Positions 1 to 39,179 of a stretch of 39,179 nt of DNA are shown in pieces (position 1 is the first letter of the stretch; every line of letters starts with the position of its first letter). Below the pieces are notes generated by a model that saw only the letters and a list, made by a program, of their open reading frames with translations, was not told the origin of the DNA and searched no databases. The position numbers were made by a program, and so were the translations under genes. The stretch covers positions 1 to 39,179 of the forward strand of contig CALFDH010000037.1 of NCBI GenBank assembly GCA_937950405.1, read 5' to 3'. The DNA comes from an uncultured Meiothermus sp. GTDB taxonomy: Bacteria; Deinococcota; Deinococci; Deinococcales; Thermaceae.

Positions 1-33
1 CAGCTCAATCAGGGTGAAACCGGACTTCTTCAT
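1..33 (-). CDS. type IV pilin/pseudopilin-like protein, first 11 codons only
   Basis: Only the 5' end lies in the window; the gene continues past base 1. The minus-strand reading from base 33 is MKKSGFTLIEL, the classic class III signal peptide start of type IV pilins and pseudopilins: a short basic leader, Gly at the prepilin peptidase cleavage site, then Phe and the conserved Glu at mature position 5. A good ribosome binding site (AGGAGAAG) lies just upstream. The family serves twitching motility, DNA uptake or type II secretion; which one cannot be told from 11 residues. The motif is distinctive, but no body of the protein can be checked. Confidence 0.75.
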   Translation of the reverse strand, partial: MKKSGFTLIEL

Positions 34-325
34 GGTTCTTCTCCTAGGGTTCCGCACCGCTTGGAATATGGGTATGGGTGCGGCATTGCGTAGTGCATCT
101 AGAGGGCTTTGGGCTTCGTGGGAGCGGGCCGTTTCCCGAACTCCAAGGGTTAGTATAGCCCCTGGTTTTGTAGGGTGTGTGGAATTTGACCCAAGCTAGC
201 CCCCCTTTGCGTTACGTGCGTGGTAACCTGGCCAACTTTCGCTTTTGCTGTCCTGGACAGTAAAAAGCCCTAAAATCCCGTCATTGCGAGGCGGCCACGC
301 CAACGAAGCAATCCAGGAGGGGCCA
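34..325. other. intergenic stretch without a supportable gene
   Basis: No convincing coding region. It holds the upstream region of the pilin-like gene, with a possible minus-strand -10 hexamer TATACT at 152-157 but no clear -35. At 280-314 there is a one-sided repeat fragment beginning GTCATTGCGAGG and ending in GCAATCC. It resembles one end of the inverted-repeat element at 9731-9834 and joins directly onto the broken Uma2 gene. Confidence 0.5.
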
Positions 326-436
326 TGGTTATATCTGGGCGGGGTGAGCGGGCAGGCTCCCAATTGCTACCTGGAGATGAGCCTGAACCTGGACGAGTTA
401 TACGAAGGACTGGACGTTTTTTACAGCGCCCAGTAG
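326..436 (+). pseudogene. C-terminal remnant of a Uma2-family (DUF820) gene
   Basis: The last 36 codons before the stop at 434-436 read like the C-terminus of the intact Uma2-family gene that follows at 462-1040. Both contain WLYL, then EMSLNLDE and YEG in the same order and spacing. Nothing upstream of base 326 in this frame resembles the family; the sequence there is a repeat fragment. The simplest reading is a duplicated or once-tandem Uma2 gene of which only the 3' end survives. A tiny expressed peptide is possible but has no support. Confidence 0.7.
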
Positions 437-449
437 AAGATTGGTTTGC

Positions 450-455
450 TAAACT
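450..455 (+). promoter_or_regulatory. -10 hexamer TAAACT of a likely leaderless promoter
   Basis: TAAACT is followed by six bases (gaagcg) and the GTG start at 462. There is no ribosome binding site, and the same TAAACTGAA block precedes the genes starting at 17179 and 18688. No clear -35 hexamer is seen. Confidence 0.5.
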
Positions 456-461
456 GAAGCG

Positions 462-1040
462 GTGGGCGCCCTAAGAGATTTGCAACGCATCAGCTTTGAG
501 GCGTACCTGGCCCTGGAAGAAAAGGGACAGGTTCGGCACGAGCTGCTAGATGGGTTGCTGTATGCGATGGCAGGAACCACCCTCGTGCACAACCGAATTT
601 GCCGAAACCTGGTAGTTCTCTTGCAGCAACAGGCTCGAGGCAGCGGGTGCGAGGTGTTTTTTGCCGATGTGAAGCTGCGGGTGGACTTTCAGACCGCCTA
701 TTACCCGGATGTTCTGGTCTGTTGTCAGCCGGAAAATCATGCGCAATATGTGGAGCACCCCTGTTTGGTAGTCGAAGTTTTGTCGCGCAACACCGAGATT
801 GTGGATCGGCGGGAGAAGCTCGCCAAGTACCGCCAGATTCCCAGCTTGCGGGCGTATGTGTTGGTAGACTCCCTCTCGCGCCGGGTCGAAGCCTACTACC
901 GCGAGGGCCAGCACTGGCTGTACCTGGACGTGGCGGGGGAGGGCAGTGTTCCCATTCCCTGCCCAGAGATGAGCCTGAACCTGGACGAGATTTACGAGGG
1001 TGTGGAGGTTCCCTACGAGCGCCCCACCGACGAGGCTTGA
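462..1040 (+). CDS. Uma2-family (DUF820) putative endonuclease
   Basis: The 192-residue protein has the usual size and order of the Uma2/DUF820 family, whose fold belongs to the PD-(D/E)XK nuclease superfamily. Visible features are the start region YLALEEKGQVRHELLDGLLYAMAGTT, split here as YLALEEKGQ and RHELLDGLLYAMAGTT, the central YYPDVLV with the likely metal-binding Asp, then LVVEVLS with the Glu-x-Leu pair expected of the active site, and the family ending MSLNLDEIYEG. The start is GTG, chosen because TAAACT lies six bases upstream. The family is expanded in cyanobacteria and Deinococcota and its biological role is not established. A broken copy lies directly upstream. Its stop codon overlaps the -35 of the tRNA-Ala promoter. 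Confidence 0.85.
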   Translation: MGALRDLQRISFEAYLALEEKGQVRHELLDGLLYAMAGTTLVHNRICRNLVVLLQQQARGSGCEVFFADVKLRVDFQTAYYPDVLVCCQPENHAQYVEHPCLVVEVLSRNTEIVDRREKLAKYRQIPSLRAYVLVDSLSRRVEAYYREGQHWLYLDVAGEGSVPIPCPEMSLNLDEIYEGVEVPYERPTDEA

Positions 1041-1065
1041 CGAGACCGGCCTTGCCCCCTATACT
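1037..1065 (+). promoter_or_regulatory. sigma-70-type promoter of tRNA-Ala
   Basis: TTGACG (1037-1042) and TATACT (1060-1065) are separated by exactly 17 bases. The predicted start is near 1072, about ten bases before the mature tRNA 5' end. The -35 hexamer overlaps the TGA stop of the Uma2 gene. Confidence 0.8.
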
Positions 1066-1081
1066 TTCCCTTGCTGTTTGT

Positions 1082-1157
<76 letters not shown>

Positions 1158-1164
1158 GAAGAAT

Positions 1165-1200
1165 GAAACCCGTGGATCAACGCCACGGGTTTCTGACTTT
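1165..1200 (+). terminator. intrinsic terminator of tRNA-Ala
   Basis: A perfect 11-bp stem (GAAACCCGTGG at 1165-1175 with its complement at 1183-1193) closes a 7-base loop and is followed by a T-rich stretch. Confidence 0.75.
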
Positions 1201-1220
1201 TGAGGTTCGCTAGATTCTAA

Positions 1221-1331
1221 TACCAACTCTGCGCGTGACTGGCGCTAAACGCGCCCCTCCCTTGCCGCGCCAGGGGGCGCGTCCGTGGGACTTGTATATC
1301 GCTTTTGGGTCACTTCTGAGCAGATTGGGTA
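1221..1331 (-). mobile_element. MITE-like repeat family A, copy 1 (inverted)
   Basis: This 111-bp element is the reverse of the copies at 3954, 9880 and 30688, with ends TACCAACTCTGC and GCAGATTGGGTA. It is bounded by TA on both sides and codes for nothing. It lies 10 bases downstream of the stop codon of the metal ATPase gene. Confidence 0.85.
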
Positions 1332-1341
1332 CAAGGAAGCG

Positions 1342-3261
1342 CTAGCGAACCCGGTGGGCCAGCAGGCGCAGCCCCACCAGCACCACGAAAACCGTGCCGC
1401 CCTCGTGGGCCACCACGCCCATCGGGAGGGGCACTTTCCCGGCCAGGGCAAAGGCCCCCACAATGACAATTACCCCCAGGGCAAAGCTCAGGTTGAAATA
1501 GACGGTGCGGGCGGTGGCGCGGGCCAACCTCTGGGCACCTACCAGGCGATTCAGGTCGTTTTTCATGAGTACCAGGTCGGCGCTCTCGAGGGAAACGTCG
1601 GAGCCAGCGGCCATCGAGACCCCCACTGCGGCTGCGTTCAGGGCCGGGGCGTCGTTGATGCCGTCTCCCACCATCACTACCGGGCCTTCGCGACCTAGCT
1701 CCTGGATGCGCTCGAGCTTATCCTCTGGCAAGAGCTCTGCGTAGACCTCCGGGATCTCAACCTGCTCGGCAATATGGTGGGCCACCGCTTTGCGGTCGCC
1801 GGTGAGCATAATGACCCGTGCGCCTTGCTGCTTGAGGGCTTGAATGGCGGGCTTGGCATCGGGCCTAGGGGTATCGGCCACCCCCAGCAGCGCGATGGGG
1901 TGATGGTCGGTGCCCAGGATGGCAGTGGTCAGCCCGCGGTTTTCTAAGGCTTGCATCTGGGCTTCAACATGGGGTGCGAGTGAAACGCCCAGGCTTTCCA
2001 GCAAGCGCCGGTTGCCCACCCAGACCTGGGTACCATCGGCCAGGACGCCCAGCACCCCGTGGCCTCGAACCGCCCGAATTTCACTTACCTCCGGGGTGGG
2101 GCCATCCCAGCCCTGGGCAATGGCCTGCGCAATGGGGTGTTCGCTGTAGCGTTCAATGCCGGCAGCCAAGGCCCGGGCCTCGGCCTCGGTTCCTCTTAGC
2201 ACCCCCACCTCTACCAGCTTCATGCGGCCTTCGGTGAGGGTGCCGGTTTTGTCGAACACAAAGATGTTAGCCCTGGCTAGCGACTCTAAGGCGGCCCCAC
2301 TCTTGAACAGGGCCCCGGCCCTCGCGCCCGCCGCCATGGCCGACAGCACCGCCGCGGGGGTGGCAATCACCACCGCACAGGGGCTGGCCACCACCAGAAA
2401 GGTCATGGCCCGGTACCAGGCCTGGGCGGCCTCGAGGCCAAAGACAAAGTGCGCCACCACAAACACCACCGGGGCCGAAAGCAGCACCGCAATGGTGTAG
2501 GGCCCCTCGAAGCGCTCGGCAAACCGCTCGGTGCGGCTTTTGCTGGCCTGGGCGCTTTCCACCAGTTTGATGAGTTTGGCCAGGGTGCTTTCGCTGGCGG
2601 GGCGCTCCACCCGCACCCGCACCACCCCATGACCATTGAGGGTACCGCTCTTGACGGGGTCGCCGGGCTTTTTGTCTACCGGCACACTCTCGCCAGTGAG
2701 GGCGCTCTCGTCCACGTCGCTATAGCCTTCCAGCAGGGTGCCATCGGCAGCGAAGCGCTCGCCGGGGCGCACCACCAGCAGGTCGCCGGGCTGCAGGGCT
2801 TCCAGGGGCTTCCACTGCTCGCTACCATCCGGCAGCAGCACATTGGCCCCCTCGGGGTGCAGGGTCATGAGCGCCTCAATGGCCCGTCGGGTGCGGTTCA
2901 TGGCCCAGCTTTGCAGGGTGTTGGAGAGGCTGAACAAAAAGAGCAAGATGGCCCCATCGCCCGCCTGGCCCACCGAGGCGGCGCCCAGCGCGGCCACTAC
3001 CATGAGCAGGTCCACGTCCAGCTTGCGCTCCTGGACCAGGCTACGCACCGCTTTGATGGCCGAGGGAACCCCCCCGGCCATAAAAGCCAGGGCCCACAGG
3101 CTATTCTGGAGCCAGACCAGCCCGTAGGCCCCCGCTACAAAGCCCCCCACCACCCCCAGCAGGGTCAGGCCAGAGAGCAGAAAGCCCCGCTTGACTTCGT
3201 GGTTCCAGAACAGCAGCCAGGGGTTTTGTGGAGGGGTGGTTGATACCGCGATAGTGCTCAT
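1342..3261 (-). CDS. P1B-4-type heavy-metal-exporting ATPase
   Basis: This 639-residue membrane pump uses ATP to export a divalent metal from the cytoplasm. All P-type landmarks are present: TGES (about 189-192), the phosphorylated Asp in DKTGT (337-341), the HP pair in SEHPIAQ, LTGD, and GDGINDAP. The sixth-helix motif is SPC (293-295) instead of CPC, and the last helix carries HEGGT (about 619-623). These two motifs together define subgroup P1B-4, whose studied members export cobalt, ferrous iron or zinc. There is no N-terminal metal-binding domain, as usual for the group. I place the start at the ATG at 3261, which has GAGGAAC upstream; the open frame extends 23 codons further without a ribosome binding site. 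The exact metal cannot be told from sequence. Confidence 0.93.
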   Translation of the reverse strand: MSTIAVSTTPPQNPWLLFWNHEVKRGFLLSGLTLLGVVGGFVAGAYGLVWLQNSLWALAFMAGGVPSAIKAVRSLVQERKLDVDLLMVVAALGAASVGQAGDGAILLFLFSLSNTLQSWAMNRTRRAIEALMTLHPEGANVLLPDGSEQWKPLEALQPGDLLVVRPGERFAADGTLLEGYSDVDESALTGESVPVDKKPGDPVKSGTLNGHGVVRVRVERPASESTLAKLIKLVESAQASKSRTERFAERFEGPYTIAVLLSAPVVFVVAHFVFGLEAAQAWYRAMTFLVVASPCAVVIATPAAVLSAMAAGARAGALFKSGAALESLARANIFVFDKTGTLTEGRMKLVEVGVLRGTEAEARALAAGIERYSEHPIAQAIAQGWDGPTPEVSEIRAVRGHGVLGVLADGTQVWVGNRRLLESLGVSLAPHVEAQMQALENRGLTTAILGTDHHPIALLGVADTPRPDAKPAIQALKQQGARVIMLTGDRKAVAHHIAEQVEIPEVYAELLPEDKLERIQELGREGPVVMVGDGINDAPALNAAAVGVSMAAGSDVSLESADLVLMKNDLNRLVGAQRLARATARTVYFNLSFALGVIVIVGAFALAGKVPLPMGVVAHEGGTVFVVLVGLRLLAHRVR

Positions 3262-3296
3262 CGTTTGTTCCTCGGATTTGAAGCGTTGTTGAAAAC

Positions 3297-3309
3297 AGTA
3301 ATCATTACT
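3297..3309. promoter_or_regulatory. palindromic operator candidate in the metal-ATPase promoter
   Basis: AGTAATCATTACT is a perfect 13-base palindrome (six bases, one centre base, six bases). It lies just downstream of the -10 hexamer, about where transcription would begin, which is a typical place for a repressor. Its size and AT-rich form resemble Fur/PerR-type boxes, but the regulator is unknown. Confidence 0.45.
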
Positions 3310-3315
3310 AATAAG

Positions 3316-3344
3316 AGTATTCCATTCCAATGGATTAGATGCAA
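3316..3344 (-). promoter_or_regulatory. promoter of the metal ATPase gene
   Basis: On the minus strand TTGCAT (3344-3339) and AATACT (3321-3316) are 17 bases apart. The palindrome at 3297-3309 follows directly, leaving a leader of about 45-50 bases before the ATG. Confidence 0.5.
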
Positions 3345-3500
3345 CCCCAATCCCGAGTGATTTAGTGCGGATTCTTCCCGTTCCGCACGTAAATTCTACC
3401 GCTTTACCCTCAGGACATTCAGCATCCTGGCAAGCGTCGTGGGTTTTAGGTCGTACTAAACTGGGGAATCAGCCCTGAACACACCTTATCGGTGAGCGGG

Positions 3501-3695
3501 CTATGCAGTTCTGCCCTGAACTGCTTTTTCGGATTGATGACGTTTTACCGCGTTTCCCACATTTACGCTACACGCGGTGCAGCGTAAATTACCCCACATG
3601 CCATAGCTTCCAAAGGATGCTGTAGGGGGTATTCGTGGGAACCGCTCTAATCGTTTAGCACACAGTCGGACAAATGCTTTTACAGATGTATCCAT
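3501..3695 (-). CDS. hypothetical 64-residue frame, doubtful
   Basis: A minus-strand frame starting ATG GAT ACA has no clear ribosome binding site. The product contains one CxxC pair (RCTACS) near its middle and no other feature I recognise. A short cysteine-containing tail followed by structured non-coding DNA would fit the 3' remnant of an insertion sequence of the tnpB type, but the catalytic motifs that would prove this are absent. It may not be a gene at all. Confidence 0.2.
   Translation of the reverse strand: MDTSVKAFVRLCAKRLERFPRIPPTASFGSYGMWGNLRCTACSVNVGNAVKRHQSEKAVQGRTA
3505..3529 (+). terminator. intrinsic terminator-like hairpin
   Basis: A perfect 7-bp stem (GCAGTTC with GAACTGC) closes a 6-base loop and is followed directly by five T on the plus strand. 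No plus-strand gene ends here. It may end an unannotated small RNA that begins after the hexamer TAAACT near 3456. Confidence 0.5.
3561..3589. repeat. 29-base near-perfect palindrome
   Basis: ATTTACGCT at 3561-3569 is mirrored by AGCGTAAAT at 3581-3589, and CAC by GTG inside them around a GCG centre. It may be an operator or the end of a decayed mobile element. Confidence 0.5.
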
Positions 3696-3865
3696 CTCAG
3701 TTGAGTTGCACGGCTATGCTACGGCCCATGCTGTGTCCTCTGGCAGAAGCCGAAGCAGACGCCTTTTCATTCCTCCCCTACCGTGTAGGGGATGTTGGGT
3801 GGGGTTGCTGAAGAGCGCCTTCAGACAGCAGATCAGTTCAGGGCCTTGCCCAATACCCTCCCCTA

Positions 3866-3893
3866 CCCTCCCTACGGGGTAGGGAGGGGGTTT
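3866..3893 (+). terminator. GC-rich hairpin followed by TTT
   Basis: A 10-bp stem (CCCTCCCTAC with GTAGGGAGGG) with a 3-base loop is followed by GG and TTT. No gene ends upstream on this strand, so it may simply be a repeat fragment. Confidence 0.35.
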
Positions 3894-3953
3894 CGGGGCC
3901 ATAGCTCATGGAACCTATCGAAGTGTATGGGTATCTCTACGACGCGGTATTTA

Positions 3954-4064
3954 TACCGAATCTGCTCAGAAGTGATCCAAAAGTGATATCCAAGTCCCTC
4001 GGATGCGCCCCCAGGCGCGGCAAGGGAGGGGTACGTTTAGCGCCGCTCACGCGCAGAGTTGGTA
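3954..4064 (+). mobile_element. MITE-like repeat family A, copy 2
   Basis: This 111-bp copy runs from TACCGAATCTGC to GCAGAGTTGGTA. Its last base directly abuts the stop codon (4065-4067) of the minus-strand DUF4388 gene, so the insertion defines the boundary of that gene's 3' end. Confidence 0.9.
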
Positions 4065-5111
4065 TTAGATTGGCCGCTTGACAACGGAGAGGGCCGAGAG
4101 CAAATCTTCTTCGCCAAAGGGTTTGGGGATATGGGTGACTCGAGCGTTTTTGACCCAGAACCCCCTGGGGGGCTGCTCCGCAACCAGCCAGATGGGCAGG
4201 AACCGCCCGTTGGGTAAGGCCCGCAGTTGGCGTACCTTGTCGGGTAGGTCGGCGCCCTCGAGCAGCACGCCGTGGAGCCGGTGGTGCTCCAGGATGCGTT
4301 TGGCGCTCTCCAGGTCGGGGGGCAGCATGACCCGGTAGCGGTGGCGCTCGAGGGTGACCAGCAGGAGCCGCCGGATCAGGTTGGAGTCGCACAGCACCAT
4401 CAGCAGGGGGTCGTGGGGGCGCACGTCGGCTTCCATCAGAATGCCCCGGCTTTTGAGTTCGTAGAGCAGATGGTAGACCTGCTCCTCGGGCAGGTCGCAT
4501 TCCAGCGCCACCGAGCGGGCCCGCTTGACCCCGTCTATGGCTTCCAGCACCGTCCAGGCATCGGGCGAGAGGGCGTGGCGGGTAGGGTCGCCGGCCAGTT
4601 GTAGCACGGTTTCGGGTTCTACCTTGCCCCGCATCCACTCATCCAGGCGGCGCAGGGCCTCCATCAAAATGGTGCTGGTATCGGTGATGCCCGGCAGCAG
4701 CACCTGCGAGGCGTCTATGGGCGGGCTCTCGGCCACCAGCTCGCCTTCCGGCTGGCTCAGGATGGTGGCCAGGGCCTCGAGGATTTGGGCGTGTAGCACG
4801 TCGTTGAGCTCGTCCTCGGTGACCATTTTCTGCTGCAGGGCCAGAAAGCCCAGGGGGGTTCCGGGGTTCTCCTGTTGCTGGTATTTGACCAGCTCCTGAA
4901 CCTGCTCGAGGGTCAGGTAATCGAAGCGCACCAGGTATTCGCCTAGGTGGGGGCCGGGGTGGGTCTGGATATAGGCGATTTTGCCCTCGCGGATGTGAAT
5001 ACGCCCCTTCAACTTGGGGCAGGTAATATTGATGACCGCATTTTTGCGGCCTGCCTCGAAGGCCCGCAGCAGGTCTCCGAGTTCAATTTCGTCTAATCTG
5101 GCCCGAATCAC
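4065..5111 (-). CDS. DUF4388 protein with a degenerate receiver domain
   Basis: The 348-residue soluble protein begins with a DUF4388 (PATAN-type) region at about residues 5-110, including the usual AVINITCPKLKGRIHIREGK-like core and a helical continuation. DUF4388 modules occur in signalling proteins linked to two-component systems and motility. The last 110 residues look like a response-regulator receiver: an acidic start (VLCDSN), a strand ending VLLEG where the phosphorylated Asp should be, and PKPF with the conserved Lys. The phospho-site position is Glu, so it probably is not phosphorylated and may be a constitutive pseudo-receiver. A family A element abuts the stop codon, so the very C-terminus could have been altered. 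It probably acts in cytoplasmic signalling; the partner is unknown. Confidence 0.75.
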   Translation of the reverse strand: MIRARLDEIELGDLLRAFEAGRKNAVINITCPKLKGRIHIREGKIAYIQTHPGPHLGEYLVRFDYLTLEQVQELVKYQQQENPGTPLGFLALQQKMVTEDELNDVLHAQILEALATILSQPEGELVAESPPIDASQVLLPGITDTSTILMEALRRLDEWMRGKVEPETVLQLAGDPTRHALSPDAWTVLEAIDGVKRARSVALECDLPEEQVYHLLYELKSRGILMEADVRPHDPLLMVLCDSNLIRRLLLVTLERHRYRVMLPPDLESAKRILEHHRLHGVLLEGADLPDKVRQLRALPNGRFLPIWLVAEQPPRGFWVKNARVTHIPKPFGEEDLLSALSVVKRPI

Positions 5112-5356
5112 GGCGAAGTATCCCTGGCGACTGCCACTGGCAATCCCATTTCAGTATGGCACTTCCAGAGGGGACAGGGGGCAGGGCCCAGGGCTCAGGG
5201 AAAGCTGGATGATCGGGCTGGATGCAGTGCCGGATGTGTTTTTCCTAGTCTTCTGGCGTTTCAAAGGGGGAATCGCGGGGCGGCCCTGCCGACTCCGAAC
5301 CCGGCTCTCTGAACCCTACCTCCCCGGTCGGGGCTCGGTTCCCTGTCCCCGAACCC

Positions 5357-6346
5357 CTACTCCAGCAGGCGGCTTTGCTCGGGTAGGGGATAGCCGAAGT
5401 GGGCATAGGCCCGTTCAGTGGCCTGGCGGCCTCGGGGGGTGCGTTTGAGCAGGCCAAGTTGAATGAGAAAAGGTTCGTGGACTTCCTCGAGGGTTTCGGG
5501 GTCTTCGGAGAGGGCGGTGGCGAGGGTCTCGAGGCCCACCGGCCCCCCGGCAAAGCGCTCGATTACGGTTTGCATGATGAGGCGGTCGCGGGTATCGAGC
5601 CCCAGGGCATCCATGCCCAGCGCGTCCAGGGCCTGTCGGGTGCGCTCGAGCCGCACCACAGCCTCGCCGGCTACCTCTACAAAATCACGCACCCGTCGGA
5701 AAAGCCGCTTGGCAATACGCATGGTGCCCCGGCTGCGATGGGCAATTTCCAGGGCGGCCTCGGGCTCGATGGTCAGGCCCAGCAGCCTGGCGTCGCGTTC
5801 GACCCCCTGGGCCAGCTCGGCCTCGGTGTAGAACTCGAGGTGCTCGATAATCCCAAAACGGCTACGCAAGGGCCCGGAGATGAGCCCTGGGCGGGTGGTG
5901 GCCCCCACCAGGGTAAAGCGGGGCAGATCCAGCCGCAGGGTGCGGGCGGCGGGGCCGGCGCCAATCACGATGTCAATCTTGAAGTCCTCCAGGGCCGGGT
6001 ACAGGTGCTCCTCGGCAGCTTTGGAGAGGCGGTGAATCTCGTCTATGAAGAGGATGTCGCCCTCCTCGAGGCTGTTGGTCAGGATGGCGGCCAGGTCGCC
6101 GGGTTTTTCGATGGCGGGGCCGCTGGTTATACGGATGTTCACCCCCAGCTCGTAGGCCACCACATGGGCCAGGGTGGTCTTGCCCAGTCCGGGCGGCCCA
6201 AACAGGAGCAGGTGGTCGAGGGCCTCCCCCCGGTTCCTGGCGGCCTCGAGGTAGACCCGCAGTTTTTGCTTGAGTTTGGCCTGTCCCACGTAGTCGTCCA
6301 GGCTCTTGGGCCGCAGGGTCAAATCCGGTTCCACGCTCACCATCAT
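5357..6346 (-). CDS. ruvB: Holliday junction branch migration helicase RuvB
   Basis: RuvB is the AAA+ motor that, with RuvA, drives branch migration of Holliday junctions in recombinational repair. The 329-residue product has Walker A GPPGLGKT (about 50-57), Walker B DEIH (about 102-105), the sensor 1 region GATTRPG, the Arg finger region GPLRSRFG, and a C-terminal winged helix with [12 protein letters not shown] chose the ATG at 6346, which begins [16 protein letters not shown] like Thermus RuvB; the open frame extends 24 codons further, but those residues have no family counterpart. There is no clear ribosome binding site. ruvA and ruvC are not in the window. The 245 bases downstream hold only G-rich repeats. 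Confidence 0.97.
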
Positions 6347-6535
6347 ACAAGTAGCGGGCGGTTGCGTTATGTTCACTGCGTAACCCTGGACAAGGTGGTG
6401 ATTGGGTTCGATACCCACTTCAGGCGTGTATCCAGAAGGTTGGTTTTACCCTAAAGCTGGCATGAGAACCTGTTTCCCTATCGTTGCCAGGCTAAAAGCT
6501 CCCAGGCCACTTTGCACAGCGAGCCATCCTCTACA

Positions 6536-7528
6536 ATGGCCCATGTGGTGCGTTTTTCTGCCAGCGGGGTTCGCCTGGATCAGGCCCTGGCCTTCGAGGC
6601 CAATACCTCCAGGGCCAAAGCCCAGGAGTGGATTGCGGCGGGGCTGGTTCGGGTAGGCGGCAAGGTGATTAGCAAGCCCTCCTACAAGCTCCGGGGCGAG
6701 ACGGTGGAGGTAGAGCCGCCTCCGCCTGCGGCTGCTACGGTCGCCGCTGAAGATATTCCGCTCGAGGTTTTGTACGAGGACCCGGACCTGATTGTGATCA
6801 ACAAACCAGCGGGTATGATTACGCATCCCGCACCAGGGGTGTACTCAGGAACGCTGGTCAACGCCATCCTGGGGCGGTTCGGGCTGGATGTCTCGCTGGG
6901 CGAGAGCGAGGAGGCCGACGAACTGCGCCTGTCGGCCCCCAGGCCCGAGCTTGTGCGCCCCGGCATTGTGCACCGGCTCGACAAGGATACCAGTGGGGTA
7001 ATTGTGGTGGCCCGCCACGAGGCAGCCCACCGCCGTTTGTCCGAAGCCTTTGCGGGGCGCAGCGTTTACAAGCGCTACCTGGCGCTTACGGTGGGGATTC
7101 CGCCGGAAGGCATGCTATCTGCGCCCATAGGCCGTCATCCGGTAGACCGCACCCGCATGCACGTGGGCGGGGTGGCGGCCCGGCACGCCCAGACCGACTT
7201 CGAGGTACTCGCTTCGGTGGCACAACACGCCCTGGTCTCGGCCATTCTCCACACCGGGCGTACCCACCAGATTCGCGTCCACCTCAAGCACCTCCACGCT
7301 CCCATTCTGGGCGATGATGTGTACGGAAAGCCCTCCGATTTGATAGCGCGTCAGGCGCTGCACGCCTACGAGCTACGCCTGCAGCACCCGCGCACCGGCA
7401 AATATCTGCACTTTGTGGCCCCCGTCCCTGCCGATATGGTACGGGCCTGGAGGCTGTTGGGTGGGGTCTGGCCTGAAGATGTACAAACCGAAGCGGAAAA
7501 GGCCCCCGTGGTAGGGCCACCCCGATAA
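6536..7528 (+). CDS. RluA/RluD-family 23S rRNA pseudouridine synthase
   Basis: The enzyme isomerises specific uridines of large-subunit rRNA to pseudouridine. The 330-residue product has an N-terminal S4 RNA-binding domain (about 1-60), then a catalytic domain with HRLDKDTSG, where the Asp of RLD (about 149) is the nucleophile, and later GRTHQIRVH. The layout matches RluD-type enzymes, but I cannot say whether it is RluD proper. I chose the ATG at 6536; a TTG at 6512 in the same frame would add eight residues without family support. It is divergent from ruvB, with about 190 bases between. Confidence 0.92.
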   Translation: MAHVVRFSASGVRLDQALAFEANTSRAKAQEWIAAGLVRVGGKVISKPSYKLRGETVEVEPPPPAAATVAAEDIPLEVLYEDPDLIVINKPAGMITHPAPGVYSGTLVNAILGRFGLDVSLGESEEADELRLSAPRPELVRPGIVHRLDKDTSGVIVVARHEAAHRRLSEAFAGRSVYKRYLALTVGIPPEGMLSAPIGRHPVDRTRMHVGGVAARHAQTDFEVLASVAQHALVSAILHTGRTHQIRVHLKHLHAPILGDDVYGKPSDLIARQALHAYELRLQHPRTGKYLHFVAPVPADMVRAWRLLGGVWPEDVQTEAEKAPVVGPPR

Positions 7529-7689
7529 ACGTTCCCAAATTCTCGCATTTCACCTGCGTTATCCAATAGCCCCAATCGAGCTCTCTGACATCGGCTATTG
7601 ACCATGGACTATAGACCATAGGCTATCAGCTCGGCTTGAATTGTGGGCTTTGCTTGGGAATACTGTGGAGCAAACTCCCGGAGGTAGGC

Positions 7690-8850
7690 ATGAATGTCGT
7701 TTTTCTCTCTCCCCATTTTCCCCCAAACTTCTGGCCTTTTTGTGTGCGTCTGCGCGAGGCCGGACATACCGTGCTGGGCCTGGCCGATGCTGAATACGAC
7801 CAGCTCCGCCCCGAATTGAAGAACGCTCTGACCGAGTATTACAAAGTCTCCGACATGCACAACTACGACGAGCTGGTGCGGGCGCTGGGCTACTTCACGC
7901 ACAAATACGGCAAGCTCGAGCGCCTGGACTCCATGAGTGAGTACTGGCTCGAGACCGAGGCCATGCTGCGTGAAGACTTCAACATTTTTGGCCTCCGCCC
8001 TGCCGACATGGATCGGGTCAAGCGCAAGTCGGTGATGAAACAGTACTTCCAGCAAGCCGGGTTGCGGGTCGCGCGGGGTAAGGTCTGCCGCACGGCGGTA
8101 GAAGCCCAGGACTTTGTGGAGGAGGTGGGCTACCCGGTGGTGGCAAAGCCCGATATTGGGGTCGGGGCGGCCAAAACCTACAAAATTACCAACGATGCCG
8201 AGTTGATGGACTACATCGCCAGCAAGCCCCCGGTGGACTACATCATGGAGGAGTTTATTCCGGGCCGGATTATAACCTACGATGGCCTGACCGATATCAA
8301 AGGCAATGTGGTGTTTGACAGTTCGCTCGAGTACTCCAAAGGCGTGATGGATGTAGTCAACGAGGACACCGACATCTACTACTACATGGTGCGGGAAATC
8401 CCCGAAGACCTGCGCGAGGCTGGCCGTAAGGTAGCCAAGGCCTTTAACGTGGTGGAGCGCTTCTTCCACTTCGAGTTCTTCCGCCTGGACGATGGCTCTT
8501 TGGTCGCCCTGGAAGTGAACATGCGCCCGCCTGGGGGTCTCTCGATAGACATGTTCAACTATGCCAACGACATAGACATCTTTCGTGAGTGGGTGAACGT
8601 GCTCACGTACGGCAGCGTGAGCCAGCAGGCCAAACACCCCTATTTCTGCACCTATGTGGGTCGCAAAGACCACATCCGGTACAAGCGTTCGCACGAGCAG
8701 GTGATGGCCGAGTTTGGCCCCCTGGTAGCCCACCACGAGCGCATCAGCGGCATTTTTGCAGGGGCCATTGGCAACTATGGCTACATTCTGCGCCACCCCG
8801 ACCTGTCTACCCTGCTCCAAGCTGCCCAGGCCATTCAGGAAAGAGCCTAG
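7690..8850 (+). CDS. ATP-grasp domain ligase of unknown substrate
   Basis: The 386-residue protein has the fold order of ATP-grasp carboxylate-amine/thiol ligases: an N-terminal pre-ATP-grasp Rossmann-like part (about 1-105), then nucleotide-binding strands with YPVVAKPDIGVGAAKTY, a linker with YIMEEFIPGR, and the metal-binding end FEFFRLDDGSLVALEVNMRPPGG, where the Glu and Asn hold magnesium. Such enzymes activate a carboxylate as acyl phosphate and join it to an amine or similar group. The substrate cannot be told from sequence. The start ATG at 7690 has GGAGG seven bases upstream. The esterase gene follows after 75 bases on the same strand and is probably co-transcribed. Confidence 0.85.
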   Translation: MNVVFLSPHFPPNFWPFCVRLREAGHTVLGLADAEYDQLRPELKNALTEYYKVSDMHNYDELVRALGYFTHKYGKLERLDSMSEYWLETEAMLREDFNIFGLRPADMDRVKRKSVMKQYFQQAGLRVARGKVCRTAVEAQDFVEEVGYPVVAKPDIGVGAAKTYKITNDAELMDYIASKPPVDYIMEEFIPGRIITYDGLTDIKGNVVFDSSLEYSKGVMDVVNEDTDIYYYMVREIPEDLREAGRKVAKAFNVVERFFHFEFFRLDDGSLVALEVNMRPPGGLSIDMFNYANDIDIFREWVNVLTYGSVSQQAKHPYFCTYVGRKDHIRYKRSHEQVMAEFGPLVAHHERISGIFAGAIGNYGYILRHPDLSTLLQAAQAIQERA

Positions 8851-8851
8851 A

Positions 8852-8916
8852 GTCGAGTGTCGAGGGTCAAGTGCTAAATCCAAATAGCTCTTGACTCTGG
8901 GCGCTGGACTCTCGAC
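8852..8916 (+). other. hairpin between the ATP-grasp and esterase genes
   Basis: GTCGAG (8852-8857) pairs with CTCGAC (8911-8916), and GGGTCAAG (8864-8871) with CTTGACTC (8890-8897) with one G-T pair. There is no T run. The fold ends directly before the ribosome binding site GAGGTG of the esterase, so it may tune its translation or mRNA stability. Confidence 0.5.
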
Positions 8917-8925
8917 GAGGTGAAT

Positions 8926-9663
8926 ATGCACACCGAATATCACAAGTGGTACAGCCCCGCCCTGGGGCAGGACATGGAGCTAAAGCTATACGGCCACTAC
9001 GGCCAGCCGATTATTGTATTCCCGGCCCAGAACGGACGCTGGTACGACTGGGAAGGCCATGCCGGGATGGCCCAGGCCCTTGCGCCCATGATCGAGGCGG
9101 GGCGGGTTAAGTTTTTTTGTGTGGACGGCATAGACTTTCAGAGCTGGACGAACAAGAGCATCCCCCCCTGGGAACGGGCCCGCCGCCACAACGACTACGA
9201 TGCCTACATCATGCAGGAGGTGGTACCCTTCGTGCAGAAGAACACCGGCCTTCCGACCATGTGGGTCACGGGGTGCAGTATGGGGGCGTTTCATTCGGCC
9301 AACTTTTTCTTCAAATACCCCGAGGTGTTCGATGGCCTGATTGCTTTATCGGGGCTGTATCAGGTGGGGGGCTTTGTGGGCGATGAAGGGGGCATGGATG
9401 CCTACTTCAACTCCCCCCTGTGGTACTTGCGTAACCTGACCGACGAGGACAAGCTCAACGCCTACCGGCGCAACAAGATTGTGTTTGCGGTGGGGCAGGG
9501 GCGCTGGGAGGAGGAGTGTATCCGCGACACGCGCGAGATGCAAGCTTTGCTACACGAAAAGGGTGTGTACGCCACCTTCGACTACTGGGGCCACGACGTG
9601 GATCACGACTGGCCCTGGTGGCAGAAGATGCTACCCTACGAGCTCGAGCGCCTGGGCGTTTGA
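8926..9663 (+). CDS. esterase-family alpha/beta hydrolase
   Basis: The 245-residue protein matches the esterase D-type alpha/beta hydrolases. It starts with a strand-rich region (MELKLYGHYGQPIIVFPAQNG split as LKLYGHYG and PIIVFPAQNG), the nucleophile elbow is G-C-S-M-G with Ser near residue 119, and the C-terminal His lies in WGHDVDHDW. No signal peptide is present, so it should act in the cytoplasm. I start at the ATG at 8926, which has GAGGTG just upstream; a GTG two codons earlier would overlap that site. Its placement after the ATP-grasp gene suggests both act on one substrate, for example making and trimming an ester or amide. That is inference. Confidence 0.85.
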   Translation: MHTEYHKWYSPALGQDMELKLYGHYGQPIIVFPAQNGRWYDWEGHAGMAQALAPMIEAGRVKFFCVDGIDFQSWTNKSIPPWERARRHNDYDAYIMQEVVPFVQKNTGLPTMWVTGCSMGAFHSANFFFKYPEVFDGLIALSGLYQVGGFVGDEGGMDAYFNSPLWYLRNLTDEDKLNAYRRNKIVFAVGQGRWEEECIRDTREMQALLHEKGVYATFDYWGHDVDHDWPWWQKMLPYELERLGV

Positions 9664-9730
9664 TGTGAAGTAACTGATAACGGCTGCGTCAATGGCACAA
9701 GGATTGTCGAATCCAACAACCAGTACACCC

Positions 9731-9834
9731 GTCATTCCGAGGAGGCGTGAGCCGACGAGGAATCCTGTACTGCACAGGGCTGGTGAATGTTGGGGAAGTT
9801 GGCGTATCGGATTCCTCACCGCGCTAGGAATGAC
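9731..9834. repeat. 104-bp inverted-repeat element with GTCATTCC ends
   Basis: GTCATTCC at 9731-9738 is mirrored by GGAATGAC at 9827-9834, and GAGGAATCC near 9757 by GGATTCCTC near 9810. It encodes nothing. A single end of a similar element (GTCATTGCGAGG) lies at 280. Such GTCATTC/GCAATCC repeats are common as dispersed elements in bacteria. Confidence 0.7.
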
Positions 9835-9879
9835 ACTTTTGTTGGAGGGTTTCTTGCGAGGAGGCTATTGGCCTACGAA

Positions 9880-9990
9880 TACCAAATCTGCCCAGAAGTG
9901 AACCAAAAGCGATATACAACTCCCCCGGACGCGCCCCCTGGCGCGGCAAGTGAGGGTCGCGTTTAGCGCCGCTCACGCGCAGAGTTGGTA
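9880..9990 (+). mobile_element. MITE-like repeat family A, copy 3
   Basis: This 111-bp copy runs from TACCAAATCTGC to GCAGAGTTGGTA, bounded by TA. It lies between the esterase gene and the end of the mrp operon. Confidence 0.9.
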
Positions 9991-10102
9991 GAAGTAATCC
10001 AGAAGGGTGTCGCCCATGCGGGGGCTCGAGGGGTAATCTGAGCTTGCCCTGTGGTTTTGCTTCAGGGTCGCAATGGAAAATACGATGATCTGAACGGCTT
10101 TC

Positions 10103-10486
10103 TTACGATTCGGTGTGACTCGTCGGCGCGGGCTTCTCCACCGACTCGAGCTTGTGGTTTTTCTGGTAGTGCCCGGCCAGTTCGTCAATGTAGGTGTCCC
10201 GGCAGGGCTTGACCCCCGAGAGGTAGGCTGCCCGGCCCAGGGCGTGGGCGGCTACCGGCGCGGTCAGGATGATGAAGGCCAGGGCCGACAGGGCCCGGGC
10301 CGCCACCGAGAGCTCCTGGTAAAACACCGCCACTGCCACCAGAATCAGCCCCACCCCCAACGTGCCCGCTTTGGAGGTGGCGTGCATGCGGTTGTAGAGG
10401 TCGGGCATCCGCACCACCCCAATGGCCGCGATGAAGAGGAAGAAAATTCCCACGGAAACCAGCGCATACACCAGCAGATCTACCAT
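10103..10486 (-). CDS. mrpG: Mrp/Mnh cation:proton antiporter subunit G
   Basis: This last gene of the operon encodes a 127-residue membrane protein with three predicted helices, the usual size for MrpG. It shows the family core IGVVRMPDLYNRMHATSKAGTLG (split as IGVVRMPDLY and NRMHATSKAGTLG). It is part of the membrane complex that exchanges sodium for protons. The ATG has GGGAGA upstream and follows the mrpF stop by two bases. The hydrophilic C-terminal tail (about 30 residues rich in Lys, Glu, Ser) is longer than in many homologues. Confidence 0.93.
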   Translation of the reverse strand: MVDLLVYALVSVGIFFLFIAAIGVVRMPDLYNRMHATSKAGTLGVGLILVAVAVFYQELSVAARALSALAFIILTAPVAAHALGRAAYLSGVKPCRDTYIDELAGHYQKNHKLESVEKPAPTSHTES

Positions 10487-10488
10487 GC

Positions 10489-10755
10489 TCAGTCTCCCTT
10501 GTGGCCCCGGTACTCGATGTAGCGGGCCAGGCCCAGCGTGGCCAGAAAAGCAAACAGGGCCAGCGCGATGGCCACATCTAGAAAGGCGGTCTGGCCGCTG
10601 ACCAGGGCATAGAGCGCGGCCATGGCTACCGCCACCGAGGTAATCAGATCGAGGCCCACCACCCGGTCGGGCAGGGTGGGGCCCTTGACCAGCCGGTACA
10701 GTGCAAAAGGCAGGGTGAGGGTCAGGGCCAGCAGGGCCCCTTCCAGAAAACTCAT
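10489..10755 (-). CDS. mrpF: Mrp/Mnh cation:proton antiporter subunit F
   Basis: The 88-residue membrane protein has three predicted helices and the MrpF pattern RLVKGPTLPDRVVGLDLI near residues 22-40, which marks the conserved loop with Asp. The start codon overlaps the mrpE stop (ATGA), typical of translational coupling. It is a small subunit of the antiporter complex. Confidence 0.93.
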   Translation of the reverse strand: MSFLEGALLALTLTLPFALYRLVKGPTLPDRVVGLDLITSVAVAMAALYALVSGQTAFLDVAIALALFAFLATLGLARYIEYRGHKGD

Positions 10756-11231
10756 TGGGTCACCTCCAGCACGGCTTTTTCCAGGCTATCGTGGGTGGAC
10801 TGGATCACCGCCTGGGGGTCGTCCACGAACATCCCGTGCACGTAGAGCACCTTGCGGTCGGTGGAGACGTCGAGGCTCAGGGTGCCGGGCGTGAGGGTAA
10901 TCAGGTTGGCCAGCAGGGTGATTTCCAGGTCGCTCTTGACGGTGAGAGGGTAGGCGATGAAGCCGGGTTTGATGGGCATGCGGGGCGATAGCACCGCCTG
11001 GGCTACCCGCACACTCGAGAGCACAATCTCCCAGAGCATCAGGGCCACAAAGCGGGGGAGCTTCCAGGCCAGGGTGAAGTAGCGCCTCGAGGGGGCATCG
11101 AAGAGGGGGCGGGCTAGCAGCAGAATCAGGAAGCAGATGGCAAAGCCCACCAGGAAGTTGGAGAGGGTGAAGCTCTCCGTTACCAGCATCCAGAACACCG
11201 TCAGCACCACGTTGTACACGAAGGCCCTCAC
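10752..11231 (-). CDS. mrpE: Mrp/Mnh cation:proton antiporter subunit E
   Basis: The 159-residue protein starts with two predicted membrane helices and continues with a cytoplasmic domain, as in MrpE. The family stretch LANLITLTPGTLSLDV and the ending around LYVHGMFVDDP are present. The start is GTG, overlapping the mrpD stop as GTGA. MrpE is needed for assembly or full activity of the complex in studied species. Confidence 0.92.
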   Translation of the reverse strand: MRAFVYNVVLTVFWMLVTESFTLSNFLVGFAICFLILLLARPLFDAPSRRYFTLAWKLPRFVALMLWEIVLSSVRVAQAVLSPRMPIKPGFIAYPLTVKSDLEITLLANLITLTPGTLSLDVSTDRKVLYVHGMFVDDPQAVIQSTHDSLEKAVLEVTQ

Positions 11232-12706
11232 CGGCTCACCCCCAGTACAGCTTCAATATAGCGGCTGGGCTCGAGGAGTTCCTGAGCCGCTGCCTGCGAG
11301 AGACCCAACAGCGGCTCGGCCCACAGCCCAATGCCCAGGGTGAGCAGGGCCAGGAGCGCCACCGGCAGCACCAGCCCCGGCGGGGTTGCCGAGGGGCTAA
11401 AGGGTTTGGGAGGGTTTTTCCAGAAAGCCTCGGCAAAGACCAGGCCCATCGAGAGCAAGGTCAGGAGGCCCACCAGTAGGGCCACCGTCACGATGGCGTA
11501 CTGCCCGGCCTGCAAGCCTGCTGCTACCAGGGTGAACTTGGCCCAGAAGCCCGAGAAGGGCGGCAGCCCGGCCAGCGAGAAGGCCGGCAGCAAGAAGAGC
11601 ACCGCCAGCCAGGGGTGGCTCTGGTAAAGCCCGCCCATCCGCACCAGCACCGTGGTGCCCTGCAAGCGCTGCAAAAGCCCCGCCAGCAGGAACAACGCCG
11701 CGATCACGATCATGTGATTCAGGGCATAAAACACCGAGCCTGCCAGGGCCAAGGGGCTCAGGATGCCCAGACCCATCAGCATGTAGCCGATGTGGCTCAC
11801 CAGCTGGAACGAGAGCAGCCGCTTGAGCTCCCCCTGGGCCAGGGCCAGCAACACCCCCAGGAGCAGGGTTAGCCCGGCCACCCAGAGCAGCACCGTATGG
11901 GTGAAGGCGGTGTCCTGGGTAAAGAGCAGGGTGAAGACCCGGATGAGTGCGTACACCCCCACCTTGGTCAAAAGGCCCGCAAATAGGGCCGAGATCATCA
12001 CCGGCGGAGCCGGGTAGGAGGCGGGGAGCCAGAAGAAGAAGGGAAACACCGCCGCCTTCAGGCCAAAAGCCCCCAGGAAGAGCATGGCCAGGGCCGAGAG
12101 CAAGCCCGGCGCAACCGAGCCCACCCGCGTGGCAAGGTCGGCCATGTTCAAGGCTCCGGTGGCGCCATACAGCAGCCCTACCGCCACCAGGAACAAAATT
12201 GAAGAGAGTAGCGAGACCGCAAAGTACTTGACCCCCCCCATGAGCTGGGCCTTGCTTCCGCCCAGAATCATCAGCACAAAGGAGGAGAGCAGCAGCACCT
12301 CGAACCAGACGTAGAGGTTGAACAGGTCGCCGGTGAGGAAGGCCCCGTTTACCCCAAAGAGCAGGAAGTGGCAGAGGGCGTAGTAGCCCAGTTGTTCGCG
12401 GGGTTGGTCGCCCTCGGCCAGGGCATAGAGCGCCACCACCATCGCCACCACGCCGGTAATCAGCACCATCAGGGCCGAGAGGTGGTCGGCCACGAAGGTA
12501 ATGCCAAAAGGGGCGGGCCAGTTGCCCACCTGTACCGCCTGGATACCCCGCTGATTGACCTGCACGAGCAGGGTGATGGCGGCGGCCAGCAGGCCCAGCG
12601 CCCCCACCAGGCCCAGCACCCGCTGGGCAGGGCGGCTGGCGACCACCAGGCACAGGATGCCGGTGGTGAGCGGGATTAGCAGGGGAAGCACCAGAAGCCA
12701 GCTCAT
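11228..12706 (-). CDS. mrpD: Mrp/Mnh cation:proton antiporter subunit D
   Basis: The 492-residue polytopic protein is homologous to the proton-pumping NuoL/M/N subunits of complex I. It carries the conserved Glu in LYVWFEVLLLSSF (helix 5), the Lys in LKAAVFPFFFWLP, and the Lys in ALFAGLLTKVGVYALIR, all needed for proton transfer in the family. The start ATG overlaps the mrpC stop (4 bases) and has AGGAG upstream. It forms one of the two large transport modules with MrpA. Confidence 0.95.
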   Translation of the reverse strand: MSWLLVLPLLIPLTTGILCLVVASRPAQRVLGLVGALGLLAAAITLLVQVNQRGIQAVQVGNWPAPFGITFVADHLSALMVLITGVVAMVVALYALAEGDQPREQLGYYALCHFLLFGVNGAFLTGDLFNLYVWFEVLLLSSFVLMILGGSKAQLMGGVKYFAVSLLSSILFLVAVGLLYGATGALNMADLATRVGSVAPGLLSALAMLFLGAFGLKAAVFPFFFWLPASYPAPPVMISALFAGLLTKVGVYALIRVFTLLFTQDTAFTHTVLLWVAGLTLLLGVLLALAQGELKRLLSFQLVSHIGYMLMGLGILSPLALAGSVFYALNHMIVIAALFLLAGLLQRLQGTTVLVRMGGLYQSHPWLAVLFLLPAFSLAGLPPFSGFWAKFTLVAAGLQAGQYAIVTVALLVGLLTLLSMGLVFAEAFWKNPPKPFSPSATPPGLVLPVALLALLTLGIGLWAEPLLGLSQAAAQELLEPSRYIEAVLGVSR

Positions 12707-13095
12707 GTGCGCTCCTCTCGAACCTCGTCTACCGGCGAGGGGGCGGGGGCGGCCTCGAGGGTCTCGGGCATGGCCTCGGCGTTCAGGGTGTGCAGCACCG
12801 CCTGGGCCCGGAAGAAGAGCACAATGCCGAAGGCCGCCAGGGCAAAGCCGATCACAATGGCGGTGAGGATAAGGGCCTGCGGCAGGGGGTTGGCGATGGG
12901 CTCCAGCACCGTGCCGCTGGGCTGCACCAGCGGCGGGAACGAACTACCCAGCCGACCCGCGGTGAAGATGAGCAGGTTGGCGGCGTTGCCCAGCACCAGA
13001 AAGCCGATCAGAAACTGGATCAGGTGGGGCCTGAGCATCAGGTAGACCCCGACCGCCGTAAGGCCGCCCACCAGAAAGGCCATCCAGATCTCCAT
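12703..13095 (-). CDS. mrpC: Mrp/Mnh cation:proton antiporter subunit C
   Basis: The 130-residue NuoK-like protein has three predicted helices and the family stretch LIQFLIGFLVLGNAANLLIF (Asn pair typical of MrpC). A 30-residue acidic C-terminal tail (PETLEAAPAPSPVDEVREE) is an extension compared with the shortest homologues. GGAGG precedes the ATG, which overlaps the mrpB stop by one base. Confidence 0.94.
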   Translation of the reverse strand: MEIWMAFLVGGLTAVGVYLMLRPHLIQFLIGFLVLGNAANLLIFTAGRLGSSFPPLVQPSGTVLEPIANPLPQALILTAIVIGFALAAFGIVLFFRAQAVLHTLNAEAMPETLEAAPAPSPVDEVREERT

Positions 13096-13520
13096 CAGGA
13101 AGCCTCCTCGGGGGTGCGGTCGGCGGTCTCCTCGAGGCCAAAAATGGCCGACAGGAGCGCCCCAAACACGGTCAGGTAGACCCCGATGTCGAAGATCACC
13201 GGGGTGCCAATCTTCACGCCGAACAGGCTGAACCAGACGCCGGTCATGAGCGGTTTATCCAGGAAGAAGGCCACCAGCGCGCTCACCAGGGCGACCAGCA
13301 ACCCCCACCCTACCAGCCGCAGGGGGGGCAGCGGCAGTAGCTTGCGGGCGGCGCTAAGCCCGTGGGCCAGGGCAAAGAGCGCATAGGCTCCCACCGCCAC
13401 CAGCGCCCCGATAAAGCCTCCGCCCGGCTCGTTGTGGCCGCGCAGCAGCAAGAAGACCGAAAGCAAGAGCAGCAGGGTGAAGAGGAACCTCGAGGTGGTT
13501 TTCAGGATGAGGGTGTTCAT
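13095..13520 (-). CDS. mrpB: Mrp/Mnh cation:proton antiporter subunit B
   Basis: The 141-residue membrane protein has four predicted helices and the hallmark [14 protein letters not shown] near residues 27-40, a signature of MrpB and of the MrpB-like C-terminal part of fused MrpA. The ATG overlaps the end of mrpA by four bases. It stabilises the complex around MrpA. Confidence 0.95.
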
Positions 13521-15793
13521 GGCTTTCCCTCCCGGCGAAGGCGCTTCAAGAGGGCATAGACCCCCAGACCGGCCAGCCCCACCACGGTAATCTCGCCGAA
13601 GGTGTCCAGCCCCCGGAAGTCCACCAGAATCACGTTCACGATATTGCGCCCGAAGCCCTCGGGCAGGCTTTTCTGGGCAAAAAAGTTGCTCAGGTGATGC
13701 TCCATCGGCTCTGTGAGCATCCCCAGCATCAGCAGGGTCACGATACCCCCAAACAAGAGCGCCACCGCCTTGTCCAGCCAGCGGCCCCTGGGCACCTCGC
13801 CGATGTTGCGAATCTGTAGCAGTACCAGAGCAATCAGGATGGCGGTCAGGGTCTCGACCAGGAACTGGGTGATCGAAAGGTCGGGGGCGTTTTGCAGCAG
13901 GAACAAGAGGGCCACCCCGGCCCCCACAATGCCCACCCCCACCACCATGCCCAGGTGCGAGCGCAGCCGCAACACCAGCAGCGCCCCCAGCAGCATCAGG
14001 GCCATCAGCACTGCCTTGGCCGGGTTAACCACAGCGGTCTGGCTGGGCCAGGGCAGCGTGCCGCTTTGCAGCAGGGCCAGCCCCACCAGCCCCGAGAGGC
14101 CCCCAAACACCCAGACCAGGTAGGCCCGCAGCGAGCCGCTTTGCAGAAGCCGTTCGGCTCGAGCCGCCAGCCCCATCAGCCCCCGCAGCAGCGCTACATA
14201 GGCGTTCTCGGGGCCGGGGACGGGGTCTTTGGCCATCCAGGCCTGCAGGCGCGGGTAAAGGAAGTAAAGTCCCACCCCCACCGCCACCGTTAGCAGACTC
14301 AGGAGCAGGGCCAGGTTGAACCCCGGCCAGAGCTTCAGGTGGTAGCTGGCGGGCGCACCCTTGACCGCCGTAGCCACTGCATCGGCCAGGGGGTTGTAGA
14401 GGCCGGGGAACAACCCCACCAGCAGGCCCAGCCCGGCCAGCACCAGCGGCCCCAGCCAGAGGCTCGGGGGCCCCTCGTGGACCTCGGCGGGAGGGGGCCC
14501 GCGGAAAAAGGGTACGCTCAGGATCAGGGCCAGGGTGGCGCCCACTGCAAAGCCCAGCACCGCCAGCCCTATCATCCAGACCGGTGCCGCCTGCAAGGAG
14601 GCCAGGTAGAGCACCTCCTTACCGATAAAGCCCAGCACCGGCGGTAGCCCCGCCAGCGAGAGCGCGGCCAGCACCACCGCCACCCCTGTGATGGGCATCA
14701 CCCGAAAGAGGCCCGAAAGCTGGTTAATATCGCGGGTTCCGGCCTCGTGGTCTACCGCCCCTGCCGCCATGAAAAGGCCCCCTTTGTAAAGCGAGTGGGC
14801 CAGCAAAAAGGTGGCAAAGCCCACCGCCCCGTAGTAGCCGGTGAGGGGTACCATCCCGATTGCAAAGACCAGGGCCCCCAGCGCGGCCACCGTGGAGTAG
14901 GCCAAAAGCCGCTTGAGGTCGGTGTGACGGAAGGTGAGGGTGGCCCCGGTGAGCAGCGTGGCCAGCCCAAAGGCCATCAGGGTGCTGCTCCAGACCTCGG
15001 TGCCGCCCAGGGCGGGCTGGAGCCGGGCCAGCAGGTACACCCCGGCCTTGACCATGGTGGCCGAGTGCAGGTAGGCCGAGACCGGTGTGGGCGCTTCCAT
15101 GGCGTTGGGGAGCCAGAAGTGGAAGGGAAACTGGGCCGACTTGGTAAAAGCCCCAAAGAGCACCAGCACCAGCGAGCCCAAGTACAGAGGATGTTCCCGC
15201 AGCACCTCGCCCTTTGTAAGCAGCTCAGAGATTTCCCACGAGCCCCCCATGCCCGCCAGCAGGATGAGCCCCGCCAGCAGGGCCAGCCCACCGCCCGCCG
15301 TGACAAACAGGGCCTGGGTGGCGGCGCGGCGCGAGCGGAACTCGGTGTGGTTGAAGCCGATTAGCAGATAGGAGGTGAGGCTGGTGAGCTCCCACATCAC
15401 AAACAGCGTCACGATGTTGTCGGCCAGCACCAGCCCCAGCATGGAGGCCATGAAGAGCAGAAGAACCAGGTAAAACTTGCCCAAGTCGGGGTGGCCTTTC
15501 AGGTAGCCCCCGGTGTAGATCACGATGAAAGTGCCGATGCCCGTGATGAGCAGGGCGAACAAGAGCGAAAGCCCGTCCAGGTAAAAGGAAAAGTTGACCG
15601 AGAGGGTGGGCACCCAGGCCGCACTGTGCCGCACTGCGTTGCCCGCAATCACCGTAGGCAGCAGACTGGCGAAGTACACCGTGAGACTTAGGGGCAAAAA
15701 GGCCAGCCCCCAGCCTGCCAAACTGCCCAGCCAGCGGTACACCAATGGCGCGAGCAGGGCACCCAGGAAAGCCGATATTATCGCAAGTGTCAT
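13517..15793 (-). CDS. mrpA: Mrp/Mnh cation:proton antiporter subunit A
   Basis: The 758-residue protein is the largest subunit and the first gene of the operon. Its NuoL-like part (about 1-480) holds the conserved Glu in [18 protein letters not shown] (helix 5), the Lys in [17 protein letters not shown], and [15 protein letters not shown]. The C-terminal third has the MrpA-specific helices, including [16 protein letters not shown] and the [16 protein letters not shown] loop. Together the complex exports sodium in exchange for protons, supporting pH and salt tolerance. Gene order A to G is standard and all junctions overlap or nearly touch, so this is one operon. GGAG lies seven bases before the ATG; I see no convincing -35/-10 pair in the 170 bases upstream. 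Confidence 0.96.
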
Positions 15794-15837
15794 CCTCGAG
15801 CTCCAGAGCGATCGTAACGCCGCATAGTCTACCCTGA

Positions 15838-15870
15838 CACAACAAAGAGCGGAGACCGTTGACCGTCTCC
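15838..15870 (-). terminator. possible terminator after the LysN-like gene
   Basis: On the minus strand a 6-bp stem (GGAGAC with GTCTCC, loop of eight) is followed by GCTCTTTGTTGTG, which is T-rich. It would separate the aminotransferase gene from the mrp operon. Confidence 0.4.
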
Positions 15871-15961
15871 ACCCTTGCAGCTACCGGAGGCTGCGCTCCT
15901 GCTGCCTGAGCAGCAAATTGTTACAGAAGTGTATTACATCGGCACGCCGAGGGCAAATCGG

Positions 15962-17179
15962 TTAGACCACCGGCTCTCGCCCCAGCATCTGGTGCACCGC
16001 TCGGCCTAGCCGCTTGATGCCTTCCTCGGTCTGCTCGTGGGTCGCACTCGAGTACGAAAGTCGCAAGGTATTCTGGCCGCTGCCGTCGGCGTAGAAGGGC
16101 TGGCCCGGCACGAAGGCCATCTTCTCTTCCACCGCCCGCTTGAGGAGCTCGAGGCTGTCGAGGCCCTGGGGAGCCGTGAGCCAGAAGAACATGCCCCCCT
16201 GCGGCACAATCCAGCCCATATCCTCGGGCATGTACTTTTGCAGGGCCTCGAGCATCCAGGTGCGCCGGGTCTGGTAGGTCTGGCGAATCTTGCCAATCTG
16301 GGCCTGGAACCACGCCCCGTCTTGTACCAGCTCGTAAACCAGCATCTGGTTGAGGGTGGGGGTGTGCAGGTCGGCTCCTTGTTTGGCATACACCATCTTC
16401 TGGATGACCGGCTTGGGCCCCACCACCCAGGCCACCCGCAGCCCTGGGGCCAGGGTCTTGGAGCTGGTGGACAGGTAAATCACGTTGCCACCCCCCAGCT
16501 CGAGGTCGAGGGCGTAGAGGGTGGGAAGGGGCTCGCCGCTAAAGTAGAGTTCGGCGTAGGCGTCGTCTTCCAGGATGGGGGTCTGGTACTGTCGGGCCAA
16601 CGCCACAAGGGCTTTGCGTCGCTCCAGACCCATCAGGCGGCCCGAGGGGTTCTGGAAGGTGGGCAGCACGTACATGAACTTGATGCGGTAGGCCTTGAGG
16701 GCGGCCTCGAGCTCCTCAAGCCGCAGCCCCTCCTCGTCCATGCCGACCGAGATGTAGTGTGGTTCGTAGGGGTTGAAGGCGCTCAGTGCCCCCAGGTAGG
16801 TGGGGGCTTCGACCAGGACTTTCGAACCGGGGTCTATGAAGACCTTACCGATTAGGTCGAGCCCCTGCTGCGAGCCCGAGACAATCTGCACGTTTTCGGC
16901 GCTGGCACCGGGCATCCGGCCTGCAATCCACTCCCGCAGAGGCAGGTAGCCCTCGGTGGTGCTGTACTGCAGGGCTTTGTCAGCGTGTTCGGCCAGTACC
17001 TTTTGGGTGGCCTCGCCGATGCGCTGGATGGGAAACAGGTCGGCGGCGGGCAGCCCCCCTGCAAAGCTGATGAACCCCGGCTGGGTGGTGAGCTTCAGGA
17101 TTTCACGGATGGTTGAAGCCTGGATGCGCTGGGTTCGGGCCGCAAAGCGGCTCTGATAGTAACTTTCAAGGTTGTCCAC
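15962..17179 (-). CDS. lysN: class I aminotransferase, LysN-like
   Basis: The 405-residue PLP enzyme closely follows Thermus LysN, the 2-aminoadipate aminotransferase of lysine synthesis through alpha-aminoadipate. Shared stretches are RIQASTIREILKLT, FAGGLPAADLFP, ALQYSTTEGYLPLR and KQGADLHTPTLNQMLV. The PLP-binding Lys is in STSSKTLAPGLR (about residue 241), with Asn 177, Asp 205 and Tyr 208 around the cofactor. The enzyme may also transaminate other amino acids, as the family is broad. No other lysine genes are in the window. The start is GTG, with TAAACT six bases upstream and no ribosome binding site, so it is likely leaderless. Confidence 0.88.
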   Translation of the reverse strand: MDNLESYYQSRFAARTQRIQASTIREILKLTTQPGFISFAGGLPAADLFPIQRIGEATQKVLAEHADKALQYSTTEGYLPLREWIAGRMPGASAENVQIVSGSQQGLDLIGKVFIDPGSKVLVEAPTYLGALSAFNPYEPHYISVGMDEEGLRLEELEAALKAYRIKFMYVLPTFQNPSGRLMGLERRKALVALARQYQTPILEDDAYAELYFSGEPLPTLYALDLELGGGNVIYLSTSSKTLAPGLRVAWVVGPKPVIQKMVYAKQGADLHTPTLNQMLVYELVQDGAWFQAQIGKIRQTYQTRRTWMLEALQKYMPEDMGWIVPQGGMFFWLTAPQGLDSLELLKRAVEEKMAFVPGQPFYADGSGQNTLRLSYSSATHEQTEEGIKRLGRAVHQMLGREPVV

Positions 17180-17185
17180 CCGTTC

Positions 17186-17191
17186 AGTTTA
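17186..17191 (-). promoter_or_regulatory. -10 hexamer TAAACT of the leaderless lysN-like gene
   Basis: TAAACT is followed by six bases and the GTG start at 17179. No good -35 hexamer is visible. Confidence 0.5.
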
Positions 17192-17254
17192 CTCTGCAAA
17201 TATGACGCTTTGTATAGTTTCTGCCGCAAATGCGTTGAATGAATGAGGGTGTAA

Positions 17255-17409
17255 TACCAGATTTGGTTAGTTCGTCACCTTTTGGTGACGAACTAACCCG
17301 ACTAAAAGGAGACGCTTTCTTCGCCGACCGAAGGGAGGGGTGTGCTCTAGGATTCAAAAAGATAGCCTCTGATATGTCGATTAGTATGACTATCTTTTTG
17401 AATCCGGTA
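17255..17409 (+). mobile_element. MITE-like repeat family B, copy 1
   Basis: This 155-bp element starts TACCAGATTTGG and ends AATCCGGTA, flanked by TA. It contains two hairpins: GGTTAGTTCGTCACC with its exact complement around a TTTT loop, and GGATTCAAAAAGATAG with its exact complement. It lies upstream of the lysN-like gene. The following 127 bases up to the dNTPase gene show nothing I can name. Confidence 0.88.
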
Positions 17410-17536
17410 TAAGGTTGCTTCGCTTCAACCAATGAAGCGCTTTAGGTCGAGGGTTGAGCGTCAAGGGCGGAAAAACTTTTTCGGGGTGTACCTTGAAAGC
17501 CTTTGAGCCGTCAGCTTCTGGCTTTGGACTACGCTT

Positions 17537-18688
17537 TCAGCGATGAAACTCCGGCTCGAAGAGGCGGGCGTACTCGTCGAGGGCAAAGCGGTCGGTCATG
17601 CCGGCGATGTAGTCGCAGGCTGCGCGGTAGATGCCCTCGGTCTCGCTGGCCTGCTGAACCTGGGGGGGCAGAATGGCGGGATCGTGAGTGTAGGCCTCGA
17701 AGAGCTTTTCCAGCACCAAGCGCGACTTGCCTACCTGCCGCACCACGTAGTAATGCCGGTAGAGGTTGGCGTACAAAAACTCCCGCAGTTGGTTTAGCTG
17801 CTGGGCCATGGCCTCCGAATAAACGGCTAGGGGTGCCGGGTGGCTGCGGATGGCCTCGAGGCTTTCAATTTTCTGATGCTGCAAAAGTACATGGGTAGCG
17901 TGAATGGTGTCGGTGATGAGGAGCCCCAGCAGCTCGCGGATGAAGATCCGCCGGCCCATCTCGTCGAAGCGGTCTGGCTGTAGGCCAAGTTCACCCAGCA
18001 GGTCGCGCAGCAGCTCCACCTCCCAAAGCTGGCCGGGCTGCAAAAGCCCTGCGCGCAGGCCGTCGTCAAGGTCGTGGGCGTTGTAGGCGACCTCGTCGGC
18101 CAGGTTCACAATCTGGGCCTCGAGACTGGGGCGCAGATGAGGTTCGTAGCCTTCGGCGTTGGGCATGTCGTAGCGGGTCTCGTGCTTGATGATGCCTTCG
18201 CGGGACTCCCAGCACAGGTTGAGGCCTCGAAAGCCCGGGTAGCGCTGCTCGAGGTAGGTCACGATGCGCATGGACTGCTGGTTGTGGTCGAAGCCGCCGT
18301 GTCTTTGCATTAGCCCGTCTAGCACGGCCTCGCCCGAGTGGCCGAAGGGCGGGTGGCCGAGGTCGTGGGCGAAGGCGATGGTCTCGGCGAGTTCCGGGTT
18401 CAGCCCTAGCGCCCGGGCGATGGAGCGGGCTACCTGGGCTACCTCCAGGGTGTGGGTCAGACGGGTGCGGTAGTAGTCGCCCTCGAAGTTCACAAACACC
18501 TGGGTTTTGTACTGGAGCCGCCGGAAAGCGGTGGTGTGGTTCACCCGGTCGCGGTCTTTCTGAAAGGGAGTGCGGTAGCGCGACTCGGGCTCGGGGTGTT
18601 CGCGGCCCCGGCTCTCGCCAGACTTGACCGCATAGGGAGCGAGGTTCTGGGCCTCGAGGGCCTCGAGGCGCTCTCGTCCAAATAACAT
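17537..18688 (-). CDS. HD-domain dNTP triphosphohydrolase (dGTPase-like)
   Basis: The enzyme hydrolyses deoxynucleoside triphosphates to deoxynucleosides and triphosphate, tuning dNTP pools. The 383-residue protein carries the HD-domain residues: His in RLTHTLEVAQVAR (about 79), His-Asp in AFAHDLGHPPFGH (about 108-109), and the later Asp in IVNLADEVAYNAHDLDD. The N-terminal SRYRTPFQKDRDRVNHTTAFRRL-like region (SRYRTPFQKDRDR, VNHTTAFRRLQYKTQVF) is typical of the dGTPase type, and a homologue from Thermus acts on several dNTPs. Substrate preference is unknown here. TAAACT lies six bases before the ATG without a ribosome binding site, with a possible TTGGCT -35 18 bases further. Confidence 0.94.
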   Translation of the reverse strand: MLFGRERLEALEAQNLAPYAVKSGESRGREHPEPESRYRTPFQKDRDRVNHTTAFRRLQYKTQVFVNFEGDYYRTRLTHTLEVAQVARSIARALGLNPELAETIAFAHDLGHPPFGHSGEAVLDGLMQRHGGFDHNQQSMRIVTYLEQRYPGFRGLNLCWESREGIIKHETRYDMPNAEGYEPHLRPSLEAQIVNLADEVAYNAHDLDDGLRAGLLQPGQLWEVELLRDLLGELGLQPDRFDEMGRRIFIRELLGLLITDTIHATHVLLQHQKIESLEAIRSHPAPLAVYSEAMAQQLNQLREFLYANLYRHYYVVRQVGKSRLVLEKLFEAYTHDPAILPPQVQQASETEGIYRAACDYIAGMTDRFALDEYARLFEPEFHR

Positions 18689-18694
18689 GCATTC

Positions 18695-18700
18695 AGTTTA
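18695..18700 (-). promoter_or_regulatory. -10 hexamer TAAACT of the leaderless dNTPase gene
   Basis: TAAACT is followed by six bases and the ATG at 18688. A TTGGCT lies 18 bases upstream of it. Confidence 0.55.
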
Positions 18701-18788
18701 CGCGTGCCGACCTCATCGAGCCAACGCCGTTCCGGCTTTGGAGCGCTCCTCATGCAACTTGGCGGGCCCGCGTGGTATCAACATCTGG

Positions 18789-19097
18789 ATGCGGCCTGAA
18801 TTGCTTTTGGTCTTTTTTTCGCTCCTTTTCAGCGCTTGCGCGCCGACCAATAGCCTCAACCCTCGGCGCTTTGATCTGATTGTGCAAAACCAGTGCACTG
18901 GGCCCAACCAAACGGTGTTTTTTTATATCAACGGGGAGTTCATCGGCACCGTGCGGGGCTCGAGGCTCTTCCCCAGCCTGCGCGAAGGCCGCTACGAACT
19001 CCGCGCCGAGGGCACCCAGCCCGGCCAGCCAGGGCACCTGCGCTTCACCCGCGCGCTGACGCTGGATAAAGACACCGTCTGGACGTTGTGTCCATAA
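18789..19097 (+). CDS. small lipoprotein of unknown function
   Basis: The 102-residue product begins with a hydrophobic signal sequence ending LLFSAC, a lipobox with Cys about residue 17, so the mature protein should be lipid-anchored on the cell surface. The rest (about 85 residues) looks beta-rich: FDLIVQNQC, TVFFYINGEFIGTV and GRYELRAEG resemble short surface or PEGA-like beta domains. I recognise no family with certainty. The start ATG at 18789 was chosen because the signal peptide begins there; the frame runs 34 codons further upstream without signal features. It is convergent with the class V aminotransferase gene, 11 bases away. Confidence 0.7.
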   Translation: MRPELLLVFFSLLFSACAPTNSLNPRRFDLIVQNQCTGPNQTVFFYINGEFIGTVRGSRLFPSLREGRYELRAEGTQPGQPGHLRFTRALTLDKDTVWTLCP

Positions 19098-19108
19098 ATA
19101 GGTGTAGC

Positions 19109-20296
19109 CTAGTCGCTCCCCTGTAATCCTGCAATGAGCTTGTCCAGGTCGGTCTGGGTGGTGTAGTGGGCAATGGAGGCCCGAATGGCCCCGTTGGGCC
19201 ACAGCCCCAGGGCTTGTATGGGCATGGTGGCGTAGTAATGCCCTGCCGCGACCCCTACTCCTACCTGGGCCAGTCGTTCGGCCACCCTGAGCGGGGACTG
19301 GCCCTCCAGGTTGAAGCAAAACGTACCCACCCGGCCCTTGGGGGAGGGTATGCCATAGAGCTTCAGGCCCGGAATCTGCTGCAGGCGCTCCAGGGCTTGC
19401 TCGACCAGGGGCTGCTCGAGGGCCTCGATGCGCCGGTAGGCTGCCTGCAAGCCCTTGCGCCCGGGTAGGCCTGCGCCTAACTCGTCCCGCAAATACGACA
19501 GGCTGCCCAGCCAGCCGGCCAGCCCTTCATGGTTGTTGGTGCCGGGCTCGAACTTGAGCAGGCTGTCTTCGGAGATGAACCATAGCTTGTCGGTGGGCAG
19601 CCGGGCAATCAGTTCCTCGCGCACATAGAGGAAAGCCAGGTGCGGCCCAAACACTTTGTAGGCCGAGAAAAAAGCCATATCCACCCCGCTGGTTTGGACG
19701 TCGGGCAGGTGGTGGGGGCTAAAGTGCACCAGGTCGGTAATGCACCAGGCCCCTACCGAGTGGGCAATCTCGGCGGCGGCGGCCACGTCCGGGGTGGTGC
19801 CCAGCGAGTTGGCCGCTGAGGTAACGGCTACCAGCCGGGTTCTGGGCGAGAGCATCGTTCGCAGATCGGCGGGCTCCAGCCTACCGCCCTCGTCCCAGCG
19901 GGCTTTCCAGACCCGTACCTGCACGCCCTTTTCTTGCAGGTTGCGCCAGGGTGAGGTGTTGGCCTCGTGCTCGAGCTCCGAAATCACCACCTCGTCGCCC
20001 TCGCCAAAAAGCCGAGAAAAAGCCCGCGAAAGAATGAAAGTCAGGGCGGTGGCGCTGGGCCCGATTGCCACCTCTTCCGCTTTACAGTTGAAAAACTGCG
20101 CGGTTTCCCGGCGGGCCTGTTCGCGCACCAACGTAGCGGCCTGGGAACCAGGGTAGGGCATGCCCACGTTGCAGCTATGGGTGGCCAAAAACCGGCTTAT
20201 GCCCTCGATACACTGCCGGGGTACCTGCGCGCCTGCGGCGTTGTCCAAAAAACTGAAGCCGGCTGCCAAAGCGGGAAAGTTTTGCTGAATCGCCAT
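19109..20296 (-). CDS. class V aminotransferase, cysteine desulfurase-like
   Basis: The 395-residue PLP enzyme has the class V fold: FLDNAAGAQVP at the start, the Asp in ITDLVHFSPHH, and the PLP Lys in FFSAYKVFGPHLAFLY. The SAYKVFGPH pattern and the absence of the usual catalytic-loop Cys suggest the VC1184-type branch rather than true IscS/SufS, so sulfur transfer is not assured. The ATG at 20296 is preceded by TAGAAT five bases upstream with no ribosome binding site; the open frame continues 29 codons further into a mobile element. A family C element with a nested family B element lies 33 bases before the hexamer, so the natural promoter region is cut short. Confidence 0.82.
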   Translation of the reverse strand: MAIQQNFPALAAGFSFLDNAAGAQVPRQCIEGISRFLATHSCNVGMPYPGSQAATLVREQARRETAQFFNCKAEEVAIGPSATALTFILSRAFSRLFGEGDEVVISELEHEANTSPWRNLQEKGVQVRVWKARWDEGGRLEPADLRTMLSPRTRLVAVTSAANSLGTTPDVAAAAEIAHSVGAWCITDLVHFSPHHLPDVQTSGVDMAFFSAYKVFGPHLAFLYVREELIARLPTDKLWFISEDSLLKFEPGTNNHEGLAGWLGSLSYLRDELGAGLPGRKGLQAAYRRIEALEQPLVEQALERLQQIPGLKLYGIPSPKGRVGTFCFNLEGQSPLRVAERLAQVGVGVAAGHYYATMPIQALGLWPNGAIRASIAHYTTQTDLDKLIAGLQGSD

Positions 20297-20301
20297 AACT
20301 G

Positions 20302-20307
20302 ATTCTA
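20302..20307 (-). promoter_or_regulatory. -10 hexamer TAGAAT of the leaderless class V aminotransferase gene
   Basis: TAGAAT is followed by five bases and the ATG at 20296. The MITE-like insertion begins 22 bases upstream, at the 10-bp direct repeat 20329-20338. Confidence 0.5.
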
Positions 20308-20338
20308 GCGGTTTCTGTTGGTTGACCCTTTGCTTCAC

Positions 20339-20632
20339 CGGGCTCTTATCATTTGCATGAACACCGTTGTTGCAACCCCTCATCCTTACGACACCGGACT
20401 GCCGTCAAAGCTGTTTCATACTAGATTCGGTTAGTTCGTTACCGAATGGTAACGAACTAACCCGACCGAAGGGAGGGGTGTGCTCTAGGATTCAAAAAGA
20501 TAGCCCCCTGGGGGCTTTTGGTTTTGCAAAGTACCTTTTTGAATCCGGTATTATTCGGCAATACAAGTACCAAACTTGCCGGCAGTGTCGACGCCCTCTT
20601 CCACAGGCAAAGGGGAGAACGATAAAAGCCCG
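20339..20632 (+). mobile_element. MITE-like repeat family C, copy 1, interrupted by a family B element
   Basis: Ends CGGGCTCTTATC and GATAAAAGCCCG are inverted repeats. Flanking 10-base direct repeats TTTGCTTCAC (20329-20338) and TTCGTTTCAC (20633-20642) agree at eight of ten positions and look like an aged target-site duplication. The family core of about 162 bp, shared with copies at 34340 and 37268, is split by family B copy 2 at 20419-20550. Confidence 0.85.
20419..20550 (+). mobile_element. MITE-like repeat family B, copy 2, nested in family C copy 1
   Basis: This 132-bp element runs from TACTAGATTCGG to GAATCCGGTA. Its first hairpin pairs GGTTAGTTCGTTACC with GGTAACGAACTAACC around GAAT. 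It interrupts family C copy 1, between the parts that in copy 2 of family C are continuous around 34411. Confidence 0.9.
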
Positions 20633-20653
20633 TTCGTTTCACTGTAGGGACAT

Positions 20654-20682
20654 TTGAATCTGCCTTTATGGGTGAATATCAA
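20654..20682 (+). promoter_or_regulatory. promoter of the triheme cytochrome gene
   Basis: TTGAAT (20654-20659) and TATCAA (20677-20682) are 17 bases apart, with a predicted start near 20689. It begins 12 bases after the end of the family C flanking repeat. Confidence 0.55.
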
Positions 20683-20708
20683 AGTGTTAGACATCACAGG
20701 AGGTAAGT

Positions 20709-21227
20709 ATGCCCAGCAAGGTTCTCTTTGGCGCAGTTCTGATAGGGGTGTTGAGCTTTTTTATGGTCGGGGCACAGCCGTCGGCTTTGCCTGCATGGCC
20801 AGGTGTGACCATCCCCGACGACAAACCCAACGGGTGCGTAGACTGCCACCGGCAGACTGCTAACCGTGATCTCCGGCTTTCGACTACGTTGCGGCTCTGG
20901 GCCACGCAAGGAAGCCCTAAGGAGGCCATCAACGTCGCGGAGGCGGTCTTCCCCAGAGCAACCACCCTAATGGGCCGCCACCCCGATGTCACCCGGATCA
21001 TCACCACTGGCGCGGTGCCGATTCCAACCCAGTGCATCACCTGCCACCGTAGCCAAGGACGACCCATCACCACCGTCATTCACCTACTCCATCTGAGCCA
21101 GAACCCTGAATTTGTGTCGAACCGGTACACCTTTACCGAGCGATCCGGCAACAACTGCACCAGTTGCCATGCGATTAACATCAACACCGGGGCCATGACC
21201 ATCAAAGCCGGCTCCGAAACGCGGTAG
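20709..21227 (+). CDS. secreted triheme cytochrome c
   Basis: The 172-residue protein has an N-terminal signal peptide (hydrophobic stretch about 5-22, likely cut after GAQ or similar) and three CxxCH heme c motifs: CVDCH (43-47), CITCH (109-113) and CTSCH (150-154). Only three other His occur (91, 125 and 128), exactly enough for bis-histidine ligation of three hemes. It should act outside the membrane as an electron carrier. I do not recognise a named family. The ATG has a strong AGGAGGT upstream. It stands alone, between MITE-like elements on both sides, without heme-maturation or oxidoreductase genes nearby, so its partner is unknown. Confidence 0.85.
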   Translation: MPSKVLFGAVLIGVLSFFMVGAQPSALPAWPGVTIPDDKPNGCVDCHRQTANRDLRLSTTLRLWATQGSPKEAINVAEAVFPRATTLMGRHPDVTRIITTGAVPIPTQCITCHRSQGRPITTVIHLLHLSQNPEFVSNRYTFTERSGNNCTSCHAININTGAMTIKAGSETR

Positions 21228-21242
21228 TACCGGGTGAATTTG

Positions 21243-21272
21243 GGCTGCCTCGCCCTGGTGAGGCAGCCGGTC
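21243..21272 (+). terminator. terminator-like hairpin after the cytochrome gene
   Basis: A perfect 9-bp stem (GGCTGCCTC with GAGGCAGCC) closes an 8-base loop, 15 bases after the stop codon. The T run is weak. Confidence 0.55.
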
Positions 21273-21346
21273 ATTTGTGCTCGAGCCAGCCGCTAGCTCA
21301 ATGGCGTATTCCGAATGCCGGAGTCTTTATTGCGCTCATAATTCCA

Positions 21347-21365
21347 AATTCAAAAAGATAGTCAT
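21347..21365 (-). repeat. fragment of a family B hairpin
   Basis: AATTCAAAAAGATAGTCAT matches the second hairpin arm of family B (best copy 1, reversed) but stands alone, immediately before family B copy 3. It is probably a remnant of an older copy. Confidence 0.55.
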
Positions 21366-21368
21366 TCA

Positions 21369-21562
21369 TACCAGATTCGGTTAGTTCGCTACCGAATGGT
21401 AACGAACTAACCCGACCGAAGTTATCCGGGTAGCGGAGGGCGATACCGCCCCTTGGAAGAAAGACGCTTTCTTCGCCGACCAAAGGGAGGGGTGTGCTCT
21501 AGAATTCAAAAAGATAGCCCCTGGGGCTTTTGGTTTGGTGAAGTATCTTTTTGAATCCGGTA
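21369..21562 (+). mobile_element. MITE-like repeat family B, copy 3 (long form)
   Basis: This 194-bp copy has ends TACCAGATTCGG and GAATCCGGTA and the two family hairpins. It carries an additional module of about 60 bases in the middle (from TTATCCGGGTAGCGG to GACGCTTTCTTCGCC), shared only with copy 5 and in part with copy 1. It lies 11 bases from the stop codon of fabF. Confidence 0.88.
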
Positions 21563-21572
21563 TCAAACGGTA

Positions 21573-22802
21573 TCACACCCGCCTAAACAGCAGCGTGGCG
21601 TTCATGCCGCCAAAGGCAAAGGAGTTCGAGAGGGCGTACTCCACCTGTTTTTCCTTGGGGGAGTTGGGCACGTAATCCAGGTCGAGCTCGGGGTCGGGGT
21701 CGTCTAGGTTGATGGTAGGCGGCAGCACTCCGCTCACCAAGGCCTGAACGCTGGCAATGGCCTCGATGGCCCCTGCCGCCCCCAGCAGGTGCCCAATCAT
21801 GCTCTTGGTGGACGAAACCGAAAGCTTGTAAGCGTGCTCACCAAAAACCTTCTTGATGGCCAGGGTCTCGGCTTTGTCCCCAACCGGGGTTGAGGTGCCG
21901 TGCGCGTTGATATAGCCCACCTGTTCGGGGCTAATTTTGGCGTCCTTCAGGGCGGCCCGCATGGCCAGGGCTGCGCCAGCGCCCTCCGGGTGCGGCTCGG
22001 TGATGTGGTGGGCGTCGGCGCTGCGACCAAACCCCACCAGCTCGGCATATATCTTGGCACCTCGGGCCTTGGCCCGCTCATACTCTTCCAGCACCAGGAT
22101 TGCTGCCCCCTCGCTTAGGACAAAACCATCCCGGCTTTGGGTGAAGGGGCGGCTGGCTTTTTCGGGCTCCTGGTTGCGGGTCGAGAGCGCCCGCATGACC
22201 CCAAAGCTCCCGATGGCCATCTCGGTCACCACCGCTTCGGTGCCCCCGGCTATCATCACATCGGCCTCGCCCAACTGAACAACCCTGAAGGCGTTGCCGA
22301 TGGCGTCCGAGCCGGTTGCACAGGCGGTTACCACCGTAGACGAAGGGCCCATCAAGCCGTACTTCATGGCCAGTTGGCCTGAGGCCATATTGGCGATCAT
22401 CATGGGGATAAAGAAAGGGGAGAGGCGGGTGCCGCCCTTCTCGAAGAGCACCCGGCTTTGCTCCTGCCAGGTAATCATGCCCCCAATGCCGGTGCCGACC
22501 AGGGTGCCGATGCGGGTGCGGTCTTCTTTTTCAAGCTCTAACCCCGAGTCTTGTAAGGCCAGATGCCCCGCAATCAGGGCCAGTTGGGTGAAGCGGTCGA
22601 GGCGACGAAGCTCCCGCTTATCAATGTACTCTTCGGGGTTGATGTCTACCTCGCCGGCAATCTGCACGGGGTAGCTCGTGGCATCGAACTGGGTGATTCG
22701 CCGGATGCCCGACTTTCCGACTAGCTGGGCTTTGTGGAAGGCTTCGGCTCCTATACCGTTGGGGGCTACAGGGCCAAGGCCCGTGACAACGACACGACGC
22801 AT
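21573..22802 (-). CDS. fabF: 3-oxoacyl-ACP synthase II (KAS II)
   Basis: FabF elongates fatty acids by condensing acyl-enzyme with malonyl-ACP. The 409-residue protein has the active Cys in VVTACATGSDAIG (about 161), and the two His in INAHGTSTPVGD and SMIGHLLGAAGA, the Cys-His-His triad. Length and motifs are standard. I start at the ATG at 22802 (MRRVVVTG); TATAAT lies seven bases upstream, so the message is probably leaderless. An ATG three codons earlier overlaps that hexamer. fabF stands apart from the fabH-fabD-fabG-acpP cluster 8 kb away and is divergent from the yebC-type gene. Confidence 0.96.
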   Translation of the reverse strand: MRRVVVTGLGPVAPNGIGAEAFHKAQLVGKSGIRRITQFDATSYPVQIAGEVDINPEEYIDKRELRRLDRFTQLALIAGHLALQDSGLELEKEDRTRIGTLVGTGIGGMITWQEQSRVLFEKGGTRLSPFFIPMMIANMASGQLAMKYGLMGPSSTVVTACATGSDAIGNAFRVVQLGEADVMIAGGTEAVVTEMAIGSFGVMRALSTRNQEPEKASRPFTQSRDGFVLSEGAAILVLEEYERAKARGAKIYAELVGFGRSADAHHITEPHPEGAGAALAMRAALKDAKISPEQVGYINAHGTSTPVGDKAETLAIKKVFGEHAYKLSVSSTKSMIGHLLGAAGAIEAIASVQALVSGVLPPTINLDDPDPELDLDYVPNSPKEKQVEYALSNSFAFGGMNATLLFRRV

Positions 22803-22809
22803 GAGCGCC

Positions 22810-22815
22810 ATTATA
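22810..22815 (-). promoter_or_regulatory. -10 hexamer TATAAT of fabF
   Basis: A consensus TATAAT is followed by seven bases and the ATG at 22802, consistent with a leaderless message. The -35 is weak. Confidence 0.6.
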
Positions 22816-22920
22816 GAGCATGGCAGGGTTTGTTCTCAGTATAAGCAATAAAATAAGCTGTCTGGATCGCAGGCGGAGCAAAGAGTGGGTCTTGGTGAGC
22901 AGGGCCTCTTGCGCCTCTCG

Positions 22921-22926
22921 TATACT
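22921..22926 (+). promoter_or_regulatory. -10 hexamer TATACT of the yebC-family gene
   Basis: TATACT ends 15 bases before the ATG at 22942, with GGTGA between as a weak ribosome binding site. No clear -35. Confidence 0.45.
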
Positions 22927-22941
22927 AGGGAACGGTGATTT

Positions 22942-23679
22942 ATGGCCGGACATAGCAAATGGGCACAAATAAAGCGAAAAAAGGCTGCTAACGATCTCAA
23001 GAAGGGCAAGGTGGTGAGCAAGTACCTGCGCCTGATCGCAGCAGCGGCCAGGGCTGGGGGTAGTGCAGACCCTGCTGCCAATGTCAACCTACGCAATCTG
23101 ATCGAGGCTGCCAAAAACTCAGATGTTCCCAACGACAACATCGAGCGCCTTTTGAAGCGTCTGGCTGGTGGTGATGACGAGGGCAGTCACTACGAGGAAG
23201 TGGTCTACGAGGGGTATGCACCGGGAGGGGTGGCAATTATAGTGAGCGCGCTCTCGGACAACCGCAATCGCACGGCCTCGGAAGTGCGCCACATTTTCAC
23301 CAAGCATGGGGGGAGCCTGGGGGCTACGGGGTCGGTTTCGTGGCAGTTTGACCGTCGGGGTTATATCTGGATTGAACCCAATACCGAAGCCGCCCAGGAA
23401 GCGGCCATCGAGGCGGGTGCGCTGGACTTGCAAGAAAGCGACGAGGGCCTGGAAATCTACACCGACCCTCAGGAGGTCTATGCGGTCGCCAATGCCCTCA
23501 AGGTCAGAGGCTTCAAGCCGGAGGACACCGAGATCACTATGGTGCCCCAAAACACCATGCGCTTGAGTCAGGAAGAGGCCGAAAAGGTGCTGCGCATGGT
23601 GGAAGCGCTTGAAGAACTTGACGACGTGCAAAATGTGTACACCAACCTGAACCTCGAGAACGTCTCGGTGGAGGCTTGA
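22942..23679 (+). CDS. YebC/PmpR (TACO1) family protein
   Basis: The 245-residue protein starts MAGHSKWAQIKRKKAAND, the family signature, and continues with VPNDNIERLLKR, YEGYAPGGVAIIV, LSDNRNRTASEVRHIFTKHGG and the VSWQFDRRGYI segment, at full family length. Members were described as DNA-binding regulators (PmpR) and, more recently, as factors that help ribosomes through difficult sequences such as polyproline; the mitochondrial member TACO1 is a translational activator. It probably acts in the cytoplasm on gene expression. The grpB-like frame starts two bases after its stop, so the two are probably co-transcribed. Confidence 0.95.
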   Translation: MAGHSKWAQIKRKKAANDLKKGKVVSKYLRLIAAAARAGGSADPAANVNLRNLIEAAKNSDVPNDNIERLLKRLAGGDDEGSHYEEVVYEGYAPGGVAIIVSALSDNRNRTASEVRHIFTKHGGSLGATGSVSWQFDRRGYIWIEPNTEAAQEAAIEAGALDLQESDEGLEIYTDPQEVYAVANALKVRGFKPEDTEITMVPQNTMRLSQEEAEKVLRMVEALEELDDVQNVYTNLNLENVSVEA

Positions 23680-23681
23680 GC

Positions 23682-24231
23682 ATGCCCCAACCCATCGTGG
23701 TGGTGGACTATGACCCTACCTGGCCCGAAGTCTTTGAACGGCTTCGGGCCCTGGTTTGGTAAAGCTGTTCAGGATTTTGCCCTGGGAATTGAGCACGTGG
23801 GCAGTACCTCGGTGCCGGGATTGGCTGCCAAACCCATCATTGATATGGACGTGGTGGTGGCTACCGAAGCCGATGTCGCTCTGGCCATTGAGCGATTGGC
23901 GGTTCTGGGTTACGCACATCGGGGTAACCTGGGCATTGAGGGCCGCGAGGCTTTTCAACAACCAGCCCACTTACCGCCGCATCATCTATATGTGTGCTTG
24001 CAAAATAGCGTAAGCCTGCGTAATCATCTGGCCTTACGCGACTATCTGCGGGCTCACCCGCAGGCCATACAGGCCTACAGTGCGCTCAAAAAGCGCCTGG
24101 CAGAAGAACATACCTACAACATAGACGCCTATATCGAAGGCAAGAGCGATATGATTCTGGCTATGCTCACGGAGACTGGTTTTGCTAGTGAGCAGCTTAA
24201 CTCCATTCGAGAGCAGAACCGTGCGAAGTGA
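23682..24231 (+). pseudogene. GrpB-family gene with an apparent frameshift
   Basis: GrpB/UPF0157 proteins have a nucleotidyltransferase-like fold and no firmly known role. Here the N-terminal part starts at ATG 23682, with GAGG upstream, reading IVVVDYDPTWPEVFERLRALVW and then a TAA at 23760-23762. The rest continues in the +1 frame from about 23758 with FALGIEHVGSTSVPGLAAKPIIDMDVVV, split here as IEHVGSTSVPGLAAKP and IIDMDVVV, through to the stop. Removing one T from the TTT run at 23755-23757 restores a single frame of about 182 codons (LVGKAVQDF across the junction). It is either a recent pseudogene, a sequencing error in a short T run, or slippage. The last bases overlap the open frame leading into cysE. 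Confidence 0.8.
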
Positions 24232-24356
24232 AGTGTTTTGGTGAAATAGGTAACCGGCTCACAGCTTCTGGTTCGGACGTGGGCTACTCTTGGACTGTTT
24301 GGGAGGACTTACCGGGCCGACCCTCGCTTGCAAAATGTCGGTTGCGGTTCTGCACT

Positions 24357-24905
24357 ATGCCACCCGTAATCGAACGCTTGAAAGAGGATGTACAGGCAGT
24401 GCTCGAGCGAGACCCTGCTGCCCGGGGCGCTCTCGAGGCTGTTCTATTTAGCCCCGGAATGCATGCTTTGTGGATGCACCGGCTCAACCACTGGCTCTGG
24501 CAGGCCAATTTCAAATTTGTAGCCCGCGTTCTGGCTCACCTGACTCGCATGCTCACGGGGGTCGAGATCCACCCCGGTGCCCGGATTGGCCGCCGGGTGG
24601 TGATTGACCACGGCATGGGCATCGTAATTGGCGAGACTGCCGAAGTGGGCGACGATGTGATGATCTACCACGGCGTGACTTTGGGGGGTACGGGTTTTAC
24701 CCGGGAAAAGCGCCACCCCACCATTGGGAACGGGGTGCTTTTGGGAGCCCACGCGGTGATCCTGGGGCCCATTGTGGTTGGAGATGGGGCCAAAGTGGGG
24801 GCTGGGGCCGTGGTCACCAAGCCGGTGCCGCCGGGTGCCACAGCAATAGGCAACCCGGCTCAGATCATCGTTCGAGAAGCCAAGCTCGAGCCCGTCGAAG
24901 CCTAG
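24357..24905 (+). CDS. cysE: serine O-acetyltransferase
   Basis: CysE acetylates L-serine with acetyl-CoA, the first step of cysteine synthesis. The 182-residue protein is the short form: a helical N-terminal part (1-65) followed by left-handed beta-helix hexapeptide repeats with [29 protein letters not shown] (catalytic His about 85), [10 protein letters not shown] (His about 105), and the C-terminal GNPAQIIV. I start at ATG 24357; the frame runs 43 codons further upstream but those residues do not fit the family. No strong ribosome binding site is visible. It lies downstream of the grpB-like gene on the same strand. Confidence 0.94.
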
Positions 24906-24996
24906 TTTGAGGTTTGGGGGATACGGGCTGCGAGAACTGGACTGCTCTGTGGGGTAAGCGGTTTGTGAATCCCCTGAGCCCTGTCCCCTTACCCCC

Positions 24997-26016
24997 CTAC
25001 AGAATCAGCATCGCATCCCCCAGGCTATAAAACCGGTAGTGTTCAGCCACGGCGGTCTGGTAGGCCCGTTGCATGAGTTCGTGCCCCATAAAGGCCGAGA
25101 CCAGCATCAGCAAAGTGGATTTGGGGAGGTGAAAGTTGGTGATGAGCGCATCCACCACGTGGTACTGGAACCCCGGACGGATGAAGAGCTGGGTCTCGCC
25201 GGCACCAGCGCGAACCTCTGTACCGTTCCAGGCGGTCTCGAGGGTCCGCACCACGGTTGTTCCCACGGCGACGATACGCCGCCCTTCGGCCTTGGCCTGG
25301 TTGATGGCCTGGGCGGTAGGGGGGGGCACCTCGTAGGGCTCGAGGTGCATGTGGTGCTGGTCGGGGTCGCCCTGTACCGGCTTGAAGGTGCCCGGCCCCA
25401 CGTGGAGGGTTACGTAACAGATGCTGACTCCCAGGCCCCGAATCCTTTCCAGGAGCTCCGGGGTAAAGTGCAGTCCGGCGGTAGGCGCGGCCACCGAGCC
25501 GGGGGTTCTGGCATAAACGGTCTGATAGCGTTCGGGGTCTACTGCGGCCTGGATGTAAGGGGGGAGGGGGGTCTTCCCGATGTTTTCCAGGTGTTCCCAC
25601 ACATTCCCCGTAAAGCGCAGCAGCCGGGTGCCATCTTCTTCCACGGCTTCTACCGTGGCCTGCAGGCCATCGGCAAAGCTCAGCACCGAGCCCACCCTGG
25701 CCCGCCGCGCTGGTTTGAGCAAAGCCTCCCACAATCTGCCCGACCCTGCTTCAGCCGGGATTTCCCTCACCAGCAAGACCTCGAGCAAGGTGCCGTGTGG
25801 GTTGGTGGCAAAGGTGCGGGCGGGAATTACCCGGCTCTCGTTCAGCACCAGCACATCGCCTGCCTGGAGGTAGCCGGGTAGGTCGCGGAAAATCCGGTGC
25901 TCCATCTGGCCGGTGCTGCGGTGGATCACCATCAACCGCGACGAATCGCGGGGCTCAGCGCCGCTCTGGGCGATGAGTTCGGGGGGTAGGTGGTAGTTGA
26001 AGTCCTCGAGGTTCAT
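24997..26016 (-). CDS. queA: tRNA preQ1(34) S-adenosylmethionine ribosyltransferase-isomerase
   Basis: QueA transfers and isomerises the ribose part of SAM onto 7-aminomethyl-7-deazaguanine in tRNA, giving epoxyqueuosine. The 339-residue product has the family landmarks LPPELIAQSGAEPRDSSRLM (split PPELIAQ and EPRDSSRLMV), LVLNESRVIPAR, VAAPTAGLHFT, THVGPGTFKPV-like LHVGPGTFKPV, HHMHLEPYEVP, and NFHLPKSTLLMLVSAFMG. Full length. The start is the ATG at 26016 (MNLEDFNYHLP); no ribosome binding site or clear -10 hexamer is visible. It is convergent with cysE, with 91 bases between. Other queuosine genes are not in the window. Confidence 0.97.
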   Translation of the reverse strand: MNLEDFNYHLPPELIAQSGAEPRDSSRLMVIHRSTGQMEHRIFRDLPGYLQAGDVLVLNESRVIPARTFATNPHGTLLEVLLVREIPAEAGSGRLWEALLKPARRARVGSVLSFADGLQATVEAVEEDGTRLLRFTGNVWEHLENIGKTPLPPYIQAAVDPERYQTVYARTPGSVAAPTAGLHFTPELLERIRGLGVSICYVTLHVGPGTFKPVQGDPDQHHMHLEPYEVPPPTAQAINQAKAEGRRIVAVGTTVVRTLETAWNGTEVRAGAGETQLFIRPGFQYHVVDALITNFHLPKSTLLMLVSAFMGHELMQRAYQTAVAEHYRFYSLGDAMLIL

Positions 26017-26161
26017 ACAACGTCACTTTCAGCAGGTCGCAGGCTGCCGAGGCAACCAAGCGGAAGTACACACGTTCGCTTGACCAATCGAACACTCTGA
26101 TGGCTTTACTACCGAGGCTTACACACACGGTTGACTGGCGATAGAGCGACAATTGCGGATT

Positions 26162-26737
26162 TCACTCCGTTTTGGGGATCAAGGTCCGTTCCCGCTCCTT
26201 GCTGGGTACAAAGGCGTTCTCGATTTCGGGCAGGTGGATGAAGCGGTCTACGGCGTCAATCAGCTTTTGCGAGGTGGTCTCCTTGAAGGCAATCACCTCG
26301 ACCCGGATGCCCCGCTCCATCAGCACCTCCACAATGTCCACAAAATCGCCGTCGCCGCTCCCCAGCACCACCACATCCAGGGTGTGCATGAGGCGTACCA
26401 TATCGGCGGCAATGCCCATATCCCAGTTGCCCTCGTAGATGGGCTTGCCCTCGTCGGTGGTTTCCTTGAGGGTCAGGTTCATCCGGCGTACCCGGAAGCC
26501 AATGGTGGAGAGCTTGTAGATGAAGGGCCAGGCCGAGGTGTCGTGTTCGCGCTCCACCACGTACGCGGTAGCCCGCACCAGCTGGCGGTTGCCAATGGCA
26601 AAGCGCATCAGGCTCTCAAAGTTGACGTTCTGCCCGTAGTAGTCGCGGGCGGAGTGGTAGAGGTTTTGGGTATCTACAAACAGGCCTACGCGTTGATTGG
26701 GGCTCCAGCCGGGCACACGGCCAAAAGGGTCGTTCAT
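26162..26737 (-). CDS. NYN domain (LabA/DUF88-like) protein
   Basis: The 191-residue protein matches the NYN/PIN-like nuclease fold: the first acidic strand in VGLFVDTQNLYHS (Asp about 22), the second acidic site in NWDMGIAADMVRL, and VVLGSGDGDFVDIVEVLMERG with the third cluster. Such proteins are putative or proven RNases or phosphatases; the LabA branch is linked to circadian output in cyanobacteria, but most members are uncharacterised. The ATG has AAGGAG at good distance. A possible promoter TTCACT-17-TATAGA lies upstream (minus strand, 26791-26763 region), with an 11-base palindrome GGGTCAGACCC at 26774-26784 in its spacer. Confidence 0.85.
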   Translation of the reverse strand: MNDPFGRVPGWSPNQRVGLFVDTQNLYHSARDYYGQNVNFESLMRFAIGNRQLVRATAYVVEREHDTSAWPFIYKLSTIGFRVRRMNLTLKETTDEGKPIYEGNWDMGIAADMVRLMHTLDVVVLGSGDGDFVDIVEVLMERGIRVEVIAFKETTSQKLIDAVDRFIHLPEIENAFVPSKERERTLIPKTE

Positions 26738-26822
26738 GAAAGCTCCTTTTGAAAATCTAAATCTATAAAACGGGGGTCAGACCCAGTGAATTGTATCAAA
26801 ATCTGCAGGGTGATTGGCCACT

Positions 26823-27512
26823 CTAGCGTAGAGCGGCCATTTCCCGGCGGGCCCGCTCGAGGTCGAAGCGGTCGGCGGCGGTTTTGGGGGCGATGGCCAG
26901 GGCGGCCTCGTACTGCTTGCGGGCGTCTTCTTTCTTACCCTGGGCAGCAAGTACCCCGGCCAGCTCGACCTTGTGGATGATGGTCTGGGGCTCGAGCTGA
27001 ATCGCCTCGTTAAAGAGCGGCACAATCACGTTGCCGTTAGCCCCATAGAGCCAGCCCACGTTTTTGGAAATGAGCGAGTGGTGCCACAGGGCCAGCGCGA
27101 CCCTGGCCCCGGCATGGCGGGGGTTCAGGCGGAGGGTTCGGTCCAGGTTCTCCTTAATGCCACTGGCCAGCCCCAGGCTCTCCAGAATGCCCCGGTATTG
27201 CGAAAGGCGCCCCTGGGCGCGGGCCAGTTCAAAATAGGCTTCAGCGTTGTTGCCGTCGGACTGAATAGCGCGGCGGGCGGCGGCTTCGGCACGGTCATAC
27301 CAGTCGGCTTTTTCACTGTCCTTGGCCTGGTAGCCCGCATAGTAGCTGGCCGCTTTGGCGGCCAGGATCAAACCCACGGCACTACCCAGGCGCAAGCCCG
27401 CTTCGTAAGCCTCTTGAAACTTGCCTTCATCCACCAGTTTTTCAACCGCCGCCACGTTTTGGGATAAACCCAAGGGCAGCAACAGCACCAACCATAACAC
27501 CAGACCCTTCAT
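26823..27512 (-). CDS. secreted TPR-repeat protein
   Basis: The 229-residue product has a signal peptide (hydrophobic about 4-16, likely cut after GLSQ or similar), so it should be periplasmic or exported. Tetratricopeptide-type helical repeats follow, for example AEAYFELARAQGRLSQY, HAGARVALALWHHSL, and HKVELAGVLAAQGKKEDARKQYEAALAIAP, split as VELAGVLAAQGKKEDARKQ and YEAALAIAP. TPRs bind other proteins; the partner is unknown. I start at the second Met (ATG 27512), which lies seven bases from GGAGG; the ATG two codons earlier is too close to it. A larger TPR membrane protein is encoded divergently. Confidence 0.8.
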   Translation of the reverse strand: MKGLVLWLVLLLPLGLSQNVAAVEKLVDEGKFQEAYEAGLRLGSAVGLILAAKAASYYAGYQAKDSEKADWYDRAEAAARRAIQSDGNNAEAYFELARAQGRLSQYRGILESLGLASGIKENLDRTLRLNPRHAGARVALALWHHSLISKNVGWLYGANGNVIVPLFNEAIQLEPQTIIHKVELAGVLAAQGKKEDARKQYEAALAIAPKTAADRFDLERARREMAALR

Positions 27513-27614
27513 ACCCATTCCTCCCGAAGTTCTATTGCGGCTTGTAGCCGACCCCTATACAGCATGGATTCTACCGGATGTGCATCTGTGGGCAAGAAGT
27601 TTAGGCTGGCATGT

Positions 27615-27620
27615 TACACT
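27615..27620 (+). promoter_or_regulatory. extended -10 (TGTTACACT) of the TPR membrane gene
   Basis: TACACT, with a TG one base before it, is followed by six bases and the ATG at 27627. The message is probably leaderless. Confidence 0.5.
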
Positions 27621-27626
27621 ACCCCC

Positions 27627-29123
27627 ATGATAGCGTTACGAGCGGTTCCTTTTGCCGTGGGAATCGCCTTATTTGCGTTCACGGCCCTGGCCCAATTGGG
27701 GGCCGAGGGCTATTACACCCAATGCAAAGCCCTGTATGACCGCGGTGTGCTGGACAGCGCTCGAGCCACCTGCCAGCTCGCACTGGTGGCCGAGCCCAAC
27801 CACTTACCTAGCATCAAGCTGATGGGGCGAATTTATCTGAACGAGAACAATCCCAGCGCGGCCCAGCCGTACCTTCAGCAAATGATCCAGCTTAGCCCGC
27901 AAGACCCCGAGGTGGCCCTGCTGGATGCGCGCTTTCAACTCTTGCAGGGCCGGCCTGCCGATGCGTTGGCCCGATTGCCGCGGGGGTTGAACACTGAGGC
28001 GGTGCTGTTGCGGGCCCAGATCAACGAAGCCCTGGGCCGGTACGAGGAGGCCTATGCCACCTTCCGCCGGGTGACGGCTTCGGAGGAAGCCCGACTGGGT
28101 GCCGCCCGCCTGGCGGAGCGGCTGGGCCGGCCCCAGGAAGCCCTGGGCCTGCTGGGCAGCAGCACTAAGGAGCAGCTTGCCCGGGCCCGCCTGATGTGGC
28201 TATCGGGCGACACCCGCGCGGCGGCGGAGGCCCTCGAGGAAGTGCTGCCCCGCCTGGGGCCCCTGGAGGGCGACTATACCCGAACCCTGGGCCTCTTGGC
28301 GATGGTTTACTACGGGCTGGGCGAGTTCGACAAAGGCTCTCTGGTCTTGCGGCAGTTGTCCTCGAGGATGAGCCTGCCCAGCAGTCTCTTGGGCAAGGTC
28401 TGGCCCTGGTTGGTGGTATTTTTGGCCTATCTGGGGCTGGTGCTCTACGGAGAGAGCCGTATCGAGCCCATGCGCACGGTGGAGATGGGCAACGAGCGGC
28501 GCTTTGGCCCTGGCTCAATCCACCTGTGGTTGATTCTGGCGCTCGTGCTGGCGGGGCTGGCTGCGGTAGGTATTGGGCAGCTCCTGTACCAGAACCTGCT
28601 GGCCTTATTCACCCCTTTTCAGGGCCAGGTGGTGCGTCCGGTGTTTTATTTCTTACTTGGGGTTTTTGCGCTTCTGATTGCTTATCAGAATGTCAACCGG
28701 GAAGGTATGCAAAACGCCCTCGGGCCGCGCTCGAGCTGGATTGAGGGCACCTGGGCGGGCCTGGTCTTGCTGGCTTTGCTGGCCCTGTATGCTTATATTG
28801 CCAAACCCCTGGGTCTGAGCGGCCTGGGCACCATGTACCCCATCTTTTTCGGCCTGGCTTTGCTGGAGCTGGTCATCCGTGGGGTGGGGTATCCGGTTTT
28901 CAAGGAACGCTACAAAGAGCTGAGTAACTTCATGATCCCGGTGCTGTTTGCCCTGGCCATTCCCGGCCCTACGGTCTTCTTCCTGATGGCCAGCCTTTTC
29001 CTGGGCTGGCTTTACCTGCGCACCAGGGGAGCCCTGGCCGGCGCTACGGCCTGGGTATTGGCCGGGCTGGTGCTGGCCCTGGTGGCCAACCTGCCCCTGA
29101 CGCGCACGTTGTTGGGTAGCTGA
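27627..29123 (+). CDS. TPR-repeat integral membrane protein
   Basis: The 498-residue protein starts with a signal sequence or anchor helix (about 5-20), then about 230 residues of TPR-like repeats (for example YYTQCKALYDRGVLDSA, NNPSAAQPYLQQMIQLSP, LARARLMWLSGDTRAAAEAL). From about residue 252 on, around seven hydrophobic helices follow (WPWLVVFLAYLGLVLYG, LWLILALVLAGLAAVG, FYFLLGVFALLIAY and others). The TPR part probably faces the outside of the cytoplasmic membrane. I recognise no named family; assembly or scaffolding is a guess. It faces the secreted TPR gene head to head across 114 bases, which suggests a common job. Confidence 0.75.
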   Translation: MIALRAVPFAVGIALFAFTALAQLGAEGYYTQCKALYDRGVLDSARATCQLALVAEPNHLPSIKLMGRIYLNENNPSAAQPYLQQMIQLSPQDPEVALLDARFQLLQGRPADALARLPRGLNTEAVLLRAQINEALGRYEEAYATFRRVTASEEARLGAARLAERLGRPQEALGLLGSSTKEQLARARLMWLSGDTRAAAEALEEVLPRLGPLEGDYTRTLGLLAMVYYGLGEFDKGSLVLRQLSSRMSLPSSLLGKVWPWLVVFLAYLGLVLYGESRIEPMRTVEMGNERRFGPGSIHLWLILALVLAGLAAVGIGQLLYQNLLALFTPFQGQVVRPVFYFLLGVFALLIAYQNVNREGMQNALGPRSSWIEGTWAGLVLLALLALYAYIAKPLGLSGLGTMYPIFFGLALLELVIRGVGYPVFKERYKELSNFMIPVLFALAIPGPTVFFLMASLFLGWLYLRTRGALAGATAWVLAGLVLALVANLPLTRTLLGS

Positions 29124-29254
29124 GGTGAGGCCCAGGGCTTAAAGCGGAAGGCCGAAGGCATCCTGGCCTGTATCGTGAGATTGATCAGAGCGGTCAAAGC
29201 CAGATAGTTCATGGCCGATAGCTGACTGACCTGCGCCCTGCGACATTTTTTGTA

Positions 29255-29260
29255 TAAACT
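29255..29260 (+). promoter_or_regulatory. -10 hexamer TAAACT of the SAM hydroxide adenosyltransferase gene
   Basis: TAAACT (also readable as TATAAA two bases earlier) is followed by eight bases and the ATG at 29269. No ribosome binding site is visible. Confidence 0.4.
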
Positions 29261-29268
29261 GCGGGTAG

Positions 29269-30030
29269 ATGCGGGAAATTTTCTTTCTCTCCGATTTTGG
29301 TCTGGCCGACCCCTATGCTGCGGTGGTCAAGGCGGTGATGCGGCAAACGGCTCCAGGGGTGGTTGTACACGACCTAGCCCACAACCTCCCCCCCGGCGAC
29401 CTGAACCGGGCCAGTTACATTTTGTACGAGTCGGTGCCCTACCTGCCCCGGCAGTCGGTGGTGCTGGCGGTTATTGACCCAGGGGTGGGCTCGAGCCGCA
29501 GAGCAGTTTTGGTAGTAGGGGAGCGGCTTTGCTATGTGGCGCCGGACAACGGGCTGCTCACCCTGGCTTACTTGCAAGACCCCCCGCGGAAAGCCTATTG
29601 GCTCGAGAACCAGAGCTACCACCTGCCCCGTAAATCGGCCACCTTTCACGGGCGAGATGTGTTTGGGCCGGTAGCGGCCCACCTGGCGGCAGGGGTCGAA
29701 CCGCCCCGTTTTGGCCCTGAACTGCCCGTGCACGAGCTGGTGCGCCTGCCCATCCACCTGAACTTTGGAACCCACGGCGAGATACTGACCTTTGACCGCT
29801 TTGGCAACGCCATCACCACCCTGCTGGCTACCCCAGCCCAAATCCGGGGCAAGACCGTACGCATTCGCTACCATCACATCCCGACAGCCTCCCACTATGC
29901 CGAGGTACCGGTGGGGAGCGCCCTGGCCTACGTGGGGAGCGCCGGGCTCTTGGAGGTGGCCGTCCACCTGGGCAATGCCCAGGAACACCTCGGCCTCAAG
30001 CAGGGCGACCGGGTGGAGCTCCTGGGTTGA
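29269..30030 (+). CDS. SAM hydroxide adenosyltransferase (DUF62 family)
   Basis: The 253-residue protein belongs to the family of SAM-dependent fluorinase/chlorinase homologues. Most bacterial members use water to split SAM into adenosine and methionine. Landmarks are FFLSDFGLADPYAAVVKAVM, VHDLAHNLPPGDL, VVLAVIDPGVGSSRRAVLV (split IDPGVGSSRR), YVAPDNGLLT, FHGRDVFGPVAAHLA, and the C-terminal beta-barrel with FDRFGNAITTL. The RxxxT/R-H-type site of the hydroxide branch fits better than that of halogenases, but I cannot assign this with certainty. The physiological role is not established. It precedes rpmF on the same strand, with 88 bases between. Confidence 0.9.
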   Translation: MREIFFLSDFGLADPYAAVVKAVMRQTAPGVVVHDLAHNLPPGDLNRASYILYESVPYLPRQSVVLAVIDPGVGSSRRAVLVVGERLCYVAPDNGLLTLAYLQDPPRKAYWLENQSYHLPRKSATFHGRDVFGPVAAHLAAGVEPPRFGPELPVHELVRLPIHLNFGTHGEILTFDRFGNAITTLLATPAQIRGKTVRIRYHHIPTASHYAEVPVGSALAYVGSAGLLEVAVHLGNAQEHLGLKQGDRVELLG

Positions 30031-30118
30031 CCTTTTGGGCTGCAGCTTGTAGATTGGAGAGTGGTTTGTCGGAAGCCACCCCGGTCGGGGTGTTTTCTCC
30101 AAAAGGAAGTGACCTGAG

Positions 30119-30310
30119 ATGGCCAAGCACCCAGTACCCAAGAAAAAAGTATCCAAGTCCCGCCGGGACATCCGCCGGGCTGCGGTATCCACCCTGACAG
30201 CCCCTACCCTTGTCAAATGTGCCAACTGCGGGGCCTTGATTCCCCCGCACGCCGTTTGCGATAGCTGCGGCTATGACGGCGGTAAAAAGGTTCTGGAAGT
30301 CCGGGCCTAG
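30119..30310 (+). CDS. rpmF: 50S ribosomal protein L32
   Basis: The 63-residue protein starts MAKHPVPKKKVSKSRRDIRRA, a typical L32 start (split MAKHPVPKKKVSKSRR and DIRRA), and has a zinc ribbon with CANC and CDSC pairs (about residues 34-37 and 47-50). It is a large-subunit ribosomal protein. AAAAGGAAG lies upstream. rpmF next to fatty acid genes is a widespread arrangement; here plsX, commonly between rpmF and fabH, is missing and two mobile elements occupy the gap. A strong terminator follows. Confidence 0.97.
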   Translation: MAKHPVPKKKVSKSRRDIRRAAVSTLTAPTLVKCANCGALIPPHAVCDSCGYDGGKKVLEVRA

Positions 30311-30324
30311 GTTCTCTAGCTCTC

Positions 30325-30370
30325 CAGCACCCCAGACCAACAGAAGTTGCTGTCTGGGGTGCTGTCTTTC
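30325..30370 (+). terminator. intrinsic terminator after rpmF
   Basis: A perfect 13-bp stem (CAGCACCCCAGAC with GTCTGGGGTGCTG) with a 14-base loop is followed by TCTTTCC, starting 15 bases after the stop codon. Confidence 0.8.
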
Positions 30371-30437
30371 CGGGGGATTGAGGGGCCAGGTGTTGCTTTG
30401 GGGAGATGGTGGGGAAATCCACGAAGCTATCCTCTAA

Positions 30438-30563
30438 TACCGGATTCAAAAAGATAATCACCCAAACCAGAGATTTTCAGAGGCTATCTTTTTGAATCCT
30501 AGAGCACTCCCTTCGGTCGGGTTAGTTCGCCGCCGTTCAGCGACGAACTAACCGAATCTGGTA
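30438..30563 (-). mobile_element. MITE-like repeat family B, copy 4 (inverted)
   Basis: This 126-bp copy, the shortest, runs TACCGGATTC to GAATCTGGTA. Its first hairpin (read on the minus strand) pairs GGTTAGTTCGTCGC with GCGGCGAACTAACC, different from the other copies yet still paired. Confidence 0.88.
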
Positions 30564-30575
30564 TAAGTGCGCCCG

Positions 30576-30675
30576 CGATAGAAATATCATGCTGCTCAAC
30601 GAAAGTGCGAATTCTGGGGTTTGCAGCGGCGCAGCCTCGTGAATCACCCTTTCCCTACCCATTACGTTTCTATCG
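30576..30675. repeat. 9-bp inverted repeat about 100 bases across
   Basis: CGATAGAAA (30576-30584) is mirrored by TTTCTATCG (30667-30675), with partly matching outer bases. It lies between family B copy 4 and family A copy 4 and may be the ends of a further short element. No gene is seen in it. Confidence 0.4.
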
Positions 30676-30687
30676 TGGAGATACTCA

Positions 30688-30798
30688 TACCAAATCTGCT
30701 CTGAAGTGACCCAAAAGCGATATACAAGTCCCTCGGACGCGCCCCCTGGCGCGGCAAGGGAGGGGCGCGCTTAGCGCCGCTCACGCGCAGAGTTGGTA
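30688..30798 (+). mobile_element. MITE-like repeat family A, copy 4
   Basis: This 111-bp copy runs from TACCAAATCTGC to GCAGAGTTGGTA, bounded by TA. It lies 124 bases upstream of fabH, so the fabH promoter must lie in or after it. I see no clear -35/-10 pair between 30799 and 30910. Confidence 0.9.
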
Positions 30799-30922
30799 TT
30801 AGGAAGATGAAACGGGCTCATCATCTGGACTTGGTTCAAGCCGCATCCCGGCGCGAAAGTGTGCTGGGGTGTTATCTTTGTTGGAGTGCCCAGAGCTTTA
30901 TGGGCGGTTTTAGGAGGCAACG

Positions 30923-31900
30923 TTGAATATCGGTATCCTTGCCCTTGGCACCTATGCCCCTGAGCGGGTCATGACCAACCACGACTTTGAAAAGATTCTG
31001 GATACCTCCGATGAGTGGATTGTCAGCCGTACCGGTATCCGCGAACGGCGGCTGGCTGCCGAGGGGGAGTTCACCTCGCACCTGGCGTTCCGGGCGGTCG
31101 AAGACCTGATTCGCCGCCACGGGCGGGGTGCGCTCGAGGGGGTAGACCTGGTGATTGTGGCCACCAATACCCCCGATGCCCTGTTCCCGGCTACGGCGGC
31201 CCTGGTACAGAACCACTTTGGCCTGAATGCGGGCGCCTACGACCTCCTGGCGGGCTGCCCCGGCTGGGGCTACGCCATTGCCCAGGCCCACGCCATGGTG
31301 CAGAGCGGCCTGGCCCGCAAAGTGCTCACCATCGGTGCCGAGACCCTCTCCAAAATTCTCGACTACACCGACCGCTCGACGGCGGTGCTGTTTGGGGATG
31401 GAGCCGGAGCGGCGGTGATTGGCCCGGTGCCGGAGGGTTATGGTTTCAAGTCGTTTGTGCTGGGGGCCGACGGTTCCGGCGGCAAGGAGCTGATGCTGCG
31501 CTGCATTGCCGACAAACTGCCCGATGGCAGCCCTATGGGGCAGTATGCCTACATGAACGGGCGTGAGGTCTTCAAGTTTGCGGTGCGGGTCATGAATACC
31601 GCAACCCTCGAGGCCATCGAAAAGGCCGGCCTCCAGCCCCAGGACATCAAGTACCTGATTCCCCACCAGGCCAACGCCCGCATCATCGAGGCCGCCCGCG
31701 AACGCCTGCAACTGCCCCCCGAGCAGGTCTGGGTGAATGTTGACCGCTATGGCAACACCTCTACGGCCTCCATGCCCATCGCTTTGCAAGAAGCCCTGGA
31801 CGCTGGCAAAATCCACAACGGCGACCACATTCTGTTCGTGACCTTTGGGGCGGGCCTGACCTGGGCAGCCAGCGTGCTGACCTGGTGGCAGCCGGATTGA
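30923..31900 (+). CDS. fabH: 3-oxoacyl-ACP synthase III (KAS III)
   Basis: FabH starts fatty acid synthesis by joining an acyl-CoA to malonyl-ACP. The 325-residue protein has the active Cys in DLLAGCPGWGYA (about 112), His in IPHQANARIIEAA, and Asn in VDRYGNTSTAS, the Cys-His-Asn triad. SDEWIVSRTGIRERR is the standard N-terminal motif. The start is TTG at 30923, chosen because TAGGAGG lies at the right distance and MNIGILALGTY fits the family start. In this lineage FabH probably uses branched acyl-CoA primers, but that is inference. fabD follows after 69 bases. Confidence 0.96.
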   Translation: MNIGILALGTYAPERVMTNHDFEKILDTSDEWIVSRTGIRERRLAAEGEFTSHLAFRAVEDLIRRHGRGALEGVDLVIVATNTPDALFPATAALVQNHFGLNAGAYDLLAGCPGWGYAIAQAHAMVQSGLARKVLTIGAETLSKILDYTDRSTAVLFGDGAGAAVIGPVPEGYGFKSFVLGADGSGGKELMLRCIADKLPDGSPMGQYAYMNGREVFKFAVRVMNTATLEAIEKAGLQPQDIKYLIPHQANARIIEAARERLQLPPEQVWVNVDRYGNTSTASMPIALQEALDAGKIHNGDHILFVTFGAGLTWAASVLTWWQPD

Positions 31901-31969
31901 GTCGGAATGCCGAAAGCCCCCAACAGAGTTGGCGGTGCAGCGTCGCCGTTTTCGAGATGGAGGTGAGGA

Positions 31970-32884
31970 ATGATTGCAGCGTTGTTCCCCGGTCAGGGGT
32001 CGCAGGAAATCGGCATGGGCAAGGCTTTATACGAGGGCTCGAGGGCGGCCCGCGAGGCCCTGGACCGGGCTGAGACCGCCCTGCCAGGGCTGCTCAGGCT
32101 GATGTGGGAGGGGCCCGAAGAAGAGCTTAAGCTCACCGCCAACCAGCAACCGGCACTGCTGGCTGTGGGTTATGCGGCTTTTCAGGCCTATCTGGAAGCG
32201 GGCGGAACCCTCCCCGACTTTGCCGCAGGCCACAGCCTGGGTGAGTGGACCGCCCACGTAGCCGCCGGAACCCTGAGCCTGGAAGATGGGTTGCGCCTGG
32301 TGCGCAAGCGGGGCGAGTACATGCAGGAGGCTGTGCCGGTGGGGGTGGGGGCCATGGCGGCGGTGCTCAAGGTGCCGGCCCAGACCCTTCAGGAACTGAC
32401 CGCAGATGTTGCCGGGGTGGAGGTGGCCAACTACAACTCGCCTGAGCAAACCGTCATCTCCGGAACCGCCGAGGGGGTGGCCCGGGCCGCCGAGGTACTG
32501 AAGGGCCACCGGGCCCGGGTGGTTGCGCTGCCGGTTTCGGCGCCCTTTCATTCCTCGTTGATGTGGCCTGCGCGGGAGCGTTTGCACGCCGATCTGTTCG
32601 AGGTGGAGCTGCATCCGCCTCGGTTTCCGGTTTATTCCAATGTGCTGGCCCAGCCCGAGACCCGGCCCGCCCTGATTCGGGAACTGCTCCTGGAGCAGAT
32701 TACCCATGCAGTGCGCTGGGTGGAAATTTTGCAGCATTTGAAGGAGCGGGGGGTCCAGACCTACCTCGAGTTCGGCTCCGGCAAGGTGCTCACCGGCCTG
32801 GTGGGGCGGACGCTGGAAGGGGTTGAAGCCCGCAGCCTTACCAACCCGTCGGAGATTGCCGAGCACCTGGCTGTGGTTGGGTAG
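31970..32884 (+). CDS. fabD: malonyl-CoA:ACP transacylase
   Basis: FabD loads malonyl groups onto ACP. The 304-residue protein begins with FPGQGSQEIGMGKAL, has the nucleophile Ser in AAGHSLGEW (about 89), and the His in VSAPFHSSLM. Length is standard. GGTGAGG precedes the ATG. It lies after fabH and is cut off from fabG by a family B element. Confidence 0.96.
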   Translation: MIAALFPGQGSQEIGMGKALYEGSRAAREALDRAETALPGLLRLMWEGPEEELKLTANQQPALLAVGYAAFQAYLEAGGTLPDFAAGHSLGEWTAHVAAGTLSLEDGLRLVRKRGEYMQEAVPVGVGAMAAVLKVPAQTLQELTADVAGVEVANYNSPEQTVISGTAEGVARAAEVLKGHRARVVALPVSAPFHSSLMWPARERLHADLFEVELHPPRFPVYSNVLAQPETRPALIRELLLEQITHAVRWVEILQHLKERGVQTYLEFGSGKVLTGLVGRTLEGVEARSLTNPSEIAEHLAVVG

Positions 32885-32933
32885 GCTCCTGGCATGGAGA
32901 AGATACCTTTTGGGGGTCTAAACTGAGCCATGA

Positions 32934-33135
32934 TACCGGATTCAAAAAGATACTTCACCAAACCAAAAAAACCAGGGGTTATCTTTTTGAATCCTAGAAT
33001 CCTAGAGCACACCCCTCCCTTCGGTTGGCGAAGAAAGCGTCTTTCTTCCAAGGGGCGGTATCGCCCTCCGCTACGCGGATAACTTCGGTCGGGCTAGATC
33101 GTCACCATTCGGTAATGAACTAACCGAATCTGGTA
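32934..33135 (-). mobile_element. MITE-like repeat family B, copy 5 (long, inverted)
   Basis: This 202-bp copy lies between fabD and fabG. It has ends TACCGGATTC and GAATCTGGTA, both hairpins (the first with two mismatches), and the extra central module also seen in copy 3. If its hairpins stop transcription, fabG and acpP need their own promoter. Confidence 0.88.
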
Positions 33136-33217
33136 TGAGACCTGCGAGATGGGCCCACAGGTTCAACAAGGACAGTCAGAGCGGGTGTTCGTTGGGTCAA
33201 AAAGGATTGGAGGAACA

Positions 33218-33955
33218 ATGCGAAAAGCGCTGGTAACGGGTTCTTCGAGAGGAATCGGCAAGGCCATTGCGCTGGAACTGGCCCGCCGGGGTTATGCGCT
33301 GGTCGTACACTATGCGGGCAACCAGGCGGCTGCCGAGGCTACGGCTGCCGAAGCCAGGGAGCTGGGCGCAGGCCAGGTGGTGGTTCTGGGGGCCGACCTG
33401 CGCAGCCCGCAGGCTGCGCAGAAGCTCGTGTTGGATGCCAGTACGGCCCTGGGGGGCCTCGAGGTCTTAGTCAACAACGCCGGCATCACCCGCGATACCC
33501 TGCTGATCCGCATGAAAGACGAGGACTGGGACACGGTGATTGCTACCAACCTGAGCGCCATCTTCCACACCACCCGCGAGGCCATCAAACTCATGATGCG
33601 GGCTAGGTGGGGCCGGGTGATCAACATCAGCAGTGTGGTGGGCATTCTGGGCAACTCTGGTCAGGCCAATTACGTGGCGGCCAAGGCGGGCCTGATTGGC
33701 TTTACCAGGTCGGTGGCTAAGGAATACGCTACCCGTGGCATTACCGTTAATGCGGTGGCGCCTGGGTTTATCGAGTCGGACATGACCGCCAGCCTGCCCG
33801 AGAACGTGGTGGCTGAATACCTGAAACAGATTCCCGCCGGTCGCCTGGGCCGGCCCGAGGAGGTGGCCAAGGCAGTGGCGTTCCTGGCCTCGGACGATGC
33901 CGCTTACATCAATGGGCAGACCCTTTGCGTAGACGGGGGCATGACCCCACACTAA
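33218..33955 (+). CDS. fabG: 3-oxoacyl-ACP reductase
   Basis: FabG reduces 3-oxoacyl-ACP with NADPH. The 245-residue short-chain dehydrogenase has the cofactor motif TGSSRGIGKA (about 7-16), NNAG, the catalytic Ser in INISSVVG, and Tyr and Lys in NYVAAKAGL. It ends with the usual GQTLCVDGGM. The start ATG at 33218 has GGAGGAA upstream; the frame runs 23 codons further towards the family B element without family support. acpP follows after 93 bases. Confidence 0.95.
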   Translation: MRKALVTGSSRGIGKAIALELARRGYALVVHYAGNQAAAEATAAEARELGAGQVVVLGADLRSPQAAQKLVLDASTALGGLEVLVNNAGITRDTLLIRMKDEDWDTVIATNLSAIFHTTREAIKLMMRARWGRVINISSVVGILGNSGQANYVAAKAGLIGFTRSVAKEYATRGITVNAVAPGFIESDMTASLPENVVAEYLKQIPAGRLGRPEEVAKAVAFLASDDAAYINGQTLCVDGGMTPH

Positions 33956-34000
33956 ACCTCGAGCCCAACGGCACAAAGCCCCCCGCCGGTTTTGATGTGG

Positions 34001-34006
34001 TAGAAT
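34001..34006 (+). promoter_or_regulatory. possible -10 hexamer TAGAAT of acpP
   Basis: TAGAAT, with TG four bases before it, lies 43 bases before the acpP ATG and would give a leader with a ribosome binding site. The -35 is not clear. A separate acpP promoter is common. Confidence 0.4.
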
Positions 34007-34048
34007 CCCGCACGGAAGTACAGACCCTAACCCAATGGAGGTTGTAGT

Positions 34049-34282
34049 ATGGCAATCCTAGACGATGTAAAAGAAGTAATCGTAGATAAACTCGGCGTAG
34101 ATGCAGACAAAGTAGTCCCCGAAGCCCGCTTTATCGAAGACCTGGGCGCGGACAGCCTCGATACGGTAGAACTCATCATGGGCCTGGAGGACAAGTTCGG
34201 CTTGGAAATCTCCGATGAGGACGCAGAAAAGATTCGTACCGTGCAGGATGCAATTAACTTTATCGAGAGCAAGAAGGCCTGA
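34049..34282 (+). CDS. acpP: acyl carrier protein
   Basis: The 77-residue acidic protein carries growing acyl chains on a phosphopantetheine arm attached to Ser 36 in [11 protein letters not shown], the invariant ACP motif. Length and helix pattern are standard. GGAGG lies upstream of the ATG. Base use is more AT-rich at the start than in neighbours, as usual for highly expressed small genes. A strong terminator follows, and then a family C element. Confidence 0.97.
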
Positions 34283-34305
34283 ACGTTTTTGAGACCGTCT
34301 CCAGT

Positions 34306-34328
34306 CCGGGGGCGTAGGCCCCCGGTTT
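34306..34328 (+). terminator. intrinsic terminator after acpP
   Basis: An 8-bp all-GC stem (CCGGGGGC with GCCCCCGG) with a GTAG loop is followed by TTT, 24 bases after the stop codon. Confidence 0.75.
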
Positions 34329-34339
34329 CGCTGGATGTG

Positions 34340-34505
34340 CAGGCTCTTATTATTTGTACAGACATCGTTGTGGTAACCCCTCGCTTGGCGACACCGGGTT
34401 ACTGCTAGAAATGTTTTATTCGGCAAAATAGGCACTGAACTAACCGGCGGTGTCGGTACCCTCTCCCGAAAGGGGAGAGGGAAAAGGGAAAACGACATAA
34501 GCCTG
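34340..34505 (+). mobile_element. MITE-like repeat family C, copy 2, with perfect 10-bp target duplication
   Basis: The 166-bp element runs from CAGGCTCTTAT to ATAAGCCTG. It is flanked by identical 10-base direct repeats GCTGGATGTG at 34330-34339 and 34506-34515, the mark of transposition. An inner hairpin CTCTCCC/GGGAGAG lies near 34461-34480. No coding region. Confidence 0.92.
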
Positions 34506-34597
34506 GCTGGATGTGGTAGACACCAAGTGCTGCGGGATGCTATCTTGAGGCGTCTGGGAGTTTTCTGAGGTGGCCCATGTTGTGCGTCCGCAGGTCT

Positions 34598-34637
34598 GGC
34601 TATGGTAGGTAATGGCTCCATAGCCCGAAAAGCGGGC
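34598..34637 (+). other. two overlapping hairpins in the cold-shock gene leader
   Basis: GGCTATGG (34598-34605) pairs with CCATAGCC (34618-34625). GCCCG (34623-34627) pairs with CGGGC (34633-34637) around AAAAG. The two share bases 34623-34625 and so exclude each other, 82 bases upstream of the start codon of a cold-shock gene. The 204 bases from 34516 to 34719 hold no other supportable feature. Confidence 0.4.
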
Positions 34638-34719
34638 GAATAATTTTTGGGTAGTTCAGCGCCTTGGTCCTGGGCCGGGTTATGTGTTGCAGCAGGGGTT
34701 GCCCGTAGTAAGGAGCAGT

Positions 34720-34947
34720 ATGCAAAAAGGCAAAGTGAAGTGGTTCAATGCGGAAAAGGGCTATGGCTTTATTCAGCGTGAAGAAGGAGAGCCGGACGTA
34801 TTTGTACACTATAGTGCTATCCAGTCCCGTGGCTTCCGCACCCTGAACGAAGGCGATGTGGTGACCTTCGAGATTGAGCCGGGTAAGAATGGTAAAGGCC
34901 CCCAGGCCGCTAATGTAAACGTGGTGGAAGCGGCTAAGCGTTTCTAG
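34720..34947 (+). CDS. cold shock protein (CspA family)
   Basis: The 75-residue protein has the single OB-fold cold-shock domain with both RNA-binding motifs, KGYGFIQ (RNP1) and DVFVHY (RNP2), after [16 protein letters not shown] (split [10 protein letters not shown] and AEKGYGFIQ). These proteins melt RNA secondary structure and aid translation in the cold or in normal growth. AGGAG precedes the ATG at 34720; an upstream ATG in frame has no such site. A terminator follows 24 bases after the stop. Confidence 0.96.
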
Positions 34948-34970
34948 TCCTGTTTTTGGTGCTTTTTATA

Positions 34971-34993
34971 CCCTCGGGCAACCGGGGGTTTTT
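34971..34993 (+). terminator. intrinsic terminator of the cold shock gene
   Basis: A 7-bp stem (CCCTCGG with CCGGGGG, one T-G pair) capped by a GCAA tetraloop is followed by TTTTT. Confidence 0.85.
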
Positions 34994-35241
34994 GTTGCCG
35001 GATAGTCTCGTGAAATGGAGCAGTCTTCGTCCTGGACAAAACACTGCCCGCCTGAACGGGCGGTCACGGCCACGACAAGGACTGGCGTCACCAAGGCCCT
35101 CGCGTATACAAAGAATTTCATCCCGCCCCTAATAACGAGCATTTTGCGTCCAGGATGCAGTTATTATGTGACGTTAGACACAAGCACTTGGTTGAAAATT
35201 ACATCCAAATCAAATATGGGCAGATACAATCAGGACAGATC
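34994..35241. other. intergenic stretch before the GNAT gene
   Basis: No credible gene. There is a small hairpin GCCCG/CGGGC near 35047-35062 and a -10-like TACAAT at 35225-35230 before the GNAT gene. Composition is more AT-rich after 35100. Confidence 0.4.
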
Positions 35242-35715
35242 ATGAAAGTTTCTGCGCAACTCGACTTCCTGCCCGTCACCGCCGATTTAGCTTCTATTGT
35301 GCATAGTCTGTACCTGAATTGTCCCACCTATATCGCCCTGATTGGAGGTGACACGCCCACCCTCAACGATATTCGGCGTGAACTCGAGACCCTGCGCCAC
35401 GATACCCGGCGGCAGGCCTTGTTGTTACAGCATGAAGACCATGTGGTTGGATTTTTGGACTACAAGGTGGCCTACCCCGATCTGCACTCGGCTACCATCA
35501 GCCTGTTGCTGATAGACGAAAGCCTGCAAGGACGGGGCCTCGGCAAGGCTGCCGTAGAGCAGCTCGAGACCGTGCTTCGTGGCCGGATGGATCGCCTCTA
35601 TGCGGTGGTGTATGGCAACAACGAACAGGCCAAACGTTTCTGGGAGCGGGTCGGCTTTGAGCACCTGCGCGATAGCGGCCCCACCCTGAGCTGGTATCTG
35701 AAGCCCTTGAGGTAG
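35242..35715 (+). CDS. GNAT-family N-acetyltransferase
   Basis: The 157-residue protein has the acetyl-CoA binding motif of the GNAT fold in LQGRGLGKAAVEQLE (about 93-107, pattern Q/R-x-x-G-x-G/A), preceded by SLLLIDES, and the late motif GNNEQAKRFWERVGF. The acceptor is unknown; such single-domain enzymes modify amines of small molecules, antibiotics or proteins. AGGA lies seven bases upstream of the ATG at 35242. It stands alone. Confidence 0.9.
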   Translation: MKVSAQLDFLPVTADLASIVHSLYLNCPTYIALIGGDTPTLNDIRRELETLRHDTRRQALLLQHEDHVVGFLDYKVAYPDLHSATISLLLIDESLQGRGLGKAAVEQLETVLRGRMDRLYAVVYGNNEQAKRFWERVGFEHLRDSGPTLSWYLKPLR

Positions 35716-35860
35716 CCATAAAAAGCCTTGTCCTTCACCTGTTCCATCCAGAGATGGCAGATAGTGAACTTTAGCAATACCAACCGAGACACGACAGTTC
35801 TTCGTGGTGGCCTCAGGTTTCATTTCGTGGCCTGAACCAGGGCTTTTGGCCTTTGGCATA

Positions 35861-35989
35861 TACCAAACTAACCTGAACCCCTTTCCTTCTCCCCTTGCGG
35901 GAGAAGGTGGCGACACCCCGCCAGCAGTCTAGGAGAATAGTGTTGGAGACGCCATTAACTGCATTTGGGGTGTCGCCGGATGAGGGGTA
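35861..35989. mobile_element. diverged MITE-like element related to family C
   Basis: The stretch begins TACCAAACTAACC and ends GGGGTA. Its inner parts match reversed family C in order: a CTCCCC/GGGAG hairpin, GACACC, then GGTGTCGCC and GAGGGGT. GGCGACACCCC near 35909 is mirrored by GGGGTGTCGCC near 35967. The typical CAGGCTC ends are missing. Outer bases TGGCAT and ATGCCA are also inverted. From 35990 to 36093 I see only structured GC-rich sequence before the SDR gene. Confidence 0.55.
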
Positions 35990-36093
35990 TAAGAATGCCA
36001 CTCAAAAATAACTATCCGGGTATATTCGCTACTATAGCCATCGGCCCGCTAGTGAAGCGGCCAGGGCATTGGAATGGTGCTGGCCGATTTCCG

Positions 36094-36099
36094 TAAGAT
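36094..36099 (+). promoter_or_regulatory. -10 hexamer TAAGAT of the atypical SDR gene
   Basis: TAAGAT is followed by seven bases and the ATG at 36107, with no ribosome binding site. TTGGAA lies 19 bases upstream. The message is probably leaderless. Confidence 0.5.
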
Positions 36100-36106
36100 C
36101 GGGCTT

Positions 36107-36892
36107 ATGGACCTTGGAATCGCAGGCAGACTTACGCTGGTGACGGGCGCTTCGCAGGGGATAGGACGGGCCATTGCCACCACCTTGGCGAAGGAAGGGG
36201 CAAAAGTGGTGGTTGCTGCTCGCAGCGCGGAAAAACTGCAAGAGCTGGTGCGCGAAATCGAGCGGAATGGGGGAGAAGCCTATGCCATTGCCGCCGATAT
36301 TGCCAAGCCGGATGAACTGGAGCGACTGGTGGCTGAGGCCCAGAGCCTGGGAACCGTTGAACTCTTGCTGGGCAACACGGGCGGCCCTAAGCCGGGTGCA
36401 GCCCAGCACCAGAAAGCCCGGGACTTTCAGGCTGCCGCTGAGCAGTTGTTGTACCCGATGGTGAGCCTGGTGAATGCCTTGGTGCCGGGGATGCAGTCGC
36501 GGCACTTCGGACGAATCCTCTTTATCACTTCGCTGGCCGTCAAAGAACCCATCGAGAACCTGGCCCTCTCCAACACCCTTCGCGCTGCGCTGACCGGCTA
36601 TGCCAAAACCCTCGCCAGGGAAGTAGCAGCGGCAGGCATCACGGTCAACACCCTGGGGCCAGGCTATACCCTTACCGAGCGGGTCGAGGAGGTATTTGCT
36701 TTCCGCGCCCAGAACCAGGGCATCAGCCTGGAAGCAGCTTATGCCCAGCAGACCGCGCAAATTCCGGCAGGCCGCATGGCCTCGCCGCAGGAGATAGCCG
36801 ATGTGGCGGTTTTTTTGTTATCGGCCAGGGCCAGCTATCTGACCGGTCAGGCCCTCATGGTAGAGGGCGGGGCCATTCGCGGGCTGTTGTGA
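36107..36892 (+). CDS. short-chain dehydrogenase-like protein without the usual catalytic pair
   Basis: The 261-residue protein has the SDR Rossmann fold with TGASQGIGRA, the AADIAKPDEL region, NTGGP in place of NNAG, and the catalytic Ser in LFITSLAVKEP. Where SDRs carry Tyr-x-x-x-Lys it reads LALSNTLRAALTGYAKTLA, so both Tyr and Lys are missing. A known FabG-like branch shares this change, and its activity is not established. The end GQALMVEGGA is normal. I chose ATG 36107, which fits the SDR start and the -10 hexamer; the frame extends 11 codons further. Annotation as a FabG-type reductase would be misleading. Confidence 0.88.
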   Translation: MDLGIAGRLTLVTGASQGIGRAIATTLAKEGAKVVVAARSAEKLQELVREIERNGGEAYAIAADIAKPDELERLVAEAQSLGTVELLLGNTGGPKPGAAQHQKARDFQAAAEQLLYPMVSLVNALVPGMQSRHFGRILFITSLAVKEPIENLALSNTLRAALTGYAKTLAREVAAAGITVNTLGPGYTLTERVEEVFAFRAQNQGISLEAAYAQQTAQIPAGRMASPQEIADVAVFLLSARASYLTGQALMVEGGAIRGLL

Positions 36893-36946
36893 TGGGATAG
36901 GCTTCTTGTACAAGTTGCGGGTGTTTGTAGCAACATAGGAAGCACT

Positions 36947-37186
36947 TCATTGTTGTTTGGGGCTCAAGTTTTCCCCCAAGTAGCGAAACCTCGGCACTGG
37001 TTTGCCGTCTACTTCCACATCTTCTAAAAACATGGTCAGGGGACGTATCCACAGGGTTTCGGGCTCGACGCCATAACGGGTTTCGTAGACCACATACCAC
37101 TCCTCGGTTTCGGAATGCCGGGCCAGGCCGTGCACCCAGTAGTGCTTGCCCTTGTAGTGTTGGTACAGGCCTGGTTTGAGCTGCAT
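36947..37186 (-). CDS. DUF1653 family protein
   Basis: The 79-residue protein matches DUF1653: LKPGLYQHYKGKHYWVHGLARHSETEEWYVVYE (split LKPGLYQHYKGKHYW and VHGLARHSETEEWYVVYE), then WIRPLTMFLEDVEVDGKPVPRF. The family is widespread and uncharacterised; a small SH3-like beta domain is likely. A GAGGTAAG precedes the ATG. It is convergent with the SDR gene and lies downstream of acuC on the same strand, separated by a family C element. Confidence 0.9.
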   Translation of the reverse strand: MQLKPGLYQHYKGKHYWVHGLARHSETEEWYVVYETRYGVEPETLWIRPLTMFLEDVEVDGKPVPRFRYLGENLSPKQQ

Positions 37187-37267
37187 TCTTACCTCACCTC
37201 ACCTTACATCAAAATCTTTGTGTACAAAGTATGAGCCAGTAGCGAGTGTTGTCTTTTTTCAATGCCA

Positions 37268-37418
37268 CAGGCTCTTATCGTTATCGTTGCAACCCCTCAA
37301 CCGACGACGTTGGGTTGCCGCTAGAACCGCTTAATCGGCCAAATGAATACCATTAGCTGGTGGCGTCGCCGCTCTCTTCTGCAAGGGGAGAGGGAAATGG
37401 GAAAAAGATAAAAGCCTG
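37268..37418 (+). mobile_element. MITE-like repeat family C, copy 3, at the acuC stop codon
   Basis: The 151-bp element has ends CAGGCTCTTATC and AAAAGCCTG. Flanking 10-base repeats TTCAATGCCA (37258-37267) and TTCAAAGCCA (37419-37428) agree at nine of ten positions. The right repeat contains the acuC stop codon (37420-37422), so the target was the very end of that gene. Confidence 0.9.
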
Positions 37419-37419
37419 T

Positions 37420-38556
37420 TCAAAGCCAGTAAGGTCGCACCGACTCGAGCATCCGCTCGGTCACCTGGCGGTTGCGCCGCTCGATTTCGGGTTTACGGGG
37501 GATTTCCGGGTAGCAGCCTTCGGGGTCGAGGAGGGTGTGGGTGAGGAAGTGGCCGAGGTGGGTGCCCCAGCGCCTGAGCCAGGGCTCGGGAAGGTGGTCG
37601 GGGAGGGGCAAGCCTTGCAGGGTCAGGTAGAGGATGGCCCAGATGCGGCTGGTGGCATCCAGGCTGTAACCACCGCCCAGGGTGTAAACTGCGTTGCCAC
37701 CGGAAAAATCGGCTACGTACTGTCGCAGGAGCGGGAAAATTTTGGTGTAGACCTGGGTGGTCAGCAGAATTTCAGCCAGGGGATCCTGGTAGTGGGCGTC
37801 GGCCCCGCACTGGATCACCATGGCATCGGGGCGGAACCAGCGCAGGGCGGGCTCGAGGCCCATCTGCAAGACCTCCAGGTAGGAATCGTCCTCGGTAAAG
37901 GGCTCCAGCGGGATATTCAGCTTGCGCCCGGTGCCCTCGGCCTTGCCGATTTCGTGGGTGTGGCCGGTGCCGGGGTAGAGGTAGCGGCCCGACTCGTGGA
38001 TCGAGAAGGTGAGTACGTTTGGGTCGTCGTAGTGAATCCACTGCACCCCGTCGCCGTGGTGCACGTCAATATCAACGTAGGCTACCCGCAAACCCTGGTT
38101 AGTCAGGTGACGAATGGCGACCGAGAGGTCGTTATAGACGCAAAACCCCGAGGCCAGGTCTTTCTGGGCATGGTGCAGGCCACCCCCCAACTGCAAGACC
38201 TCTTTGGCCTGGCCGCTCGAGATCATCTTTGCTGCTGTGAGCGTGCCCCCCACCAGCCAGCGGGCGGCCTCGTCCATACCGGGAAAGATGGGGGTGTCGG
38301 CGGTGCCGATGCCGTAGTGATCAAAATCGGGCGAGCGCTCCCCCCGTCCAGCGGCCTCCACCCGCCGCACAAACGACTCCAGATGCACGCTGCGCACGTC
38401 CTCGCGGGTGGCCTGGGCGGGTTCGACAAAATGCAGGGGGTGGCCCAGATGTTCCAGTAAATCCAGCAACATCTCGAGCCGTACCGGGCTGAAGGGGTGT
38501 TGCGGCCCAAAGTTGTAGAGCTTGTATTGGGGGCTGTAGATGACAGGAACGCTCAT
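37420..38556 (-). CDS. acuC: AcuC-type histone deacetylase-family protein
   Basis: The 378-residue protein belongs to the zinc-dependent deacetylase (HDAC) superfamily: HPFSPVRLEMLLDLL at the start, GGGLHHAQKDLASGFCVYND with the active-site His pair, YVDIDVHHGDGVQWIHYDD with the zinc ligands, and the C-terminal TLGGGYSLDATSRIWA. In Bacillus AcuC deacetylates and so reactivates acetyl-CoA synthetase; no acsA is in view here. The ATG overlaps the end of the upstream acuB-like gene (ATGA), so the two are an operon. The gene's final codons were the insertion point of family C copy 3. Confidence 0.92.
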   Translation of the reverse strand: MSVPVIYSPQYKLYNFGPQHPFSPVRLEMLLDLLEHLGHPLHFVEPAQATREDVRSVHLESFVRRVEAAGRGERSPDFDHYGIGTADTPIFPGMDEAARWLVGGTLTAAKMISSGQAKEVLQLGGGLHHAQKDLASGFCVYNDLSVAIRHLTNQGLRVAYVDIDVHHGDGVQWIHYDDPNVLTFSIHESGRYLYPGTGHTHEIGKAEGTGRKLNIPLEPFTEDDSYLEVLQMGLEPALRWFRPDAMVIQCGADAHYQDPLAEILLTTQVYTKIFPLLRQYVADFSGGNAVYTLGGGYSLDATSRIWAILYLTLQGLPLPDHLPEPWLRRWGTHLGHFLTHTLLDPEGCYPEIPRKPEIERRNRQVTERMLESVRPYWL

Positions 38557-39179
38557 AAGCTCTTGCCAGGAATTTCGGGGGGCCAGCGCACCTCGTAACC
38601 CTTCTGGCGCAGTTCGTGGGCCAGCTTGCGGACGTCTAGGGTGCCGATCCGCACCACGGTGGTAACGGTGCCCTCGCCGCAGGGGTAGGTCAGCAGGGAA
38701 TGGATGTTGATGTTGTGCTGGGCCAGTTCGCCGCTCAGGCGGGCCAGCTCCCCGGGCCGGTCGTCGAGGCAGACCTCGAGCCGCCCGCTAGGCTTCTGTA
38801 CCCCGGTCAGGCGCAAAAGCGCATCCAGCAGGTCAATCCCGGTTACGATACCCACCAGTTGCTCGCCATCTAGCACCGGCAACGCGCCGATTTTGCGCAT
38901 CCGCATGATCCGCGCGGCCTCCTCGGCCGGATCGTGAAGTTCGGCGGTGATGACCGGCTGAGCCATTACCTGACCTACCGGCGACTCAATGGGCTTGGCC
39001 CCTCCAGGGGCAAAAGGACTGGTGGCCAGCCGGATATCGCGGTCGGTAATCATCCCCACCATTCGGCCCTCCTGCATGACCGGAATGTGCCGGATGTTGT
39101 GCTGGAGCATGATGTGATAGGCGGCCTCGAGGGTCACCGTGGCATCCACGGTCAGCACCGGGCTGTGCATTACGTCTTT
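38553..39179 (-). CDS. acuB: AcuB-like protein with two CBS domains and an ACT domain, 5' end outside the window
   Basis: The visible 208 codons run in from the right edge. The frame stays open to base 39179, reading KDVMHSPVLTV, and homologues usually begin a few residues earlier, so the start is probably outside. Two CBS domains (about residues 5-60 with HIPVMQEGRMVGMITDRDI, split HIPVMQEGRMVG and MITDRDI, and 70-120 with LPVLDGEQLVGIVTGIDLL) bind adenine nucleotides. An ACT-like domain follows (RLEVCLDDRPGELARLSGEL, about 133-205). The same arrangement is known in AcuB, encoded next to AcuC. It probably senses nucleotide or small molecule levels and tunes acetate metabolism; that is inference. 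Confidence 0.88.
   Translation of the reverse strand, partial: KDVMHSPVLTVDATVTLEAAYHIMLQHNIRHIPVMQEGRMVGMITDRDIRLATSPFAPGGAKPIESPVGQVMAQPVITAELHDPAEEAARIMRMRKIGALPVLDGEQLVGIVTGIDLLDALLRLTGVQKPSGRLEVCLDDRPGELARLSGELAQHNINIHSLLTYPCGEGTVTTVVRIGTLDVRKLAHELRQKGYEVRWPPEIPGKSL

Follow-up and report, generated by a model that had tools for sequence, protein, structure and literature searches.

A short repeat of one family (B) lying inside a repeat of another family (C) raises the question of whether the two were stacked by successive insertions, in which order, and why B sits at the same base in other copies of C. The locus belongs to a stretch of 39,179 nucleotides (the window), which is contig C37 in the 2.89-Mb draft assembly of a Meiothermus-type bacterium from hot springs. 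All the top named relatives of the gene adjoining the nest are from Meiothermus, and an Rfam search of the window gave a tRNA as the only match.

Structure and order of the nested insertion

The features of the nest and the other copies of both families discussed here are collected in Table 1. The limits given by the initial annotation for C copy 1 and for the B copy inside it were exact to the base; its description of the C flanks as near-identical 10-base direct repeats holds for the repeats, their identity being 8 of 10 bases. The nested B is bordered by TCA on the left (20416-20418) and by TTA on the right, a slightly decayed 3-bp duplication. The junctions were analysed in an alignment that took in the two B-free C copies of the window (34340-34505 and 37268-37418) and two unfilled copies from other contigs: C breaks off at the left end of B and continues from TTATTCGGCA on the right with no bases lost, the two halves rejoining cleanly at the B ends with a single TTA left, indicating that B is younger than C copy 1. 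The order claimed by the initial annotation (C first, B later) was borne out by these clean junctions, including those in the alignment of the three C copies that it had proposed as a check, and halves failing to join at the B ends were not observed. The insertion of B inside an older C is confirmed, and B arrived later than each C copy that it interrupts. The nest is a well-documented but ordinary case of stacked transposons. A search of relatives, also proposed by the initial annotation, was informative in part: the composite is absent from the orthologous place in SKYG110, an uncultured MAG, M. hypogaeus and M. rufus, and the flanking intergenic DNA there is unalignable, leaving no exact empty site to be read.

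Table 1 Coordinates in the window of the nested locus and of other family B and family C copies.
Feature	Position	Strand	Remarks
C copy 1, left target duplication	20329..20338	.	TTTGCTTCAC; 8/10 match to 20633-20642
C copy 1, whole	20339..20632	+	CGGGCTCTTATC...GATAAAAGCCCG
C copy 1, left part	20339..20418	+	ends in B target TCA (ancestrally TTA)
Family B MITE inside C, 132 bp	20419..20550	+	reads TACTAGATTCGG...TTTTTGAATCCGGTA; ends TACTAGATTC / GAATCCGGTA
Inner palindrome of B	20429..20462	+	GGTTAGTTCGTTACC GAAT GGTAACGAACTAACC; co-varying stem across copies
TTA, right copy of the 3-bp target duplication of B	20551..20553	.	
C copy 1, right part	20551..20632	+	
C copy 1, right target duplication	20633..20642	.	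TTCGTTTCAC
Family B copy	17255..17409	+	TAA/TAA duplication
Family B copy, long variant	21369..21562	+	TCA/TCA
Family B copy	30438..30563	-	TTA/TTA duplication
Family B copy, long variant, between fabD and fabG	32934..33135	-	two relatives empty, single TGA
C copy 2, without B	34340..34505	+	perfect 10-bp duplication GCTGGATGTG at 34330-34339, 34506-34515
C copy 3, without B, 151 bp	37268..37418	+	9/10 duplication TTCAATGCCA / TTCAAAGCCA

Two MITE families and their movement

Family B is a short, non-coding MITE of roughly 125 bp, some variants reaching 202 bp; it has terminal inverted repeats (TACCRGATTC at the ends) and duplicates 3 bp of its target, of the form TNA. Around 145 right ends of B were found in this genome (3 mismatches or fewer), versus 1 for a reversed control pattern. 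Copies of B and C were read from stretches fetched from the genome, in which all but some 45 of the B ends were read completely. The 100 full B copies that were read carry an exact 3-bp duplication in 67 cases, 65 of them TTA, TAA, TCA or TGA. The composite, used as a query, matched 15 of the 18 genomes of the genus, almost always over its B part; among plasmid records, the only matches were B-like, in two Meiothermus/Allomeiothermus plasmids. The intergenic space between fabD and fabG reads ACATGAGACC with one TGA in two other members of the genus, and CATGA-B-TGAGACC here. These orthologous empty sites, each with one copy of the target, are a clean, independent proof that B moves. The mobility that the initial annotation had deduced from the nest was consequently upheld, and it is better supported by the TNA duplications and the empty fabD-fabG site than by the nest alone.

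Several other features of B were observed. Genome G015 carries a different, short B variant between fabD and fabG (L295, around 2460-2586), whose insertion point and orientation match those of the window copy, a long variant to which it is 81% identical; G003 and G009 are empty there. Either this base was hit a second time, independently, or one B was replaced by another. The long B downstream of fabF (21369-21562) is also found at the same place in M. hypogaeus (L290, around 3406-3642) in a continuous alignment, so its insertion probably predates the split of that species. In the B stem, 8 of the 26 pairs predicted show compensatory changes in the arms. The inner hairpin has a tip that occurs in either orientation (ACCGAATGGT versus ACCATTCGGT; L062:1021-1146 and L198:301-426, also L051, L066, L171 and L058), a difference seen even where sister copies are nearly identical, as though the hairpin were flipping.

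Family C is also a short, non-coding MITE with terminal inverted repeats (roughly 165 bp, typically 165-166 bp, ends CAGGCTCTTATC/GATAAAAGCCTG), and its target duplications are of 9-10 bp: flank pairs matching in at least 8 of 9 bases were found in 17 of 43 full-length copies, whereas shuffling the pairs gives an expectation of 0.5. With a profile built up from the window copy, more than 50 C copies, mostly full-length, were retrieved in the stretches fetched from this genome. Many of them are 95-98% alike, indicating that the family was recently active. The C family is also large in G009, a genome of the same genus, and other members contain a small number of diverged copies. Two further groups of repeats were noticed: the repeat at 35861-36024 (minus strand) and those at L029, L032 and L038 share the C interior (ACCCCTCATCCGGCGACACC...GGTGTCGCCACCTTCTCCCGCAAGGGGAGAAGGAAAGGGG) but have other ends, being a family related to C with different termini; and a repeat of about 120 bp, neither B nor C, occurs at 1216-1334, 3948-4071, 9874-9997 and 30682-30805 with 83-95% identity.

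Repeated insertion at one base of C

B lies at exactly the base used in the nest in three more C copies of this genome: two forward copies, with junctions identical to that of the nest (C56:31291 and C151:1737), and one reversed copy (C56:4006-4233). All four B insertions are directly before TTCGGC. A fifth C copy carries B in its left terminal repeat, with a TCA duplication (L022; C117:3308). The initial annotation had read the nest as one ordering event; the order stands, but a single event does not account for four C copies that share one insertion base, with B reversed in one, nor for another C copy with B elsewhere. The same B-in-C junction was searched for in other genomes of the genus and none was found.

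The recurrence could be explained by a single nested insertion, the C+B composite having then been transposed as a unit to other loci. In its favour, the three forward loci are alike in junction and orientation, and each composite is bordered by a decayed C-type repeat of its own. However, trees of the C halves reject one clade for the three forward composites (AU p = 0.00013, lnL loss 27), unfilled copies separating them, and unit transposition is thereby rejected for all three together. In the B tree, forcing them into one clade costs lnL 34 (p = 0.08 over 125 columns, not significant at 0.05), and the B of C151 falls among different B copies. For the pair formed by the nest and C56:31291, the evidence against one origin is only marginal (p = 0.049 in the C tree and 0.53 in the B tree), and these two composites could share one insertion. 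Transposition as a unit cannot yield the fourth case, with B reversed at the same base, and as an account of all the composites it is very unlikely. Multi-copy families can convert each other, and B might have been spread by gene conversion between C copies; this predicts sister B copies, whereas the B of each composite has nearer relatives outside C, and conversion is unable to invert B relative to C. We regard it as extremely improbable. With the C halves not forming one clade and the B tree pointing in the same direction, independent hits of B on the same base of C are supported at least three times, and probably four.

The other question is why this base is chosen. Recognition of C itself, or of the tip of its hairpin, by B or its transposase, as some insertion sequences recognise REP palindromes, has in its favour that the predicted C fold, whose stability exceeds that of all 200 shuffled versions, places the base used in its terminal loop. 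But the 63 remaining B targets show no more structure than 600 TNA sites taken as controls (MFE -8.6 in B targets versus -9.3 in controls; unpaired TSD 0.48 versus 0.45), and a rough estimate from the fraction of intergenic DNA that C makes up gives about 5 B insertions expected in C, as many as were observed. A symmetrised target matrix was built from 62 B sites outside C and then applied to the C copies. B prefers a TNA that has A or T at a distance of two bases on each side, and the matrix, trained with no C sites, ranks the used TTA first in all seven older-subfamily C copies tested (5.5-8.2 bits); each of these copies has 7-9 TNA sites, and a fraction of 0.41-0.81 of their total weight falls on that TTA. 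Ordinary target preference is thus sufficient for the repeated hits, and recognition of C or its hairpin has little chance of being the cause. The young C copy that was tested has no TNA at that place, its centre reading TTGTATTTGG, as in the other young copies listed. It is conceivable, with a slim chance of being right, that the young, recently active subfamily lost the preferred TTA (TTTTATTCGG to TTGTATTTGG) in an arms race of two MITE families, in which the loss may have been favoured because insertions of B disable C.

The explanation that we consider highly probable is the stacking of two unrelated MITE families, C first and then B, carried by a transposase acting in trans into a preferred TTA, a base that was hit repeatedly. 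C inserted first, upstream of the aminotransferase gene, making the 9-10 bp target duplication seen in its flanks; a transposase supplied in trans would have moved B, and C likewise. B then entered the TTA near the middle of C, duplicating it, as read from the junctions, and the same TTA was struck in both orientations. The cause on this explanation is the target preference of B, for which the used TTA is the top-ranking site in the older C subfamily, and special recognition of C or its hairpin is not required.

Candidate transposases and known systems

The 62 transposase loci fetched from members of the genus, which are a sample, include no gene bounded by B or C ends. IS5-family transposases (IS1031/IS427 groups) mobilise MITEs with TNA duplications, and B resembles such MITEs in its terminal inverted repeats and 3-bp TNA duplication, which we take to be the hallmark of one IS5 subgroup and to point to an IS5-type enzyme. 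Unlike them, B has its duplication but not its ends in common with an IS5-family element in the loci examined: none of the 60 scanned, a sample of all matches, shares its ends. One IS5-family candidate partner from G015, L230, was rejected, having ends of its own (GAGGCTGTCGTAAAAG) and being inserted at the end of a B copy. This insertion sequence (L230:1315-2480, TGA duplication) is another nest, an insertion sequence in B.

IS4-family elements (IS50 and IS10 groups) have MITEs with 9-12 bp duplications, and the 9-10 bp duplications of C are similar, presumably pointing to an IS4-type enzyme. The C end CAGGCTCTTATC appears to us to resemble the IS50 end only in its CTCTTAT core. Unlike the IS50 group, C shares no ends with the Tn5-type genes, which were rejected as its partner: both loci of the genus, the only ones with such genes, are without C ends. 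ISTth2 is listed as an IS4/IS10 element with a 9-bp repeat (PMC6352166).

No description of the B and C families in Meiothermus was found in the papers that could be searched, and both look undescribed. Together, they leave in Meiothermus genomes a record from which the order of movements can be read, made of nests, duplications and empty sites. Through its repeated hits on a single C base, B provides a natural measurement of its own target preference; these hits are also a caution, since a common nested junction alone does not mean one common event.

The closest parallel is IS1111, which repeatedly inserts at one place of the multi-copy QMITE2 in Coxiella burnetii (PMC5896051; PMC10969869). 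In both cases a MITE family, here C, serves as the insertion hotspot; they differ in that IS1111 is a whole insertion sequence recognising a palindrome, whereas B is small, makes a 3-bp TNA duplication and needs no more than a plain sequence preference. Insertion sequences targeting REP palindromes are also known (PMC1525189), and C is likewise a palindromic extragenic repeat bearing an insertion; there, however, the palindrome is the target, whereas the other targets of B are neither palindromic nor structured. B in C is a fresh example of an element repeatedly hitting one site of a MITE, with a simpler cause.
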